Shown here: positions 1 to 64,000 of the stretch, one piece after another
How the letters are laid out: every line of letters starts with the position of its first letter
Position numbering within the stretch: position 1 is the first letter of the stretch
Notes under the pieces: generated by a model
Database searches by the model: none
Told to the model about the DNA's origin: nothing
What the model saw: the letters and a program-made list of their open reading frames with translations, nothing else
Program-made: the position numbers and the translations under genes
Assembly (NCBI RefSeq): GCF_012516435.1
Contig: NZ_CP051216.1
Coordinates: 1,552,001-1,616,000 of the forward strand
Reading direction: 5' to 3'
Origin: Pseudodesulfovibrio sp. zrk46
GTDB taxonomy: Bacteria; Desulfobacterota; Desulfovibrionia; Desulfovibrionales; Desulfovibrionaceae
DNA length: 64,000 bases

Positions 1-3000
1 AGACGGTACGGATGGCGCAGATACCATTGACGGCGGCGCAGGGGATGACTCCATCTGGGCCGAGGGCGCGAACGATGTCGTGTCCGGCGGGCTTGGCGGC
101 GACTACCTGAACGGTGGAACGGGCAACGATACCATGGATGGCGGTGACGGCAACGACTCCATGGACGGCTGGTCCGGTGATGACTCCCTGTCCGGTGGGG
201 CGGGCGACGATACTATCCACGGCTATCTGGGCGCGGACACCATTGAGGGTGGCGCGGGTGCGGATACCCTGTCCGGTGGTGATGACAATGACACCCTCTC
301 CTATGCCAGTGACACCTCAGGCGTGTCCGTCAACCTGGCTACTGGTGCGACCTCTGGCGGTCATGCTGAGGGTGACGATATTTCTGCGGCGGACTTTGAG
401 GGCGTATTGGGCGGCTCGGGCAATGACAGCCTGACCGGTTCCACGAACGTGGAAGTTCTCAAGGGCGGCGCTGGCAACGACACGCTGACCAGTGGCCAGG
501 CCGACACCCTGCTGGGCGAGGCCGGCAATGATTCCCTCACCGGCGGTGCCGGAGACGATTACATGTCCGGTGGTGACGGTGCGGATTATCTGTATGGCGC
601 AGGCGGCGCGGATACCATTTACGGCGATGCCGGTAACGACACCATTGCCGTCAATCCGGTAGTAACCGCTGGTGGCACCATCGACGGTGGCGACGATACC
701 GATACCATCCTCATTGCGGGCACTTCCGAAGACCTGACCGCTGCTACCATCACCGGGATCGAGGTGGTGGAGTTTGGCAATTCCTCTGCCGATTCCGAGG
801 CCATTTTCAATCTGGGCGATGTGCAGAGCTGGACGATTAATGTCAGCGCGGCGGCGTCGGCCTATACCCAGACCCTGCACCTCGTGGGCACCACGGGTGG
901 CGATACCTACACTCTTTCGACAACAACGGACTTCACCCTTGGCTCCAATTGGGACGGGGCTGACGATATCCTCAAGTTCGCGGGCGGTGACGGGGCGGAC
1001 TCCATTACCGGTTCGGCCAAGACGGAGTATCTGCTCGGCGAAGCCGGCAACGATACGCTGTGGGGCGTCTCGGGCAATGATACGCTGGTGGGCGGTCTCG
1101 ACAATGACTCGCTCATCAGTGGCGATGGCAACACCCTGTTGCAGGGCGAAGACGGCAACGATGTTCTTCGCTATGCGGACGGTGTCGCCACCCTGCAGGG
1201 CGGTGTGGGCGATGACACCATTGAGCTGGCGGCCAATGTTGAGGCCGGTTCCAGTTTCGATGGCGGTGACGGTACTGCCGATGTGCTGAAGGTTGTGGCC
1301 ACGCGTGGCATGACCGAACTGACGGCCCTTGATGGCGTTGAGATTCTTGAGATGTCAGCAGGGACATCCACCGCGTTCGACGCTGATCTGGCGACCGGAA
1401 AAACATGGGAAGTTCAGGGGCAGACGAGCTCGACCGAGTTCATCAGCATGCAGGGCTTTACCAATGACGGCACCTATGATTTCTCCGGCCTGACGTTTAC
1501 CAACTGGGACGGAGCGGACGGCGACTATTTGAAGATTCACAACATCGCGGGCGGCAGTGAACACATCACCGGTTCCGTGATGAACGACTCCTTCTCCGGG
1601 AGCAGCGGGCAGGATACCTACATTGGTCTGGCCGGAGATGATACCATGGACGGCGGCGTGGGCCATGACTCCCTTGACGGCGGATCAGGCAACGACTCCC
1701 TGCTGGGTGGTGAAGGCAACGATATCCTGAAGGTGGACGGTAACGATAGCGCCTACCTGAACGGCGGCGCAGGCGACGACTCCCTGAACGGTGGCGCATC
1801 CGGTAATGGCGGCTCTGTCACTTTGGTCGGTGGCGCAGGCGTCGACTCCATGTACGGAGCGTATGACAGCAACAATATTTTCGAGTTCGACACCGGCGAT
1901 GTGGAAGCGGGCGAGATCATTGATGGCGCTGATTCAGGCGGCATAGACAGCATCGTGGTCAACTCCAGCACGGACTTCCGGCTGGCGTCCACCTTCCAGG
2001 GAATCGAACGGGTAATGCTGGAGCAGGGACAATCCGCAACCTTCACCAGCACGCAGTACAATGATGGGTGGACAACGTATGGCAGCGCCGATAGTGGAGG
2101 CGCCGAGTCGCTCCTCATCCATGTCGATACAGCGGGCCAGACACTGAATATTGGAACGCTTGAGCAATTTTATGCCAGTGAAGGCGACTATGTGGGCGTC
2201 ATCGGTTCTAGCGGTGCGGACACCATAGTGGGCACTTCGGGCAGGACCTCCATTGACGGCGGTGACGGCGATGACGCCATCAACGGCGGCGGTGGCGAGG
2301 ATACCCTGTTGGGCGGTGCAGGCAACGACACCTTCTATGCGAACGGCATCAGCAGTGGGGCCTCCATTGACGGTGGCTCAGGGACGACCAACACGATCAT
2401 CACCTCTGCCGACGTGGACTTCAGTGATGTGACGCTTTCCAATATCCACGCCTTTGAATTCCAGTCCGGTACCTCCACAGCAACCTTCACATTTGCGCAG
2501 GGAGATCAGGCCACATCAACGGTGACGGGCATTGGCGCCATGCTGGTCAACGGCACCTCGGGGGATGATGACCTTGACCTCTCCAACCTTATCCTTTCGG
2601 GGTACACAGGTATCCTCAAGGCGGATATGGGTGTGGGTGACGACACGGTCACTATCACCAATCTGGGTCTGGACGGCACCATGGACGTGGACGGCGGTGC
2701 CGGCACCGATGTCTTGAATTACAGCGATGCCAATTCCATTTCCAACGACTATACCGACGACTTCGCCAACCTGTTCGATGTGGAGAGCGTCATTCTGACC
2801 GGCGCAGGCATCAACACTTCCGTTGGCGCAGATCTCTTCACCACTGATTCGATTCTGACCATCGATGCTACGGCCCTGACCGATTTTGCCGAAATCGACG
2901 GCACCAGTGCGAGCGACGCACAGCTCTACATCACCGGATCAGACTATCTCGATAGCCTGACTGGCGGCGCGTTGGCTGACTCCCTGTCCGGCGGACAGGG

Positions 3001-6000
3001 CGAGGACACCCTGATTGGTAATGGCGGCAACGATACGCTGGCCGGTGATACCGGTGACGACTCCATGGTGGGCGGCCTCGGCGATGACCTGTTTATCGGT
3101 CATCTGGGCGCGGATACCATGGTCGGCGGTGACGGCAGCGATACCGTGGATTATTCCGGTTCCACCGAAGGCGTCAGGATCAATCTGGCGACCAACGATA
3201 CCATTGGCGGCTACGCAGCACTGGATGTGCTCTCGGGCATAGAAGGCGTCATCGGCTCCGACTATTCCGATACGCTGACCACCGGTGCTGACGGCAATTA
3301 CTACCTTGATGGCGGCGATGGCGACGATACCCTGAATCTGAATAATGGCGGCACCGACACATTGATCGGTGGCGCGGGTGACGACTCCTTCATCGTAACC
3401 ACGGCTGGCTCCGGTGAGTTGGACGGCGGTGACGATATCGATACCGTGACCTTTGGCGTCAACTCCACCATCGACATGACCGGCTATACGTCGATCACAG
3501 GCATTGAGAATATCGTCTTCGGTGCCACTGATACCGTTATTGTCTCCGATACGGTCGCAACGGGCGCGAACTGGGTTCTCAGTTCAAATATCAGCTCGCA
3601 GAAGGTGTTCCAGGTGTCCATGAGCGGCACCACTCTGGACCTGAGCAACCTGACCGATTCCGGCCTGGATACCAATTGGACTATGTACGACAGTTACATC
3701 AAGGCCGTGGGTACCTCTGGTGACGACACCATTGTGGGCAGTGACGGAAAGGACAGCATTGAGACGAGTACAGGCGCGGACTCCGTGGAAGGTGGCGCAG
3801 GAGACGACACCATCACTGGCGTGGGCGCCAACGGCAGCGACGGCAACGATATTTTCGACGGCGGTGCCGGTAATGACAGTCTGATCGGCAAGGCGGGTAA
3901 TGATACTCTCTTGGGCGGCGATGGCGATGACTATATCGCGGGTGAAGGCGGCACGGGCATCGATGGTGACGACTCCATCGATGGCGGCGCAGGTAATGAT
4001 ACCATATGGGGCGAAGGTGCAGGCCTGTCCACCACAGGTAACGACATCATCTTCGGCGGCATCGGCGATGACCTGATCTACGGTCAGGCGCTTAACGACA
4101 CCATTGACGGTGGATTGGGAGCAGATACCATCAACGGCGGTACAGGCAATGACAGCCTGACCGGAGGGGATGGAGCGGACCAGTTCCAGTATGCTGATAA
4201 AAACGCCGTTTATGGCGGCGCCATTGATACCATTACGGACTTTGTCTCCGGTACGGACAGCTTGTATTTCTATAGTGGTTTCGGCTCGTTGTCCTATCTC
4301 TGGTTTGAGATTTCTGGCGGTGCCGAATATTCCGGTACGGTCACGGGTGGCGTGAACGATGCGGTTTCCCTGATCTGGGACAGCACCAACCAGAAGCTCT
4401 GGGTGGATAGTGATTCCGCCACAGCGGATGGCGCCAGCGAAGGCGTTATCGCCTATTTCTCCGGCGGCCCCATTGCCATGACCGATATTGTCGTGGATGG
4501 CGGTTCGGTGACGCTCGGTACAGGTGAGAGCTGGACCGGCACTACGGGGAACGACACTTATGTGGGCACCTCGGCGGGAGACACCGTGTTCGGCCTGGCC
4601 GGAAACGACACGCTGAACGGTGCGGACGGCAATGACTCCATCGATGGCGGTGATGACGACGACCTCTTACTGGGCGGCGTGGGCAACGATACGCTCCTTG
4701 GCGGTACAGGTGATGACTCCCTGTCCGGCGGCGACGGCGACGACACCCTGTATGGGCAGGTCGGGGCTGACAGCATAGAAGGCGGCCTGGGGAATGACTC
4801 CATCAATGGCGGTGACAACGATGAGGCAGAGCGGGAGTTCGACATTGCGGACTACATGAACTCTTCGCAGGGCATCTATGCGGACCTCACGTCCAACAGC
4901 GTGAACGGTTGGGACGGATCGACCACTGTTTCTGGCGGGGATGGAAGTGATGTCCTCAACAATATTGAGGGCGTTCGTGGTACGGCCTATGCCGATAAAT
5001 TCGTTGGCGACAACACGTGGGCCAATGTGTTTGTGGATGCAGGCGGCAGCGACATTATCGATGGCAACTCGGTGTATGACTATACCACGGATCTCGGCTT
5101 CGACATCGTGTCCTACGAGTTCGCGGGGCAGGGCATCATCACCTCCATGAACGGGCAGGCCGGTACGGTTACGCTGGGCGGGGATGTTGATACCCTGACC
5201 GACATCGACCTGATCATCGGTACCGACTACGCAGACACCCTCAACGGCGGCGCTGGCGAGCAGGAATTCATGCCCGGTCTGGGCAATGATACGGTGGACG
5301 GTCTCGAGACGACGCTGGCAGGAGCCAACGGCGAAGACTGGGATAATGTCACGTACTGGGATTTGGAGGACGCCATGTCCTTCACCTTTGACGGGACCAA
5401 GTGGGTGGCAGCCAATACTGGCGCCGGTTTCACCGATCACTTGTACAATATTGAATCCATCGAAGGCACCGAGGGTGATGACACCTTCATAGGTGGCTCG
5501 GATGACGACGAATTTGCTGGCTGGAAAGGCGCTGACAGCTTTGTGGGCGGAGGCGGTTTCAACACGGTCTCCTATAGCAGCACAGCCCTTGGAGTAGGGG
5601 TTGCCGTTGATCAGGAAGCAGGTACTGCCACGGACGGATGGGGCAACACGGATACCCTGTCCGGCATACAGGGCGTGGAAGGTTCGGACTTCGAAGATAC
5701 CCTGATGGGCGACAGCGGCATGAACCTCATCGACGGTAACGAAGGCAACGACCTGATCAATGGTTTGGGCGGTGCGGACAGCCTGTTCGGTGACGACGGC
5801 GACGACACGTTTGTCTTCACCGTTGACGCTGACTACGGCACCATCGTCGACGGTGATGCCGGCAGCAACATCATCCAGATTGACGGCAACGTGGATCTGC
5901 TCGGTCTGTCCGAGGCCTTTAATATCCAGAATGTGGAGTTCACCACTGACAGTTCGGCGCTGTTTGACGCCTGGGCCATTGATTCCCAGACATGGAACAT

Positions 6001-7864
6001 CTTCGGTGACTCCGGGATGGAAGTGATCAATATTGAGTTGGTGTCGACACAGGACCTGGACCTCTCCGGCCTAACCTTTGATTCCAGCTGGGACTCCACT
6101 GTGGATGAGATAAACGTGACCGGTTCAGCCAGCAGCGATGCCATCATCGGCTCGTTCTCCGATGACGAGATCATGGGTGGCGACGGTGATGACAGTATCT
6201 CCGGTGGCGATGGTGACGACGCCATAATGGCCTACGGTATTGAGGATTCCTCTTCCATTGCCACAGCCGATACGCTGGATGGCGGGGCAGGCTCGGATAC
6301 CCTGATGGACATGGCCCAGACCGTGGACTTCCGCAACATGACCCTGCTCAACTTCGAGCACATCGAGTTTGGCGTGGATAACCCCACGGGCCAGAGTTAC
6401 ACCTTTGACGGTTCGCAACTGAGCGGTCAGAGCTATGTGATTTCGGGCGGTCTCTATACCTCCCTGACGGCCTACGGCACCTCCGGCATGGACAACTTTG
6501 ATTTCTCCGGCCTCGACCTCAGCGGTTTTGGTAGTCACATGACGGTCTATCTGAGCGACAACAGCGACACGGTCATCGGCAGCAGCGGCGATGACAACTA
6601 TTATGGCGGCACTGGGCACGACCTGATTTTGGGCGGGGCTGGTGACGATACGTTGACTGGTGACGGCGGCGACGACACCCTCAAGGGCGGTGACGGCGAT
6701 GACTTCATGACCGGTGGCATAGGCTCCGATGTCTTTGAATACGAATACGGTTCTGCCATCAATCTGGCTGTTTCCGGCGATACCATCAGCGGCTTTGAGA
6801 GCGGCACCGATCGTTTCTGGCTGGTGGGCACCATGGCTGATACACCGCTGGAATGGTACGTTGAAGACAACTATGACGGCATTATCGATACAGCGGCCAC
6901 TGATCAGCCTGTGCTGGTCTGGGACAGCGCTAACAGTGTCCTCTGGTACGATGACAAACCGCAGGACAGCGACGGCGCGTACCAAGGCGTTATGGCCGAC
7001 ATGGACGGTGGCATCTTATCCATGAGTGACATTTTCGCCGAGAACACCACCATTACTGATCCCGGCACCGGCAATGTGGTCATGACGGGCTCCATTGGTG
7101 CCGACACCCTGACCGCGACGGGCAACTCGGATACGCTATTCGGCTATGATGGCAATGACCAACTCAACGGCACAGCCACTGCTGAGTCGTTCATCGGCGG
7201 CGATGGGCTGGACACCATTACGGGTAACGGCGGCGACGATACCGTCTCCTATGCCTATGATCAAAACGCTGTGGCCGTGGATCTGTCGGAAAGTCTCTTC
7301 TGGGGCACAGGCGGTAACAGTGCCGTGGATGGAGGAGGCTCTGCCGATTCCTTCAATGGCATCGCCAACGTGACCGGATCCAGCTACAACGATACCCTTG
7401 TGGGTGACGCCAACGTCAATATTCTTGAAGGCGGCGCCGGTGCCGACTTCCTGTTCGGTAACGGCGGAGCGGATGAGCTCTATGGCGTACAGGGTGCTGA
7501 TCTCTTCCTCATCGCCGACAATACGGAAACCGGACTGGCCATTCAGGACTTCCAGTCCGGCCTTGATGGCATCGCCCTCGGTGGCGACTATTTCAGTGGG
7601 TTGCTGAGCGGCGGTATTGACGCAAGCGAGTTCTCTCTGGAAGTGGCCGTGTCGTATGACGGCATTGCCGGGGCAGATAGTGGCGAAGGGCTTGTTTACG
7701 TCTCCAACGGTACCACAGGAGAACTCTGGTTCGATATGGAACGTTCCACTTCAGGAAACGAGTACAAAATAGCTGACATCGTGGAGTTCGATGTGTCTGG
7801 AAACGAGACTGACAACGATCTCGATTACACTGATTTCATAGGATATTCGATCCCCCAACCGTAA
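1..7864 (+). CDS. giant RTX (hemolysin-type calcium-binding repeat) protein, 5' end outside the window
   Basis: The frame is open from base 2 to the TAA at 7862-7864, so at least 2,620 residues are present and the true start lies upstream; the GTG at 80 has no reason to be the start. Dozens of GGxGxDxLx nonapeptides bind calcium in this family and fold as parallel beta rolls after type I secretion to the outside of the cell. Between the RTX blocks a roughly 80-residue non-RTX module recurs (around 780-1020, 1300-1570, 3450-3740 and 5860-6160). It has an IExxEF strand, a W-x-[IV] strand and an [LF]SxLTFxxW[DT] strand. Modules of the DTIxDFxxGxD type, usual in C-terminal RTX regions, occur near 4185-4500, 6735-7050 and 7500-7800. 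The acidic, Gly/Asp-rich composition and lack of Cys fit a secreted adhesin. No type I secretion ABC protein is in the window. Enzymatic function cannot be excluded because the N-terminus is missing. Confidence 0.93.
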   Translation, partial: DGTDGADTIDGGAGDDSIWAEGANDVVSGGLGGDYLNGGTGNDTMDGGDGNDSMDGWSGDDSLSGGAGDDTIHGYLGADTIEGGAGADTLSGGDDNDTLSYASDTSGVSVNLATGATSGGHAEGDDISAADFEGVLGGSGNDSLTGSTNVEVLKGGAGNDTLTSGQADTLLGEAGNDSLTGGAGDDYMSGGDGADYLYGAGGADTIYGDAGNDTIAVNPVVTAGGTIDGGDDTDTILIAGTSEDLTAATITGIEVVEFGNSSADSEAIFNLGDVQSWTINVSAAASAYTQTLHLVGTTGGDTYTLSTTTDFTLGSNWDGADDILKFAGGDGADSITGSAKTEYLLGEAGNDTLWGVSGNDTLVGGLDNDSLISGDGNTLLQGEDGNDVLRYADGVATLQGGVGDDTIELAANVEAGSSFDGGDGTADVLKVVATRGMTELTALDGVEILEMSAGTSTAFDADLATGKTWEVQGQTSSTEFISMQGFTNDGTYDFSGLTFTNWDGADGDYLKIHNIAGGSEHITGSVMNDSFSGSSGQDTYIGLAGDDTMDGGVGHDSLDGGSGNDSLLGGEGNDILKVDGNDSAYLNGGAGDDSLNGGASGNGGSVTLVGGAGVDSMYGAYDSNNIFEFDTGDVEAGEIIDGADSGGIDSIVVNSSTDFRLASTFQGIERVMLEQGQSATFTSTQYNDGWTTYGSADSGGAESLLIHVDTAGQTLNIGTLEQFYASEGDYVGVIGSSGADTIVGTSGRTSIDGGDGDDAINGGGGEDTLLGGAGNDTFYANGISSGASIDGGSGTTNTIITSADVDFSDVTLSNIHAFEFQSGTSTATFTFAQGDQATSTVTGIGAMLVNGTSGDDDLDLSNLILSGYTGILKADMGVGDDTVTITNLGLDGTMDVDGGAGTDVLNYSDANSISNDYTDDFANLFDVESVILTGAGINTSVGADLFTTDSILTIDATALTDFAEIDGTSASDAQLYITGSDYLDSLTGGALADSLSGGQGEDTLIGNGGNDTLAGDTGDDSMVGGLGDDLFIGHLGADTMVGGDGSDTVDYSGSTEGVRINLATNDTIGGYAALDVLSGIEGVIGSDYSDTLTTGADGNYYLDGGDGDDTLNLNNGGTDTLIGGAGDDSFIVTTAGSGELDGGDDIDTVTFGVNSTIDMTGYTSITGIENIVFGATDTVIVSDTVATGANWVLSSNISSQKVFQVSMSGTTLDLSNLTDSGLDTNWTMYDSYIKAVGTSGDDTIVGSDGKDSIETSTGADSVEGGAGDDTITGVGANGSDGNDIFDGGAGNDSLIGKAGNDTLLGGDGDDYIAGEGGTGIDGDDSIDGGAGNDTIWGEGAGLSTTGNDIIFGGIGDDLIYGQALNDTIDGGLGADTINGGTGNDSLTGGDGADQFQYADKNAVYGGAIDTITDFVSGTDSLYFYSGFGSLSYLWFEISGGAEYSGTVTGGVNDAVSLIWDSTNQKLWVDSDSATADGASEGVIAYFSGGPIAMTDIVVDGGSVTLGTGESWTGTTGNDTYVGTSAGDTVFGLAGNDTLNGADGNDSIDGGDDDDLLLGGVGNDTLLGGTGDDSLSGGDGDDTLYGQVGADSIEGGLGNDSINGGDNDEAEREFDIADYMNSSQGIYADLTSNSVNGWDGSTTVSGGDGSDVLNNIEGVRGTAYADKFVGDNTWANVFVDAGGSDIIDGNSVYDYTTDLGFDIVSYEFAGQGIITSMNGQAGTVTLGGDVDTLTDIDLIIGTDYADTLNGGAGEQEFMPGLGNDTVDGLETTLAGANGEDWDNVTYWDLEDAMSFTFDGTKWVAANTGAGFTDHLYNIESIEGTEGDDTFIGGSDDDEFAGWKGADSFVGGGGFNTVSYSSTALGVGVAVDQEAGTATDGWGNTDTLSGIQGVEGSDFEDTLMGDSGMNLIDGNEGNDLINGLGGADSLFGDDGDDTFVFTVDADYGTIVDGDAGSNIIQIDGNVDLLGLSEAFNIQNVEFTTDSSALFDAWAIDSQTWNIFGDSGMEVINIELVSTQDLDLSGLTFDSSWDSTVDEINVTGSASSDAIIGSFSDDEIMGGDGDDSISGGDGDDAIMAYGIEDSSSIATADTLDGGAGSDTLMDMAQTVDFRNMTLLNFEHIEFGVDNPTGQSYTFDGSQLSGQSYVISGGLYTSLTAYGTSGMDNFDFSGLDLSGFGSHMTVYLSDNSDTVIGSSGDDNYYGGTGHDLILGGAGDDTLTGDGGDDTLKGGDGDDFMTGGIGSDVFEYEYGSAINLAVSGDTISGFESGTDRFWLVGTMADTPLEWYVEDNYDGIIDTAATDQPVLVWDSANSVLWYDDKPQDSDGAYQGVMADMDGGILSMSDIFAENTTITDPGTGNVVMTGSIGADTLTATGNSDTLFGYDGNDQLNGTATAESFIGGDGLDTITGNGGDDTVSYAYDQNAVAVDLSESLFWGTGGNSAVDGGGSADSFNGIANVTGSSYNDTLVGDANVNILEGGAGADFLFGNGGADELYGVQGADLFLIADNTETGLAIQDFQSGLDGIALGGDYFSGLLSGGIDASEFSLEVAVSYDGIAGADSGEGLVYVSNGTTGELWFDMERSTSGNEYKIADIVEFDVSGNETDNDLDYTDFIGYSIPQP

Positions 7865-7887
7865 GCTCTCTTCTCTTGGATTGTATC

Positions 7888-7919
7888 AAAAGACATCTGC
7901 CATGCGCGGATGTCTTTTT
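7888..7919 (+). terminator. intrinsic terminator of the RTX gene
   Basis: A 10-bp perfect stem, AAAAGACATC (7888-7897) with GATGTCTTTT (7909-7918), lies 24 bases after the stop codon and runs into a T tract. The stem is AT-bounded and moderately strong. Confidence 0.8.
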
Positions 7920-7955
7920 GTGTTTTGATGAGAAAACGGCTTTATGTAATGTGTA

Positions 7956-7983
7956 ATATTAATATCGATAACGATATTAATAT
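7956..7983. promoter_or_regulatory. perfect 12-bp inverted repeat in AT-rich leader, candidate operator
   Basis: ATATTAATATCG (7956-7967) and its exact reverse complement CGATATTAATAT (7972-7983) are separated by ATAA. It sits about 105 bases upstream of the FecR-RTX start, in the only strongly AT-rich stretch between the two RTX genes. Symmetry and position suggest a protein-binding site or supercoil-sensitive cruciform. No T tract follows, so it is unlikely to be a terminator. The binding protein is unknown. Confidence 0.4.
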
Positions 7984-8087
7984 GTTTAATTACAGGGTGT
8001 TATAAATTTCTAAGAGCCTTGATGCTTTTGGCGGTTGCTGCTAATGGGTAATTTCCTATTACTGTATGAAATGGGGGGAGAACATTC

Positions 8088-11000
8088 ATGCCAGAAGCAA
8101 TAGGCGAAATTACCATCCTTCACGGTGAGGCAGTTGCCGAGGGCCCGTCCGGCGCTCGCGAACTTGCCGTGGGCAGTCCCATATACAACGACGACGTGAT
8201 TACCACTGAGGGTAAATCCGCAGTGGAGATTCTTTTCAATGACGGGGCCATCCTTTCTCAGGGGCCTAATTCTAAGGTCCATCTCGACGATTACGTCTTT
8301 GATCCCGATCAGGACGCGGGCGAGATGACCATGGAGCTCCTCGAGGGTACCTTCCGTTCGGTGACCGGTGAGATCGTGGATATGAACCCGGAAGGGTTCC
8401 GTATTGACACGCCCAGTACCACCATCGGTATTCGAGGCACCACGGTGGGTGCGGACATCACGCCCGGTGCGCCCGAACAAGTGGTGCTCTTGGATTTTGT
8501 GGATCGTCCGGTGGTGGTCCAGTCCCATTCGGGCGGTCAGGCTCGGGTCATGTCGCAGGATGGCGAAGGGCTTTCCGCCACGCCAGATAGTCTCTCTGGT
8601 GTCGGTAGGGCGCCGGCTCATGTTTTGAGCAATCTCCAACAGCTTTCCTCTCGCGCTCTGGAGCAGGGCGTCCCCATTTACCGCGATGCTGAGGGCAAGA
8701 CCGAGGCACAGAAAGAGGCGGAGCGGGAACAGGCCGAGGCTGATGAAGCACAGGCCGCTGCCGAAGAGGCTGCCGAAGACGCTGCACAGGCCGAGGCCGA
8801 GGCCCAGGCTGCTGCCGATGCAGAAGCCGAAGCCCAGGCTGCCGCCGATGCCGCCGCCCAGGCTGCCGCTGAAGCGGAAGCCGCTGCCCAGGCCGCAGCC
8901 GCGCAGGCTGCCGAACTGGCCGCGCAGGCCGCCGCAGACACCGCCGCTGCCGAAGCCGCCGCGCAGGCTGCTGCTGAAGCTGCCGCTGCCGAGGCCGCTG
9001 CCAAGGCCGCGCAGGCCGAAGCTGCTGCTCAGGCCGCTGCTGCACAGGCTGCCGCCGAAGCTGCCGCACAAGCCCAGGCCGCTGCACAGGCCGCCGCTGC
9101 TGCTCGGGCAGAGGCAGAAGCCATTGCCGCCCGGGAGGCGCAGGAAGCTGCGGCTGCAAGGGCTGAATTCGAGGCCGAACAGCAAGAACTCAGCACCCGT
9201 GATTTTGGTGCTGATGGTGGACAGGACGAGGAAGACGATGGCGACGACACCGGTGATGATGGGGCTGAACCCAATGATGATCCCGATGATGACGCTCAAG
9301 AAGGCGGCGGCGAAGATGTGGTTCAGAATTTCGGTGCAGACAGCGAATCCGGCGACGGAGCTGCTGAAGGCATGGACGGCATCATTGAGGGCGGCGACGA
9401 TGGCACAACGCCTCCTCCGCCCGCTGCTGCCACAGGTGGTGATGAGGGCGAGGAAGATGACACCACCGATGACGACCCTGTGGTTGTGGACAACTCGACC
9501 CTGAGTCTGGCTTCCTATTCCTCTGCCTTGACGGTGAATCTGTCCGAATCTCCTTCTTACTATGAGACCACTGACGACTCCACCACGCGATCCTCCATTG
9601 ATTCCGCAGTGGTCAACGTCATAGGCTCTTCCACTCAGGCCAACACCATGACCGGCGATGACAACGCCAACCAGTTTACGGGCGGCGATGCGTCCGACAC
9701 CATGTATGGCGGCCTCGGTGACGATACCTTTTTTGCCAGCGCCAACGGTGATGATTACTACGGCGAAGGTGGGAACGACATGATCTCCTATCTTTCGTTC
9801 ACCGAAGGCGTGAGTGTGAATCTCGGCTCCGAGCAGGCCCAATACCCTGTCGGCAATCCTACGATCACGGACAAGCTGTACACCATTGAAAATGTAGACG
9901 GCTCCAATGAGGCTGACACCATCTGGGGTTCTTCCGACAGCAACGCCCTGTATGGCAATGACGGCGACGATCTCATCTGGGGTGGCGGCGGAGGTACGGA
10001 CTCCCTGTATGGAGGAGCCGGAAACGACCGCTTCAAATTTCATGATGCGTCCAGCCTGTCCAACGTTGTGGTTGACGGTGGAGACGATACGGATGTTATC
10101 GAGATCTGGGGAACCGGCACCAACGATCTGACCGGGTTGGCTTCGGTTACGGGGATTGAAGGTTTTTACTTCAAGGACAACGGCGCATCGGTCACAGTTG
10201 AAACCGGTGACTTTACCGATTTCGGACCGGACAACTCCGATCCCTATATCGCGGTCAACTCCGCCAATACCACCACTGAGACGATCAATATTATTATCTC
10301 GGAGAATGGCGGCGACATCAGCCTTGAGGACACGACTTTTACCAACTGGGAAGCGGGCTACGATGTCATCAACATCACGGGCAGCACCGGCAATGACTCC
10401 ATTGGCGGGTCCGTTTACAACGACAACATCACCGCTGGTAAGGGTAATGATGAAATCGAATCCAACGGCGGCAACGACTCGCTGGATGGTGGCGATGACA
10501 ACGACAAGTTCGACATGAGTACGGGCTTTGACGGCAATGACACCGTGGTTGGCGGTACTGGTGACGACTCGTTGACCACTGGCAGCTTCTCCGGTTCCTT
10601 TACCAATGTGTCCGGTATCGAGTCCTTGGAGTTTACCACGTCCATGAATGTCTCGAGCGTCACTGACAACCTGATCGAGTCAGGCAAGACTCTTGTCGTT
10701 GATTATTCCTCTGCCACAGGCTCTCTCTTTTTCAATGGAGCAAACGAAACCGACGGCATCAAGTTTATCGCTGCTGCGGGCAATGATTCCCTGTGGGGCG
10801 GTTCGGGTAACGATACGTTTGAAATGGCCCTTGGTGCCGGCGATATCATTGGTAACGCCGGTGATGATCTGTTCAAAATGGGCAGTGACGTCGTTTACGG
10901 AGACATCATTGACGGCGGCGTCGGGAACGACTCCCTCTACATCACGGACAACGCTTCCAACGACAATGACATGGGTTTTGTGAAGAATATGGAATATATC

Positions 11001-12131
11001 AAGTTCCAGGGAAGCGGCAGCGTCTACGAGACGGTACAGGGGAATGACATGGTTTCCTCCGGCGCGACGCTGATCATCGACGCCACAGCGGCATCGTCCA
11101 TGATCTTTGACGGCTCTGCCGAGACCGATGGCGCTTTTCAGATCACAGGCTCCTATGGTGACGACAATATTACCGGCGGCAGCGGCAATGATTTCATCAA
11201 TGCCAAATGCGGCGTCAATGTCGTGGACGGCGGTGCGGGTAACGATACGTTCGCCTTCACCGGCGATGTGCAGGGCGGTTCCTCCTTTGATGGTGGCGCC
11301 TCCGGCATCGATCGTTTCCTGATTCAGTCTGATACCTCGTTCGAGGCATCCAATACCCAAACCAGCATTGAAGAGCTGGAGTTGGCTGCCAATACCAAAG
11401 CCACTTTGGATTTTGGGATGGACACGTTCCTCAACGGCTTGACCTCCCTGTTTGGCGACTCCGGAGATGCCGGCAGTGACACCTTGCTGATCACGGATTC
11501 GGGTGGCGTGAACAGCCTTGATCTGAGCTCGGCATCGTTATCGAGTTATTCCAGCTGGAACTCGACCAATGACACTGTCATTATTGAAGGTGGCAGTGGA
11601 GATGACGTGATTTCCTCCTGGAACGCGGCTGTGAAAATTGACGGCGGCGACGGCAACGACCAACTCACAGGCGGTGACGGCAACGACACGCTTCTGGGCG
11701 GAGCCGGAACAGATCTGTTGAAGGGTGATGACGGTAACGATGTCCTGACAGGCGGGACCGGAAACGACACCTTCCATATGGATTTCCCGTCCGAAGCCAA
11801 GGACACGATTACGGATTTCAATACCACCACTGAATCGGACAAGCTCCAGTTCATGGCAGCCGACTTCTTGTACGAATCCGGCGGACAGACACTGGATCAG
11901 TACTCTGATCGCTATACTGTCATTACCGATGACGCCGAGGCGGCCACGTATATGTCCACCGGCACCTGTGCCAGTCTGACAACGACTGAGGAGCAGTTCG
12001 TCTACGTGAACACTTCGACCATCCATGAGTTCTACTACGACAGCAACGGTGTGTCTTCCGGTGGTGAAGACGCCCTCTATACCATCGAGAATGGTGAGGA
12101 CATCGACGCCACGGATATCTACATGAGCTAG
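8088..12131 (+). CDS. FecR-domain / Ala-rich helical / RTX repeat surface protein
   Basis: The 1,347-residue product starts at an ATG preceded by a strong GGGGGGAG ribosome site. It has no classical signal peptide, as expected for type I secretion. Residues ~30-125 match a FecR-type domain (VEILFNDGA, GxFRIDTPSTTIGIRGT). Residues ~200-365 are almost only Ala, Glu and Gln (AEAxAQAAA register), predicting a very long helix. Residues ~370-470 are a Glu/Asp-rich linker with a short Pro run. From ~515 on come GGxGxDxL RTX repeats interrupted by the same TFTNW..D.INITGS module seen in the upstream RTX protein. The C-terminus has a DTITDFN..ESDKLQF module of the usual RTX terminal type. The FecR part may bind at the cell surface and the helix act as a stalk; that role is inferred. 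It is the second of two tandem RTX genes, with its own leader and terminator. Confidence 0.92.
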   Translation: MPEAIGEITILHGEAVAEGPSGARELAVGSPIYNDDVITTEGKSAVEILFNDGAILSQGPNSKVHLDDYVFDPDQDAGEMTMELLEGTFRSVTGEIVDMNPEGFRIDTPSTTIGIRGTTVGADITPGAPEQVVLLDFVDRPVVVQSHSGGQARVMSQDGEGLSATPDSLSGVGRAPAHVLSNLQQLSSRALEQGVPIYRDAEGKTEAQKEAEREQAEADEAQAAAEEAAEDAAQAEAEAQAAADAEAEAQAAADAAAQAAAEAEAAAQAAAAQAAELAAQAAADTAAAEAAAQAAAEAAAAEAAAKAAQAEAAAQAAAAQAAAEAAAQAQAAAQAAAAARAEAEAIAAREAQEAAAARAEFEAEQQELSTRDFGADGGQDEEDDGDDTGDDGAEPNDDPDDDAQEGGGEDVVQNFGADSESGDGAAEGMDGIIEGGDDGTTPPPPAAATGGDEGEEDDTTDDDPVVVDNSTLSLASYSSALTVNLSESPSYYETTDDSTTRSSIDSAVVNVIGSSTQANTMTGDDNANQFTGGDASDTMYGGLGDDTFFASANGDDYYGEGGNDMISYLSFTEGVSVNLGSEQAQYPVGNPTITDKLYTIENVDGSNEADTIWGSSDSNALYGNDGDDLIWGGGGGTDSLYGGAGNDRFKFHDASSLSNVVVDGGDDTDVIEIWGTGTNDLTGLASVTGIEGFYFKDNGASVTVETGDFTDFGPDNSDPYIAVNSANTTTETINIIISENGGDISLEDTTFTNWEAGYDVINITGSTGNDSIGGSVYNDNITAGKGNDEIESNGGNDSLDGGDDNDKFDMSTGFDGNDTVVGGTGDDSLTTGSFSGSFTNVSGIESLEFTTSMNVSSVTDNLIESGKTLVVDYSSATGSLFFNGANETDGIKFIAAAGNDSLWGGSGNDTFEMALGAGDIIGNAGDDLFKMGSDVVYGDIIDGGVGNDSLYITDNASNDNDMGFVKNMEYIKFQGSGSVYETVQGNDMVSSGATLIIDATAASSMIFDGSAETDGAFQITGSYGDDNITGGSGNDFINAKCGVNVVDGGAGNDTFAFTGDVQGGSSFDGGASGIDRFLIQSDTSFEASNTQTSIEELELAANTKATLDFGMDTFLNGLTSLFGDSGDAGSDTLLITDSGGVNSLDLSSASLSSYSSWNSTNDTVIIEGGSGDDVISSWNAAVKIDGGDGNDQLTGGDGNDTLLGGAGTDLLKGDDGNDVLTGGTGNDTFHMDFPSEAKDTITDFNTTTESDKLQFMAADFLYESGGQTLDQYSDRYTVITDDAEAATYMSTGTCASLTTTEEQFVYVNTSTIHEFYYDSNGVSSGGEDALYTIENGEDIDATDIYMS

Positions 12132-12152
12132 TGGTATCTATTTGGAACAAGT

Positions 12153-12186
12153 AAAGGCGCCCCTCAAATGAGGGGCGCCTTTTTTG
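12153..12186. terminator. bidirectional terminator between convergent genes
   Basis: A perfect 10-bp GC-rich stem, GGCGCCCCTC with GAGGGGCGCC, has a 4-base AAAT loop, six T on the plus-strand side and a short A tract before it. It separates the FecR-RTX gene from the convergent Gly/Asn-rich gene. Confidence 0.92.
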
Positions 12187-12214
12187 TGTGCAATAGACTG
12201 TCTCGGGTCAGTGC

Positions 12215-14620
12215 TTACGCGTTGCCAATAATGAGGTCGCCGCCGACCCGTTCCGGTGCCTGGAAGGTCATGGTGAGGTTCTGGGACAGGTCCATGTTGA
12301 AGGTGGGGTTGTCGATGTTCACCACGCTCATCTGGCTGGCGTCCACATAGTTGGTCTCGGAGTTGTCGACCTCCACCTGATTGAAGTCGTTATTGATTTC
12401 CACGTTGTTGGAGTTGTCCGCCTCGATGATGCGGGTCTCGGGGAACGCGATGGTGGTGTTGTCCGTGTCCACAAATGTGGTGTCGTTGTCGTTCACATAG
12501 CTGATCACCGAGTTGTCTTGGTCCACGAAATTGAAGGTGGCGGACTGGTCGATGATACGCGACTGATCGAAGTTGTTCTCCGAGGAGGTGTTGTAGACGA
12601 CTGAGAGTTCGTTGTTGTCTATGATGTTGTTGGTGACGTTGTCGACGAACGTCTCCTTGGAGTTGTCCTGATCCACGTACACGAACCTGGTGGACTGATC
12701 GATAATGCGTGACTGGTCGAAGTTGTTCTCGGACTGAATGTTGTAGGAGAATTCCAGCTCGCTGTGCTCGTTGATGACCGTGGAGTTATTGTCCACGAAG
12801 TTGTCCACCGAGTTGTCCTGCTGGGTGTAGTTGTAGTGGAGGTCCTTCTCGACGTGACTCGAGTTGTCATTCTCGGCAACGTGGTTCTCGGTGTTGACCT
12901 CGTTGTAGTTACGCTGCTCGGTGAAGATAACGTCGTTGTCCGAGGCATAGGTCGTTTCGGAGTTGTCTTCGGTGCGGTTGATGAAGTCGGTGTCGGTCTG
13001 AACGGTCTTGGAATTGTCGTTCTGACTGATGTAGGTGTCGTCGTAGGTAACCGAAGTCTCGTAGTTCGAGTCGATGACAGACTGCTTGTTCTCGTTCTGC
13101 TCGAGAACCGAGTTGTCTACCTGATTGAAATTGGTCTGGTGAGTCTCGTTGGTGGAGGTAGAGTGGTCTTCGGTCTGATGGACCGAGTTGTCGTAATGGA
13201 TATTCTGATCGCTGTTGGTCTCGTATTCCACAGAGGAGTTGTCCATCTCGGACCGGTCGGTCACGTTGGTCTCGTTGTTGGTCTGCGACGCGTCAACCTG
13301 CTTTACCTCAGTATTTTCGTTCTCCACGTTGATGTTGCGGTTCTCCGTGTTTTCGAAGTTCGTGGAGTTGTCCTGTTGGTTGTTGACCTGCCGGTCGCTG
13401 TTCACGATGTTCTGCTGGTTCGTTACCTGCGAGATGTGGGTGGCATTTTGCGTGTCCATATGCTCGCTCAGGTCCTGCGTGACGGCCGTGGAGTAATCCA
13501 TGGCGTTGTCCGTGGTGTTCACTTCCTTGTTGTGGATGATCGGGTTGATGGACTGGTCCATGGAGCGGTCCACGTTCTCCTTGTAGGAGGTCGTGTGCAT
13601 GTTCTCGATATCCTGCGCCTGATCGATGTTCAGGTTGTAGGTGGAGGACATGTCGATGCCCGTGGCGCGGCCGTCGTCCCCGACGAAATCCACTTCCGGG
13701 TGATACGGTTCTTCATAGCCGTCCATGGTGGGAATCCACGGGGCCATGTTGACGTGCTTGGGGTTGAATCCCGCCGAGTGGGTGTTGTGGTGCAGGACGT
13801 CGTTTGGCCAGTGCTGGGTGTGGCCAAAGTACATGCCGTGAGGCGTAGTGGATCGCATGGCCTGAATCTGTCCGCCGGGTGTGATGGGGACGATTCCCGT
13901 CAGGGTGGGCATGGAAAAGCCGACCGTAGGCGCAATGGGGACGCGACCTGCCGGGGAGATGGGCTGCATGCCGAGGCTCGGGGCAATGGGAACCTGTCCG
14001 ACGGTATCGGCAGGCTTGTGTCCGGGCGATTCGATGGGGCCGCCACCGCCGCCTCCGCCGCCGCCACCGCCTCCGGTGCTGGGGGAGATGGGAGGTCTGC
14101 CCGCTTCGACTGAAGCAGGAACATTGCCGCCGCCGATGAAGTTGCCGCCACCTGTGTTGGAGGTAGCGACTCCGCCGCCTCCACCGCCGCCGATGCTGCC
14201 TGCACCTGTGGCCTGACCAGCGCCGCCACCGCCGGTGTTGTCCTTGGCCGTGTCGCCACCGCCGCCACCGCCGATGTGGGCTGCAGATGAGCCGCCGGCC
14301 ATGCCGCCGCCTCCACCGCCGCCACCGCCACCGCCCATGGCGCCAATAAAGCCGCCACCGCCGGTCGCACCACCGCCTCCACCGCCGCCGGATGTGCCGA
14401 CGCCGGAGAACGCACCACCGCCTGTGCCGCCAGTGGGTGCGGCATACGGTATTCTCGCCATGGATGTATCGATGGGAACATGCGCAGGTGTGGTGTCGAT
14501 AGGAACGTGGCCGGGCTCGCCCGTAATCACACGTCCTGCCTCACCTGCCTTAAACGATCCCGCAGGTCCCGCCGTCACATGACCAGCCGGGCCAGCCACG
14601 ATGAAGTCGGTTACAGACAT
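12215..14620 (-). CDS. 801-residue Gly-rich / Asn-rich repetitive protein of unknown function
   Basis: I do not recognise a family. Residues 1-60 carry repeated AGPAG/AGEAG and HVPIDT units. About 60-215 is glycine-rich with several runs of 7 to 12 Gly split by A, T or FIGA. About 215-330 has repeated P-I-[AST]-P units and a His-rich patch. About 330-770 is dominated by Asn, Asp, Ser, Thr and Gln with a recurrent DNS motif. This includes two near-identical 49-residue direct repeats containing SENNFDQSRIIDQS (12544-12585 and 12691-12732). The Asn-rich part has alternating hydrophobic residues and looks like a beta solenoid; the Gly blocks could form polyglycine-II bundles as in some phage fibre tips. 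Both are inferences. There is no signal peptide or Cys. A GGGAG ribosome site 6 bases before ATG supports the start. Its place beside two RTX genes suggests an exported surface or matrix protein. A real gene seems likely because the start, promoter and terminator all agree. Confidence 0.75.
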   Translation of the reverse strand: MSVTDFIVAGPAGHVTAGPAGSFKAGEAGRVITGEPGHVPIDTTPAHVPIDTSMARIPYAAPTGGTGGGAFSGVGTSGGGGGGGATGGGGFIGAMGGGGGGGGGGGMAGGSSAAHIGGGGGGDTAKDNTGGGGAGQATGAGSIGGGGGGGVATSNTGGGNFIGGGNVPASVEAGRPPISPSTGGGGGGGGGGGGPIESPGHKPADTVGQVPIAPSLGMQPISPAGRVPIAPTVGFSMPTLTGIVPITPGGQIQAMRSTTPHGMYFGHTQHWPNDVLHHNTHSAGFNPKHVNMAPWIPTMDGYEEPYHPEVDFVGDDGRATGIDMSSTYNLNIDQAQDIENMHTTSYKENVDRSMDQSINPIIHNKEVNTTDNAMDYSTAVTQDLSEHMDTQNATHISQVTNQQNIVNSDRQVNNQQDNSTNFENTENRNINVENENTEVKQVDASQTNNETNVTDRSEMDNSSVEYETNSDQNIHYDNSVHQTEDHSTSTNETHQTNFNQVDNSVLEQNENKQSVIDSNYETSVTYDDTYISQNDNSKTVQTDTDFINRTEDNSETTYASDNDVIFTEQRNYNEVNTENHVAENDNSSHVEKDLHYNYTQQDNSVDNFVDNNSTVINEHSELEFSYNIQSENNFDQSRIIDQSTRFVYVDQDNSKETFVDNVTNNIIDNNELSVVYNTSSENNFDQSRIIDQSATFNFVDQDNSVISYVNDNDTTFVDTDNTTIAFPETRIIEADNSNNVEINNDFNQVEVDNSETNYVDASQMSVVNIDNPTFNMDLSQNLTMTFQAPERVGGDLIIGNA

Positions 14621-14692
14621 TGTCTACTCCCGCCAGAGCCGACCGTCCCTGGTCAGCCAAAAAGACGCCAATAATGGCATTCTGACATATAT

Positions 14693-14722
14693 AATATATA
14701 CGCCCGTGAAAAATGACGTCAA
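14693..14722 (-). promoter_or_regulatory. sigma-70-type promoter of the Gly/Asn-rich gene
   Basis: On the minus strand TTGACG (14717-14722) and TATATT (14693-14698) are separated by 18 bases. They lie about 75-100 bases before the start of the 801-residue gene and in an AT-rich patch. A 10-bp palindrome abuts the -35 side. Confidence 0.5.
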
Positions 14723-14731
14723 GTCCTGTAG

Positions 14732-14755
14732 TCGTTCACTCGGGTGAGTGAACGA
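14732..14755. promoter_or_regulatory. 10-bp inverted repeat, candidate TetR-type operator or rlmN terminator
   Basis: TCGTTCACTC and GAGTGAACGA flank GGGT. It lies 33 bases after the rlmN stop and just upstream of the -35 of the Gly/Asn-rich gene. The TTCACTC/GAGTGAA half-sites resemble TetR-family operators. No T tract follows on the minus strand, which argues against a strong terminator. The assignment is open. Confidence 0.4.
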
Positions 14756-14788
14756 TGCGGGTGTGGACAGAGAGGTAGAGAGGGCTCT

Positions 14789-15826
14789 CTATTTGTTGAT
14801 TTCGCCGGCCTTGAGCTGGCCGCAGGCGGCCTTGATATCCGAGCCCATGGAGCGGCGGATGAAGGCGGTGAGGCCGTGGTCCCAGAGGCGCTTTTCGAAT
14901 GCCTCGACCTGTGCGCGGTCCGGGGCCTCGTAAGGCATGCCCTCGGTGGCGTTGTAGGCGATGAGGTTGATCTTGCCCTTCTTGCGGTTGATGAGCTTGG
15001 CCAGCTGGTCTGCGTGCTCAAGGGAGTCGTTGACGTCTTTGAGGAGCAGGTACTCGAAGGTTATCCGCTCACGGGGCCGCATGGGATAGTTGTTCAGGCA
15101 GCGCATGAGGTCGTCCAGATGGACCTTGGCGGCCTTGGGCATGATCTTGGCGCGCAGCTCCTGCGTCGGAGCGTGGAGCGAGATGGCAGGCAAGGCCACT
15201 TCGAGGTCGCCGAGGATCTTGAGCTTGTCGGGGAAGCCGACGGTGGAGACCATGGAGCGACGCCAGGAAAGGGAGAGCCCGCGCTCGCAGGGCAGGTCGT
15301 GGAGCACCTTGAGCAGGTTGTCGAGGTTCAGGAGCGGTTCGCCCATGCCCATGAACACGAGGTTCTTGAGCGGGTTCATGTCCTGATCCTCAAGATATTG
15401 GCGGCCCACCAGAATCTGCCCCATGATTTCGCCGTAGGTCAGGTTGCGCTCGAAGCCGAGCTTGCCGGTGTTGCAGAAGGTGCAGGCCATGGCGCAGCCC
15501 ACCTGTGTGGAGAGGCACTGGGAGTAGCGGTCCTGCATGGGGATGAGCACGGTCTCGATGAGCGCGCCGTCCGTCATGCGGAGCAGTAACTTGATGGTGC
15601 CGTCCTTGGATTGCTGGACCTTGGCGATCTCCGGCCAGACGATATTGGCCATGCCCTTGAGCTGTTCTCGAAGCGGCTTGGAAAGGTTGGTCATGCCGTC
15701 GATGTCGCGCACGCGTTTCTGCCAGAGCCATTGCCAGATCTGCTCCGTCCGGAATCGGGGGAGTTTCAGGTCTTCGACAACAAAGGCTTCCAGGTCGTTC
15801 TTATTCAGCTCGATGAGGTTTTGCAT
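14789..15826 (-). CDS. rlmN: dual-specificity 23S rRNA / tRNA adenine-C2 methyltransferase
   Basis: RlmN is a radical-SAM enzyme that methylates C2 of A2503 in 23S rRNA and A37 of some tRNAs, using an S-adenosylmethionine-derived Cys-bound intermediate. The 345-residue product has the CAMACTFC cluster motif (Cys ~111, 115, 118), the upstream STQVGC context, the GMGEPL segment and the catalytic Cys in AACGQL near the C-terminus, all typical. Length is normal. An ATG at 15847 is in frame, but only the ATG at 15826 has an AAGGA ribosome site at good distance, so I chose it. It stands alone: the gene downstream on the same strand has its own promoter and the upstream neighbour is divergent. Confidence 0.96.
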   Translation of the reverse strand: MQNLIELNKNDLEAFVVEDLKLPRFRTEQIWQWLWQKRVRDIDGMTNLSKPLREQLKGMANIVWPEIAKVQQSKDGTIKLLLRMTDGALIETVLIPMQDRYSQCLSTQVGCAMACTFCNTGKLGFERNLTYGEIMGQILVGRQYLEDQDMNPLKNLVFMGMGEPLLNLDNLLKVLHDLPCERGLSLSWRRSMVSTVGFPDKLKILGDLEVALPAISLHAPTQELRAKIMPKAAKVHLDDLMRCLNNYPMRPRERITFEYLLLKDVNDSLEHADQLAKLINRKKGKINLIAYNATEGMPYEAPDRAQVEAFEKRLWDHGLTAFIRRSMGSDIKAACGQLKAGEINK

Positions 15827-16029
15827 AGCGCGTTCCTTGTAGGGCATTGGGCGGCGGTGTCAAGGGCAGGATTTCGGTCAGTCGTGGTGCCGCAGCCTCA
15901 GCTTGCCACAAGGAGCGGCCCTTGGCGAGGGGATTGGATTGAACCAGTCAGGTGGTGCATGGTTGGAAACGGTATAGAAATAAGTGATTTATCATTTGAT
16001 CTGGTAGAGGTTTATGCTATCGGTTGTTA

Positions 16030-16815
16030 ATGGGACGATTTTTGTGGGCGACTCTCTTCATTTTTCTTGTTTTTCTGGGGCTCACGGCGCATGCCGCCGA
16101 GCCGTTGAAGATGTGCGTGGATGATTGGCCTCCCTATGAATACAAGGAAAATTACCAGATAGAGGGTATCTGCGTGAAGGCTGCAAAGGCGGTCCTTGAA
16201 CGCATGGGGCATGGTGAGTGTTCACTGGTTTCTGCCAACTGGGAGCGGTGCCTGAACAATGTCCGTATCGGTGACGACCATCTGGCGCTTACTGCCGTGA
16301 AGACAAGCGAACGCGAGCAGTATGCCTGGTATCCGGATGAGCCGCTGACCACTGCCTACAGGGTGTTCTTCGTCAAGACGGACAGGCGGAAGGTGCTGAG
16401 GTATCGCTCTTTGGAAGACCTGAATGGCCGCCGCATTGGTCTGGTCAAGGGGTTTCACTATCCGCCGGAGATCGTTGCCTATGCCGAGAAGCATGCGACC
16501 ATCCGGTATGCTGCTGATCCCACTACTAATTTTCATCTGTTGCTGGACGACCGTGTAGACTTCGTCTTCGAAGATCTGGCTCCCGGCATGTATATCCTCG
16601 AACAACTCCACGCCAAGGACAAGGCCATTCCTCTGCTGGATAGTGTGCTGGAAGAGGAGCCGCTCTACGTCATTTTCAGCAAGGAAAGGGTGGACAAGGT
16701 ATTCGTGGACCGCTTCTCCAAGGAGCTGGAGCGGTACAAGCAGACCGACGAGTATAAAAAGATATTCTCTCAGTATGATCCGTGGGTGAAGCTGCCCCAC
16801 GAGAACGAGAACTAG
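16030..16815 (+). CDS. periplasmic solute-binding protein (SBP_bac_3 type)
   Basis: The 261-residue product begins with a clear signal peptide (RFLWATLFIFLVFLGLTAHA, cleavage before AEPL). It then has the two-lobed bacterial extracellular solute-binding fold typical of amino-acid ABC transporters: LKMCVDDWPPYEY at the start, an EREQYAWYPDEPL hinge and a DRVDFVFEDL segment. No permease or ATPase is adjacent, so it may serve a distant transporter or act as a sensor domain-like binding protein; such orphans are frequent in this group. The start is uncertain: a TTG at 16024 is in frame just upstream and no strong ribosome site is present. I prefer the ATG at 16030. Confidence 0.82.
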   Translation: MGRFLWATLFIFLVFLGLTAHAAEPLKMCVDDWPPYEYKENYQIEGICVKAAKAVLERMGHGECSLVSANWERCLNNVRIGDDHLALTAVKTSEREQYAWYPDEPLTTAYRVFFVKTDRRKVLRYRSLEDLNGRRIGLVKGFHYPPEIVAYAEKHATIRYAADPTTNFHLLLDDRVDFVFEDLAPGMYILEQLHAKDKAIPLLDSVLEEEPLYVIFSKERVDKVFVDRFSKELERYKQTDEYKKIFSQYDPWVKLPHENEN

Positions 16816-16836
16816 TTGAATAAGAGAGAAAAATGT

Positions 16837-16869
16837 AAGGCCGGAGATGATGCATCTCCGGCCTTTTTT
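16837..16869. terminator. bidirectional terminator between binding protein and phage operon
   Basis: A 13-bp perfect stem, AAGGCCGGAGATG with CATCTCCGGCCTT, around a 3-base ATG loop, followed by a T run on the plus strand. It lies between two convergent genes and can serve both. Confidence 0.92.
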
Positions 16870-16875
16870 GTGAGT

Positions 16876-17721
16876 TTAGATTCGGCTGCCCGGCACATAG
16901 TCGCCGGGGAAGAGAGCCTCGAAGCCCTTGCGCACCTTGCTGACGAACTCAGGGTCGCGCTTGAGAGGATCGTGGTAACGCGGGTCCTGCATCATCTCGC
17001 GCAGTTTCTCGCGGGACAGCTCCTCGCCCCAGCCCGAGCCGGTGGAGCGCATGCCGCTCTCCAGTACCAGCGGGGCGATCTTGGCAAAGGCGCTGATGAC
17101 CGCGGCACGATCGCCAGCGCGGGTGGAGTCCAGCGCATGAAGCAGTTCCTTGCCGCCGATGGCCTCGGCCGCGCGCAGGGCTGTGTCGAGCATGCGGGGC
17201 GTCTCGGCGCGATGAACTGAGCGCAGGGACTCCAGCTCCTGATCGCGTAGTTTGTCGGCCTCGGCCTTCAGCCCGTGGTGGGTGTCCAGCACCAGCGGCA
17301 CGAACCATTGGTAGAGGCCTGCCACCTGATCAGGAGTCAGACCCAGCTCAAAGGCAGTGTTCCTGAACCCCTCAATCATGGCCTCCTGCATCTCATAGCC
17401 CTCGGGCAGGTCGATGTCCGGGAATGCATACCCCTGTGCATCGGTGGGGCGTCCCAGCGCAGCGAAAAAGGCGTCGCGCAGTTCGTCACTCTCCTGAGCA
17501 CCGGGAATACGCACGTAGCCTTCGGGTGTCTTGCCGAGCATGCGCTGGGCATGAACCAGCGCCTTCACGGCCTCGTCCTTGGTCTTGTATCGTTTGAGGG
17601 CAGGATGGTCGCGCAGGGGGATTTCCTGTTCCCTGCCGTCCTCGCCGATCTGTTTGATGGTCCATTCCTCGGGCAGGGTCATCTGCCAGTCCTGTTCTTT
17701 TTGCATAAGTTTTGTATCCAT
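16876..17721 (-). CDS. phage scaffold-like / head assembly protein
   Basis: The 281-residue product is hydrophilic, rich in Glu, Arg, Ala and Leu, mostly helical and lacks membrane segments. Position directly after a portal gene and a Bbp19-like gene is the usual place of the scaffold or head-assembly protein in podovirus-type head clusters; the composition fits. The N-terminal part has LPEEWTIKQIGEDGREQEIPL and an ALGRPTDAQGYAFPD segment that I associate with podovirus scaffold-like proteins. It overlaps the previous stop in TAATG, so translation is probably coupled. It is the last gene of the operon and ends 7 bases before the terminator. Function is inferred from context rather than from an active-site motif. 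Confidence 0.65.
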   Translation of the reverse strand: MDTKLMQKEQDWQMTLPEEWTIKQIGEDGREQEIPLRDHPALKRYKTKDEAVKALVHAQRMLGKTPEGYVRIPGAQESDELRDAFFAALGRPTDAQGYAFPDIDLPEGYEMQEAMIEGFRNTAFELGLTPDQVAGLYQWFVPLVLDTHHGLKAEADKLRDQELESLRSVHRAETPRMLDTALRAAEAIGGKELLHALDSTRAGDRAAVISAFAKIAPLVLESGMRSTGSGWGEELSREKLREMMQDPRYHDPLKRDPEFVSKVRKGFEALFPGDYVPGSRI

Positions 17722-17945
17722 TATTCGTGATCCTTATTGATGAAGTTGGTTTCGTCGCACATGTGCTTCATGTGTAGCACCAGAGAGCGGCGGCCTTCGT
17801 TGAACTCGGTGCGTCCCTGGTCCGTGGAAAAGGTGGAGCGCAGGAAACAGCCCCGTTTTTCCAGATCGTCCATGACGGCCATGCCGTCGGGAGTGTCGAA
17901 GATGCGCTTGTAGGCGCGGTGCAGTTCCAGCGGGCTAATCAGCAT
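17721..17945 (-). CDS. Bbp19-like small phage protein
   Basis: A 74-residue soluble protein with an AYKRIFDTPDGMAVMDDL start and an EFNEGRRSLVLHMKHM segment. This is the pattern of the Bbp19-like family, named after a Bordetella phage gene and found next to phage portal genes; its exact role is not known. The ATG has an AGGAGA ribosome site and overlaps the end of the portal gene by 11 bases. The stop shares one base with the next start. Such tight packing is typical of a phage morphogenesis operon and indicates it is still intact. Confidence 0.75.
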   Translation of the reverse strand: MLISPLELHRAYKRIFDTPDGMAVMDDLEKRGCFLRSTFSTDQGRTEFNEGRRSLVLHMKHMCDETNFINKDHE

Positions 17946-19629
17946 GAGGCGTCTCCTGCGGGCTGCCGGCCTTGGCTGCGGGCGGTTTTGCTGTCAGCAT
18001 GCCCCACAGCTCTGTCAGCGCGTTGGGGCGGTCCGTGTATGCCTCGGACAATGTCTTGGCCACGCCTGCCAGCTCTGCGATGGTTCGGTTGATACGTTCC
18101 TCACCCTGCGCCTGCTGTCTGGATTGCCGCACGACAGCGACGTCTTCTTCCGACTTCACATAGTCGGCGGGAGTGCCGAACAGTTCGGCCACATGACGGG
18201 CCACGCGGTCGGTATCGAAGTTGTCCAGCAGCCCCATGGGGTCGCCATTGCCCACCAGCGGCGAGAGGTACTGCATGACCTGCGGCAGTCCCTGCGCTTC
18301 GTACTGTTTTTGAGCGCGGGCTACAGGCGAGGTGTATCGCACCTCGATGTCGTCGGGCGTCAGCCCTTCCGGGAAGGGGGGCAGTTCGCCCGCACGCAGC
18401 ATGATGTTGAAGACACGCTTGATGAGCGGGCTGAGCAGTTCTGTCTGCAAACGCCCCAATACTGGGCCGAGTACGCGCATTTTCTCGCTCTGTCGGATGA
18501 CCGCCTCAGTGGCGGTCACAGCCGGGCCTTCCGGTTTCAATTGGTCGCCAAGGAAGATGCGCCGGATGGACTCGCGGCGTTGTTCCATCATGTTTTCGGT
18601 GGCTGCCAGGTCAACGCGCACAGGCAACGGCTCAATGCGGTCGCTTGATCCGGCTCGGTAGTATGACAGTCCGCCCGGGCCAGACCTCACCGGACCAAGG
18701 AAACCGTCATCCGGCACCATGAGCGGCGGGTCAGACATCTTCTCCGCCGCCATCAATGCGGTGCGCGCCATTGCATTCAGCACACGCGTATCCGACAAAG
18801 CCGTCAGCCCCGGCCCGCGTCCGTATGTTTCTCCCGCAGCCTTGGCCCATCGCGGCACAAGGTAGGGCATCTCCAGATAGCCGGAGTCCTCCAGCACGGT
18901 TTCGGTGTCGATCTCCAGATAGATGGAGCCATACGGGAAGTTGACCGAGCCGATGCCGAACGGATCGCGGTCAGTCCTCGGGAAGACCGCATGCAGGATT
19001 TCCACCTTCGCGTCCGGTTTGTCCTCCGACTTCTTGCGCATCTCGTCCGAGCAACTGGCACCCCATTCCCGGGCCACCTGTCGCGCGGTCATCTCAAACC
19101 TGCGGTACACGCTGTCCACCACGCCGCGGCTGGACTCGGCCACGTACACTTCGCCCAGTGGCCTTGTGGAGAACCGAACCACGGATTCCGGGTCAGCCTC
19201 CACGTACATCACCGCCGTGCCCAGCAGGGCGATATCCAGATACAGCTCATGCACGTTGCTCTGGAATCCGGTGCGCTCACTGTTGAACAGTCCGGTGATG
19301 CGATCACGGGTCTGTTCGAGGAAGCTGCGTACCGCCTTGTCATCGCCCTGTTTCGTGTCCTTCACCCGAATGTCGAACCACGGCATGGCCGGGTTGGTCA
19401 GCAGGCCGCCCAGACTCGATGCCAGTTGTTCCAGCGCATACATGGGCGTGGAGTCGAAGATGCGCTCGTCGCCGCTGCTGCCGCGCTGCAATCCGCTCGA
19501 CGTGAACGTATTCTTTCTCGGCAGCATGTATTCGCACAGCTCCTGCCAAGTGCCGACCCATGGCTGGCGGGTTTCCTCCAGTCCCTCGAATCGTTGCAGC
19601 AGGGAGCGCGCCAGTTCCTTGCTTTCCAT
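17935..19629 (-). CDS. phage portal / head-to-tail connector protein
   Basis: The 564-residue product is a podovirus-type head-to-tail connecting protein. In such phages twelve copies form the portal ring through which DNA is packaged and ejected. Recognisable parts are the N-terminal RFEGLEETRQPWVGTWQELCEYMLPRK segment, the FDSTPMYALEQLASSLGGLLTNP segment, GRGPGLTALSDTRVLNAM and FLGDQLKPEGPAVTATEA, all characteristic of the family, at normal length. The ATG at 19629 follows GGTGAG; a GTG at 19638 is an alternative. It overlaps the downstream gene and nearly touches the upstream one. No terminase, protease or tail gene accompanies it, which is odd for a phage. Confidence 0.85.
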   Translation of the reverse strand: MESKELARSLLQRFEGLEETRQPWVGTWQELCEYMLPRKNTFTSSGLQRGSSGDERIFDSTPMYALEQLASSLGGLLTNPAMPWFDIRVKDTKQGDDKAVRSFLEQTRDRITGLFNSERTGFQSNVHELYLDIALLGTAVMYVEADPESVVRFSTRPLGEVYVAESSRGVVDSVYRRFEMTARQVAREWGASCSDEMRKKSEDKPDAKVEILHAVFPRTDRDPFGIGSVNFPYGSIYLEIDTETVLEDSGYLEMPYLVPRWAKAAGETYGRGPGLTALSDTRVLNAMARTALMAAEKMSDPPLMVPDDGFLGPVRSGPGGLSYYRAGSSDRIEPLPVRVDLAATENMMEQRRESIRRIFLGDQLKPEGPAVTATEAVIRQSEKMRVLGPVLGRLQTELLSPLIKRVFNIMLRAGELPPFPEGLTPDDIEVRYTSPVARAQKQYEAQGLPQVMQYLSPLVGNGDPMGLLDNFDTDRVARHVAELFGTPADYVKSEEDVAVVRQSRQQAQGEERINRTIAELAGVAKTLSEAYTDRPNALTELWGMLTAKPPAAKAGSPQETPHAD

Positions 19630-19630
19630 T

Positions 19631-19948
19631 CTACTCACCGAATTTCTCCTTCAGTGCCGGATTGCGCAGTTCCGGTTCGTCGATGATGCCGATGCCGCCT
19701 TTGGTCAGTGTAGAGCCGCCATTGACCTTGGCCGCTTCACGCCGTTTTTCTGCTTCGCGCGCTTCCGTGACCTTTTCCCGTTCACGTTTGCGTTCTTCGG
19801 CCTCTTTTTGTCGTTGCTGTTCTTCCTGTGCCTCGCGTTCCGCCTTAAGGTCGGCTGCTCGCGAAGACGTGTCCTGTTTCGGTTGCTGGCCCATGGCGCC
19901 ACCCATGAACCCGATTGCGGTTTGAACTACGTCCATTGCTCCGCCCAT
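19631..19948 (-). CDS. small charged coiled-coil protein, first gene of the phage head operon
   Basis: A 105-residue protein with a Gly-rich hydrophobic N-terminus (GGAMDVVQTAIGFMGGAMG), then a highly charged Glu/Lys/Arg/Gln helix of about 50 residues, then a short tail with a Gly-rich stretch. It resembles the small proteins that precede portal genes in podovirus clusters and might be a head or internal protein, but I recognise no family. The ATG at 19948 has a perfect AGGAGG site 7 bases before it; longer readings upstream lack one. It is the promoter-proximal gene of the four-gene operon. Confidence 0.6.
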   Translation of the reverse strand: MGGAMDVVQTAIGFMGGAMGQQPKQDTSSRAADLKAEREAQEEQQRQKEAEERKREREKVTEAREAEKRREAAKVNGGSTLTKGGIGIIDEPELRNPALKEKFGE

Positions 19949-19984
19949 TGGAATTCCTCCTGTTAAATGGTTTTGCAGGAGCAT

Positions 19985-20073
19985 AGACCCGGTGTTTCAA
20001 CCAAGGACGTTAATGGGCATCAGCAGGGGATGGATGGGTGTGATGGGGATAGAATAAGGTGTTGACAGGGTGG
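19985..20073 (-). promoter_or_regulatory. 5' region of the phage head operon sharing two motifs with the capsid gene leader
   Basis: Read in the direction of the operon, two blocks recur upstream of the capsid gene at 27472. One is CCACCCTGTCAACACC followed by TTATT (20053-20073), 20 of 21 bases the same as 27228-27248. The other is TTGGTTGAAAC (19995-20005), identical to 27431-27441 and followed by a loosely conserved CTAT. No convincing sigma-70 promoter is visible, so the blocks may be regulator sites or an unusual promoter. Confidence 0.4.
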
Positions 20074-20394
20074 CCTCCGGCGGCCCTGCCGGGGACCTCC
20101 TCGCCGGAGGGCGTCTCCGACGGGCAGGACGCTGTCCTGCACCTGCCAAAGGCCGAGGGCCTTTGGAATCCTGTCGCTCGCTTCGCTCGAGGGCGCGCGA
20201 GAAAACTATGTGGAGTTCTGTTCAATACGCCGCAACACATTTTCTTGCGGTCGAATGCCGGAAGGGGCGGCGTGGGCTACCGTTTGAAATAGTTCGGCCG
20301 AGTCATCCCTTCTCAATTTCGGGGATGTCTCGGCCGAACTATTTCAAACAAAATGGGATTCCAAAGGGTCAGAACCCTTTGGCCGCCGGAGGCG
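20072..20394. repeat. intergenic repeat family A, copy 1
   Basis: This 323-base stretch holds no gene. Outer ends GCCTCCGGCGG and CCGCCGGAGGC are inverted; inside them CCTTTGGAATCC (20160-20171) and GGATTCCAAAGG (20356-20367) are also inverted. About 75 bases of the left half (20096-20171) are nearly identical to 48416-48491. The block TCGCTCGCTTCGCTCG followed by AGGGCG recurs in reverse orientation at 38026-38047. A long hairpin (20283-20348) sits in the middle. Confidence 0.75.
20283..20348. repeat. 27-bp near-perfect hairpin inside repeat copy 1
   Basis: The arms 20283-20309 and 20322-20348 are reverse complements with one mismatch; the loop is 12 bases. The stem begins TTTGAAATAGTTCGGCCGAG. 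It has no T tract, so it does not look like a terminator. It may be a miniature palindromic insertion or a structured RNA. Confidence 0.85.
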
Positions 20395-20445
20395 AAATCA
20401 CCTGACAATCGCCGCGCAGCGGCTTCCTCTCCTTCTTCTCAGTCT

Positions 20446-21810
20446 CTACCCGCGCACAGCTCTGGCAAAGAACCGACACGTCCGGTCCTGCCACGCGACG
20501 AACCCGAGCTGGGCATCGGCATACCATGCGGCGGTGAACGCCTTGGTATCTGCGGACCAGAGCCGCGCCTTTTGCGGATCAAAAGCGGACTGTTGACAGA
20601 AATCGCCGGGCTCGGTGGAACCAGTGAACAGAGTGATGAGCTCGTCAATGGTGGGCAATCGCCAGTCGGTGTGTCCGCCGTAGGCGTTCTTGTTGAGCCG
20701 ATCCACATGGGCGTGGGCGCGATCCCAGGTGAGGGGATAGCGGGAACCGTACTGCTCCCAGACAAGCCCGGTGACGCGATCAGTGATGGTGAAATTCTCG
20801 TTGTCCGTGAATTTGCCGAGGGCATACTGGTTGGGCCGCCAGAGATCGTCGAGATCAAAGGTGTCGCGGGCCGCCTTGAGCGTAACCTTGGTGGGGGTCG
20901 CGCGGGGTCGCCAGTCGGCGTCATGATGAGCGGGCTCGAGGAGCAGGTCTGCGCCGGAACAGACAGCGTCTTTCTGTTCGGTCCAGATGGCTTCGAGGCG
21001 GTCGAGTTCTTCGATCATGGACGGGCCGTCGAGATACCGGTCGTCGGGGTTGGGCGCGAGCGCCTTGGCAAACATCTCGTCCCACTTACAGTCGAGGTCC
21101 GGATGAATCTCGCAGATGGGACGGCGGTCGGCGGCGCGTTCTGCAGGGAGCGCTCCCGTGAGCATGCGGTAGAGGGTGACGCCCACGGAGTAGATATCGG
21201 AACGGGCATCGGCAGAGTCTGGATCGGCTTCCTGTTCGGGCGCGGTGTAATAGGGGGAGCCCACCACCATGCCTTTGGGGCCGTCCTGTGTCTCGCCGCG
21301 CAGCTTGGAAAGACCGAAATCGATGAGCTTGACGTGGCCGGTGCCGCCTTCGTCTTCGGCGAGCATGACGTTGAAGGGCTTGATGTCGCGGTGGATGATG
21401 CCTTCGTAATGAAGACGATCCAACCCGGCGAGCATCTCGCGGGCGATGTGCAGGGAGGCTTCCACGCCAAGCCGACGGGAAGGCTGCTCCACTTCGTAGG
21501 TCTCGCCCATCAGCACGCCGAGGTTGCCGCAGAAATATTCCATGGTGAAAAACGGGAGATCGTTGTCCGAGCCGTCATGCACGTCCAGAATGGAGGCGAT
21601 GTTGGCGTGAGAAATGGAGGCCATGGTGGCGGCTTCCTTGAGGAACATGGAGGTGAGCTTGTCCATGCCCACGAGGTCTTCCATGATTTCTGCGGGCTTG
21701 AGCACCTTGAGGGCCACGATGCGGCCAGTGACGGGCATGGCGGCTTTGTATACCGCACCCATGCCGCCGCGACCGAGCAGGCCTTTGATTTCATAACGTC
21801 CTATTTTCAT
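20446..21810 (-). CDS. Ser/Thr protein kinase with C-terminal DUF1566 domain
   Basis: The 454-residue product has a complete Hanks-type kinase domain (residues ~1-275): Gly loop GRGGMGAVYKA, the ATP Lys in ALKVL, catalytic HRDIKPFNVM, metal-binding DFG, and the activation and APEQ segments. No transmembrane helix follows, so it is cytoplasmic. The C-terminal ~120 residues (VTGLVWEQYGS, WRLPTIDEL, LWSADTK, FFARAVRG) match DUF1566 (Lcl C-terminal), usually an extracellular or ligand-binding module, which makes the soluble kinase fusion notable. It lies 24 bases after the zupT-like gene on the same strand, so both are probably cotranscribed. Substrates are unknown. Confidence 0.9.
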   Translation of the reverse strand: MKIGRYEIKGLLGRGGMGAVYKAAMPVTGRIVALKVLKPAEIMEDLVGMDKLTSMFLKEAATMASISHANIASILDVHDGSDNDLPFFTMEYFCGNLGVLMGETYEVEQPSRRLGVEASLHIAREMLAGLDRLHYEGIIHRDIKPFNVMLAEDEGGTGHVKLIDFGLSKLRGETQDGPKGMVVGSPYYTAPEQEADPDSADARSDIYSVGVTLYRMLTGALPAERAADRRPICEIHPDLDCKWDEMFAKALAPNPDDRYLDGPSMIEELDRLEAIWTEQKDAVCSGADLLLEPAHHDADWRPRATPTKVTLKAARDTFDLDDLWRPNQYALGKFTDNENFTITDRVTGLVWEQYGSRYPLTWDRAHAHVDRLNKNAYGGHTDWRLPTIDELITLFTGSTEPGDFCQQSAFDPQKARLWSADTKAFTAAWYADAQLGFVAWQDRTCRFFARAVRG

Positions 21811-21834
21811 GGGACGGTTGTAGCGTAGTTCCGG

Positions 21835-22665
21835 CTAGAGGAAAAGAAGAAGCGAAAGTGCCATGACTCCCATTCCGGTAACCAGACCGAAGATGGAGTG
21901 GTGGTGCTCGCCATATTCCTCGGCAGCGGGAAGCAGCTGGTCCAGCGAGATGAAAACCATGATGCCCGCTACGCCCGCGAAGAGCACGCCGAACATGACC
22001 GGGGTGAAGAACGGCATGAGGATCAGGTATCCCACTAGCGCGCCTATGGGTTCGGACAGGCCGGAGAGGAAGGAGTAGAGGAACGCCTTCTTCTTGTCGC
22101 CCGTGGCGTAGTAGAGGGGGATGGAAACAGCGATGCCTTCCGGGATGTTGTGGATGGCGATGGCAACGGCAATGGCGATGCCGAGGCTGGGGTCGGTCAG
22201 GGCCGCGGTGAAAGTGGCCAGACCTTCGGGAAAGTTATGGATGGCGATGGCAATGGCCGCGAACACGCCCATGCGCCTGAGTTTGTCGAAGTTGTGGGTC
22301 TCGTCGTTGGGCAGTGCATCCTTGCCCGCGTCGATTTCTTCGATGGAGTGCATTTCGTGGGGGTTTTCGTAGCTGGGTACGAATTTATCAATGATCGCGA
22401 TGAGGGCGATGCCGCCGAAGAAGGAGGCGACGGTGACCCATTGGGCCGTGACGTCGCCGAGTTCTGCGGTCAGAGCGTGATTGGCCTTCTGCACGATCTC
22501 CCAGAAGGAGACGTAGATCATGACGCCAGCAGAGAAGCCGAGCGCAAGGGACAGGAACTTGGTGTTGGTCCGTTTGGAGAAGAAGGCGAAGGCCGAGCCA
22601 ATGCCTGTGCACAGGCCCGCGAATATGGTGAGGCCAAAGGCGAAAAGTACGGTTTGCATATCCAT
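21835..22665 (-). CDS. zupT: ZIP-family divalent metal transporter
   Basis: The 276-residue membrane protein has eight hydrophobic segments and the two ZIP signature metal sites HNFPEG and HNIPEG in helices 4 and 5. Together with its length this matches ZupT, which imports Zn2+ and with lower preference Fe2+, Mn2+ and Co2+ across the inner membrane. The loop after helix 3 is rich in Glu, Asp and His, as usual. The start could be the ATG at 22665 or 22659; neither has a good ribosome site. It is the first gene of a likely two-gene operon with the downstream Ser/Thr kinase. No Zur box was recognised upstream. Confidence 0.92.
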   Translation of the reverse strand: MDMQTVLFAFGLTIFAGLCTGIGSAFAFFSKRTNTKFLSLALGFSAGVMIYVSFWEIVQKANHALTAELGDVTAQWVTVASFFGGIALIAIIDKFVPSYENPHEMHSIEEIDAGKDALPNDETHNFDKLRRMGVFAAIAIAIHNFPEGLATFTAALTDPSLGIAIAVAIAIHNIPEGIAVSIPLYYATGDKKKAFLYSFLSGLSEPIGALVGYLILMPFFTPVMFGVLFAGVAGIMVFISLDQLLPAAEEYGEHHHSIFGLVTGMGVMALSLLLFL

Positions 22666-22761
22666 GTAGGCATATATACTGAAAATGGTGGGGTTGTGCT
22701 ACCTGCTTGAGGATTTTCTTTTACTGGCGGCGAGTAGGCGGGGTGTGATATGAGGAATGTT

Positions 22762-23910
22762 ATGAAATGCGCTCCTTTCAGATCTTTCATGTGTGTTCGT
22801 GCCACGCTCGTGGCGGGAGTGTTTTTCGTATTTATGGCGTACTTTGCTGTCTCGTCCGCATGGGCATCAGACAGGATGTCCGCGACTTTCCTGAATCCCG
22901 GTGGAAAGGATGATGAGTTCTTCAGCATGATGACCTCCTTCATGCAGGCGGCAGCCGATGATCTCGGCGTGGAATTGGAAGTAGTCTATTGCGACCGCAA
23001 TCATCTCAAGATGCGTGATGAAGGTTTGCGCCTGTTGAATCGCCCTGATCCTCCCGAGCATCTCATTCTGATCAATGAAAAGGATGCAGGGGGTGAACTG
23101 CTTCGGCTTGCCGCAGACAAGGGGGTGCATGTCGCCCTGATCAATGAAGGTTTGAACGGAGAGTATGGTGATGCCTTCGGTGGACCGGGAGAGATACTGT
23201 CCAATTGGATTCTTGAGTATCTTCCTGACGACCGACAGGCCGGCTATCTGCTGGGCAAGGCTCTCATTCAGGCTGCAAGGAACAGGGGAAGCGGGCTGCC
23301 AAGTGCCGGTGTGTCCGTGGTTGCCATCAGTGGGAATTACAGAACCGGGTCTTCGGCCCAGCGTGTAATGGGTTTGCGTCAGGCCGTGGAAGAAGAGGGA
23401 CGGGTCCATCTGCTGCAGGTGGTTCCTGCCTACTGGGAAGAAGCCCACGCCGAAAAGGTCGTGAACGGTGTCATGCAGCGGTATCCCGGCACGTCCGTGA
23501 TTTGGGCGGCAAGTGACGTGATGGCGCGCGGTGCGCAAACGGCGCTGGCTCGACTCCCCGGCGGTTGGGGGTCAAAGCCTGTGCTGGGCGGAATCGACTG
23601 GGCGAAGTTTGCCCTTTATGAAGTCAAGGCGGGGCGTTTTGCCGCCACCGTGGGCGGTCATTTCATGGATGGTGGATGGGCGCTGGTGATGCTGTATGAT
23701 TTGTATCACGGGATTGCGCTTGAACAGCGGCGCATGCAGTCCAAGTTTTCATTGATCACGCCGGATAATGTGGAAGAATATTTGGAGCGGTTCGGAACGC
23801 AGGACTGGAGCACCATTGATTTCACCCGTTTTTCCAAGAAATACAATCCCGGCATGAAGCAATATGACTTTGGTCTGGAAGCCGTGTTGCGGCAGTTGCG
23901 TGGGGAGTAG
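22762..23910 (+). CDS. periplasmic sugar-type binding protein (LacI/ribose-binding fold), copy 1
   Basis: The 382-residue product has a signal peptide ending in SSAWA before SDRMSATFLNPGG. It matches Peripla_BP_4-type periplasmic binding proteins, which are related to ribose-binding protein and LuxP. Elements visible are FLNPGGKDDEFFSMM, INEKDAGGELLRLAADKGVHVALINEG, ISGNYRTGSSAQRVMGLRQAV and WAASDVMARGA. No ABC permease or ATPase is present. I chose the ATG at 22762 because GAGGA lies 5 bases before it; the ATG at 22750 is the alternative. The next gene, 3 bases downstream, is a paralogue with the same order of motifs, so the pair arose by tandem duplication. The ligand is unknown. Confidence 0.85.
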   Translation: MKCAPFRSFMCVRATLVAGVFFVFMAYFAVSSAWASDRMSATFLNPGGKDDEFFSMMTSFMQAAADDLGVELEVVYCDRNHLKMRDEGLRLLNRPDPPEHLILINEKDAGGELLRLAADKGVHVALINEGLNGEYGDAFGGPGEILSNWILEYLPDDRQAGYLLGKALIQAARNRGSGLPSAGVSVVAISGNYRTGSSAQRVMGLRQAVEEEGRVHLLQVVPAYWEEAHAEKVVNGVMQRYPGTSVIWAASDVMARGAQTALARLPGGWGSKPVLGGIDWAKFALYEVKAGRFAATVGGHFMDGGWALVMLYDLYHGIALEQRRMQSKFSLITPDNVEEYLERFGTQDWSTIDFTRFSKKYNPGMKQYDFGLEAVLRQLRGE

Positions 23911-23913
23911 TAT

Positions 23914-25014
23914 ATGCCAAAGTTTATTCTGGGGTGGCTTGTATGCCTTGTCTGTTTGTTGCCGGTAGTTTCCTCGGCACAGGAAAAGCCGTTGGTTTAC
24001 TTTGCTAACCCCGGCTATCAGGATGATTCCTTTTTTGGCCTCATGACCGATTTCATGCTGGCCGCAGCAGATGACCTCGGCTTTGAGCTCAAGGTTTTCT
24101 ATGGTGAGCGCAACCATGTGCTTATTGATGAGAATATCCGCACTATTTACAAGGGCGACAGGCGACCGGATTACGTCATCGGCATGGATGCTCGTGGCTC
24201 TGGAGCGGTCATGCTCGCCATGGGCGAAGAGCAGGGGATCAAGACGATTTTCGTCAATCAGAGTTTTCTGCACAAAGAGCGGACCCGTATGGGGATGCCG
24301 GGGCAAAACTACAAGAACTGGCTTTTCGAGTACCTCCCAGATGACGTTCATGCTGGATACATATTGGGGAAAAAACTCATTCAATCGGCAGTTGATCGGA
24401 AACTTTTCGATAATGATGGAAGTGTTGTGATTGCTGCTATTAGTGGTCACGACCAATCTGCTGCTTCAATCCTGCGGATGCAGGGGGTACGCAAAGCCGT
24501 GGCCGAGTTTCCGCAGGCGAGACTGGTTCAGTCGGTCTCGGCAGGATGGCGTCGGGACAAGGCGCATAATCTCGCTTTACGACTCATGGACCGCTATCCT
24601 GAACTGTCGGTGTGCTGGGCGGCCAGTGACCTCATTGCCATGGGGGCAGTGGACGCCATGGGAGAGCGGGGAAAAGTGCCGGGCAAAGACATCATTGTCG
24701 GCGGCGTGGATTGGTCGAACGTCGCGCTTCCCTTGATTCGTGACGGCCGATTGGCCGGTTCTGCGGGTGGTCACTTTATGGATGGCGGTTTTGCACTGGT
24801 CATGTTGTATGATCTTATCCACGGCGTGGCTGTGTCACCCCTTAGCCGTTCCCGTTTTTCGTTGCTGACACGGGAAAACGTGGATGATTACATCAATCAC
24901 TTCGGCACCAACGACTGGGGGCAGATAGACTTCCGAAAGTTCTCTAAGGTGTTGAATCCAGAGGTGAAAGAATACGATTTCTCCCTTAAAGCAGTACTTG
25001 AACAAGTGCGTTAG
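23914..25014 (+). CDS. periplasmic sugar-type binding protein (LacI/ribose-binding fold), copy 2
   Basis: A 366-residue paralogue of the preceding gene, starting 3 bases after it and surely in the same transcript. It has a signal peptide ending in VSSAQ before EKPLVYFANPG. Shared features include FxNPGxxDDxFF, AAADDLGxEL, ISGHDQSAASILRMQGVRKAV, CWAASDLIAMGA, GHFMDGG and an FGTxDWxxIDFxxFSK C-terminal block. The two differ most in the ligand-contact loops, so they may recognise different solutes or act as a pair of sensors. Local base composition near 24360-24470 is more AT-rich than the rest, which could reflect mosaic origin. Confidence 0.85.
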   Translation: MPKFILGWLVCLVCLLPVVSSAQEKPLVYFANPGYQDDSFFGLMTDFMLAAADDLGFELKVFYGERNHVLIDENIRTIYKGDRRPDYVIGMDARGSGAVMLAMGEEQGIKTIFVNQSFLHKERTRMGMPGQNYKNWLFEYLPDDVHAGYILGKKLIQSAVDRKLFDNDGSVVIAAISGHDQSAASILRMQGVRKAVAEFPQARLVQSVSAGWRRDKAHNLALRLMDRYPELSVCWAASDLIAMGAVDAMGERGKVPGKDIIVGGVDWSNVALPLIRDGRLAGSAGGHFMDGGFALVMLYDLIHGVAVSPLSRSRFSLLTRENVDDYINHFGTNDWGQIDFRKFSKVLNPEVKEYDFSLKAVLEQVR

Positions 25015-25037
25015 TCCTTTTATTATTTGATAAAGAG

Positions 25038-25107
25038 GCCTCCTCGATGCTTCACGCGTGGTGCGTGCGCTGGTATAAATACGTATTGGCAACGAAAACG
25101 AGGAGGC
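25038..25107 (+). promoter_or_regulatory. inverted repeat that can mask the ribosome site of the selenoprotein-type gene; promoter inside
   Basis: GCCTCCTCG (25038-25046) is the exact reverse complement of CGAGGAGGC (25099-25107), which contains the AGGAGG ribosome site; weaker pairs extend it to about 12 bp. Between the arms TTCACG (25051-25056) and TATAAA (25074-25079), 17 bases apart, form a plausible promoter. A transcript from that promoter would lack the left arm and leave the ribosome site free. A read-through transcript from the binding-protein genes would have it masked. Confidence 0.45.
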
Positions 25108-25110
25108 TTT

Positions 25111-25713
25111 ATGCCGATCAAGATCAAGATTTTTTCGGATTTCGTTTGACCGTTTTGCTATGTCGGCACGGGTATTGTCGACAAGCTCAAGAAGGACTAT
25201 GACATCGAGGACACTTGGGTGCCTCAGGAGATCCATCCGGAAACTCCGCCGGAGGGGCGTCCTTTGAGTGACTTGTTCACGTATTTTGACATCCAGCAGC
25301 TGACCTCTGAATGCCGTCGCCGTGGTGAGCCCTACGGTCTCCACTTTGGCGACATAGTCAATCTGAGCAACACGCGCCTCTCTCTGGAGGCTGCGGAGTT
25401 CGCCCGGAGTCAGGGGCGGTATCACGAGTTTCACCATAAGGTGTTTGAGGCGTATTATTCCCATGGTCGAGACATCGGCGACATGGAAGTGCTGCGTGAT
25501 GTGGCTCAAGATGCCGGGCTGGATCCGGATGCCATGGAAGCCGCTTTAAAGGAAGGGAGTTACCGGAAGGCGGTCAGTATGGGGTGTCTCGAAGCAAGGG
25601 ATTCAGGCGTCACCGCCATTCCCGCTTTTTTCATCGAGGACATGCCCATGATTACTGGCGCCATCCCCGAAGACCGCTTTCGTGAGATCTTGGATTCCCT
25701 TGTAGAAGAGTAA
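25111..25713 (+). CDS. DsbA/FrnE-family thioredoxin-fold oxidoreductase with in-frame UGA (probable selenoprotein)
   Basis: From the ATG at 25111 (perfect AGGAGG site) the frame reads through one TGA at 25147-25149 (codon 13) to the TAA at 25711. The 200-residue product matches the FrnE-like branch of DsbA. It begins IKIFSDFV-U-PFCYVG; the family normally has C-P-W-C-Y at this spot, so the UGA replaces exactly the first active-site Cys. The rest is intact: EIHPETPPEGRPL, EFARSQGRYHEFHHKVFEAYY, SVTAIPAFFIED with the cis-Pro, and ITGAIPEDRF. A SECIS-like hairpin follows. The likely role is a cytoplasmic thiol/selenol disulfide exchange. The alternative, a nonsense mutation with restart at 25219, would destroy the active site and is less likely. 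Confidence 0.85.
25157..25186 (+). promoter_or_regulatory. bacterial SECIS-like hairpin
   Basis: Eight bases after the UGA, the stem GCT-(bulged A)-TGTCGGCA pairs with TGTCGACAAGC. This gives 11 bp with one G-U pair, around the 7-base loop CGGGUAU. Size, distance from the UGA, a bulge in the stem and G residues at the loop apex agree with bacterial SECIS elements read by SelB. It lies within the coding sequence, as bacterial SECIS elements do. Confidence 0.7.
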
Positions 25714-25792
25714 CGGCGGGCCTGTTTATCAGCCAATGTCTTCGTGAGAAGATGCGTATTATCCACAATCAACCACAACGAAAAACAACACG

Positions 25793-26797
25793 ATGCATAG
25801 TGCTGAGAATTTTAAAGAAATAGTAGTATTCTTCACTGGTGGAACCATAGGAATGTCTCCTGCCGAAGGAGTGCACGGCGTGGCTCCAGGTGGTAACTTC
25901 GAGAAGTTGCTGAACCAGCTCGCTCCGCAGGAAGACGGCATCCGTCTGCGACCTGTGGAGTGGTGTGACAAGCCCAGTCCGCACATGACACCTGCCGACA
26001 TGTTTCGACTGGCAAGAGAGATTCAGGGAGTGCTGGCCGAGCCGCAGGTGCTCGGTGCGGTGGTGCTCCACGGCACCGACGTACTGGCCGAGTCCGCATA
26101 CATGTGTGACCTCGTCATCGACTCGGACAAGCCCGTGGTGCTCACCGGCAGCATGCGCTACTACTCCGAGTCCGGCTACGATGGCATCCGCAATCTCATC
26201 AACGCGGTCCGCGCCGTGTTGCTACCCATTCCTCCCGGCACCGGAGCATGCGTTCTCATGACCGACCGCATCTTCACCGCCCGTGAAGCGGTCAAGGTCA
26301 ACTCGCTCAACGTCGACGCCTTTGAATCTCGCGAGGCAGGCATCGTCGGGTACGTTGCTGGTGAGTCCGTCATCCTTGCCGGGTGCCCTCTGCACCATTC
26401 CCCGCGCCGCAAATTGTCTCCTGAGTCCATCGAGCTCAACGTGCCGCTCATTACGTCATATACGGGAATGGACCGATCGGCTATCGATCATGCAAGAAGC
26501 ATTGGCAGTAAAGGAATTGTCATAGAAGGATTCGGCGCAGGCAACGTGCCTCCCGGTGTCGTCCCCGGACTGGTGGACTGCATGGAATCCGGTATTCCGG
26601 TGGTTCTCGCCACCCGCTGTATCGAGGGTGGTGTCTGGCCCATTTACGGTTACGAAGGCGGCGGTGCCGATCTGCAGGATCGCGGTGCGATTCTCTGCGG
26701 AAGGCTCGGCGGCCCCAAGGCGCGCATCCGGTTGATGTGTGCCCTCGGTCTTACCTCGAACCCGGACGAGATTCGGGACATGTTCGAAGACGCGTAA
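25793..26797 (+). CDS. ansA: L-asparaginase, type I-like
   Basis: Asparaginase hydrolyses L-asparagine to aspartate and ammonia. The 334-residue product has the two family signatures: FFTGGTIGM with the nucleophilic Thr, and VLHGTDVLAESAY with the catalytic Thr-Asp-Lys triad region. It also has the GSMRYYSESGYDGIRNL loop. There is no signal peptide, consistent with a cytoplasmic type I enzyme. The ATG is preceded by an A-rich stretch but no clear ribosome site. It is monocistronic, with its own terminator. Type I versus type II assignment rests on the missing export signal and length. Confidence 0.9.
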   Translation: MHSAENFKEIVVFFTGGTIGMSPAEGVHGVAPGGNFEKLLNQLAPQEDGIRLRPVEWCDKPSPHMTPADMFRLAREIQGVLAEPQVLGAVVLHGTDVLAESAYMCDLVIDSDKPVVLTGSMRYYSESGYDGIRNLINAVRAVLLPIPPGTGACVLMTDRIFTAREAVKVNSLNVDAFESREAGIVGYVAGESVILAGCPLHHSPRRKLSPESIELNVPLITSYTGMDRSAIDHARSIGSKGIVIEGFGAGNVPPGVVPGLVDCMESGIPVVLATRCIEGGVWPIYGYEGGGADLQDRGAILCGRLGGPKARIRLMCALGLTSNPDEIRDMFEDA

Positions 26798-26802
26798 TAC
26801 AG

Positions 26803-26836
26803 GAAGCCCGGCTCACTGAGCCGGGCTTCTTCTTTT
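26803..26836. terminator. terminator of the asparaginase gene
   Basis: A perfect 11-bp stem, GAAGCCCGGCT with AGCCGGGCTTC, around CACTG and followed by TTCTTTT. It lies between convergent genes and probably serves both. Confidence 0.9.
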
Positions 26837-26844
26837 CTAGTTAT

Positions 26845-27126
26845 CTATTCCTTGGTTCCCCAAGTCTCGCCGCTGTCTTCACTTCCCCACGTTCGTTGGT
26901 GGAGGCTGCCTTTTTTCTTGCTGGCCTTCTTTTGGGAGGCGCCGGTGTAGTTGGGCGATTGTTCCGGATTGTTCTTGTAGTATTGCTGCAAGGCCTGATT
27001 GGCGATCGTGTCCTGATAGCTTTGTTTCTGACTCGACCGTTGAGTCGTGTAGTCATCGCTTCCTGCCATAACAGGCAAAGCGATCAACAGGGTTAAAGCT
27101 ATGGCGATCAAGATGGCGTTTTTCAT
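26845..27126 (-). CDS. small secreted hydrophilic protein
   Basis: A 93-residue product with a signal peptide (MKNAILIAIALTLLIALPVMA) and a mature part rich in Gln, Ser, Asn and Lys (QRSSQKQSYQDTIANQALQQYYKNNPEQ). It has no Cys and no recognised domain. The ATG at 27126 has a GAGGAGG site; readings extending further upstream lack both a ribosome site and a signal sequence. It is probably periplasmic. Conservation is unknown, so it may be lineage-specific. Confidence 0.7.
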   Translation of the reverse strand: MKNAILIAIALTLLIALPVMAGSDDYTTQRSSQKQSYQDTIANQALQQYYKNNPEQSPNYTGASQKKASKKKGSLHQRTWGSEDSGETWGTKE

Positions 27127-27471
27127 GGCGGCCTCCTCGCTGTCATCATGCCACATGTCAGGCTGATGGGGAATGGCTCTAGTGCATGCTGAATGATTCT
27201 TAACACCTGCACAGAGGCTTCTCGTAGCCACCCCGTCAACACCTTATTTCATTCTTCTCACGCCCCGATTCATATCCTCAGCACCCGTACGCATCCCGGC
27301 GAAAAAGTCGGGGTTAGGGTTCTCCCTCCGGCCCGGAGTGGTGAGGTTTCACGGCCTGAAAGCCTGTTGCGGAATGGTTCCGTTCAAGGGATTCAGACAC
27401 CCTGTGAGACCGCGCTGCCGGACACCCGGATTGGTTGAAACCCTATAGCGAGTGAACAAGGAGAGTGGAAT
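27127..27471 (+). promoter_or_regulatory. 345-base gene-free leader of the capsid gene
   Basis: The stretch has no credible gene. It contains a 21-base block at 27228-27248 and an 11-base block at 27431-27441, both shared with the leader of the other phage head operon and in the same orientation relative to transcription. It also has a short CCCGGCGAAAAAGTCGGGG hairpin near 27296-27314 and GC-rich sequence resembling the ends of repeat family A. The ribosome site AAGGAGAG lies before the capsid start. Confidence 0.4.
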
Positions 27472-28302
27472 ATGTCCACCACGATCACCAATTCGTTTGT
27501 GACCGAGTACACCGAGATGGTGCACCAGTCCTATCAGCAGCGCGGGTCCAAGATCCGCAACACCGTGCGCCTGCAGTCCGGCGTGGAAGGCTCCAAGTGC
27601 GTCTTTCAGAAGGTCGGCAAAGGCACGGCAGGCAAGAAAACCCGGCATGGCAACGTGCCTCTCATGAACCTCAACCACTCCTCGGTGTCCTGCACCCTGT
27701 CCGACTGGTACGCCGCCGAATACGTGGACAAGCTCGATGAGCTCAAGGACAAGCAGGACGAAAAGAAAGTGGCCGCCGAAGCAGGCGCATGGGCTCTGGG
27801 CCGCAAGATCGACGAGCTCGTCATCGGCAAAATGGTCGGCGCATCCAACATCGTGGCCGAGGCGTCCTCCGGTCTGACCAAGGACAAGATTCTGCAGGCC
27901 TTCGGCACCCTCAACGCCAACGACGTGGCTGACGACGGTCATCGTTTCGCCGTGGTCGGTCCGCATCAGTGGAATGAGCTGCTCAACATCGAGGAGTTCA
28001 AGTCCAGCGATTTCTCCGGCGAGCAGTATCCCTGGCTGGCGGGCACCGAGTCCCGCACCTGGCTGGGCATCACCTGGATGTTCCACACCGGACTGCCGTT
28101 GGATGCAGGAATCCGTTCCTGTTTCATCTACCATCGCAACGCCATGGGGCTTGCCGAAGGTCAGGAGATCAAGGCGTTCGTGGACTGGGTGCCGGAGAAG
28201 GCCGCCCATCTCGTGGACCACATGTTGTCCGCAGGGGCCTGCCTCATCGATCCCGAAGGCATTGTGGAAATCAAGTGCGACGACGACGCGGTCATCGCCT
28301 AG
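27472..28302 (+). CDS. phage major capsid protein (podovirus type)
   Basis: The 276-residue product has the features of a compact podovirus-like coat protein: an N-terminal TTITNSFVTEYTEMVHQSYQQRGSKIRN segment, a SDWYAAEYVDKLDELK segment, an LVIGKMVGAS..TKDKILQAFGTLNANDV helix and a VVGPHQWNELL strand. The family forms the HK97-like shell of the phage head. Start ATG 27472 has an AAGGAGAG site. It is followed 26 bases later by a small gene of the same transcript. It is oriented away from the portal operon 7.5 kb to the left and separated from it by metabolic genes, although capsid and portal genes are normally neighbours. The frame is intact. Confidence 0.75.
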   Translation: MSTTITNSFVTEYTEMVHQSYQQRGSKIRNTVRLQSGVEGSKCVFQKVGKGTAGKKTRHGNVPLMNLNHSSVSCTLSDWYAAEYVDKLDELKDKQDEKKVAAEAGAWALGRKIDELVIGKMVGASNIVAEASSGLTKDKILQAFGTLNANDVADDGHRFAVVGPHQWNELLNIEEFKSSDFSGEQYPWLAGTESRTWLGITWMFHTGLPLDAGIRSCFIYHRNAMGLAEGQEIKAFVDWVPEKAAHLVDHMLSAGACLIDPEGIVEIKCDDDAVIA

Positions 28303-28328
28303 CAACCTTCAGCTAAAGGAGAAAGCAC

Positions 28329-28580
28329 ATGGCAGGATATCAGGCAGACGACATGCGTCTCATGGGCGGTGTGCCCGGGCAGCAGCTCTTTACTTATCGG
28401 AGCTCCGAGCTCATCGCAGACATCACGGTCAGTGGTTATTTTGATCAGGCCGTGGAGGACTACAACTTGGATACCGGCGATATCATCATCGTCTGTTCCG
28501 GTGCCACCAAGGCCGATGCCATCGACCTGTTGGTGGCCACCAACACCAGTGGTGCCGTGACTGTAGTCAACGGCAGCTAA
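28329..28580 (+). CDS. small phage-like protein, partner of the capsid gene
   Basis: An 83-residue soluble protein ([58 protein letters not shown]). The GYFxxxxxxYxLxTGDII motif and position just after the capsid gene are typical of small podovirus head accessory proteins. Its ribosome site AAAGGAGA lies 7 bases before ATG. Function (decoration or head stabilisation) is inferred from context only. A strong terminator follows within 50 bases, so the transcript holds just these two genes. Confidence 0.65.
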
Positions 28581-28627
28581 AGCGAAATTAACCTTTAACT
28601 AAAAGATCTTCCTTCAGACATGGACAC

Positions 28628-28662
28628 GGGAGGGACTCCATCGGGGAGTCTCTCCCTTTTTA
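28628..28662 (+). terminator. terminator of the capsid transcript
   Basis: A 12-bp stem, GGGAGGGACTCC with GGAGTCTCTCCC (one G-U pair), loop ATCGG, then TTTTTATT. Confidence 0.9.
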
Positions 28663-28669
28663 TTGTTGG

Positions 28670-28869
28670 TGCCTTTGGCGACCCTGCCGGGGGCCGCCTC
28701 GCCGGCGGGGCAGGTTATGCAGCTGGCACCGAAGGCCGAGGGCCTTTGGAATCCCGTTGCTCGCTTCGCTCGGGGCGCTTCGGGTTTGGACCAACTTCTA
28801 TAGAATAAACTAGCGGCGACAGCCGCAGAATGGGTTTCCAAAGGGTTATAGCCCTTTGGCCGCCGGGCT
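28670..28869. repeat. intergenic repeat family A, copy 2
   Basis: This is most of the 391-base gene-free region 28581-28971. It shares with copy 1 the block AAGGCCGAGGGCCTTTGGAA followed by TCCCGTTGCTCGCTTCGCTCG, the inverted partner GGTTTCCAAAGGG (28832-28844) and the end CCCTTTGGCCGCCGGGC. The left end is more diverged. The remaining bases up to 28971 hold no recognisable signal except a short GGAGGCCGAAGGCCGATCTCC hairpin. Confidence 0.65.
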
Positions 28870-28971
28870 TCAGCCGTTAGCGAGTCTTCAAGCTTTACGG
28901 ATGTAGACAGCAGAGATAGACGAAATCATCTAATAATAGGAGGCCGAAGGCCGATCTCCCAATCTGATTTC

Positions 28972-29808
28972 CTAAAACTCCAGCTTCAATCCACACCCTG
29001 CTTCCACTACAGGGCACTTGCGGGCCAGGGCGATCTTGGCGGCGAGATCGGTGCAGTGGCAGGGGTAGAGCGCTTCGAGCTCAAGATTGGCCAGATAATC
29101 GGTGGTGGGATCGAGGCGTTCGGGCTTGGCGTTGCGCAGATGAAAACCGCCGATGACGGCGCGAACCTTGTCGACGCCGGTGACCTGACGGGCGTACTCC
29201 ACGGTGTTGCATACCCCGGCGTGGGCACAGCCGGTGATGACTACGAGACCGGTGTCGGTGACGTAGACGAGGGAAGAATCATCGAGCAGATCATCCTTGA
29301 TGGAACCTTCCGCTGTCATGCGGTAGCCGGATGGCGCGGTCGCTTCGAAATCGAAACGGCGTTCGATCTCACCGAGGAAAAGCATGCGCTTGGTGATCCA
29401 GCGGGGCTCGGCAGAGAGTTTCAGATTGAAATGCCGTTGGGCCTTGTCTTTGGAAAAGAGGGGGCCGAACTCGGGCTCGTTCGGATCAAATTTGGTTTCG
29501 AACACACGGGGATGGGCCACAAGGGTCGGGTGGGGCACGGTGAGCTTCAGACGACCTGCTTCGTAGTAGTGACGGATCAGGGCGTCGAGTCCCCAGGTGT
29601 GGTCATAGTGGCCGTGGGAAAGGACGACGTGGTCAATGTCGAGCAGGTCGATACCCATGCGACGGGCGTTGTTCAGGAAGGCGTCGGTGTATCCGGCGTC
29701 CATGAGCACGCGCGTCTCGTCGTCGGCGATGAGCATGGAAAGGGCTGGCTCGGCGTGAAGGAGCTTGCCGCCCAGGGCATTGTTGTCCACAAGAAATGTG
29801 AGTTCCAT
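28972..29808 (-). CDS. metallo-beta-lactamase-fold hydrolase
   Basis: The 278-residue product starts MELTFLVDN at the ATG at 29808, which has an AAGGAC ribosome site; a start at 29832 is less likely. The zinc motif SHGHYDHTWGL is intact, followed by GCAHAGVCNTVEYA and GGFHLRN. This combination is typical of the MBL subfamily that includes 7,8-dihydropterin-6-methyl-4-(beta-D-ribofuranosyl)aminobenzene-phosphate synthase-like proteins of archaea and anaerobes. The substrate in bacteria is uncertain. The terminal CHCTD provides another probable metal ligand. It is monocistronic and divergent from the nuclease gene; the two starts are 60 bases apart. Confidence 0.85.
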   Translation of the reverse strand: MELTFLVDNNALGGKLLHAEPALSMLIADDETRVLMDAGYTDAFLNNARRMGIDLLDIDHVVLSHGHYDHTWGLDALIRHYYEAGRLKLTVPHPTLVAHPRVFETKFDPNEPEFGPLFSKDKAQRHFNLKLSAEPRWITKRMLFLGEIERRFDFEATAPSGYRMTAEGSIKDDLLDDSSLVYVTDTGLVVITGCAHAGVCNTVEYARQVTGVDKVRAVIGGFHLRNAKPERLDPTTDYLANLELEALYPCHCTDLAAKIALARKCPVVEAGCGLKLEF

Positions 29809-29868
29809 TGGAAGTCCTTTTGATATTTGCATCTGGAAGTTGCTTGCAAAAATCTATATGACGGACAC

Positions 29869-30372
29869 ATGCCCAATCGCAACCGACTTTTCACTCTTCT
29901 CCTGTTGTTTTCCCTGATTGTCATGTCCGCCCCGGCAAATGCGGCGGAAGAGGCACTGTTCCTGAACCTCATTGATGGCGACTCCATGTGGGTGGAATAC
30001 CAGGGTCGCTCCCGTGAAGTCCGGCTCATCGGCATCGATGCGCCGGAGTGGGGACAGGAATACGGCACCAAGGCCAAATCCCATGCGCTGAATTTTTGTT
30101 ACGGCAAACAACTTACCTTGGAATTCGATAAAGGCCGCAAGGATAAGTATGGCCGTCTGCTTGCCTATGTGTATTGCGGTAAGCGGATGCTCAATGAGGA
30201 ATTGGTGCGGGCCGGGTTGGCGCTGGCGGTGCGGTATGAGCCCAACGTGAAATATCAGAAGCGGCTTGAGCGTGCCGAGAAAGAGGCGCGCGCCAAGCGC
30301 AACGGCTTCTGGCTGCGCGGCGGGCTGAAACAGACGCCTTATGAATGGCGCAAGTCGCACAGAAAGAAGTAG
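29869..30372 (+). CDS. secreted thermonuclease-family (SNase) protein
   Basis: A 167-residue protein with a signal peptide (LFTLLLLFSLIVMSAPANA) and a staphylococcal nuclease-like domain. Its motifs are IDGDSMWVEYQG, VRLIGIDAPEWGQ, KDKYGRLLAYVYCG and NEELVRAGLALAVRY, with the catalytic Asp, Glu and Arg positions in place. Such enzymes cut DNA and RNA to 3' phosphates in a Ca2+-dependent way, here in the periplasm or outside the cell. The ATG at 29869 directly precedes the signal peptide; an upstream in-frame ATG at 29827 would give an implausible hydrophilic extension. It is monocistronic with a terminator. Confidence 0.88.
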   Translation: MPNRNRLFTLLLLFSLIVMSAPANAAEEALFLNLIDGDSMWVEYQGRSREVRLIGIDAPEWGQEYGTKAKSHALNFCYGKQLTLEFDKGRKDKYGRLLAYVYCGKRMLNEELVRAGLALAVRYEPNVKYQKRLERAEKEARAKRNGFWLRGGLKQTPYEWRKSHRKK

Positions 30373-30389
30373 GTCTTCGAGAAAAAGGG

Positions 30390-30425
30390 AAAGCCCCGGC
30401 AACTCTGGTTGCCGGGGCTTTTTTA
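30390..30425. terminator. bidirectional terminator between nuclease and flgE
   Basis: A 13-bp perfect stem, AAGCCCCGGCAAC with GTTGCCGGGGCTT, around TCTG, with T tracts on both sides. Confidence 0.95.
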
Positions 30426-30435
30426 TTGGTGCTCT

Positions 30436-32061
30436 TTATCGCTTGATATTGATGGTGGTGTTGAGCAGCGTGTCGGCCGTGGTGATGACCTTGGTGTTGG
30501 CCTGATAGCCTCGCTGGGTCAGGATCATGTCGGCGAACTCCTGCGCCATGTCCACGTTGGACTGCTCCAGTGTGTTCTGCTGCATGGTGCCTCGACCGCC
30601 CTCGTCCGGCTTGCCTGCGATGGCGTTACCAGAGGCCTCGGTGGCGACGAAGTTGTTGTTACCGACCCGGCGCAAACCCCATTCGCTGTTGAAGCGGAAG
30701 ACCGATATTTGGTAGAACTTCTCGCTTTGACCGTTGGAGAAATGCCCGGTCAGGAAACCGTCGCGGTCGATGCTGGTGTTCTGGAGATAGCCCCAGCTGT
30801 AACCATCCTGATTCTGGTATATGGTGGCCGAGCCCGAGTCGAAGCTGGTGGAGGAGCGGACTTCTCGTTCTTCGTTGGCCAGGTCCAGCAGGTTGTTGGC
30901 ATTCACACCCACGGATGCAGGGGTGCCCGTATTGGAGACCCAACTGCCGGTGGTGGAGTTGAGGCCGAAATCAAGGGACATGGTCTGGGTTGTACCAATG
31001 GCCGAGCCGTTGCTGCCGAAGGTCATGGCCATCTGTGGATGGCCTTCTTCGTCGAATGTGGCAGCCTGCCATGCTCCCAGACTCTTGCCGCCCGCACCAC
31101 TCGCCGTGTTCAAACTGTAGGCAGCGTGATTGACCAGCTCGCCTGAACCGTTGAAGGTCAAAACTCCAAGGCCCATTAGTCCGGCGGAAGAGGTGCCGTA
31201 GGCGCTGGTGCCGTCATTGTCTCCCGGTACGGCCACGACGTATTCCCAGTAGCTGTAGCCCGGGGTGGCGTTGGAAATGGTGTTGCTGCTGACCGGATCA
31301 AAGTAGACGGTCATATCAATGGTGTTGCCGTCCTCGTCAAAAATATTCAGGCTGGACGAATAGGCCGGCGGGCTGTCGCCAAACGGCGTGGATGCGTTGC
31401 TCAGATTGCCGTTATAGGAATCGAGCATGGCGAAAAATGGATTGCTGGTGCTGGTGTGCAGATCCGAGGCCAGGGCATCGAGGTTGGTGATCATCTCGAT
31501 GGACGAGGTCATCTTTGGATCGGATCGCACCTGACGGATTTGCTGACCGTCGATGATAACGTCTTCGTAGGGCAATTGAACGTCGGAGAGGGAAGTGGAC
31601 ACGACGTTGGTTTCGCGGTCAACGGAATAGCCCTGCAGGCGGTACCCGTGCGGGTCCACCAGATAGGCGTCATTGTTGAAGCGGAAATTGCCTGCGCGGG
31701 TAAAGTGGGATGCTCCGGTGGCAACGACATCTGCGCCGACTACCTTGCGCACGCCAAAGAAACCGTTGCCTGTGATGGCAAGGTCAGTGGTTGTTTCGGT
31801 GTTCTCCAGCCCACCTTCATTGAAGATGCTGCGGATCTCTCCGATGCCCACGCCTTTGCCTATCTGGCTGGTTTGGATCGCGCCTGATTGATACTGGGCG
31901 CTGGCACCTGCGACTGTCGTGCTCATGAGGTCCGCGAACCGTGCGTCCGCCCTCTTGTAGCCGACCGTGCTGATGTTGGCGAGATTATTGCCAACCACCT
32001 GCATCTTGTCGCCGTGTGCCACCACACCTGTGGCGCCTACGTACATTGTTGAAAAACTCAT
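30436..32061 (-). CDS. flgE: flagellar hook protein
   Basis: FlgE builds the hook that joins the flagellar basal body to the filament. The 541-residue product begins with the rod/hook N-terminal motif (MSFSTMYVGATGVVAHGDKM..VVGNNLANISTVGYKR), has the FlgE-specific TTTDLAITGNGFFGV segment and ends with the C-terminal heptad helix (NTLEQSNVDMAQEFADMILTQRGYQANTKVITTADTLL). The middle D2/D3 region is longer than in enteric FlgE, as common in this phylum. The ATG at 32061 follows GGAGGA; a longer reading to 32121 lacks a signal. It is not in a flagellar operon here. A consensus sigma-54 promoter precedes it, in line with class II/III flagellar control. Confidence 0.95.
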   Translation of the reverse strand: MSFSTMYVGATGVVAHGDKMQVVGNNLANISTVGYKRADARFADLMSTTVAGASAQYQSGAIQTSQIGKGVGIGEIRSIFNEGGLENTETTTDLAITGNGFFGVRKVVGADVVATGASHFTRAGNFRFNNDAYLVDPHGYRLQGYSVDRETNVVSTSLSDVQLPYEDVIIDGQQIRQVRSDPKMTSSIEMITNLDALASDLHTSTSNPFFAMLDSYNGNLSNASTPFGDSPPAYSSSLNIFDEDGNTIDMTVYFDPVSSNTISNATPGYSYWEYVVAVPGDNDGTSAYGTSSAGLMGLGVLTFNGSGELVNHAAYSLNTASGAGGKSLGAWQAATFDEEGHPQMAMTFGSNGSAIGTTQTMSLDFGLNSTTGSWVSNTGTPASVGVNANNLLDLANEEREVRSSTSFDSGSATIYQNQDGYSWGYLQNTSIDRDGFLTGHFSNGQSEKFYQISVFRFNSEWGLRRVGNNNFVATEASGNAIAGKPDEGGRGTMQQNTLEQSNVDMAQEFADMILTQRGYQANTKVITTADTLLNTTINIKR

Positions 32062-32162
32062 ACTGTCCTCCAATCCGGGTAACCCTTCCGGATGTGGCCT
32101 GGGAATGTGCCGGGAGACCAATCCCGGAAAAAAATTCCCGATTCCTTCTCGACAGGGATATG

Positions 32163-32178
32163 AGCAAAGGGTGTGCCA
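32163..32178 (-). promoter_or_regulatory. sigma-54 (RpoN) promoter of flgE
   Basis: On the minus strand TGGCACACCCTTTGCT matches the -24/-12 consensus TGGCAC-N5-TTGCW at every defined position. It lies about 100 bases upstream of the flgE start, a normal distance for a flagellar sigma-54 gene. Confidence 0.85.
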
Positions 32179-32366
32179 TATGAAAAGATATATTATTTCA
32201 GCATAAAGAAACCTAAATTAAGTGGGCAGAACCTTCCATAACTTGAGAAAAGGGGATTCTGTGACCGGAAAACCTAATCGCTTGCCATGCGGTGGAAGCA
32301 TGCGTAGGGTGGCTCAACTTGAAAAATGAGAGTGACCAAACCAATAACTTGAATGGAGTCATGTAT

Positions 32367-32894
32367 ATGAAACGTATTGTCACCCTGCTCTGTGCCGTTG
32401 CCCTCGGCCTGATGATGCTGACCGGCTGTAACCAGCAGGCAGCTCCTTCCATCACCGTTGGTGTTGTGGATGAAGCCGCTGCTTTCCAGAAGAATCAGCT
32501 GGCTGCCAAGGCCATGGCCTACCTCCAGGAGATGGGTGCACCGCTGCAGAAAGAAGCTGAAGCAGCGTACAAGGCCATGCAGGCTGACCAGAACGAGACC
32601 ACCGTGGCTGCATACAAGAAAGCCATGGGCGAGCTGCAGGCCGTCATGAACGGTGAACAGCAGCGTATCGTTGGTCTGGTTGACGCCAAGTTCAACGAAG
32701 TGCTGGAAGCCTACCGCGTTGAAAAGGGCCTGACCCTGATCCTCAGCCGCGAGTCCGTCATCTCCTCTGCCGAGACCGTGGACATCACCGCTGACATCGT
32801 GGCTGCCATGGACAAGCTCGAAGTGGACTTCGCCAAGCCCGAAGCACCTGCTGCTCCGGCCGCTGAAGAAGCCAAGCCCGAGACCAAAGAATAG
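32367..32894 (+). CDS. OmpH/Skp-like lipoprotein
   Basis: The 175-residue product has a lipoprotein signal with lipobox LTGC, so it is anchored by its Cys. The mature part is a mostly helical OmpH/Skp-like domain (VGVVDEAAAFQKNQLAAKAMAYLQ..LTLILSRESVI) followed by a Pro/Ala/Glu tail. Skp proteins are periplasmic chaperones for outer-membrane proteins; the lipid anchor differs from classical Skp. The ATG at 32367 has GGAG eight bases upstream; the ATG at 32361 is too close to it. Monocistronic. Confidence 0.8.
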   Translation: MKRIVTLLCAVALGLMMLTGCNQQAAPSITVGVVDEAAAFQKNQLAAKAMAYLQEMGAPLQKEAEAAYKAMQADQNETTVAAYKKAMGELQAVMNGEQQRIVGLVDAKFNEVLEAYRVEKGLTLILSRESVISSAETVDITADIVAAMDKLEVDFAKPEAPAAPAAEEAKPETKE

Positions 32895-32916
32895 TCCGGC
32901 CGCAATATGAAGAAAG

Positions 32917-32955
32917 AAGAGGCCTGTCCGCTTGTGCGGACAGGCCTCTTTTATT
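32917..32955. terminator. bidirectional terminator between lipoprotein and HPt genes
   Basis: A 13-bp perfect stem, GAGGCCTGTCCGC with GCGGACAGGCCTC, followed by TTTTATT on the plus strand and A/T-rich sequence on the other side. Confidence 0.93.
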
Positions 32956-32971
32956 GTTATGTAAGTAATGA

Positions 32972-33313
32972 TCAGCCGTTGATGAATTTATGCATCTCGT
33001 CGTGGGCTGCGGTGAGGTTGCTTTTGAAGTCGGTAAACAGGGCCACGGTTTTTGCTTTGTCCCCATTCTTGGCGGCATTCTCCATGCCCAGCGCAAGGCT
33101 GACCAGAATGTCGGTGCGGACCACGCCGCACATGCCTTTGAGTGAGTGTGCCAGGCGCGATGCCTTGCCCATGTCGTCGGCGTCCAGTGCCTCTTTGAGC
33201 GAGGTAACACGTTCCGGGCTGTCGTCCATGAATGCGCCCAACAGTTCCAGGGCAAGCTCCCTGTCTCCGGCAAGGCTCTGCAGGAATTGAGTCTCATTGA
33301 AAATGGCTGTCAT
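32972..33313 (-). CDS. histidine phosphotransfer (HPt) domain protein
   Basis: A 113-residue stand-alone HPt domain. The phospho-accepting His is His56 in the motif AHSLKGMCG. The four-helix pattern and length are standard. HPt proteins relay phosphate between hybrid histidine kinases and response regulators in the cytoplasm. No cognate kinase is adjacent; the histidine kinase at 46.4 kb lacks a receiver domain. The ribosome site CGGAGA precedes the ATG. Confidence 0.88.
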   Translation of the reverse strand: MTAIFNETQFLQSLAGDRELALELLGAFMDDSPERVTSLKEALDADDMGKASRLAHSLKGMCGVVRTDILVSLALGMENAAKNGDKAKTVALFTDFKSNLTAAHDEMHKFING

Positions 33314-33382
33314 GTTGAATCTCCGTTTGAAAAATCTTGCAGATAGTTGACCCGTACCACCCCTTTCAGGGCATTGGAAGCA

Positions 33383-34528
33383 TTATAACGAGCCGTTACA
33401 AAGATCCCCGTATAGTTTTTCGTATCTGTTGATTATCGAAGGCAGCGAGTATTCTGCGACAATCCGTTGTCGGGCTGCTTCTCCAAGCAACTCCCTGCCA
33501 TTGTTTGACATGGTTGCTAGCTCGGTCAAGGCGCTTGCCATCTTGTCGGCATCTCCCGGTCCGACCACGCGGCCGGTATCGGCCACCAGAATGCGGGAGT
33601 CGCCGACGTCAGTGACCACATTGGGAACACCACAGCACATGGCCTCGCCCACCACGTTGGGGAAGCTCTCGCCAGTGGACGACGACACGTGGATGTCCAT
33701 GGCAGCCATCAGTCGAGCAACGTCGTTGCGCTCACCAAGCAAGCGTACCCTGTCGGCGGGCAGTCCTGCCTCGCGCATCCATGTGGCGATGTCGAGATTG
33801 TCGTAGTCGACACCCCGGCCTGCCAGCATGAAGATTGTGTTACAGTTCTGAGTCGTTTTGGCGGCAGCCCGAATCAGGGTTTGGTGATCTTTCATGGCGT
33901 CGAAGCGGGCCACATGGCCGATGACGACCTTGTCCGGACTGATGGAGAGCTCTTCCCGCACAGCCTGTCGCGCTGTCGGGTCGGGGTGGAAGTGATCCAC
34001 GTTGAATCCGTTGGGAATGACCTCAAAGTGTTTGGAGGTATAGCCCAACGCCTTATGGAAGCGGCGCGCCTCGTTGGAGTTGGTCAGGATGGCATCGGGA
34101 AAGCGCGAGAGGGCGGCGCACAATTTGAGCGTCACGCCGGTCATGCGGCGATATTCATCCAGCGCCATGAAGGAGCAGCGGATGTTCCATGCTATCTTAG
34201 GGCCGCCCATGGGATAGGCAATCTTGGTGGCGGCGAGGGCGGCGAGGTCGGCATGATAGAGCCAGCTTTGTACCACGTCCGGCTTGTAGTTGCGGATGAT
34301 GCGGACCAGGCGCAGCAGTGCGGGCAGGGACGGAACGCCGCGGCGCATGGAGAGCGTGTGCACGGGAATGCCTGCTTCTTCCAGCTGCGTGCCCATGGGG
34401 CCGGGCTCAATGAGACTGACCACTCGCGACGTGAAACGTTTGCGATTCATGCCCTTTGCCAGACGGTAGAGCATGGTCTCGGCTCCGCCTACATCCAGGC
34501 CTGTTATGACGTGCAGTATTTTTTTCAT
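33383..34528 (-). CDS. family 4 glycosyltransferase
   Basis: The 381-residue GT-B enzyme starts with the acceptor-domain signature ILHVITGLDVGGAETMLYRL and has the donor-site block GLPADRVRLLGERNDV..LMAAMDIHVSSSTGESFPNVVGEAMCCGVPNVVTDVG of GT4 proteins. The EX7E-type Glu pair is visible as E-SFPNVVG-E. It probably adds a sugar to a surface polysaccharide or lipid-linked glycan; donor and acceptor are unknown. It stands alone rather than in a polysaccharide cluster. No strong ribosome site is seen. Confidence 0.88.
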   Translation of the reverse strand: MKKILHVITGLDVGGAETMLYRLAKGMNRKRFTSRVVSLIEPGPMGTQLEEAGIPVHTLSMRRGVPSLPALLRLVRIIRNYKPDVVQSWLYHADLAALAATKIAYPMGGPKIAWNIRCSFMALDEYRRMTGVTLKLCAALSRFPDAILTNSNEARRFHKALGYTSKHFEVIPNGFNVDHFHPDPTARQAVREELSISPDKVVIGHVARFDAMKDHQTLIRAAAKTTQNCNTIFMLAGRGVDYDNLDIATWMREAGLPADRVRLLGERNDVARLMAAMDIHVSSSTGESFPNVVGEAMCCGVPNVVTDVGDSRILVADTGRVVGPGDADKMASALTELATMSNNGRELLGEAARQRIVAEYSLPSIINRYEKLYGDLCNGSL

Positions 34529-34622
34529 GAGTATTGTCCGCCCACCAGTGTCTCTTTGGCGGGCAGCCTTGGCCTATCATCATATAAGATAAAAAACCAT
34601 AGCTGCACGAAATGCAGGGTGG

Positions 34623-35948
34623 TCAGCAGCGGGCGCATCTTCCGCCGGACACCTGTTCCCAGTTGCCGTTGGTGCGGCGAATGAGGATCTCCTGCAGCGT
34701 GGTGTCTCCGCAGTTGTTGAGGCAGAGCTTGTTGGGCTGGAGGGAAAAACTGGTCGCTACCTTGCGCGCCGTGGAGTAGTGGGTGCGCACCCAGATGTTT
34801 CTGTTGGGATCATCGGCATGGATGTGTGCGTATGCACGTTCAGTGGACGGGCCGCCCTGACGCGGGGCAGCGATGATGGTGGGCCGATCCAGAACGAGGG
34901 CTTCGCCGTTGCCGAGAAAGGGCAGACGGGTGTCGCCGCAGAGCAGTACGCCGCAGTCGCGGTTGCCATACTGGTAGACAAGTCCGTTGCGGAAATCGAT
35001 GGTCTGTCGTGCCTGCTCCAGTATTTCCTTGGGAGACATGAGGTCTGGCAGGGTATACCTGTCCTCGGCCGGGCAGCCGTTGATGCATTTGACCGGGACT
35101 CGTGACAACCCGGCATACTGGCAGCAATCCGCGTTGGACATGAACCGGACCCGGGCAGGGCTTTTGAGTATGAGCGCTCCGGCAATGGCGGTGAGCGCCA
35201 GCGTGGTGACCAGCGAGCGGACGCCCCGTTCCGCGCCGCCGGGCAGCAGGTCAGCCTCGGCCAGCAGCAGGCGTCCGCACAGGTGGGCCACGTCTTCAGT
35301 GGTGCCGCCACGCATCAGCCGTTTGCCGATGACCGTGATGGCCCGGTTCACAGGCGCGCCTTCTCCCTGCCAGCGGCAGGCCGCACGGTCACTCAGGGTT
35401 TCCAGCGTCGAGATGAAAAATTTCGTCAACCCATCCTCTGCTTCGTCGTTGTCTTTCACTATGAAGGAGTCACGAGTCAGATGGGCATAGGGCGTCTCGC
35501 CAAGGCAGAGTGTCATGCCAAGGGCGATGAGCATTGCCACGCTTTCCATGCGTCGCCGGGCCGAGTCTCGCGGCAGTATGTCGGGAAAGGTGTTCCATTG
35601 GGGATCTGCAAGGTAGGGTATCTGTTTACCATTGCTGCCCTGTGCGAGCCAGCCTTGCCAGTCGCCGTCGAACCGCCGGGCCGACTCCATCAACAGATCC
35701 AGGGATTCAGGGAACCAGTATTCTGTAACTCCCATCCCGGTTTCCATCAGGTCGAGGATGCCGCCCAGCCGTTCCCGGCAGGTATTGGTGCAGAACACGG
35801 CACGAAGTTTTCTCACCTTCCGCTCTTCCAGGAGTTCGTGCAAACCGCATCCGTCCTGACCGCCGTCAAAGAGAAAATCGCCGCATCCACCGCTTCTGAT
35901 GAGATAGGAGTCGCCGCACCTGATTGGAAGTACCCTGAATTCTGTCAT
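34623..35948 (-). CDS. degenerate metallo-beta-lactamase-like protein, unknown function
   Basis: The 441-residue product opens like an MBL fold (RVLPIRCGDSYLIRSGGCGDFLFDGG), but where active members have THxHxDHxGG it reads TNTCRERLGG, so the zinc ligands are lost. A second MBL-like strand set appears near residues 330-385 (GNRDCGVLLCGDTRLP, VLDRPTIIAAPRQGG). In between lies a helical region without homology I know. The C-terminus ends in a Cys-rich GGRCARC. Such inactive MBL folds are found as scaffolds or sensors in some bacterial conflict systems, but that is only an analogy. The AT-rich 304-base stretch before it and its isolation hint at horizontal origin. Confidence 0.6.
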   Translation of the reverse strand: MTEFRVLPIRCGDSYLIRSGGCGDFLFDGGQDGCGLHELLEERKVRKLRAVFCTNTCRERLGGILDLMETGMGVTEYWFPESLDLLMESARRFDGDWQGWLAQGSNGKQIPYLADPQWNTFPDILPRDSARRRMESVAMLIALGMTLCLGETPYAHLTRDSFIVKDNDEAEDGLTKFFISTLETLSDRAACRWQGEGAPVNRAITVIGKRLMRGGTTEDVAHLCGRLLLAEADLLPGGAERGVRSLVTTLALTAIAGALILKSPARVRFMSNADCCQYAGLSRVPVKCINGCPAEDRYTLPDLMSPKEILEQARQTIDFRNGLVYQYGNRDCGVLLCGDTRLPFLGNGEALVLDRPTIIAAPRQGGPSTERAYAHIHADDPNRNIWVRTHYSTARKVATSFSLQPNKLCLNNCGDTTLQEILIRRTNGNWEQVSGGRCARC

Positions 35949-36252
35949 TTGTTCTGCATGAGTATTCGTAAAAGCGATATAGATATTAGGTCATACGATA
36001 TTGAATATGTCAATCTATATAGTGTTGCGAACGATAAAAACATAAAAATGACAAAAAAAATGATCAAGAAATCAGGCCTATGGAGGAGTGAATATTCACG
36101 ACTGAGTGCAAATAGTAGTAGTTCTTAATGTAAAAACAGATATTTGCAGTGTGGATAAACAGTCCTTCGTACGCCATTGTACCAAAGTTGACAAGGAAGA
36201 AATGCGTCTTTATATGGCCTGCAACACAAACGTCACAGGAGACATTTACATA
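35949..36252. other. AT-rich gene-free region
   Basis: About 300 bases, clearly richer in A and T than the surroundings (runs such as AAAAACATAAAAATGACAAA). It separates divergent genes and must hold both promoters, but no clear -35/-10 pair or repeat stands out. An open frame from 36106 is only an upstream extension of the 3D-domain gene. Confidence 0.5.
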
Positions 36253-36747
36253 ATGAAGTTACTTATCAACTACACACTCGCCCCAGTGCTTTGCGCCGTT
36301 GTCGTGGTCCTGGCCGTGGCTGTTGTAGTGAAACAGCAGGAAGTCGACGGCCTCAAGCACAAGCTCGTGCTTGCAGAGCAGACCGCCGAGGCCCGCAAAG
36401 CCATGGTCGAGGAAGCGCGTCTGCTTCAGAAAGCCATGTCCAAGCCGCCCGTGCGAAAAGTCACGGTTACTGCCTATAACCCCACCACCGCCCAGTGTGA
36501 TGAGGATCCGCTTATCGCCGCTTCCATGCGCAAGGTTCGTTCCGGCACCATCGCCGTTTCCCGCGATCTCTTTGATCAGGGTTGGGTCTTTGGCCGTAAG
36601 GTCCGCATCGAAGGGTACGGCATTTTCGAGATCAATGATCTCATGAACAAACGCTTTACACAGCGAATCGATATATTCATGTGGGATGAAAACCAGGCCC
36701 GCCAGTTTGGCAAGAAGAACATCAAGGCCGCCCTACTCGAAATCTAG
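36253..36747 (+). CDS. membrane-anchored 3D-domain protein
   Basis: The 164-residue product has an N-terminal membrane anchor or signal (LINYTLAPVLCAVVVVLAVAVVV), a short coiled coil, and a 3D domain (VTVTAYNPTTAQCDEDP..AVSRDLF..KVRIEGYGIFEINDLM..RIDIFM). The conserved Asp residues that give the domain its name are present. 3D domains occur in peptidoglycan-cleaving lytic transglycosylases of the MltA/YuiC type, so cell-wall remodelling is likely. The ATG at 36253 is preceded by AGGAGA and starts exactly at the hydrophobic segment; upstream in-frame codons look non-coding. Confidence 0.8.
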   Translation: MKLLINYTLAPVLCAVVVVLAVAVVVKQQEVDGLKHKLVLAEQTAEARKAMVEEARLLQKAMSKPPVRKVTVTAYNPTTAQCDEDPLIAASMRKVRSGTIAVSRDLFDQGWVFGRKVRIEGYGIFEINDLMNKRFTQRIDIFMWDENQARQFGKKNIKAALLEI

Positions 36748-36772
36748 TTAAGGCCCACCTTTGGTTGGCCTC

Positions 36773-36808
36773 AAAAAGGCGTGCTCCTTTTCGGAGCACG
36801 CCTTTTTT
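36773..36808 (+). terminator. terminator of the 3D-domain gene
   Basis: A 10-bp stem, GGCGTGCTCC with GGAGCACGCC, loop TTTTC, then six T. Confidence 0.93.
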
Positions 36809-36818
36809 GCGTTTCCCC

Positions 36819-36939
36819 GGCTTGCGATAGCGGCGCATCTGCGGCGTTGCCGGACGACGAGTGAATCCTCACCGTAGCGCTGCTACGCCTCCGGTTCCCT
36901 CGTGTCCGTCGCCTTGCAGCTGCACCACTCTCGCAAGCC
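36819..36939. repeat. structured intergenic element family B, copy 1
   Basis: 121 bases that fold into one long imperfect hairpin. The ends are GGCTTGCGA and TCGCAAGCC; then GCGGCGCATCTGC faces GCAGCTGCACCAC. A second arm pair is GGACGACGAGTGAA with TTCCCTCGTGTCC, and the tip is CGTAGC-GCT-GCTACG. A second copy lies at 43744-43917 with paired changes in the stems. It has no T tract. No coding frame is plausible. Confidence 0.75.
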
Positions 36940-36981
36940 TCACGCGGTCAGGGGAGAAGAGGGGTGGGTGACATATACAAG

Positions 36982-37016
36982 AAGAACCCATCTGACGGGG
37001 AGTCGGATGGGCTCTT
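36982..37016 (-). terminator. terminator of the nitroreductase gene
   Basis: On the minus strand GAGCCCATCCGAC pairs with GTCAGATGGGTTC (one G-U pair) and is followed by TTCTT, 24 bases after the stop. Confidence 0.75.
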
Positions 37017-37039
37017 ATTAATAGATTTGGTGGCTATGG

Positions 37040-37843
37040 TTAGTCCAGCCAGCGGACTTTGGCATCCCAGCGTCGTGGGATGCGGGGGTAGCGGTATTTG
37101 GGGTAGCCGAGCATGAGGGCGGCGTAGACGCCGTGGCCTTCGGGGATCTGGAGGCGGTCACGGAGGTCGCGGCAGCCTTCGGCGGCTTCCATGAGGAATC
37201 CGGCCCAGCAGGCGCCGATGCCGCGGGCATGGGCGGCCAGTTCAAGATAGGCGGCGGCAAGAGAGCAGTCCTCGGCGGGATGGAATCCATCCTCGGAGGC
37301 GTGGGCAATGGCCACGTGCGGGGCGCCGTGCAGGATCATGTCGATGCCTTTTTTCCAGTTCTTGATGACGCCGGGGAAGACGTTGTTGATGGCCATGTAG
37401 TGAACGGTGTGTCCCACCAGCTCCTGCGTCACTTCCGGGTTGGAGGTCACGATCCACTGGGCGGGCTGGCCGTTCTTGGCGCTGGGTGCGAAGGTGGCCA
37501 CCGAGAGCAGTTCTTCGATGGTCTCGCGTGGGATGAGCTTGTCCTTGTAGGTGCGGATGGAGCGGCGGCTCATGAGGAACTGGTCGGCCTGCTCCGGGCT
37601 GACGCGGAGATCGCGCGCGACCTTGTCGCACTGCTCGGGGGTGAGCTCGGGCGTCACCGGCATTTCCGGCAGGGTCAGGGCCTGCACCGGGCATATGGCC
37701 ACACAGTGACCGCATGCGATGCACGTCTTCTTGGCTGCCAGACGCAGCTTGGGGAACTCGTCCTTGCCTTCTACAATCAGTTGGTACGGGCACTCGGAAT
37801 AGCATCCGCCGCACTGCTTACATTTCTCTTTATCCACAAACAT
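37040..37843 (-). CDS. nitroreductase with N-terminal double 4Fe-4S ferredoxin domain
   Basis: The 267-residue product has two ferredoxin motifs at residues ~8-50 (CKQCGGCYSECPY and CIACGHCVAICPV), then an FMN-dependent nitroreductase domain (RRSIRTYKDKLIPRETIEELL, FAPSAKNGQPAQW, GIGACWAGFL, LMLGYPKYRYPRIPRR). Electrons probably pass from ferredoxin or the clusters to FMN and on to a nitro, quinone or other acceptor in the cytoplasm. This fusion is common in anaerobes; the physiological substrate is unknown. Monocistronic with a terminator. Confidence 0.92.
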   Translation of the reverse strand: MFVDKEKCKQCGGCYSECPYQLIVEGKDEFPKLRLAAKKTCIACGHCVAICPVQALTLPEMPVTPELTPEQCDKVARDLRVSPEQADQFLMSRRSIRTYKDKLIPRETIEELLSVATFAPSAKNGQPAQWIVTSNPEVTQELVGHTVHYMAINNVFPGVIKNWKKGIDMILHGAPHVAIAHASEDGFHPAEDCSLAAAYLELAAHARGIGACWAGFLMEAAEGCRDLRDRLQIPEGHGVYAALMLGYPKYRYPRIPRRWDAKVRWLD

Positions 37844-38025
37844 GGTGTTCTCGTGATGTTGATTTGGGTAGGGCGCCAGCTCGGTCGGCCGCGCCTGAGA
37901 CGCCGTGCGTAATCAAATGACCTACCCTTTGTCCAGACCCAATTACATATCTTAACGCGCCTGACATCAGCCACTAATATGCAATACGCCTATACGAAAA
38001 GCAGTGCAAATAATCGCCTCTCACC

Positions 38026-38151
38026 CGCCCTCGAGCGAAGCGAGCGATAAAAAGTTTGGGAAAAGGAGGGGATGGGGGTCTGGGGGAAGGGGAGGAAACA
38101 ACCCTTTCCAAAGGGTTTTTCCTCCCCTTCCCCCAGTTCGCCGCAGGCGAA
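38026..38151. repeat. intergenic repeat family A, copy 3 (inverted, shortened)
   Basis: The gene-free region 37844-38151 is split: its first half shows nothing notable. From 38026 CGCCCTCGAGCGAAGC plus GAGCGA is the exact reverse complement of a block in copy 1. Then GATAAAAAGTTTGGGA leads to a G-rich/C-rich hairpin at 38080-38136 and ends in TTCGCCGCAGGCGAA just at the stop codon of the lipoprotein gene. The same GATAAAAAGTTT-hairpin order occurs in copy 4. Confidence 0.7.
38080..38136. repeat. purine/pyrimidine-strand hairpin (27-28 bp)
   Basis: CTGGGGGAAGGGGAGGAAAC continuing AACCCTTT (38080-38107) pairs with the arm 38110-38136 across a 2-base loop. One extra base (the C of ACAACC) bulges. 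One arm is nearly all purine. It lies right after the minus-strand lipoprotein gene, so it may also end that transcript. Confidence 0.85.
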
Positions 38152-38706
38152 TTAAATTTTAGCGCAAATAGCTGGGAGGGCTTCGCCGATCAGGGTGCGC
38201 AGGGTTTCTGCGAGAATGTCAGACTGGCTGCCGTAGCCGGGAACCACGAGGTTCTCCACTTCGCTGGTGTACTTCTCGGCCAAGACGGTCTTGCCGTCCT
38301 TCTGGACCATGAACTTGACGGTGAGCTTGCCGGCATAGGTAGTGGTGCCGGTCTGGTTCAGGTTCAGAGCCAAGACCTCACCAGTGATGAGTGTGCCGGT
38401 GCCGGGGGTGACGGTGGAAGTACGATACTTGGGATTGCTGCCAGCGGCCTTGAGCTCGTCGAAGAGCGCCCAGCCAACCCAGTCGGCCACGTCTGACAGA
38501 GTGTTGATAGCCTGCCCGTTGCTGTCGGACCCGAGCTTGGACTGGTCACGCTTGTCCTCGAACTTGAAGACCGTGACGTCGCCGGAGCAGGGTGCCGTGG
38601 ACTGGCCGATGGCGTATGTGAGTTTGACAGCGTTGTGGCTGGCGCAGCCAACGACGGCGAGGAGCAGGATGAGGCAGAGGGCTGCCGGGAAAATGCGTTT
38701 GGTCAT
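38152..38706 (-). CDS. YajG-like outer-membrane lipoprotein
   Basis: A 184-residue lipoprotein with lipobox VVGC after a hydrophobic signal. The mature part (VTVFKFEDKRDQSKLGSDSNG, LSDVADWVGWALFDELKAAG, LITGEVLALNLNQTGTTTYAGKL) has the pattern of the YajG/YajI type and related periplasmic lipoproteins of unknown function. It lies 12 bases downstream of another lipoprotein gene on the same strand, so the two form an operon. Confidence 0.75.
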   Translation of the reverse strand: MTKRIFPAALCLILLLAVVGCASHNAVKLTYAIGQSTAPCSGDVTVFKFEDKRDQSKLGSDSNGQAINTLSDVADWVGWALFDELKAAGSNPKYRTSTVTPGTGTLITGEVLALNLNQTGTTTYAGKLTVKFMVQKDGKTVLAEKYTSEVENLVVPGYGSQSDILAETLRTLIGEALPAICAKI

Positions 38707-38718
38707 GGGGTATCTCCG

Positions 38719-39162
38719 CTAGATTTCATTGCCTTCAGGGGCGGGGGTCTCTTTTTCGATCTGTTTGTCGAGTTCCTTCTCCATCTTGTCCAGCAGCTTC
38801 TTGGTGATGGACAGGAGGCGATCCAGATTCTCGCTCACAAAGGATTTTGCCTTGGTGTCGATTTCTTCGTCGAGCTTGTCGCCGTCAACCTTGGGGACAG
38901 CCTGGGCGCGCTCCTTGTCGAGCTTGATGAGGGCGCGGATGGCATCGAGGTTCTCGCGAATCTGGGCGAACTCTTCCTTGAAGGCCTGTTCACGCGCAGC
39001 GGCATCGGCCTTGAGGGTGCTGACCTCGTTTTCAAGGGCGGTCAGCCGTTCCTTGTCCTGAGCGGAAAGCCCGGACGGTGAATCCTGTCCGCAACCGGTG
39101 AGGGCCAGACACAGGGCCAGAATCAGCGCCGCGACAAAAGGAGTGCAGGTGATGTTTCTCAT
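38719..39162 (-). CDS. coiled-coil lipoprotein
   Basis: A 147-residue lipoprotein with lipobox LTGC. The mature part is almost entirely a charged coiled coil (ERLTALENEVSTLKADAAAREQ, LDRLLSITKKLLDKMEKELDKQIEKE). It resembles Lpp-like or structural lipoproteins in composition, but I recognise no specific family. The ATG at 39162 immediately precedes the signal; longer frames upstream look non-coding. It is first in an operon with the YajG-like gene. Confidence 0.7.
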   Translation of the reverse strand: MRNITCTPFVAALILALCLALTGCGQDSPSGLSAQDKERLTALENEVSTLKADAAAREQAFKEEFAQIRENLDAIRALIKLDKERAQAVPKVDGDKLDEEIDTKAKSFVSENLDRLLSITKKLLDKMEKELDKQIEKETPAPEGNEI

Positions 39163-39304
39163 GGAAACAGGGGTATCACATACGGATACGTGCTGACAAT
39201 GGAGTGAATGGGGCGACAGTGTGAACCTTGATTTTGCGTGGCAATTCCGTACAATGCGCAAGGCTCGAAATTGCCGGGCCGGGACAGGAATTCAAGATGA
39301 GATT

Positions 39305-39769
39305 ATGCCAATGAGATTAGTTAAGTATTCCGTTATTGTATGTCTGCTCCTCGCCTGTGCGGGCATCGCCTGGGCAGGGGATTACGTGCCGGTGGGGCAT
39401 CCCACCAGCTTCCGTGGGCTAGAGTGGGGCACCGCTCTTGAGGATGTGCCCGACCTGTTGGCCGTGAAAGGCGCATCGTACAAAGACACCTATTTTCGCA
39501 AAGACGAGCGCATGACGTTCGGCGATGCCAAGATTACCTCGGTGGCGTACTACTTCCGCAAGGGCAAGTTATACCGTGTGGGCGTCGCCTTCGAGGGCAG
39601 GGGCAACCACTTCCTGATCAAGGAAAGATTGTTGTCCATGTATGGCCGCGGACGCGGCGTGGGCTCGCGCTACGGCTGGATGTGGCCCGATTTTTCTGTC
39701 GAGATCAACTATAATGATGATGCCAAGACAGGCGGACTCATATATACTTACGAAGGAAAACTCGACTAA
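39305..39769 (+). CDS. small periplasmic protein of unknown function
   Basis: A 154-residue protein with a signal peptide (YSVIVCLLLACAGIAWA, cleavage before GDYVP). The mature part (SFRGLEWGTALEDVPDLLAVKG, FGDAKITSVAYYFRKGKLYRVGVAFEGR, MWPDFSVEINYN) has the beta-rich pattern of a recurring family of small periplasmic proteins in Desulfovibrio-like genomes, with no known function. The start is uncertain: ATG at 39305 or 39311. The next gene begins 32 bases later and may be cotranscribed. Confidence 0.7.
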   Translation: MPMRLVKYSVIVCLLLACAGIAWAGDYVPVGHPTSFRGLEWGTALEDVPDLLAVKGASYKDTYFRKDERMTFGDAKITSVAYYFRKGKLYRVGVAFEGRGNHFLIKERLLSMYGRGRGVGSRYGWMWPDFSVEINYNDDAKTGGLIYTYEGKLD

Positions 39770-39801
39770 GTTTTCGTCACCAGAAAAACGATAAGAAGGC
39801 C

Positions 39802-40575
39802 ATGAACGAGAACCGTCCCGTCCAAAAGCTCAAGCTGCGATACAAGCTCTTCTACGTCCTGAGCGTAGTGGCGCTGGGTGTGCTGCTGTGTGCCAATTTC
39901 AGCATCATCTACACCCTTGTTGTCACCCCGCCTGAAGACCCTGCCTCGGTCATGAAGAGCGTGTATATCGTCATGGTGGTGGGCTTCTTCATTCTGGCGG
40001 CCCAGGCCCTGCTTATCTTCACGCGCTTCATCCCCATGCTCGGCAAGGAAGCGGCAGCCCTCGAGGAAATGAACGAGCAGATCGAGCAGCTGTCGGTTTA
40101 TGACGACCTGACCAAGGTCTATAACCGGCACAAGTTCGAAGACGTGGTTCGACGCGAGCTGGAAAACGTGCGCCGTTACTCCCACCCATTGTCTGGCATC
40201 ATGTTCGATATCGATGACTTCAAGGTCATCAACGAGGCCAATGGCTACCGCGCAGGAGACAAGCTGCTGGCCAGCCTCGCCCAGTTCGTGAGCGGCAAGC
40301 TGCGGAACTCGGACTACGTGTTCCGGTGGCGCGGCGGCAAGTTCATCATTCTGGCCCCCCATACCGACATCGAAAAGGCTGCCATCGTGGCCGAAAAACT
40401 GCGCCAGATCGTGGGGCACAAGCTCTTTGGCGGCAAGATTCGCATGACTCTCTCCCTGGGCGTGATTCAGGGGGCTGAGGACGATTCCATGGAGACTTTC
40501 CTGCATCGTATCCAGTCTGCCCTGACCGGAGCCAAGAGTCAGGGCAAGAACTGCGTAGTGGTTAGCCGCAGCTGA
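39802..40575 (+). CDS. membrane GGDEF-fold protein with degenerate active site
   Basis: A 257-residue protein with two N-terminal membrane helices (~18-40 and ~52-72) and a cytoplasmic GGDEF fold. The metal motif DIDDFK is present, but the signature GG[DE]EF reads RGGKF (in FRWRGGKFIIL) and the usual NDxxGH is NEANGY. Loss of the catalytic acidic residues means it is very probably not a diguanylate cyclase; such proteins often bind c-di-GMP or GTP, or act as partners. It sits 107 bases upstream of an active-looking diguanylate cyclase in the same orientation, which makes a functional link plausible. Confidence 0.88.
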   Translation: MNENRPVQKLKLRYKLFYVLSVVALGVLLCANFSIIYTLVVTPPEDPASVMKSVYIVMVVGFFILAAQALLIFTRFIPMLGKEAAALEEMNEQIEQLSVYDDLTKVYNRHKFEDVVRRELENVRRYSHPLSGIMFDIDDFKVINEANGYRAGDKLLASLAQFVSGKLRNSDYVFRWRGGKFIILAPHTDIEKAAIVAEKLRQIVGHKLFGGKIRMTLSLGVIQGAEDDSMETFLHRIQSALTGAKSQGKNCVVVSRS

Positions 40576-40682
40576 TTCCGCATTCCTCCTGTCCGCCGGG
40601 GAGCCAGAAAAGTATGGCAAATCCCGTGGCCTTGTGTTTATTGTAATAGATACCGGGAACTATTTTGCCGGCAGGAACTATT

Positions 40683-43600
40683 ATGCCAAAGACAATCAGA
40701 GAATTTCTCAAGCTCTTCGGGCCGCTGGCTCTGGGGATTCTTGTTGTCTCCACCTGGTTTATCTACAATCGGAATCAGAGCCATCTGGAAGTGGCCGGCA
40801 GTCGTCAGAAGACACTGGTAGGGATCGTTGCCACTACGGTGGAGCGGGGCATGGTCAGGCATGCCCACGATGCCAGCTTCCTTGCCCGGTTGGTAGCCCG
40901 TCATTTGGAGGAAGACCCCTCCTATGTCCACATCGAAGAAGCCTTTTCCGACTTTGCGCGCAGTCGTAGCGATTACTTTGTAATCCGTTACATCGATAAC
41001 TCCGGCGATGAGCAGGTGCGGGTGGACAAGTCCTATGCCGGACCTGTCATCAGCCCGCGGGACAAGCTTCAGCATAAGGGCGGCCGATACTATTTTCAGG
41101 AAACCATGCGCGCCGGGAAGAATGATGTCTACATCTCCCGGTTCGATCTCAATATTGAACACGACCAGATTGAAGAGCCCCTGCGCCCGACCTTGCGTTT
41201 TGGCAGTCCTGTCTTTGACAGTGACGGCAAGCGCATGGGTATCGTGGTGATCAATTATGAAGGCAGCATGCTGCTTGACCAGCTCAGCATGCATGCAAAC
41301 AAGGCCGACGGCTCGGTCATGCTCTGCAATGGCGAAGGCTACTGGATGCTCGGCCCGAGCAAGGAAGATGAGTGGGGCCATATGCTGGGTGACGACGATG
41401 GTCCGTCCATGGCAAAGCGTTACCCTGCTGCCTGGAGGGTTATTCAGGCCAATGACAAGACCCAGTTGACGAATGAGTATGGGCTGTTCACCTCGGCTAC
41501 CGTAAATATCATACCGGGCGTCATCCTGATCGGGGATTCACCGCCGAACATACCGGACACCAAGCGCTGGAAGATTGTGACACTGGTGGCTCCGGACCTG
41601 CTGGTCGTGCCGTGGAAGGATCTGTACATCACTCTGGTGTCCCTCTGTCTGTTCTTCCTGGCACTCGGCTGCTGGTATCTGGCGGACAACCGGGTGCATC
41701 AGGCCGAGGTAGAAGCCTGGCTCCGCGAGAACGAAGAGCGCACCATGGCCATCAGCGATTCTTCTCAGGACGCCATCATCATGATCGATGCAAAGGGACT
41801 CATCACCCACTGGAACCCGGCCGCCAAGCGGTTGTTTGGTTACAGTGAAGATGAAGCTTTGGGCAGAGACGCCCATGAGCTGCTTGCCCCCGAGATGTAT
41901 CGCGAACGGGTGGTAAAGGGGCTGTGGAAGTTTTCCAAGGACGGCAGCGGGCATGTCGTCGGCAAGGTGCTTGAATTGGAAGGTGTGCGTAAGGATGGCA
42001 GCATTGTTCCTGTGGAGCTGGCCATCTCCTCTTTCCAGTTCAAGGGCGAGTGGTATGCGGTGGGCGCCCTGCGTGACGCCACTGCCCGCAAGCAGGCCGA
42101 GTTGGAGTTGAAGCGCAGCGAAGAGACCAGCCGCGCCTTGCTCAACGCACCCACGGAAAGCGCCATGCTTATCCAGCCGGGTGGTACGATTGTAGCGATC
42201 AATGAGGTCGGTGCGTTCCGTCTCGGTGGCAACGTGGAAGAGATCACCGGGAAGAATATTTTTGACCTTGTCGAGCCGGAGCTGGCAAATACACGCCGTG
42301 GTCATATCCGTCAGGTGCTCCAGACAGGCGAGGGCGTCACGTTCGAAGATATGCGCCGCGGTCGGCGGATGCTCATCAATGCCTATCCGGTCAAGAATCC
42401 CGATGGCTCTGTCGACAAGGTGGCCCTGTTTGCCCGAGACGTCACCGAGCAGCGTCAGGCCGAGGCGGCCCTGTTGCATTCCGAGCAGCGTTTCAGGGAC
42501 GTCAGTGCTGCGGTCGGTGAGTATATCTGGGAGACCGATGCGCAAGGAGTCTTCAAGTTCCTCACCGAGGACGTGGTTGCCGTGCTGGGATACACGGCTG
42601 AAGAGTTGCTTGGGAGGGATCCTGAGGCTTTGCTCCCGTCAGAGGATGTCGAGGACTACCATCGCTGGTATGAAGACCTGGCCGCCCGTCATGGTTCTTT
42701 CAGCAACGTGGAAGTGCGCAATGTCACCAAGGATGGCACGGTGATCTGGCTTCAGGTCAACGGCGTGCCGTATTTTGGCGAGGATGAAGAATTTCTGGGC
42801 TATCGCGGTGCGGCCATGAACATTACGGATCGCAAGCAGGCCGAGGTGGCCCTCAAGGAAAATGAGCGCAAGCTGCGCGCTCTGGCCGAGTCAGCCTACG
42901 ACGCCATCATCACGGTGGATGATCAGGGCTTGATTACCTTCTGGAATGACTCCGCAGAGATGATGTTTGGCTACACCGAAGAGGAAGCTCTTGGGCAGAA
43001 TGTGAACACGCTGATCTTGACTCCAGAGGATAGAGAAGGTTCCGAGGCGAGCATGGATACATTTGCTCGCACCGGGGACGGACCTGCCATGGACGCCATT
43101 GTCGAGACGCAGGGTATGCGCAAGGATGGTTCCTCCTTCCCCATGGAACGCTCCACCTCCAGTTTTCGACTCGGCGGCCGCTGGTATGCTGTAGCCACCA
43201 TCCGCGATATCACCGAGCGCAAGCGCACCGAGGCCAAGCTGCGGGAATTGGCCACTACGGACAGTCTCACCGGCCTGTTCAATCGCCGTCGGTTCATGGA
43301 ATTGTCCGAGCGGGAATTTTCGCGCAGTTCACGTTATGGCCGTTCGCTCGCCATGCTCATGCTGGACATCGATCATTTCAAGAACGTCAACGATACCTAC
43401 GGTCACGATGTGGGCGATCAGGTACTTCGTTCCCTGTCCGAGATCGCCATCATGGCCTTGCGCAAGGCTGATATTCTTGGCCGTCTCGGTGGCGAAGAGT
43501 TTGGCGTGCTTCTCCCTGAAACCGACTTGCCTGCCGCTCAGGAGGTCGCCGAGCGTTTGCGTGTCTCCATTGAGCGCAACGTTATCAACACCTCTGCCGG

Positions 43601-43739
43601 GCCGCTCAACATCACTGTCTCCATCGGCGTCGGAATTTTCAACGATGCCACCGTCAATACGCAGGAACTCCTCAAGCGGGCGGACATCGCCCTCTATGAA
43701 GCGAAGCAGTCCGGTCGCAACCGCGTTGTGGTCGGGTAG
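40683..43739 (+). CDS. dCACHE-like / multi-PAS diguanylate cyclase
   Basis: The 1,018-residue sensor has an N-terminal membrane helix, a periplasmic CACHE-like ligand-binding region (~35-300; QVRVDKSYAGPVIS..GRYYFQETM..LRFGSPVFD), a second helix (~315-340), four PAS domains and a C-terminal GGDEF domain. The cyclase signature GRLGGEEFGVL is intact, with an inhibitory RKAD (RxxD) site five residues before it, and LDIDHFKNVNDTYGHDVGD. It should make c-di-GMP from two GTP and be product-inhibited. The ATG at 40683 has an AGGA site 7 bases away; a TTG at 40665 is weaker. A PilZ protein at 52.8 kb is a possible effector. Confidence 0.95.
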   Translation: MPKTIREFLKLFGPLALGILVVSTWFIYNRNQSHLEVAGSRQKTLVGIVATTVERGMVRHAHDASFLARLVARHLEEDPSYVHIEEAFSDFARSRSDYFVIRYIDNSGDEQVRVDKSYAGPVISPRDKLQHKGGRYYFQETMRAGKNDVYISRFDLNIEHDQIEEPLRPTLRFGSPVFDSDGKRMGIVVINYEGSMLLDQLSMHANKADGSVMLCNGEGYWMLGPSKEDEWGHMLGDDDGPSMAKRYPAAWRVIQANDKTQLTNEYGLFTSATVNIIPGVILIGDSPPNIPDTKRWKIVTLVAPDLLVVPWKDLYITLVSLCLFFLALGCWYLADNRVHQAEVEAWLRENEERTMAISDSSQDAIIMIDAKGLITHWNPAAKRLFGYSEDEALGRDAHELLAPEMYRERVVKGLWKFSKDGSGHVVGKVLELEGVRKDGSIVPVELAISSFQFKGEWYAVGALRDATARKQAELELKRSEETSRALLNAPTESAMLIQPGGTIVAINEVGAFRLGGNVEEITGKNIFDLVEPELANTRRGHIRQVLQTGEGVTFEDMRRGRRMLINAYPVKNPDGSVDKVALFARDVTEQRQAEAALLHSEQRFRDVSAAVGEYIWETDAQGVFKFLTEDVVAVLGYTAEELLGRDPEALLPSEDVEDYHRWYEDLAARHGSFSNVEVRNVTKDGTVIWLQVNGVPYFGEDEEFLGYRGAAMNITDRKQAEVALKENERKLRALAESAYDAIITVDDQGLITFWNDSAEMMFGYTEEEALGQNVNTLILTPEDREGSEASMDTFARTGDGPAMDAIVETQGMRKDGSSFPMERSTSSFRLGGRWYAVATIRDITERKRTEAKLRELATTDSLTGLFNRRRFMELSEREFSRSSRYGRSLAMLMLDIDHFKNVNDTYGHDVGDQVLRSLSEIAIMALRKADILGRLGGEEFGVLLPETDLPAAQEVAERLRVSIERNVINTSAGPLNITVSIGVGIFNDATVNTQELLKRADIALYEAKQSGRNRVVVG

Positions 43740-43743
43740 TCTC

Positions 43744-43917
43744 GGCTTCGGATAGCGGCGCATCTGCGGCGTTAAGTGAATTGTAGGCGAGTCTTCGAGC
43801 CGTACAAGATCTTATGCCTCAGGTATGCCAGGCTACGAGTGAATACTCGTCGTAGCGCTGCTACGCCTGTGGTTCCCTCGTGCCTGTCGCCTTGCAGCTG
43901 CACCACTCTCCGAAGCC
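43744..43917. repeat. structured intergenic element family B, copy 2 with 53-base insertion
   Basis: 174 bases beginning 5 bases after the cyclase stop. Ends GGCTTCGGA and TCCGAAGCC pair, while copy 1 has GGCTTGCGA and TCGCAAGCC, a matched double change. The inner pair GGCTACGAGTGAA with TTCCCTCGTGCC and the tip CGTAGC-GCT-GCTACG are also kept. Between GGCGTT and GCC an extra 53 bases (43774-43826) are present that copy 1 lacks. Confidence 0.75.
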
Positions 43918-43967
43918 TCACCTTGTGAAGCTTCGGAGGTGATAGTAATGAGATTCTCAGAAAATTA

Positions 43968-45425
43968 TTAGTGCCAGACGTTGCTGCTCATGAAGAGAGC
44001 GGCGCCGAACAGGGCGATGGCGGCAGCTCCGCAGAGGGAGAGGGCGCCGTATACCCAGTTGAACAGGGAGCGGTTCTTGCCGGACAGCTTGAGGGTCACG
44101 TTGCGGGCGGCCACCGCGGCCCAGGCAAAGAGGGTGGTGGTGACGCCCATGCCCACGGCCATGGCGAAGAGGGCGAGCATGCCTGCCCAGAATATGTCCT
44201 GACCGATGGCAAAGGCGAGGATGACGGCTGCACCCGGGCAGGGCACAAGGCCGGTCACAAAGGATACCGTGAGCACCCGGCGCATGTTCTGGTCTTCTTC
44301 GAGGGATTCGCCGTGTTCGCAAGCTGCCGGAATCAGGCCTCCCTTGATCAGATCGCGGATGGTCTTGCCAAAGAGAAAGAGTCCCATGAGGGCGAGCAGG
44401 GCGTAGCTGGCTGGCTGGAGTGCGCGGCTGGCCTCGGCAAATCCGCCCATGCCGGAGGAAAAGACGAGATAGGCTATGCCCACGGCAACGGCGGCCGATC
44501 CCATGTGGACAAAGGTGATGGCATTACCCATGACTGCGCCCGTGAAGAGTGAACCGGGGTTGGACAGGAAATAGGAGCAGACAACGCTCTTGCCGTGTCC
44601 GGGGCCCACTGCGTGGACCACGCCGTACAGGAAGGACAGGCCGAGGAACATCCAGAGGGCCGAGCCGAACGGGTTGCCGCGAATGTCCATGCCGAAGCCG
44701 TTGAGCTTGAGGGTGAGCTGCTTCTGAATGTCGCGCACCATGCCCATGACCCGTTCCATGAGGCTGGGAGCTTCGGCTTCTTCCATGGCGGCCAAGGGGA
44801 GGTCCGTGTCCGAGCCGGGTGTGTTGGACAGGGAGAGATGGATCGCCTCGGGTACGATGAATTGCCAATAGGTCTGGTCCTTGGCCGGACGAACCACGTG
44901 GCTGACCTGTACCATGCCGTCCACCTCGAAGCCGATGGCATCCTTCATCAGCAGGATGTCCGAGTAATATTCCTTGTCAAAGACAGCCACGCGGCAATCC
45001 TTGAGTTGATCAAAGGGCAGATTGAGCGGGACCGTGAAGTCGTAGATCAGGCGGCCTTCGGAAACAGTGGCCTTGAATCCGGTGGTTTCAGTGATGGGAA
45101 CGCGTTTGCCGCCGGTCTCCACAAAGGTGAAGTAGTCGTAGTTGGCGAGGTAGGCGAAGGCGCCATTGCGAAGTTTTTCCTGCCCCAGGGTGGTGCCCAG
45201 TGTCTCGGGCGTCAGTTCCAGGTCTGCCATGATGGCGCTGCTGAAGATCTCATCGAACAGCCAGTGTTGATGCAGGGCCTTGAGGCCTGACTCGTCCACT
45301 TTAAAGGTCAGGGTCGCATCGATGTATACGTGCGGGTGAGCCTTGGCCGGGGTTGCCGGGGTGAGCAGGAGTAGCGCCAGAAGGAGCAGGGCAGGAAAGA
45401 AAAAAGGGCTTCGCTGTTTGGTCAT
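43968..45425 (-). CDS. DUF1007 - NicO/RcnA-type nickel/cobalt transporter fusion
   Basis: The 485-residue product has a signal sequence, a periplasmic DUF1007 domain (~30-210; HPHVYIDATLTFKVDESGL, DLELTPETL, YDYFTFVETGGK, DFTVPLNLPFDQLKDC) and a six-helix NicO domain (~255-485). That domain carries the family's HAVGPGHGKSVVCSYFL and GLVPCPGAAVILAFA motifs. Most bacteria encode the two parts separately or side by side. The protein likely moves Ni2+ or Co2+ across the inner membrane, with the DUF1007 part capturing or delivering metal outside. Direction of transport cannot be told from sequence. Monocistronic. Confidence 0.9.
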   Translation of the reverse strand: MTKQRSPFFFPALLLLALLLLTPATPAKAHPHVYIDATLTFKVDESGLKALHQHWLFDEIFSSAIMADLELTPETLGTTLGQEKLRNGAFAYLANYDYFTFVETGGKRVPITETTGFKATVSEGRLIYDFTVPLNLPFDQLKDCRVAVFDKEYYSDILLMKDAIGFEVDGMVQVSHVVRPAKDQTYWQFIVPEAIHLSLSNTPGSDTDLPLAAMEEAEAPSLMERVMGMVRDIQKQLTLKLNGFGMDIRGNPFGSALWMFLGLSFLYGVVHAVGPGHGKSVVCSYFLSNPGSLFTGAVMGNAITFVHMGSAAVAVGIAYLVFSSGMGGFAEASRALQPASYALLALMGLFLFGKTIRDLIKGGLIPAACEHGESLEEDQNMRRVLTVSFVTGLVPCPGAAVILAFAIGQDIFWAGMLALFAMAVGMGVTTTLFAWAAVAARNVTLKLSGKNRSLFNWVYGALSLCGAAAIALFGAALFMSSNVWH

Positions 45426-45519
45426 GCGGTTTTCTATGCTTCCGGGGTCTGCTTGGCAAGTCTGGGCAACGGATTGCAGGAAAATGTCGTGAGGTGATTA
45501 TTGATGGATGCTTGCTAAT

Positions 45520-45547
45520 TTGATTGTGTTCATCTATATCTTATAGA
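45520..45547 (+). promoter_or_regulatory. sigma-70-type promoter of the binding-protein gene
   Basis: TTGATT and TATAGA are 16 bases apart, about 25 bases before the start codon, in a short AT-rich stretch. Confidence 0.4.
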
Positions 45548-45572
45548 TTGATCAAATAAAATATTGGCGGTC

Positions 45573-46298
45573 ATGAAGAAGCTTATTCCATATATTATGG
45601 TGCTCGGCGTACTGGTCTTTTCGGCTGCCACAGCCATGGCCGAGTCGCTGCGTATTACCACTGTCGGCCTGCCCCCGTACGGATACAAGGACAAGGGGGA
45701 GTTCGTCGGGATGAGCTATGAAATTGGCAACGCGTTGGCGGAGAAATCCGGTTATGAACCGAACAACAAGCTCGCTCCTCTGGCCCGGGCCGTCAATGAT
45801 CTCGCCTCCGGCACCACTGATGTGGTCATCATGTTTCCCACACCCAATGTAGAGCGTGTCGCCCATAGCGTTGGCACAGTCATGAATGTGCAATGTGTAG
45901 TCTTGGCGCGGTCCGAGACGGTGCTTCGTTCAGAGCGGGACCTCAGAGGCAAGACGCTGGCTTCCGTGCGTGGCGCCCTCTATGACAGTGGTGCATGCAA
46001 GCGCAACGGTGTGATTCTCCAGCCGGTGGAGAATTACGAGCAGGGAGTGAAAATGCTCCTTGCCCGGCGGGTGGACGGCGTGATCGGTCCCCGGCTTGGG
46101 TTATTGTATACGGTGGAAAAGATGCGCCTGCCCCCAAAGGCGTTTGGCAAGCCGTTTGTCGTGACGACGACCCCGGCGTGTCTGTTTCTTTCAACAAAAT
46201 CTGATTCGCCCGAAATGCGTGACCGTCTGGCTAAGGCATTGGAAGTCCTTGGCTCGGATGGAACGATTAAAAATATTGTATCAAAATATTCATTATAA
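45573..46298 (+). CDS. periplasmic solute-binding protein (SBP_bac_3 type)
   Basis: A 241-residue protein with a signal peptide (IPYIMVLGVLVFSAATAMA, cleavage before ESLRI) and the extracellular solute-binding fold: LRITTVGLPPYGYKDKGEFVGMSYEIGNAL, a DLASGTTDVVIMFPTPNVERV segment and AKALEVLGSDGTIKNIVSKY at the end. As with the orphan at 16.0 kb no transporter genes adjoin it. The histidine kinase 100 bases downstream has its own ribosome site and could be functionally linked, but that is a guess. The ATG at 45573 is preferred over the TTG at 45564. Confidence 0.82.
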   Translation: MKKLIPYIMVLGVLVFSAATAMAESLRITTVGLPPYGYKDKGEFVGMSYEIGNALAEKSGYEPNNKLAPLARAVNDLASGTTDVVIMFPTPNVERVAHSVGTVMNVQCVVLARSETVLRSERDLRGKTLASVRGALYDSGACKRNGVILQPVENYEQGVKMLLARRVDGVIGPRLGLLYTVEKMRLPPKAFGKPFVVTTTPACLFLSTKSDSPEMRDRLAKALEVLGSDGTIKNIVSKYSL

Positions 46299-46397
46299 CG
46301 TGGATGACACCGCCGTGAGGATTGTGTAGAAATATCTGGTCCGATTAGTAAAGGTTAGTTCTTCATCGACGTACGTGCACAATTCTCGGAAGGATTA

Positions 46398-48335
46398 ATG
46401 AGCCCCGAAAAGCCAAAAGTCCGGCGATCATTTTTCGCCAATCGCAGCCGCTCCATCTCCCGTGACCTGACGGGCAGCTTGGTCGTGATCGTTCTGGTCA
46501 TTGCCACGGCCATGGGCGGCTATATTTATTGGCAGCAATCCGAGGAGATGTGGGAGACTGCTGAAGAGAAAGGCGAAGACACCATCACTTCGGTGGCCGA
46601 AATCTTGGCCGTTCCCATCTGGAACCTCGACTACGACAACGCCCGCCTCATCGGTTCGGTCTACACTCACGACGACATGGTGCAGGGCATCCGTATCTAT
46701 GGCTCTCGCAACGAGGTCGTTTTTGCCCACGAGAAATTTTCCGGCACCCAGGCTGATTTCAGCAAGGTTCGCTCCATCGTATTTGAAGGGCGCACCATCG
46801 GTCGTGCCGAAATAGATTTTACCCTTGCCCGAGACAAGAAACGACTCAACGAGCAGATGTTCGTTTCGAGTATGATTATCGTGGTGGCCATCTCGGTTAT
46901 TCTCGCCATCACCGGTCTGTTGCTCAGAGTCTTCCTCAACAAACCGCTTCAGGTGCTCCAGCAGGGCATTGCCCGAGTCGCCAAAGGTGACTTCTCCTAC
47001 GAGTTCGGAGAAGTGTACCATGCGGAGTTATTGGAGATTGCCAAGCGGTTCCGGCGCATGTCCGCCGAGATTGAGGCCCGTGAGAAGAAACTGCAGGCCA
47101 TGAACAAGACGCTTCAGGAAGCCGAGGAAAAATACCGCGGCATCTTTGAGAACGCCATTGAAGGTATTTTCCAGGCCACGCCCGACGGTGTGCTGCGCCG
47201 CGCCAACCCGGCCATGGCCCGTATCTTTGGCTACGACTCCCTCGATGAGTTCCTTTCCAACGTCCGCTCTCTCGGTTCCCGCATTATGGTCAATCCCGAT
47301 TCCATGCAGGACTTCTATCAGCAGGTGCGTGACCGCGGCGAGGTCAAGCGTTTCGAGGCCGAGTACTACCGCCGCGACGGCAAGACCATCTGGGGTTCCC
47401 TCAACGCCCGCGCCATTTACGGTGAGACCAGTGAGCTGGTGTTCATCGAAGGTATTCTCGAGGATATCACCGATCGTAAGAAAGCTGAGCAGGATCTGGC
47501 TGACCTGAACCGTCATCTGGAGCAGCTCGTCCGTGATCGTACCGAGGATCTGGTCAACAAGGCCCGTGAGCTCGAAGAAGCGAACCAGCGATTGCGTGAG
47601 CTTGACGAGATGAAGTCCGCCTTCCTCTCCTCAGTCTCTCACGAGCTGCGTACGCCGCTGACCTCCATTCTCGGTTTCTCCAAGTTGCTGCACAAGGAAT
47701 TTGCCCGCAACTTCCTGCCCCTTGCCGCGGACCAGAAGCCGCTGCTCAAGCGTGGTGAGCGCATTCAGGAGAATCTCTCCATCATCAGTCATGAAGGCGA
47801 GCGTCTGACCCGTCTCATCAACGACGTGCTGGATCTCAACAAGATCGAATCCGGGCGTATGGGCTGGCGTGACGAGCGCATCAATCTGACCGAGATCATC
47901 GAGTTCGCCGTGCAGGCTGTTACCGGTATGTTCTCTCAGAATCCTGACGTTGACCTCGTCACTGAGATCGATCCGACGCTCCCGACTATTTTGGCCGACC
48001 CCGACCGCATGCAGCAGGTGCTCATCAATCTGCTCAACAATGCGGCCAAGTTTACCGAAGAGGGAACCGTCACGGTCCGTGCCTTCCCCCGTTTCGGGCA
48101 GGTGCGCGTCGAGGTCCAGGATACCGGTATGGGTATTCTCCCCGAAGATCAGGCTCAGATTTTCGAGAAGTTCCATCAGACCCGCACCGACACCATGGAA
48201 GACAAGCCCAAGGGTACCGGTCTCGGACTCACCATCTGCCGCGAGATTATCGAACACTACGGTGGCCGCATCTGGGTCGAGTCCGAAGGCGATCACGGGT
48301 CCACCTTCATCTTCACCCTGCCAGTCTCCCAGTAA
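46398..48335 (+). CDS. PAS sensor histidine kinase
   Basis: The 645-residue kinase has two membrane helices (~25-45 and ~155-180) enclosing a small periplasmic domain, a HAMP-like linker (NKPLQVLQQGIARVAKGDF), a PAS domain (YRGIFENAIEGIFQATPDG..GILEDITDRK), a coiled coil and a kinase core. The phosphorylated His lies in SSVSHELRTPLTSILGF; the ATP-site boxes are DRMQQVLINLLNNAAKFT, VQDTGMGI and GTGLGLTICREII. No receiver domain is fused and no response regulator is adjacent. The ATG follows GGAAGGA at good distance. A terminator ends the gene. Confidence 0.95.
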   Translation: MSPEKPKVRRSFFANRSRSISRDLTGSLVVIVLVIATAMGGYIYWQQSEEMWETAEEKGEDTITSVAEILAVPIWNLDYDNARLIGSVYTHDDMVQGIRIYGSRNEVVFAHEKFSGTQADFSKVRSIVFEGRTIGRAEIDFTLARDKKRLNEQMFVSSMIIVVAISVILAITGLLLRVFLNKPLQVLQQGIARVAKGDFSYEFGEVYHAELLEIAKRFRRMSAEIEAREKKLQAMNKTLQEAEEKYRGIFENAIEGIFQATPDGVLRRANPAMARIFGYDSLDEFLSNVRSLGSRIMVNPDSMQDFYQQVRDRGEVKRFEAEYYRRDGKTIWGSLNARAIYGETSELVFIEGILEDITDRKKAEQDLADLNRHLEQLVRDRTEDLVNKARELEEANQRLRELDEMKSAFLSSVSHELRTPLTSILGFSKLLHKEFARNFLPLAADQKPLLKRGERIQENLSIISHEGERLTRLINDVLDLNKIESGRMGWRDERINLTEIIEFAVQAVTGMFSQNPDVDLVTEIDPTLPTILADPDRMQQVLINLLNNAAKFTEEGTVTVRAFPRFGQVRVEVQDTGMGILPEDQAQIFEKFHQTRTDTMEDKPKGTGLGLTICREIIEHYGGRIWVESEGDHGSTFIFTLPVSQ

Positions 48336-48354
48336 GCGCAGGAATACGACGATT

Positions 48355-48387
48355 CAAAAGGCTCTCCAAAACGGAGGGCCTTTTTTT
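48355..48387 (+). terminator. terminator of the histidine kinase gene
   Basis: An 8-bp stem, GGCTCTCC with GGAGGGCC (one G-U pair), loop AAAAC, then seven T. Confidence 0.85.
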
Positions 48388-48389
48388 GT

Positions 48390-48898
48390 GCCTCCGGCGG
48401 CGCCTGCCAGCGGGGCCTCCTCGCCGGAGGGGCGTCTCCGACGGGCAGGACGCTGTCCTGCACCTGCCAAAGGCCGAGGGCCTTTGGAATCCCATTTCTC
48501 ACTTCGTTCGGGGTGCGCGTTAGTATGAGGTGTCGCAGGCTCTCAGCTTCGTTCGTTCCTGCCGTGGCCGGTAATGCCGTTTGATGGATAAATGCGAGTG
48601 CGAGTTTGTGATGCTTCTCGGAACAACTTCCGCGCACTTCTCCACCAAGCGGCAGGATGCTTTTATTTGGGTGTTGAAACTCGGCAAATCTTCTTCTTAT
48701 CCATGCTGATCTTTTTCAACTGACAGATGGAGTAAAAGATAGAGCCTGTTAGGCTCCTTCGCCCGCGCGGATGCGCCGATAAAAAGTTTAGGAAGGGAGA
48801 GAGGGGTTGGGGGGATCCAAGGGGGGAAGGGGAGAGAGGGACAACCATTTTCAAATGGTTTCCCTCTCTCCCCTTCCCCCCTTGGCCGCCGGAGGCGA
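48390..48898. repeat. intergenic repeat family A, copy 4
   Basis: This covers most of the 634-base gene-free region 48336-48969. Ends GCCTCCGGCGGC (48390-48401) and GGCCGCCGGAGGCG (48885-48898) are inverted. The left part repeats about 75 bases of copy 1 nearly exactly, including the CCTTTGGAATCCC block. The middle (48526-48774) holds unrelated sequence with no gene. GATAAAAAGTTT (48779-48790) then leads to a long hairpin (48818-48886) as in copy 3. Confidence 0.7.
48818..48886. repeat. 33-bp purine/pyrimidine-strand hairpin in copy 4
   Basis: Arms 48818-48851 and 48854-48886 pair across a 2-base loop with a bulge at the ACAACC position, the same place as in the hairpin at 38080. The arm sequences otherwise differ between the two in matched ways (CCCTTT/AAAGGG there, CCATTT/AAATGG here). 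Confidence 0.85.
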
Positions 48899-48907
48899 AA
48901 AAAAACA

Positions 48908-48945
48908 AAAATCCGGGCAGGACCATTTGGTCCTGCCCGGATTTT
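48908..48945 (-). terminator. terminator of flgM
   Basis: On the minus strand a 17-bp perfect stem (ATCCGGGCAGGACC core) around AAAT, running into TTTTTGTTTTTTTT, 25 bases after the flgM stop. Confidence 0.93.
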
Positions 48946-48969
48946 GCCGATGCGAGTCTCGTTTTGCCT

Positions 48970-49197
48970 TTACAGGGTGGGATCCATGGCTGAGGTCAGG
49001 AGCCGGGCGATGTCGTGGACATCGGCGCGGTACTTGCCTGAGCGCACTTCCTCCTTGAGGCGGGCGATCTTGCTTGCGCGGTCATTTTCTTCGTGCCTGA
49101 TGCCCCTTTCGGACTTGGTGGCGTCGAATTCATCGAACACGCGTTCGGTTTCTATATCCGCCGCACTTACGGCACGGCGTTTCTCATAACCCTTCAT
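48970..49197 (-). CDS. flgM: anti-sigma-28 factor FlgM
   Basis: A 75-residue hydrophilic protein whose C-terminal half, ENDRASKIARLKEEVRSGKYRADVHDIARLL, has the FlgM pattern (KIxxLKxxVxxGxYxVDxxxIAxxLL). FlgM holds sigma-28 (FliA) inactive until it is exported through the finished hook-basal body. The N-terminal half is unstructured, as usual. A GGGAGGGG ribosome site precedes the ATG. It is encoded alone, far from flgE at 31 kb, although in many species it lies with other flg genes. Family assignment rests on the short C-terminal motif. Confidence 0.8.
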   Translation of the reverse strand: MKGYEKRRAVSAADIETERVFDEFDATKSERGIRHEENDRASKIARLKEEVRSGKYRADVHDIARLLTSAMDPTL

Positions 49198-49561
49198 TAA
49201 CCCCTCCCTGGGTTATTGAAGTCAGTGGGAAGGATCTCCCAATCCTCCCCTGTCTCTCCCCATCCCGTTGCGGCAGCCTCCGTCCGCGTCCCTGCAGACA
49301 GCTTCTCCCGCAACCCGGGATGCGTGCGAACACTGAGTCCATCACTCGGTGCATCCGTTCGCGGTTGAACTACTTATCGGACGGTTCGGCAGGAATAGTT
49401 AGGCCTAAAGTCGCTTTTTCCCGAAATAGTTTTATCTGCAATATCAGCGCGTTGATATTTTACGATGAGAGAGGGTGGAGGAAAAAAGGTGCAGATTTAT
49501 TGTGGAGCTAAAATACGTCATCCCCATGACAAGTCAGGGGAAAACGAGTTATAAGGCGTTC
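49198..49561. other. gene-free region between flgM and the glycosyltransferase
   Basis: 364 bases separating divergent genes. A GTG-initiated extension of the right-hand gene reaches back to 49475 but lacks a ribosome site. A small hairpin CACTGAGT-CCATC-ACTCGGTG lies near 49330-49350. The rest is A/T-richer toward the right gene. No promoter or repeat could be assigned. Confidence 0.4.
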
Positions 49562-51214
49562 ATGCCGGATATCCATCGCGTCTGCCTCATAGATACCAAC
49601 CCGCTCATCGCTGCTGCCTTTGAAGAGGCGGGGTGCGAGGTCCTTCGTATTTCAACAGGTCAGACCCGTTTCTTTAACCTGCCTCCTGTGCTGGAGGAAA
49701 ATGGTTTTGTGCCGGACATGCTCGTCCAGACCGAGACGCTGGCCAACCGGTCGCTGGTGGTCGGGCTGGATACGCTGGATTGCCCGACACTGTTCTGGGC
49801 CATGGACCCGCACCTGAACGCGTATTGGCACAGCGCATACGCCAACCTGTTCGATGTAACCTGTTCCACGCAGCGGAAGCTGTTGCCTCGTTTACGGGAG
49901 CAGGGTGCAGAGGACGTGCGCTGGTTGCCCATGTGCGGCCGTGAGCGCGGCTGGAAGGATATGGCGGACAGAGCGCACGACATTACATTTGTGGGGCGTG
50001 TCTCTGCTCATCGTCCGGCGCGTAAGTGGATGATTGAACTCCTTCGCTCCCATGGCGAGCAATATGACGTGGCGCTTGAGCACAGCCTGACCTATGGCGA
50101 CATGCTCAATTTGTATGAGGACTCCCGTCTCGTTCCCAATGAATCCATCTTTGGTGAAGTCAATTTCCGTTTGTTCGAAGGGGCGTCCTGCGGCTGCCTC
50201 GTGCTGAGCCAGAATCTGGGAGATGAACAGGAAGCACTGTTTGAGCCGGGGCGTGAGTTCGATACCTATTCCGACGTGGTGGAACTGGATGACAAACTGC
50301 GCAGGTATCTCAAGAATCCGCGGTTGATGCAGACCATGGGCAGGGCTGCCCGTGAGCGGGTGTTGGCCGACCATCTTCCGAAGAACCGGGCGCAGAGTAT
50401 GCTGGAGTTCGCGGCCGATGCGTCCCGTCGAAGGGCTACTGGCCCTGATGCCGAGAAGTGGCTCGCTCTGACCGCTGCCGCCATGTGGGAATCAGGGTTG
50501 TTGCCCATCCCCATGGGGGAACTGTTGGAGCGGCTCAAAAAGCTTGAGCAGGGGCCGGAAGTGGCTGCGGCGTTGCTGCAGGTGCAGACCCGCGCAGGCA
50601 TGGACAAGGTCATGAAGGATAACCTGACGACCATCCTTGCCGCCGACTACTATGCGGATTCTCCGGTTCTCAACATGGCGGGCTCCATGGCCTCACTGGC
50701 AGTGGAGCATTGGGACGGCGCCAAGGCATTCTGGTATCGCCACCTCAAGACCCTGTCGGGGCGCGATCCGCAACCGCCCACTGAACCGTGGCAACTGCTG
50801 ACGTTGTGGGCCAAGGACCTCAAGCGCCGGGATCAGATCATTCGGGCGGGCTTCCCCTATGACCCGAATGCCCATCTCCCCAAGGTGGCCACGGACTGCC
50901 TCATGCTTATTCTCAAGGATATGCCGGAACATCTGCCGACCCTCAGGCTGCTCGACACCATGCTTCGCCCTGTGGTGGGACTGGAGCAGGCCCGTGTGGG
51001 GTATCTGTCCATCCTCACCCTGCATGAGCGCAATGACTGGCGACTCGCCTTTGAGATTGCATTGGCCAACCTCAAGTCCTACCGCCTCAAGTCCGGAATG
51101 GAGGAACTGCACGTGGCCCGCGAGATCGCTCGCCAGCAGGGACAGGAAGCAATGTTCGCCAAGGCATTGGCTGCTCGAGATGAGAGCGGTCTGCTCGCTG
51201 CCCGATTGGGCTAG
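49562..51214 (+). CDS. CgeB-like glycosyltransferase with helical C-terminal region
   Basis: The 550-residue product begins DIHRVCLIDTNPLIAAAFEEAGC. It has the CgeB/Glyco_trans_1_2-type block with THFVGR-like FVGRVSAHRPARKWMIELL, LNLYEDSRLVPNESIFGEVNFRLFEGASCGCLVLS and LRRYLKNPRLMQTMGRAARERVL, the GT-B donor half. The C-terminal ~230 residues are helical and resemble TPR-like repeats (FWYRHLKTLSGRDP, LAFEIALANLKSYRLKSGM). In this phylum such proteins are often linked to flagellin or surface glycosylation; the neighbour flgM fits but does not prove that. Start 49562 has an AAGG site; 49526 and 49475 are longer alternatives. Confidence 0.82.
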   Translation: MPDIHRVCLIDTNPLIAAAFEEAGCEVLRISTGQTRFFNLPPVLEENGFVPDMLVQTETLANRSLVVGLDTLDCPTLFWAMDPHLNAYWHSAYANLFDVTCSTQRKLLPRLREQGAEDVRWLPMCGRERGWKDMADRAHDITFVGRVSAHRPARKWMIELLRSHGEQYDVALEHSLTYGDMLNLYEDSRLVPNESIFGEVNFRLFEGASCGCLVLSQNLGDEQEALFEPGREFDTYSDVVELDDKLRRYLKNPRLMQTMGRAARERVLADHLPKNRAQSMLEFAADASRRRATGPDAEKWLALTAAAMWESGLLPIPMGELLERLKKLEQGPEVAAALLQVQTRAGMDKVMKDNLTTILAADYYADSPVLNMAGSMASLAVEHWDGAKAFWYRHLKTLSGRDPQPPTEPWQLLTLWAKDLKRRDQIIRAGFPYDPNAHLPKVATDCLMLILKDMPEHLPTLRLLDTMLRPVVGLEQARVGYLSILTLHERNDWRLAFEIALANLKSYRLKSGMEELHVAREIARQQGQEAMFAKALAARDESGLLAARLG

Positions 51215-51230
51215 ACTTTTCTATATCCCA

Positions 51231-51278
51231 AAAAAAGCAACCCGGCTGACGTGTGATCGACAGCCGGGTTGCTTTTCT
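51231..51278. terminator. bidirectional terminator
   Basis: A 16-bp perfect stem, AAAAGCAACCCGGCTG with CAGCCGGGTTGCTTTT, with a 12-base loop, between convergent genes. Confidence 0.93.
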
Positions 51279-51292
51279 CCTTTGGGCAATGA

Positions 51293-52483
51293 TTAGAGCT
51301 TGGACTTGAGTACGATGTCCGTGATGGGACCGCGGGAACGATCGCCCTTGAGGACCATGTGGGCGTAGTTTTTGTAGCCCTTGAGCTTGCGCACGGTCCA
51401 GTTGAGACCGTTGTTCGCTTCGTTGAGGTAGGGGTTGTCCACCTGTCGGGTGTCGCCGAGGCAAATGCACTTGACGCCTTCGCCCATGCGGGTGAGCAGG
51501 GCGCGGGTCTCGCCGCGTGACAGGTTCTGCATCTCGTCTACAATAACCACGGCATTTTCGATATTCATGCCGCGGATGAAGGCCACGGGCTGGACTTCGA
51601 ACCTTTTGGGGTTGAGCTTGAGGTTGTCGCTTTCCGGGTCTGCCCAGATGCGGTTGCAGGGGCGGATGTCGTGCAGCTTGATGAGCAGGTCCTGAATGTA
51701 CTTGACGTACGGCAGCATCTTTTCCTCGATGTCGCCGGGCAGGTAGCCCATCTTGGCGCCGATCTCCACCACCGGCTTGACCAGATAGATCTTGCGGTAG
51801 GGGTTGTCCTTGCGCTCCAGCATGAGATAGAGGGCCGCGGCCAATGACAGGAAGGTCTTGCCGTAGCCTGCCTCGGACTGGATGGACACCAGATCGATAC
51901 CCTCCTGCAGCATGAGCTCCAGGGCAAGGTTCTGGTATATGCTTCTCGGCTTCACCCCCCATATCTCATGGGAGTAGCCGATGGCTTTGGGGCCTTCCGG
52001 ACCAAAGAAGACCGGAGTGCCCGATTCCCAGCGGAAGCAGTTGTGAACAAGGTCGTCTTCATCATCCACGAATCCCGTGTAGCGCTGCGATTCTGACCGG
52101 AACGGGTCGGAGTCGCGATATTCCTCACTGGGAATGCCGAAGCACTTGGCCTTGATCTGCAGGATGCGGTCATTGGTGATGAGCACCGCGTCTTCGTGGC
52201 CGAAGTGAAGGGTTTCCTTGAGGATGCGATCGTCCATGACCGGATCGGTCAGGGTCTCCGCATAGTTGGGTGGGAAGATGTGGACGTCTTCGTCGTTGAG
52301 GATGGCGCGAACGGCCTGAGAGACGATGTGGCCGATGCGCGGGTCTTTTTTCAGTCCGTCCAGTTCGGTCAGGACTGTGTAAGGAATGTAGATCTGGTTT
52401 TCCACCCCGTTTCTCAGGGCGGTGATGCATTTCGGGTTTTCAATAAGGACGTTGGTATCGAGGACAAAGTGCTTTTGGGCCAT
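51293..52483 (-). CDS. PIN-domain PhoH-family ATPase
   Basis: The 396-residue product joins an N-terminal PIN ribonuclease domain (KHFVLDTNVLIENP, ~1-140, acidic residues retained) to a C-terminal PhoH ATPase (Walker A SEAGYGKT at ~203-210, Walker B VVIVDEMQN, then GDTRQVD). This architecture is PhoH2-like, an ATP-driven RNA helicase/ribonuclease. In some bacteria PhoH2 is part of toxin-antitoxin pairs, but no antitoxin gene is seen here, so a role in RNA turnover is more likely. Start 52483 has a GGGGGA site; longer readings to 52615 lack one. Confidence 0.93.
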   Translation of the reverse strand: MAQKHFVLDTNVLIENPKCITALRNGVENQIYIPYTVLTELDGLKKDPRIGHIVSQAVRAILNDEDVHIFPPNYAETLTDPVMDDRILKETLHFGHEDAVLITNDRILQIKAKCFGIPSEEYRDSDPFRSESQRYTGFVDDEDDLVHNCFRWESGTPVFFGPEGPKAIGYSHEIWGVKPRSIYQNLALELMLQEGIDLVSIQSEAGYGKTFLSLAAALYLMLERKDNPYRKIYLVKPVVEIGAKMGYLPGDIEEKMLPYVKYIQDLLIKLHDIRPCNRIWADPESDNLKLNPKRFEVQPVAFIRGMNIENAVVIVDEMQNLSRGETRALLTRMGEGVKCICLGDTRQVDNPYLNEANNGLNWTVRKLKGYKNYAHMVLKGDRSRGPITDIVLKSKL

Positions 52484-52815
52484 AATCCCCCGTCCGGGTG
52501 TTGAAGTTGATTGCCTGGCATCTCCGATATTCAGCCTTGCGGCGGGAATCAGCGAATCAATCTCATTGGCACCTCCATGCAGGTTCCGGGCTTTTTCAAC
52601 CCTTAATAGAACCATGAACAGTTTTCACGAAAAAGTCTAGATGTGATCTTGCCCCACGGCCGTATTGGCGTCATGTCAGCCAGGTGACGAAGTCGGGCGA
52701 TCGTGAAATCGAGGAAACGGGCATACGTCAATTGCTATTATAACCTGCTTTACGCAGAAGGCCGGGGTGGTGTATTCTTGAGTTTCAAAAGTGCCATTCA
52801 CTAGGGGAGAGTTAC
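52484..52815. other. gene-free divergent leader between phoH-like and PilZ genes
   Basis: 332 bases with the 5' regions of two divergent genes. An AT-richer patch (near 52735-52745, GCTATTATAACC) may hold the PilZ-gene -10 region. I see no repeat, riboswitch fold or clear operator. Confidence 0.4.
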
Positions 52816-53463
52816 ATGGCTGAGACTGTTCAAGGCATCATCTTCGTTCTGACCGATACACCCGCCATATATGGTTCCGAGATGGATCGCGGCGGCGTGC
52901 CGCCCGTATTCGTGCGCGATATCGATACACTTATCACCCGTCTGGCCGACGTCACCGTGGCCGGCATGGTGCTCGAAATTTCCAAGGTCATGAAGGCCGA
53001 GCGGAAAGACCGTGACCGGCTGTTCAGCTACTCCGGCACATTCCCTGTGCTGCGGACCAAGATAAACGCCCGTCACGGATACCCGATTTTTCTTGATTCC
53101 AAGGATAGCTTTTTCGCCAACCTTGAGGCCGTTGAAGGCAAACGAAGGCGTAGCCATGAACGCAAAAAGGTGACGCTGAGTTGCTCATTTTCCAGCGAAG
53201 ACGATCCCAGTATGGCTCAGCCCATGGAAGCCACCATTCGGGATATCTCTTCTGGTGGGTGCTTCATCAGTACCGATCAGTTGCCCGACGGACAGCCCTT
53301 TCTTCATGTGTGCATCCCTGAGCTGGGCTGCAACCGTCCCATTTTTTCCAGTGTTCGCTGGACGCGCTGTGAAGGGGACGACAAAAAGCACTGTGGCATG
53401 GGTGTCTTTTTCATCGACATCGGTGATGAACAGGTCAAGGCCATCGAGGAATATCAGCCGTAA
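52816..53463 (+). CDS. PilZ-domain c-di-GMP receptor protein
   Basis: A 215-residue cytoplasmic protein with a C-terminal PilZ domain (~108-215). The c-di-GMP contacts are KRRRSHERKK (RxxxR type) and the DISSGGCFIST motif (D/NxSxxG). The N-terminal ~105 residues (GIIFVLTDTPAIYGSEMD, VFVRDIDTLITRL) are of unknown fold and could be the output part. It may respond to c-di-GMP made by the cyclase at 40.7 kb. A GGGGAGAG ribosome site precedes the ATG. Confidence 0.92.
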   Translation: MAETVQGIIFVLTDTPAIYGSEMDRGGVPPVFVRDIDTLITRLADVTVAGMVLEISKVMKAERKDRDRLFSYSGTFPVLRTKINARHGYPIFLDSKDSFFANLEAVEGKRRRSHERKKVTLSCSFSSEDDPSMAQPMEATIRDISSGGCFISTDQLPDGQPFLHVCIPELGCNRPIFSSVRWTRCEGDDKKHCGMGVFFIDIGDEQVKAIEEYQP

Positions 53464-53586
53464 CCCTGTCGCGTCATAGTTGGCGCCATTCCTGCGAAAA
53501 CGTTACGCATCTCCTGTTGTTCCCACGCGTTAGATGGGGTAGGGTGCTGTTGTTTGATGTTTCAACAGCTCCAAGGAGATGGAAAC

Positions 53587-54723
53587 TTGTTTTCCTTACG
53601 CACCATTATCCCGATCATAGCGGGACTTCTCATATTGTCCTGGACAGCCGTGGCTCCGGCCGCTTCCGAAGGCTTTTCCACCGGCTCCGGCCCCAAGATG
53701 TTCCAGCCCATGGAAACCTCTGCGTTTCCATCCCTTGAGTCGGCCATCCGAATCAAGGGGCCGATCACCTTTTGCGGCGAGTTCGTGCCTATTCATCTGC
53801 CCGAGGTGCGCGAGCGATTGGAAAAGGAATTGTTGCTCATGCTGTGGGACCGGGCACAGATCATTCTGTGGCTCAAACGGACTGGACGTTACTTCCCCTA
53901 CATTCAGACTGCTCTCGACGCAGCGCGTATGCCGTCGGACCTGAAATACGTGGCGGTCATCGAATCCGCCCTCAAACCGCATGCCGGGTCCAGCAAAGGG
54001 GCGCGCGGTGTCTGGCAGTTCATCCCCGCTACCGGGCGCAAGTACGGGCTGACCGTAAACCGCTATATCGACGAGCGCCGCAACTTCCGTCTGGCCACCA
54101 AGGCTGCGCTGCAATACTTGAAAGACCTCAAGGAACAGTTTGGTTCATGGACGCTGGCCTGCGCTGGCTACAACATGGGTGAGTCCGGTCTGGAGAAGCG
54201 CATCAAGCATCAGGAAGTCAAGGATTACTACCGTCTGGACCTGCCCAACGAGACAGAGCGGTATGTGCTGCGCGCCATTGCGGCCAAGCTCATTCTGGCA
54301 GATCCCGCCCGTTACGGGTTCGATATGCAGCCCGGTGACTACTATCGGCCGCGCAAGTATGACCGGGTACGACTCAAGCACAAGTACAGTGCCCCCATCG
54401 TCATCGTGGCCAAGGCCGCAGGCACCTACTACAAGACCATCAAGGACATGAATCCGCAGTTCCTGAATCATGTCATCCCCGGTGGTGAGAACACGGTCTT
54501 CCTGCCCGAAGGAGCGGCAAAGGGGTTTGCCAAACGCTACCAGCCGCTCATCGAAAAGTACCGGAAACAGTTCAAGGGCAGGACCTACACGGTTCGTCGC
54601 GGCGACACGCTGACCCGTATTGCCCAGAAAAACAAGATTCCGCTCTGGAAGCTGCTCAAGCTGAACAACCTGAGCCGTAACAGCGTGATCAAACCGGGCC
54701 AGAAGCTGGTTATCATGAAGTAA
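53587..54723 (+). CDS. membrane-bound lytic transglycosylase, MltD-like, with LysM
   Basis: The 378-residue product has a signal peptide (FSLRTIIPIIAGLLILSW), an SLT domain with the catalytic Glu in AVIESALKPHAGSSKGARGVWQFIPATG and the ACAGYNMGES segment, and a C-terminal LysM (YTVRRGDTLTRIAQKNKIPLWKLLKLNNL). A weaker LysM-like stretch (IVIVAKAAGTYYKTIKDMN) precedes it. MltD cleaves the glycan strand of peptidoglycan with formation of 1,6-anhydroMurNAc, in the periplasm. I chose the TTG at 53587 because AAGGAG lies 8 bases before it and the signal peptide starts there; the ATG at 53557 has no such site. Confidence 0.9.
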   Translation: MFSLRTIIPIIAGLLILSWTAVAPAASEGFSTGSGPKMFQPMETSAFPSLESAIRIKGPITFCGEFVPIHLPEVRERLEKELLLMLWDRAQIILWLKRTGRYFPYIQTALDAARMPSDLKYVAVIESALKPHAGSSKGARGVWQFIPATGRKYGLTVNRYIDERRNFRLATKAALQYLKDLKEQFGSWTLACAGYNMGESGLEKRIKHQEVKDYYRLDLPNETERYVLRAIAAKLILADPARYGFDMQPGDYYRPRKYDRVRLKHKYSAPIVIVAKAAGTYYKTIKDMNPQFLNHVIPGGENTVFLPEGAAKGFAKRYQPLIEKYRKQFKGRTYTVRRGDTLTRIAQKNKIPLWKLLKLNNLSRNSVIKPGQKLVIMK

Positions 54724-54923
54724 GAAAGGCGGATAAGGGCCAAGGTTGTTGTCGATTCCCTTGATATGTTCATAGGGCCGAAAGCTCTTGGCAGGCCCTG
54801 ATCAAAATTGTTGGTGGCTTTCCACACAGTTATAATTGCTACTTCTTTACTTTGGTTGCAGAGATAACGTAGGGCCTTGTCTCTGAATATAAACCCTCCT
54901 GTTGCGTGAGGTTAAGAGTAGTA

Positions 54924-55310
54924 ATGCCGATACGGTACGACGCGGAAAAAGTGGAAGACTACCTGCTCGTTTCTTCGAGCGGTTCACCCGCGTCCGCTGA
55001 AGAGATGTTCGCCTATATTCAGCAAGTCTATGCCGAAGTCCTTGAGAGAGGGCTCGAAAAGTTCCTTGTTGATGAAACCCGCGTGTCTGTTCATCTTGAT
55101 TTTCATAAGGCCGCAGTCGCTTCCCAGCCTGTTCGCAACTCAGCAGCAGACCGCAAGCGAGTCCGTGTGGCCGTTGTCTGTGCCCCGCACAGTATGCAGC
55201 TCTACCGTCATTTGCAGGAGCTGGCCAATTCCACGGGGCTCTTCAACTCCAGAGTCTTTGACGACATCGAAGCCGCCAAGCTGTGGCTGACCTATACTCC
55301 TTCCCGGTAG
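54924..55310 (+). CDS. SpoIIAA/STAS-like small protein
   Basis: A 128-residue soluble alpha/beta protein (IRYDAEKVEDYLLVSSSGSPASAEEMFAYIQQVYAEV, KFLVDETRV, RVAVVCAPHSMQLYRHLQELANSTGL, VFDDIEAAKLWL). The strand-helix order and terminal EAAxxWL motif are those of STAS/SpoIIAA-like proteins, which act as anti-anti-sigma-type or lipid-binding regulators. A clear phospho-Ser site is not evident. The ATG at 54924 follows AAGAG; a GTG at 54906 is an alternative. Confidence 0.72.
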   Translation: MPIRYDAEKVEDYLLVSSSGSPASAEEMFAYIQQVYAEVLERGLEKFLVDETRVSVHLDFHKAAVASQPVRNSAADRKRVRVAVVCAPHSMQLYRHLQELANSTGLFNSRVFDDIEAAKLWLTYTPSR

Positions 55311-55361
55311 TTTGCGTATTCACCTGTAATCAGGCCTTATATTTTTTTCATTGCCCAAAAG

Positions 55362-55397
55362 AAAGGACATTACTCCTGAGTGAGTAATGTCCTTTTT
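55362..55397. terminator. bidirectional terminator
   Basis: A 14-bp perfect stem, AAAGGACATTACTC with GAGTAATGTCCTTT, six-base loop, between convergent genes. Confidence 0.92.
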
Positions 55398-55424
55398 CAG
55401 TTATGTCGTCGCGAAACTACAAGA

Positions 55425-55568
55425 CTAGTGCTCGCCATACCAGAGGAGCAGGAAGAAGACGGCGACTACTGCGCCCATTTTCAGTCCCACCATGAGCTGT
55501 TCTTTGAAAGAGCGTTCCCTGGGGGTGTAATCGATTTCCGCTGCGGACGTGGCTTTGTCCATACGCAT
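55425..55568 (-). CDS. 47-residue single-span membrane protein
   Basis: A small protein (RMDKATSAAEIDYTPRERSF, then KEQLMVGLKMGAVVAVFFLLLWYGEH) with one C-terminal membrane helix and a charged N-terminus. A GGAGAA ribosome site 6 bases before the ATG and a terminator after it support a real gene. It recalls small subunits or assembly partners of membrane complexes, but no family is recognised. Confidence 0.6.
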   Translation of the reverse strand: MRMDKATSAAEIDYTPRERSFKEQLMVGLKMGAVVAVFFLLLWYGEH

Positions 55569-55640
55569 AGATATTCTCCGTTGTACGAATGTTAGAATCT
55601 GGCCGTTGGCTGGATGCCCCGGCAACAAGAGTAGGAAGTG

Positions 55641-56006
55641 CTAACTGATCGTAGAAGACGGAGGGGCCCGAATGGGTGTGGCCTTGGGCGGCGTCTGCGG
55701 GACAAGGTGCTGAACTGTTCCGCAGGGAAAGGACGCGGTGAGCGCGGTGAAGTCAATGGAGACCTTGCCGGAAGCCAACGCAAAAGAGGATTCTTCGTCG
55801 AGGTGTGTGAAGCTGGGCTGTTGCGTAGGCTCGGTGGATTCAAATGCCGTCTCGAGAATCCCCGAAGCGAATTGGGCCGATGGCGCGCAGTGGTCTGGTG
55901 AGTTGCTGTCAAACAGCGCAGAGCCTGCCATGAACGGCAGGAGATAGAGCATCAGCAGCAGGGAGACTGCTCGCGACGATATCTTACATACTCTGTTATT
56001 TAACAT
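55641..56006 (-). CDS. small exported protein, unknown
   Basis: A 121-residue product with a probable signal peptide (AVSLLLMLYLLPFMAGSA) and a polar, Ser/Thr/Pro-rich mature part without conserved motifs I know. It lies 72 bases upstream of the 47-residue membrane protein on the same strand. No convincing ribosome site is visible, so the gene call is tentative. Confidence 0.45.
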   Translation of the reverse strand: MLNNRVCKISSRAVSLLLMLYLLPFMAGSALFDSNSPDHCAPSAQFASGILETAFESTEPTQQPSFTHLDEESSFALASGKVSIDFTALTASFPCGTVQHLVPQTPPKATPIRAPPSSTIS

Positions 56007-56137
56007 GTTACGCAGGGGTTGGCTGTTTCGTTTTCAAGTCCAGACAAGTACGATGCAAGGATGACGCGTCGAGCTTGGCCGTGTGTGAAAGTACGCCCTC
56101 AATGCCGTTTGTCAATGGCTCCGTTTCAGCCATCAAA

Positions 56138-56170
56138 AAAAGGCCTCCGACGAATCGCCGGAGGCCTTTC
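56138..56170 (-). terminator. terminator of htpG
   Basis: On the minus strand AAAGGCCTCCG pairs with CGGAGGCCTTT around a 9-base loop, followed by a seven-T run. Confidence 0.92.
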
Positions 56171-56191
56171 CTGTTTGTGTTGTGCTCAGAA

Positions 56192-58081
56192 CTACTTCTT
56201 GGTGTCCACGTACCAGCCGCTGGACTTGGTCAGCAGCTCCTGCACGCGGCCCACGAGAGCGTGGGGATCGGTGAGGTAGCCTTCCAGCAGCAGGGCGGAC
56301 TCGAACAGCTGGTTGGCAGCCTGATCGATGAACGGGTCGTTCTCGTCCTGTTCGAAGATGGTGAGCATGTTACGCACCAGAACGTGGTCCGGGTTGATCT
56401 CCAATACCTTCTTGGGAATGGAGTTGTCCTTGGAGACCACACGCATGATCTTGTCCATGGAGGAGGTCACGTTGCCGTCCGGGTTGGACAGGCAGACAGG
56501 GGAGTTGGAGAGACGCTGGGATGCCTTGACCTCGGTCACGGCGTCGCCCAGCACGTCCTTGATGCGGGTGATCAACTTGTCCAGGGTGGACTGCTGGTCA
56601 TCGGACAGGGCTTCCGGCTTCTCTTCCTCTACCAGAGATTCGAACTTGTCGAGCTTCTCCATGTCCGCATGCTCGGCAGCGGTCAGGGTGTAGCCTTCGT
56701 AGTCGCGTACGGCGTCCATGACGAACTCGTCGATGGGCTCGTAGAGGTAGAGGACCTCGATACCCTTGTTGCGGAACACCTCGAGGTGTGGGGACAGGCC
56801 GAGAGCCTCGCGGGACGGGCCGTAGGCGTAGTAGATTTCCTTTTGGTCTTCCTTGGCACGGGAGATGTAGTCCGCGAAGGAGGTCAGGCCCTTGGCGTCT
56901 TCGGACTCGGAGGAGTTGAAGCGCACGAGGTTGGCGAACTTCTCCTTGTTGAAGAAGTCCATGTATCCGGCCTTGAACAGATTGCCGTGGGCGTGCCAGA
57001 ACTCGTCGTAACGCTCAGCATTGTCCTTGGCCATCTTGTCGAGGTGGTTGAGGACCTGCTTGACCAGCGTGGAGCTGATCTTGCGCATGAGCACGTTGTC
57101 CTGCAGGGTCTCGCGGGAAATGTTCAGGGGCAGGTCTTCGGTGTCTACCACACCCTTGACGAAGCCGAGGTACTCGGGGAGCAGGTCCTTGTTCTGCTTC
57201 TCGATGAGCACGCGGCGGACGTACAGGTCGATGCCGCGGTTGTCGCGGTTCATGCCGAACGGATCTTCATCGCTCTTGGGGATGAACATGAGAGCGTTGA
57301 ACTGTACCGGCGCATCCACGGAGGTGTGCAGGGTGTCGAACGGGTCCTCGGAGTCGTAGGTCAGAAACTTGTAGAATTCGGCGTACTGCTCGTCCTTGAT
57401 CTGGAACTTGGGCTCGCGCCACAGGGCAGTGACGGTGTTGACCTTCTCCTCGCCCACGTAGATGGGGAAGTTGATGAAGTTGGAGTGCTTGTTGATGATG
57501 GTTTTGAGGGCGGCGTTGTTGGCGAAGCGGGGCTTCTCGTCTTCCAGCAGCTTGACCTCGATCTTGGTGCCGCGGGGCAGGTCTTCGTCCAGTTCCTGCA
57601 GCTTGTAGTCGGTCTTGCCGTCAGAGGTCCAGGTGATGGCCTTGCTGCCTTCCTCCATGGAGCGGGTGGTGACGGTCACTTCCTCGGCAACCATGTATAC
57701 GGAGTAGAAGCCGACGCCGAAGCGGCCGATGAGGGAGTCGAGGGATTCCTTGCCCTCGGCAGCCATGCGGGTCAGCTCGGCAGTGCCGGAGTGGGCGATG
57801 GTACCGATGTTCTTCATCAGCTCATCGCGGGTCATGCCGACACCGGTGTCGGTGATGGTCACGGTGCCGGCGTCTTTGTCGGCTTCAACGCGGATCTCGG
57901 GGGTGACATTGTCCTCAGTACCGTCGCTGGTGGCTTTGAAGCGGGCCTTTTCCAGCGCGTCAGATGCGTTGGACACCAATTCGCGCAGGAAGATTTCCTT
58001 GTTGGTGTACAGGGAGTGGACCAGGATATCGAGAAGCTGGCTGACTTCAGCCTTGAACTTGTGGGTGGTTTTCTTGCCCAT
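56192..58081 (-). CDS. htpG: Hsp90-family molecular chaperone HtpG
   Basis: HtpG is the cytosolic bacterial Hsp90, an ATP-driven dimeric chaperone. The 629-residue product has the GHKL ATP site: REIFLRELVSNASDA with the catalytic Glu, ITDTGVGMTRDEL, GTIAHSGT and FGVGFYSVYMVA. The middle-domain catalytic Arg segment LPLNISRETLQ and the C-terminal dimerisation part follow; length is typical. The ATG at 58081 follows GGAGG at good spacing; the extension to 58120 has no support. Upstream I see no CIRCE or clear sigma-32 site, only a 9-bp inverted repeat. Confidence 0.97.
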   Translation of the reverse strand: MGKKTTHKFKAEVSQLLDILVHSLYTNKEIFLRELVSNASDALEKARFKATSDGTEDNVTPEIRVEADKDAGTVTITDTGVGMTRDELMKNIGTIAHSGTAELTRMAAEGKESLDSLIGRFGVGFYSVYMVAEEVTVTTRSMEEGSKAITWTSDGKTDYKLQELDEDLPRGTKIEVKLLEDEKPRFANNAALKTIINKHSNFINFPIYVGEEKVNTVTALWREPKFQIKDEQYAEFYKFLTYDSEDPFDTLHTSVDAPVQFNALMFIPKSDEDPFGMNRDNRGIDLYVRRVLIEKQNKDLLPEYLGFVKGVVDTEDLPLNISRETLQDNVLMRKISSTLVKQVLNHLDKMAKDNAERYDEFWHAHGNLFKAGYMDFFNKEKFANLVRFNSSESEDAKGLTSFADYISRAKEDQKEIYYAYGPSREALGLSPHLEVFRNKGIEVLYLYEPIDEFVMDAVRDYEGYTLTAAEHADMEKLDKFESLVEEEKPEALSDDQQSTLDKLITRIKDVLGDAVTEVKASQRLSNSPVCLSNPDGNVTSSMDKIMRVVSKDNSIPKKVLEINPDHVLVRNMLTIFEQDENDPFIDQAANQLFESALLLEGYLTDPHALVGRVQELLTKSSGWYVDTKK

Positions 58082-58177
58082 TGTGTTGAACCTCCGTGGC
58101 GGCATGGCCCCATGCGGCAAAGCGTGGAGCAGGCCGCACTGCTGTTTTCAGTACGTAAAAAAAGTCCTACTATGACA

Positions 58178-58211
58178 CCTGCGGACCGCACCCGGCTGGG
58201 CATGGTCCGCA
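58178..58211. promoter_or_regulatory. 9-bp inverted repeat between merR-like and htpG genes
   Basis: CTGCGGACC (58178-58186) and GGTCCGCAG (58203-58211) are separated by 16 bases. On the minus strand seven T occur about 15 bases beyond it, so it may be a weak terminator of the regulator gene or a control site for htpG. Confidence 0.35.
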
Positions 58212-58265
58212 GAATATATGATTGAGAGTGTGTGTAGGGGGAATCAGACCCCGTGGACACGGAGT

Positions 58266-58874
58266 CTAAGTAGATACGGATTTGATCTTGTCAAGGAGGT
58301 ACTTTTCCATTTCGCGGCGATCCTTGCGCAGACGGATCATTTCCGCTTCCATGACCTTGAGCTTTTCACGCAGATATTCGTTTTCGCTGCGGAGCATTGC
58401 GGTCTCTTCCATGGTGGTGGTGATGCGGGTGGCAGCCTCTTCCAGTCCCTGCTTCACCTCGGCCACCTCAGGGCCGCCTTCGCCGCCGCCTGCCATGACC
58501 GAGCGGATGCCTTCGGACACGGATTTGGCTATCTCAAGGCCGATGGTTGCGGCCATCTGCATGGCGGGCTCCATGGCAGCGCCGCTCATCTGAACCGGGG
58601 CCACGCAGCCGTCCTGCGGCATGGCGTCGGCCTGAAGTGGGTAGGCCTGGGAAAGCTGGTCCATGACGTCGCGGGCGGTGTGCCCTTCCTTGAGCAGTCG
58701 GGAAATGGTGGAGAATACTTCCACCGCCTCCGGCTTGAACCGTTTCTGCCTGCCGCGTCCTACGCTGGGCAGGTGCTGGGCAAACCGGTTCTTCCAATAG
58801 TGGACGGTGGATTCGGGCAGTTCGAGTTCGCGGGCGATTTCAGCCACAGAAAGCACTTTCTTGCCAGTCATCAT
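58266..58874 (-). CDS. MerR-like HTH regulator with coiled-coil C-terminus
   Basis: A 202-residue protein with an N-terminal MerR-type winged helix-turn-helix (VLSVAEIARELELPESTVHYWKNRFAQHLPSVGRGRQKRFKPEAVEVF) and a C-terminal coiled coil (ENEYLREKLKVMEAEMIRLRKDRREMEKYLLDKI). The middle is Met/Ala-rich and may bind a ligand. There are no Cys metal ligands at the usual MerR positions (the only Cys is in a DGCVAP segment). It precedes htpG on the same strand; stress-related control is conceivable but unproven. GGGGGA lies before the ATG. Confidence 0.83.
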   Translation of the reverse strand: MMTGKKVLSVAEIARELELPESTVHYWKNRFAQHLPSVGRGRQKRFKPEAVEVFSTISRLLKEGHTARDVMDQLSQAYPLQADAMPQDGCVAPVQMSGAAMEPAMQMAATIGLEIAKSVSEGIRSVMAGGGEGGPEVAEVKQGLEEAATRITTTMEETAMLRSENEYLREKLKVMEAEMIRLRKDRREMEKYLLDKIKSVST

Positions 58875-59176
58875 TCATTCCCCCAAATGAAAAGTTGTCA
58901 CACTTTGTTGTTCTTCATTGGAGTACAGAAAAAAACGAATCATCTCAATAGAAAAGTTGATTTATCTTACTTGATTTACTGATTTTTTAATTAAGATAAG
59001 GGTAGATAAGGTTGTAATTCTTAACTTTTTCTAGACTTTTGCTAATGGTGCAAATATCCTCACATTGCCTATTTGGTGTCAGATCTTTATTGAGATTATC
59101 TATTTAACAAATAGATTCGTCCTATAATATACAATCCAAGTCCGTCCCGGATCATCCCCGGGCGGCCTGGAGGATC
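58875..59176. other. AT-rich gene-free region upstream of the mauE-like gene
   Basis: 302 bases, strongly AT-rich. It contains an 8-bp inverted repeat TTATCTTA/TAAGATAA (58962-58969 and 58992-58999) and, nearer the gene, a palindrome plus -10 element listed separately. Confidence 0.5.
59099..59128 (+). promoter_or_regulatory. palindromic operator overlapping the -35 area plus -10 TATAAT
   Basis: TCTATTT-AAC-AAATAGA (59099-59115) is a perfect palindrome just upstream of a consensus -10 TATAAT (59123-59128). No good -35 hexamer is present, so an activator binding at the palindrome is a reasonable reading. Confidence 0.45.
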
Positions 59177-59650
59177 ATGAAAAAAATCTTCACTTCCAAG
59201 CTGTTGTACCTCGCTCTTCGCATCGCCCTTGGCGGCGTATTCGTATACGCCGGACTGTCCAAGATCACTGATCCGGATGGTTTTGCCATGGCTATTGACG
59301 GCTACGGACTGGTTTCGTGGCGGATAGCCAACCTGCTGGCCCGGGTGCTGCCGGTTGTCGAGATCGTCTCCGGTCTCGGCTTGATTTTCGATGTGCGGGG
59401 TGCCTTGGGGATGATTGTCGCACAGTTGTTGGGGTTCGTATGCGTGCTCGCCTACGGCATCCACATGGGACTGGACGTGGATTGCGGCTGCTTCGGTCCG
59501 AACGACCCCGGTGCAGGGGAACCTGGTGGACTGTGGGGGACGCTGATCCGAGACTTGCTCATGCTCGGAGCCTGTCTGCTCATGTACTGGCAACGCCGGA
59601 TTGCGGGATTTGTTCCGCGCTCTCTGGTGCGACGCACATCCCCCAACTAA
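59177..59650 (+). CDS. MauE/DoxX-family membrane protein
   Basis: A 157-residue four-helix membrane protein (LALRIALGGVFVYAGLSKI, LLARVLPVVEIVSGLGLIF) with the MauE-type motif VDCGCFG in the last loop. MauE-like proteins take part in disulfide or thiol handling during periplasmic protein maturation; the Cys pair CGC fits redox activity. It is followed 15 bases later by a rhodanese lipoprotein gene, suggesting they act together on thiol or sulfur transfer at the membrane. The ribosome site GGAGGA precedes the ATG. Confidence 0.85.
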   Translation: MKKIFTSKLLYLALRIALGGVFVYAGLSKITDPDGFAMAIDGYGLVSWRIANLLARVLPVVEIVSGLGLIFDVRGALGMIVAQLLGFVCVLAYGIHMGLDVDCGCFGPNDPGAGEPGGLWGTLIRDLLMLGACLLMYWQRRIAGFVPRSLVRRTSPN

Positions 59651-59665
59651 CGGAGTGATACTCTC

Positions 59666-60187
59666 ATGAAAAAAGTTCTCTTTTCTCTCTTGGCCTGTTC
59701 CATCCTCCTCGCCGGCTGTCTCGGCGGTGAAGACAAATTCGCCCGTGAAGTCGTCAAAGAACAGGAAGCCGTCAAGCTCGCCAAGGAAGTTGTCCGCGGC
59801 GGCTACGAGCTCATCACTGTTGCTGAACTCAAGGATCTTCAGGACAAGAACACCGACATGGTTATCGTCGACACCATGCCCTACGATGCCAGCTACGTGA
59901 AAGGTCACGTTCCCGGTGCCAAGCAGTTCCTCTTCCCCATCAAGCTGATGACTTCCTGGGACACCAACGAGACCGCAGACAAGACCCAGGCTGAATACGC
60001 CGCCCTGCTCGGTCCCGACAAGGACAAGCTCATTGTAGTCTATTGCGGTTTCGTCAAGTGCGGCCGTTCCGACAACGGCGCCTACTGGGCCACCAAGATG
60101 GGCTACACCAACGTCAAGCGCCTGCCCGGCGGCATCTACGCATGGAGGGGTGCCAGCTACCCCGTAGCCGAAGGTGCTGACGGTTAG
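59666..60187 (+). CDS. rhodanese-domain lipoprotein
   Basis: A 173-residue lipoprotein with lipobox LAGC and a rhodanese domain (ITVAELKDLQDKNTDMVIVDTMP, SYVKGHVPGAKQF, IVVYCGFVKCGRSDNGAYWATKMGYTNVKRLPGGIYAWRG). The active-site Cys is the first one in YCGFVKCGRS; an additional Cys four residues on could form a disulfide or a relay. Rhodaneses carry persulfide sulfur. Location outside the inner membrane and partnership with the MauE-like gene suggest periplasmic sulfur or redox transfer. Confidence 0.9.
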   Translation: MKKVLFSLLACSILLAGCLGGEDKFAREVVKEQEAVKLAKEVVRGGYELITVAELKDLQDKNTDMVIVDTMPYDASYVKGHVPGAKQFLFPIKLMTSWDTNETADKTQAEYAALLGPDKDKLIVVYCGFVKCGRSDNGAYWATKMGYTNVKRLPGGIYAWRGASYPVAEGADG

Positions 60188-60216
60188 TCATCGCATTATC
60201 ATCAGATCATCAAAGC

Positions 60217-60257
60217 AAAGGGACCTTGTCTGCATATGTGGACAGGGTCCCTTTTTT
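60217..60257 (+). terminator. terminator of the mauE-rhodanese operon
   Basis: A 14-bp stem, AAAGGGACCTTGTC with GACAGGGTCCCTTT (one G-U pair), 10-base loop, then a T tract. Confidence 0.93.
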
Positions 60258-60312
60258 CATTGCCTTCTATCGTCCTCTTTCGCCCTTGTGTGGTTCCTGA
60301 TAGAATCGGGGT

Positions 60313-61263
60313 ATGAAGAGTCGCGACATTTCACTGGATAACGCCAAGGGATTGCTCATCCTGCTGGTCCTGTTCGGGCATCTCGCTTGGCCGGTGCCGA
60401 GTGTCTCGGAGTCTGCCGATACATTCTATTTGTTCGTGTACATCTTCCATATGCCCATGTTCGCCCTGGTTTCCGGTTACCTGTCCCGGGCAGAGTGGAG
60501 CTATAGGCTTCTGGGAAAGAGCGTTAAACGTCTGCTGCTACCATATGGCGTCTTCATGGCCATTCAATGGGGAATCATGCTCCTGCAGGGCAAGGAACCG
60601 TATTCCATTACGGAAGGGCACTTCGGGCTCTGGTTTCTCTTCAGCCTCTTTTGTTGGCGCATGGTCCTGCCATGGCTGATGCGCCTGCCACGACCGTTTG
60701 TCGTGTCCATTCTGCTGGCGCTTGCATGTGGCATGTTGCCGCAGCTCGGCTTGGAATTCAGTCTGGCGAGAACCATCAATTTTCTGCCGTTCTTTGTCGC
60801 GGGACACCTGATGCGCAGTCGCGGGATTTCCCCTGCTTACGCTGTTGGGCGTCCGGCCGCTATCGTGTTTATTCTCTTAGGTGTTGGGGCTGCGGTCTTT
60901 ATCGCCCGGTACAACCTTCACATGCTTCTCTATGGGGCGTTCTCCTATTCCGCCATGGGCATGCCGCTTTCTGCCGGGCCGCTCTTTCGTGTCCTGCAGC
61001 TCCTGCTCGCCTTTGGTGTCGGGCTGGCTGTCCTGTCCCTGATCCCGAACAGGATCAGTGCGCTGACACGGTTCGGCACGCAGTCATTACATATCTACCT
61101 GTTGCACACCCCGTTGCTCGCTCTCTACCGGGCCTGGCCCGCGGCCTATGAGGCCATCGGTGACGCGCCGCTGCTGATGCTCCCCATGGCATTGGTCGTT
61201 TGCTGGGTGTTGTCTTCTGACGTTGTGGCAAGGGTTACACGTCTGCTGGTTCAGCCTCTCTAA
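60313..61263 (+). CDS. acyltransferase-3 family membrane protein
   Basis: A 316-residue protein with about ten membrane helices. It opens with RDISLDNAKGLLILLVLFGHLAWPVP and has YLFVYIFHMPMFALVSGYLSR, the two motifs of acyltransferase-3 proteins (fucose 4-O-acetylase-like), including the catalytic His-like GH. These enzymes O-acylate sugars of surface polysaccharides using acyl donors from the cytoplasm. The acceptor is unknown. No glycan cluster is adjacent, though glycosyltransferases occur at 33.4 and 49.6 kb. Only a weak GGGG ribosome site is seen. Confidence 0.88.
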   Translation: MKSRDISLDNAKGLLILLVLFGHLAWPVPSVSESADTFYLFVYIFHMPMFALVSGYLSRAEWSYRLLGKSVKRLLLPYGVFMAIQWGIMLLQGKEPYSITEGHFGLWFLFSLFCWRMVLPWLMRLPRPFVVSILLALACGMLPQLGLEFSLARTINFLPFFVAGHLMRSRGISPAYAVGRPAAIVFILLGVGAAVFIARYNLHMLLYGAFSYSAMGMPLSAGPLFRVLQLLLAFGVGLAVLSLIPNRISALTRFGTQSLHIYLLHTPLLALYRAWPAAYEAIGDAPLLMLPMALVVCWVLSSDVVARVTRLLVQPL

Positions 61264-61287
61264 TTCCATTGTCAGGGCAAAGAAAAA

Positions 61288-61313
61288 GGCCCCCCGGATT
61301 GCTCCGAGAGACC
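61288..61313 (-). terminator. probable terminator of the ald gene
   Basis: On the minus strand GGTCTCTCGG pairs with CCGGGGGGCC using several G-U pairs, followed by TTTTTCTTT. The stem is weaker than other terminators here. Confidence 0.55.
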
Positions 61314-61339
61314 TAAGGGGATGGTGTTGTTGGTTCGAC

Positions 61340-62443
61340 TTACAGCACGTCTTCGGGTTTGACGGCGTCGATGCCGAAGGCTTCGCCGACTGCGGGGCAA
61401 GTGAGCTTGCCTTCATAGGTGTTGAGGCCGAGCGCCAGACCCGGGTCTTCGCGCAGGGCGTCGATGCCCTTGGCGGCCAGACGCATGGCATAGGGAGCCG
61501 TCTGGTTGACCAGGGCGAAAGTGGAGGTACGCGGTACAGCGCCGGGCATGTTGGCCACACCGTAGTGGACAACGCCGTCTACAACGTAGGTGGGGTTGTC
61601 GTGGGTGGTGGCTTTGATTGTCTCGACGCAACCGCCCTGGTCAACCGCGACGTCGACGATGACGGAGCCTTCCTTCATGTCGGCGAGCATGTCCTTGGTG
61701 ATCAGGTTCGGGGCCTTGGCACCGGGGAGAAGGACTGCGCCGATAACGAGGTCGGCCTTCTGGATCATGTCGCGGATGTTCGGCTCAGTGGACATCATGG
61801 TGGTGATGCGTCCCTGGAACACGTCGTCAAGGTACTGGAGACGAGCGTGGGAGAGGTCCAGGATGGTGACGCGGGCACCCATGCCCATGGCGATGCGGGC
61901 GGCATTGGTGCCGACCACGCCGCCGCCGATAACGAGAACTTCAGCGGGATAGACGCCGGGGACGCCGCCGAGCAGAATGCCACGGCCGCCCTGGGTCTTT
62001 TCAAGATAGTGTGCGCCAACCTGCGTGGCCATACGACCTGCGACCTCGGACATGGGAGTCAGCAGGGGCAGGGTGCGGTCGTGAGACTCGACGGTTTCGT
62101 AGGCGATACCGATGGTGCCGGCGTCGAGCAGAGCCTTGGTCAGGTCTTCTGCGGCAGCCAGGTGCAGGTAGGTGAAGAGGATGAGGTCCTTGCGGAGATA
62201 CTGGAATTCAGAAGGCAGCGGCTCCTTGACCTTGATGACCATTTCGGCACCCCAGGCTTCTGCGGCGGTGACGAGCTTGGCGCCAGCGGCGGTGTATTCC
62301 TCGTCGGTCAGGCCACTGCCTAGGCCGGCTCCGGCTTCGACCAGCACTTCGTTGCCCTGACGGACCAGGGATTCAACCGCGCCGGGGGTCATGGAAACGC
62401 GGTTTTCCAACGTCTTGATCTCTTTTGGGATACCGATAATCAT
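61340..62443 (-). CDS. ald: alanine dehydrogenase
   Basis: Ald interconverts alanine plus NAD+ and pyruvate, NADH and ammonia in the cytoplasm. The 367-residue product has the N-terminal MIIGIPKEIKTLENRVSMTPG, the substrate Lys in VIKVKEPLPSE, the catalytic His in FTYLHLA, the NAD fold GGGVVGTNAA and the GVANMPGAVPRTST catalytic loop. Length is normal. I chose the ATG at 62443 (AAGGAG at good distance); a GTG directly before it is also possible. It lies 36 bases after an Lrp-type regulator gene on the same strand, so the two form an operon. Confidence 0.96.
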   Translation of the reverse strand: MIIGIPKEIKTLENRVSMTPGAVESLVRQGNEVLVEAGAGLGSGLTDEEYTAAGAKLVTAAEAWGAEMVIKVKEPLPSEFQYLRKDLILFTYLHLAAAEDLTKALLDAGTIGIAYETVESHDRTLPLLTPMSEVAGRMATQVGAHYLEKTQGGRGILLGGVPGVYPAEVLVIGGGVVGTNAARIAMGMGARVTILDLSHARLQYLDDVFQGRITTMMSTEPNIRDMIQKADLVIGAVLLPGAKAPNLITKDMLADMKEGSVIVDVAVDQGGCVETIKATTHDNPTYVVDGVVHYGVANMPGAVPRTSTFALVNQTAPYAMRLAAKGIDALREDPGLALGLNTYEGKLTCPAVGEAFGIDAVKPEDVL

Positions 62444-62479
62444 CACTTCACTCCTTGAAAAAAGTCTTTGGGATAAGGG

Positions 62480-62962
62480 TTATTCCTGAAATTCTTCCAT
62501 TACGGCGTCAGGCAGGCAGATCCACTTGCGCCGGGATTTCATGACAACAAAGGATTCACTGGAGTTGATGCCGCCCACTTGGGACAGATCCTTGTCCAGG
62601 AAGTCGTAGAGGTCTTTAATATCGTCGGATATGATGATCTCGACGATCATGTCGTAACGGCCGGTGACAACGGCGCACCAGTTGACGCGGGGAAGTGCGC
62701 TCACCTGATCCAGCTTTTCGCCCAGTTGCTCATGGCTGTTGACGGTGATACCAACAAGGGCAACGGTCAGCCCTTTGGCCTTCATGGGGTTCACCAGCCC
62801 GGCGATCTTGAGTGCGCCAGCCTTGATCAGGTTTTTCATGCGGGAGCGAACCGTGGGTGCAGTCACTCCGATCTCTTCCGCAACCTTGCCCGGAGATAGT
62901 TGTCCATCACGGGTCAGGGCTGCCACCAGTCGTTTGTCGTTTTGATCCAAAGTATTCTTCAT
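62480..62962 (-). CDS. Lrp/AsnC-family transcriptional regulator
   Basis: A 160-residue regulator with an N-terminal helix-turn-helix (LDQNDKRLVAALTRDGQLSPGKVAEEIGVTAPTVRSRMKNLIKAGALK) and a C-terminal RAM/ligand domain (VALVGITVNSHEQLGEKLDQVSALPRV..VTGRYDMIVEIIISD). These proteins sense amino acids and form octamers. Cotranscription with ald suggests control of alanine metabolism, with alanine as likely effector; that is inferred. The ATG at 62962 begins the HTH; the longer reading to 63022 is unlikely. Confidence 0.93.
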   Translation of the reverse strand: MKNTLDQNDKRLVAALTRDGQLSPGKVAEEIGVTAPTVRSRMKNLIKAGALKIAGLVNPMKAKGLTVALVGITVNSHEQLGEKLDQVSALPRVNWCAVVTGRYDMIVEIIISDDIKDLYDFLDKDLSQVGGINSSESFVVMKSRRKWICLPDAVMEEFQE

Positions 62963-63067
62963 TGGTGTCTCTCTCTTCTCGATTCTTCGATTCTGAAAAT
63001 CAAGATGAGCACTTTTTATCAAATAGATAAAAATTATGTCAATGATTTTTTCTTAAGGCAAAAAGAA

Positions 63068-63103
63068 GAGGCCGCATCCCATGTGCAATTGGGATGCGGC
63101 CTT
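63068..63103 (-). terminator. terminator of the glycine-zipper lipoprotein gene
   Basis: On the minus strand AAGGCCGCATCCC pairs with GGGATGCGGCCTC, followed by TTCTTTTTG, 35 bases after the stop. Confidence 0.9.
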
Positions 63104-63137
63104 CTCCTGGAGAGGGTGTTTGTGGGGGAAAATCAGT

Positions 63138-63581
63138 CTATTGGACGAGTTGCCATGAACCGTCAGGCTGGCGGTATGCCTTGGCGTAGACAGTCTCGTA
63201 TTCGCCGTTTGCCATGCGGGCACGCAGGGTGACGTCTCGTTCCACGCGTCCATCATCGTATTGACGAGCAGGCTCAGGAATCGCCTCATAATAGGTCTGG
63301 GTGTCCGGGTTGGTCCACGTAGTGGCCTGACCGGAAGGCGTGGTCTCCAGCGCACTGGCAACCTGCGTCTGGTCGTACTTGTCCATTTCATTACCCACGA
63401 TGTAGCCGACCAGCATACCCGCTCCCGCGCCGATGGCGGCACCGGAGACCTTGTTCTTGAAGGTCAGCGCGCCCACGGTGGCGCCAGCCAGTGTGCCGAG
63501 AGTGGCAGCGTTCTGGGCGGTAGTGGTCTTACAGGCTGTGAGCAGGGCCAGCAGCATCACGATAGCAATCATATTCTTCAT
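63138..63581 (-). CDS. glycine-zipper outer-membrane lipoprotein
   Basis: A 147-residue lipoprotein with lipobox LTAC. Residues ~27-65 form a glycine zipper (LGTLAGATVGALTF, GAAIGAGAGMLVGYIVGNEMD) that inserts into or packs against membrane, as in SlyB/OsmB-like proteins. The C-terminal part (RQYDDGRVERDVTLRARMANGEYETVYAKAYRQPDGSWQLV) is a small beta domain. It may help envelope integrity; exact role unknown. AGGAGG precedes the ATG. Confidence 0.85.
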   Translation of the reverse strand: MKNMIAIVMLLALLTACKTTTAQNAATLGTLAGATVGALTFKNKVSGAAIGAGAGMLVGYIVGNEMDKYDQTQVASALETTPSGQATTWTNPDTQTYYEAIPEPARQYDDGRVERDVTLRARMANGEYETVYAKAYRQPDGSWQLVQ

Positions 63582-63772
63582 TGGTGTTTCCTCCTGATGG
63601 TTGGTGGGGCCAACCCTTGAAATCTTTGTCTTATAAGTAGCAACGGGCGTGCCGAGGAAAGGTTGACTGGAATTGTTGATATTTTTTTGATGGATACCAA
63701 TTCAACCCGCATGTGATGAAAAATATTGCGCACCACAATGCAAAAAAAGGGTACTAGCTGGGCGCTGGAACG

Positions 63773-63808
63773 CAAAAAAGCCCCTGCCGGCAATCGCTGG
63801 CAGGGGCT
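63773..63808 (-). terminator. terminator of the gene at the right edge
   Basis: On the minus strand AGCCCCTGCC pairs with GGCAGGGGCT around a short secondary stem, followed by TTTTTTG, 24 bases after the stop. Confidence 0.9.
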
Positions 63809-63831
63809 CATTCTGTTGGTGTTGTGATCGA

Positions 63832-64000
63832 CTATTTGCCGAAGGGGCACTTGGGGAAGGAGCAGGTCTTGCAGGTCATGCAGAAACCGCCTTCGCCAAG
63901 TCGGGCGAGATCCTTGCGGGTGAGTTCCTGTCCGGCGAGGAGGCGGGGCAGAACGATGTCAAAGGCCGTGGTCTTGTAGAAGAGCGCACAGGCCGGGACA
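63832..64000 (-). CDS. C-terminus of a probable molybdopterin-binding (MoCF_biosynth-type) protein
   Basis: The frame is open from base 64000 to the stop at 63832, giving 55 residues that end an incomplete gene. The peptide reads ACALFYKTTAFDIVLPRLLAG, then QELTRKDLARLGEGG, then a tail with five Cys, FCMTCKTCSFPKCPFGK. I know this Cys-rich ending from molybdopterin-binding proteins of Desulfovibrio-like and clostridial anaerobes, sometimes labelled trehalose-binding. The Cys cluster could bind an iron-sulfur centre or metal. It is too short to confirm. Confidence 0.6.
   Translation of the reverse strand, partial: VPACALFYKTTAFDIVLPRLLAGQELTRKDLARLGEGGFCMTCKTCSFPKCPFGK

Follow-up and report, generated by a model that had tools for sequence, protein, structure and literature searches.

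The gene at 25111-25713 of Pseudodesulfovibrio sp. zrk46 very likely encodes a FrnE-type thiol oxidoreductase of the DsbA fold, in which selenocysteine (Sec) would act as the nucleophile of a U13-P-F-C16 motif and would be inserted at a UGA codon directed by a SECIS hairpin. Positions are those of the window, i.e., the whole 64,000-nucleotide stretch of DNA that was analyzed. The first-pass annotation had likewise read this gene as a selenocysteine FrnE/DsbA oxidoreductase, and this reading is supported. It had also named three observations that would speak against it, namely the absence of selB or selC from the genome, a read error at 25147, and frameshifts or stops elsewhere in close relatives, and none of the three was made. 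The coordinates of the gene, its coding and RNA features, and its conserved neighbor are listed in Table 1.

Table 1. Features of the candidate selenoprotein gene and its neighbor in the window
Feature	Position	Strand	Basis
FrnE/DsbA-like coding sequence, UGA read as selenocysteine (predicted)	25111..25713	+	200 codons; PF01323, FrnE match
Shine-Dalgarno AGGAGG	25101..25106	+	sequence
Predicted selenocysteine UGA codon, residue 13	25147..25149	+	TGA in 24/33 genus/family loci, Cys codon in 9
TGC codon, predicted resolving cysteine, residue 16 of U-P-F-C	25156..25158	+	invariant, 20 aligned homologues
Codon of invariant Pro171, likely cis-proline opposite active site	25621..25623	+	invariant, 20 aligned homologues
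Bacterial SECIS-type hairpin	25157..25186	+	fold, covariation, synonymous-codon conservation
Conserved core stem and loop	25163-25168 with 25176-25181; loop 25169-25175	+	part of SECIS-type hairpin
Asparaginase gene, conserved neighbor	25793..26797	+	PF00710 167.7 bits, PF17763 107.6 bits

Structure of the gene

The frame begins with the ATG at 25111, with AGGAGG ending four bases 5' of it, and is closed after 200 codons by the TAA at 25711-25713. It is open throughout except for the TGA at codon 13, which is the first residue of U-P-F-C. An in-frame TGA at the position of the family's first redox Cys, in an otherwise intact gene with a ribosome site, was therefore confirmed as it had been described in the first-pass annotation. 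The expectation that gene callers would lose the active site also proved correct, although the start is not the predicted 25219: the protein listed for the window, P0002, has 169 amino acids, begins at codon 32 (25204), and lacks the active site. The listed proteins of several relatives, such as P0025 and P0027, are shortened similarly.

In the region 5' of the gene, positions 25035-25110 can form a strong leader hairpin that is closed at its base by 12 pairs, with the Shine-Dalgarno sequence inside (energies, −33.0 and −34.7 kcal/mol; z values, −3.6 and −3.1). Because no equivalent was apparent by eye in the relatives, this hairpin was set aside as a part of the system; it might regulate translation in the zrk46 genome only.

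Protein family and fold

The protein, with C in place of U, matched PF01323 with 102.5 bits (cut-off, 25.6), and none of the NCBIfam models (release 20.0) was passed by it at the cut-off of the model. The top match among solved structures was FrnE (5cnw/5cp1; E 6.6e-19), a Deinococcus protein; the alignment spans residues 3-185 and includes the CPxC motif, and the next different protein matched with an E value of 5.6e-8. In the 20 aligned homologues, residue 13 (TGA read as C), Pro14, Cys16, and Pro171 are invariant, as are Ser9 and Asp10. The structure model based on these homologues had a mean pLDDT of 95.0. In this model, residue 13 lies between a strand at 3-9 and a helix at 14-29, as in the DsbA arrangement, and a strand (172-175) follows Pro171, presumably the cis-proline of the thioredoxin fold. 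With a C/UxxC motif, a conserved proline before a strand, and FrnE as the closest solved relative, the protein is by sequence a member of the DsbA family and of its FrnE branch, the group of COG2761. Membership in NF041057 was rejected, since the match covered residues 83-196 only and its 49.5 bits fell short of the cut-off of 190. In the contig profile search, no relative was obtained with the single protein as the query, and 80 relatives, each with at most 40% identity, were obtained with the alignment as the query. No signal sequence was seen in the protein by eye, which suggests that it is probably cytoplasmic.

Sec could also be inserted into a protein that is not an oxidoreductase, for example an enzyme of the same fold resembling a kappa-GST or a chromene isomerase. 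PF01323 spans several activities, and 2-hydroxychromene-2-carboxylate isomerase appeared as a weak match (E 0.0011) and among the homologues (P0092). Isomerases of the DsbA-type fold, however, usually have no CxxC, and the homologues P0092 and P0093 show SSP and no CxxC, whereas C16 of the UxxC motif is invariant in the aligned homologues and FrnE is the best match. This alternative is thus unlikely, and the protein is regarded below as a thiol oxidoreductase.

Codon at the active site in relatives

Homologues were sought in a family sample of 199 genomes, in 36 genomes of the genus, and in a phylum sample of 395 genomes. In the family sample, a homologue with E ≤1e-20 was found in 20 genomes; 17 of these have one TGA and 3 have no stop. 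Among the genomes of the genus, 25 carry a homologue, 18 with one TGA and 7 without. The family and genus searches overlap and together provided 33 loci, in all of which the codon of residue 13 was read: it was TGA in 24 and TGC or TGT in 9. The alignment of homologues that had been proposed as a check therefore gave Cys or TGA at codon 13 throughout. No other in-frame stop was present within the matched range of the 33 loci. A read error at 25147 is very unlikely, because this codon is also TGA in 23 of the 32 other loci. In the phylum sample, 78 genomes have a homologue, 65 with one in-frame TGA (window included) and 13 with none. Codon readings covered 30 of the 77 phylum homologues other than that of the window (29 fetched loci and the locus of genome G409). 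Of these 30, 25 have TGA at the active site (24 fetched loci and G409) and 5 have Cys. Cys was the sole alternative residue in the 14 sense-codon loci read.

These results bear on whether the TGA is a true stop, which would make the gene a pseudogene or leave a shorter protein with a downstream start and no active site. The start of P0002 at codon 32 and the similarly shortened P0025 and P0027 are compatible with such a stop, but it is extremely improbable in view of the recurrence of TGA at one codon with no further stop in the matched range, the invariance of Ser9, Asp10, Pro14, and Cys16 around it, the ribosome site 5' of the upstream ATG, and the constraint on codons and base pairs directly 3' of the TGA that is described below.

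A separate observation concerns the database homologues, 9 of 92 of which have Trp at the Sec site (P0034, P0046, P0047, P0049, P0051, P0052, P0053, P0057, and P0059). These are perhaps gene calls in which UGA was taken as Trp.

Hairpin downstream of the TGA

Folding of the region after the TGA, as the first-pass annotation had proposed, gave the hairpin that it had described: a SECIS-type structure of 11 pairs with one bulged A, a 7-base loop (CGGGUAU) containing G, and an energy of −13.2 kcal/mol. The spacing had to be corrected, since the gap between the TGA and the hairpin is seven bases rather than eight, and the distance from the TGA to the loop is 19. The bacterial SECIS model, as outlined in PMC13188914, has a loop of 3-9 nt with G at loop position 1 or 2, an upper stem of 4-16 bp, a UGA-to-loop distance of 16-37 nt, and an energy of −7.5 kcal/mol or lower. 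The hairpin agrees with this model in its 7-nt loop with G second, 8-bp stem above the bulge, 19-nt distance, and energy. The energy itself is weak evidence, because its z value was −1.5 and 20 of 200 shuffles of the 47-base stretch folded equally stably. No Rfam family reached its gathering score in a scan of the window.

The comparative evidence for the hairpin, drawn from covariation and codon conservation, is strong. In a covariation alignment of 48 Sec loci (46 distinct rows), gap-free around the TGA, the six-pair core stem was formed in 96.0% of 276 cells, and the control structures slid along the alignment were paired in 20-48% of cells. Two-sided changes were found in 19 cells compared with 2.8 expected by shuffling (0 of 500 shuffles as high), and they affected four of the six pairs compared with 1.8 expected (5 of 500 as high). 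The number of further pair types did not exceed that of the shuffles (9 compared with 7.7; 89 of 500 as high). The structure slid by +3 equals the real one in two measures (four pairs with two-sided changes; nine further types), whereas its covariation score was lower, at 0.164 compared with 0.255 for the real structure.

Codon usage and the distribution of the stem gave further indications. Among 23 Sec genes, the fraction of same-residue pairs that use the same codon was maximal at codons 17-23, where it reached 0.80, the highest value among 194 windows, compared with a mean of 0.44 over the gene. In the nine Cys genes, the peak lay elsewhere, at codon 59. All six core pairs are present in 24 of 24 Sec loci of the genus and family, in contrast to 2 of 9 Cys loci. 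At 26 further phylum loci, all six pairs were found in register in 13 of 21 Sec loci and in none of the 5 Cys loci. Many of the distant UPWC members retain the stem with different letters, such as L154 and L162, and three and four of the six pairs are in register in L153 and L156, respectively. At codon 23, GTC (Val) is used by all 24 Sec genes of the genus and family but by 3 of the 9 Cys genes; among the further phylum loci the codon varies, with GTC in 11 of the 21 Sec genes. The SECIS may thus constrain the protein sequence as well.

Selenocysteine machinery

The zrk46 genome (4.08 Mb, one contig) contains selA, selB, selC, and selD. The match to selB was 391.9 bits (cut-off, 242.25), those to selA (613.8 bits) and selD (325 bits) were also above their cut-offs, and tRNA-Sec was found with 81.8 bits and reported by ARAGORN as tRNA-SeC with the anticodon tca. 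The absence of selB and selC, which would have argued against Sec, was therefore not observed. The selD match has one in-frame TGA. A search for the SECIS of SelD gave three frames, and the TGA followed by GCCGCCAAGATC is presumably the Sec codon of SelD, judging from the motif.

In the family sample, 18 of the 19 carriers of a homologue besides the window have selB, and the exception, G077 (89% complete), has selA and tRNA-Sec. All 13 further carriers in the genus have selB. In the phylum sample, selB was found in 61 of 65 TGA carriers compared with 10 of 13 Cys carriers (lists compared by eye); almost all genomes of the sample (353 of 395) have selB, so this co-occurrence says little. The TGA carriers without selB number four, and three of them (assemblies 76-85% complete) have selA and tRNA-Sec. 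The Cys carriers without selB are G251, G431, and G472, none of which has a selA match. No tRNA-Sec match was obtained in G251 (150 of 217 candidates scored) or G472 (150 of 634), and the match in G431 was 50.1 bits.

G409, listed as 100% complete, carries a UPWC gene (L163, 1092) that has the active-site TGA and in which the core stem is intact. In this genome, the searches for selB (E 1e-60; 3 candidates scored) and for tRNA-Sec (E 1e-8; 150 of 473 scored) were negative, and the selA match was 18.7 bits, below the cut-off. G409 may represent a mis-binned contig, an assembly loss or gap, or a true exception. Together with the Trp at the site in 9 of 92 database homologues, this genome is the evidence that could favor decoding of UGA as Trp or Cys, or plain read-through, without Sec. 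Such decoding is very improbable when set against the complete sel machinery of the zrk46 genome, the covarying hairpin at the SECIS position, and Cys as the sole other residue in the sense-codon loci read. Insertion of Sec at codon 13 in the cell is accordingly the reading adopted here, as a very probable one.

Exchange of Sec and Cys at the locus

For a tree of the 33 loci, the active-site codon and the codons of the hairpin were masked. The tree contains six Sec/Cys changes, at least five of which are forced by well-supported branches. The Cys genes L026 and L031 are sisters of Sec genes and retain the stem, a pattern suggestive of a recent change from Sec to Cys. A sign test for the association of the hairpin with Sec over independent switches gave three for, none against, and two ties (p 0.25, not significant).

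An asparaginase match (tblastn) was found in the flank of 23 of the 24 other genus loci, comprising 16 of the 17 Sec loci and all 7 Cys loci. The switches within the genus therefore concern orthologues at one place. The asparaginase gene is probably outside the function of the oxidoreductase. On the other side, just upstream (22750-25014), lie two tandem genes with periplasmic binding-protein domains (PF13407; 386 and 366 amino acids), neither of which matched anything in the short flanking sequences at the other 32 genus and family loci.

It is likely that the FrnE-like family is mostly of the Sec type across the phylum, has undergone at least five Sec/Cys switches, and within the genus stays in one place beside the asparaginase gene. 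If this is true, the locus would allow the costs and benefits of Sec and Cys to be measured in orthologues. For the question of what makes selenium worth retaining in a redox enzyme of an anaerobe, closely related orthologues that have Sec or Cys at a single residue of a single locus are well suited.

Proposed function

In the mechanism that we propose, SelB with Sec-tRNA(Sec) would bind the hairpin a few bases 3' of UGA codon 13, and Sec would be placed at this codon by the ribosome without termination. The proposed catalytic cycle would involve attack by the Sec selenolate, probably on disulfides or other oxidized thiol substrates, and resolution of the mixed selenide-sulfide by C16, with Pro171 presenting the substrate. 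Our best guess for the role of the enzyme is the repair of disulfides after exposure of the anaerobe to oxygen.

The listed proteins of zrk46 and several relatives start after the active site, so that the distribution and chemistry of the family are probably under-reported. The present assignment is still useful in this respect, as the family is mostly of the TGA type in the phylum, no NCBIfam model was passed, and the listed protein is without the active site.

Comparison with known selenoproteins

Among the literature searched, no title dealt with selenocysteine in Pseudodesulfovibrio and no selenoprotein title dealt with bacterial FrnE, as judged by title, and nothing was found for selenoprotein combined with dithiol-disulfide isomerase. 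The statement in the first-pass annotation that Sec is little described in the FrnE-like branch did not hold, since PMC1088965 and PMC1914089 show that DsbA-like UxxC selenoproteins were predicted in 2005-2007. The former (2005, Sargasso Sea) reports nine DsbA-like sequences of COG2761 with UxxC, and the latter (2007) describes DsbA-like genes with TGA, with Dde_1263 and its upstream part in Desulfovibrio desulfuricans as an example. A DsbA-like selenoprotein of D. desulfuricans is also listed in PMC1794560, and a 2026 review (PMC13188914) includes DsbA-like form 1 (PF01323, UxxC). The kind of protein, a DsbA-like UxxC selenoprotein, is thus already known, and the zrk46 gene adds a member to it.

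FrnE, represented by 5cnw, 5cp1, and other structures, is the best solved relative and differs in having Cys where the zrk46 protein would have Sec. The NF041057 family (Rcas_1661 family thioredoxin-like (seleno)lipoprotein), which PMC13188914 lists as DsbG-like, is also a UxxC thioredoxin-like family, but the similarity is partial and the zrk46 protein lies below its cut-off. The COG2761 selenoproteins, as described in PMC1088965 and PMC13188914, share with the zrk46 protein the DsbA-like family, the UxxC motif, and a SECIS downstream of the UGA; they comprise nine sequences from marine metagenomes plus a single accession, and the likeness is one of description. Dde_1263, as described in PMC1914089, is a further parallel: both are TGA-containing DsbA-like genes of a sulfate reducer whose annotated frame is without the upstream part, and, judged from the published description, Dde_1263 and the zrk46 gene are likely orthologous.
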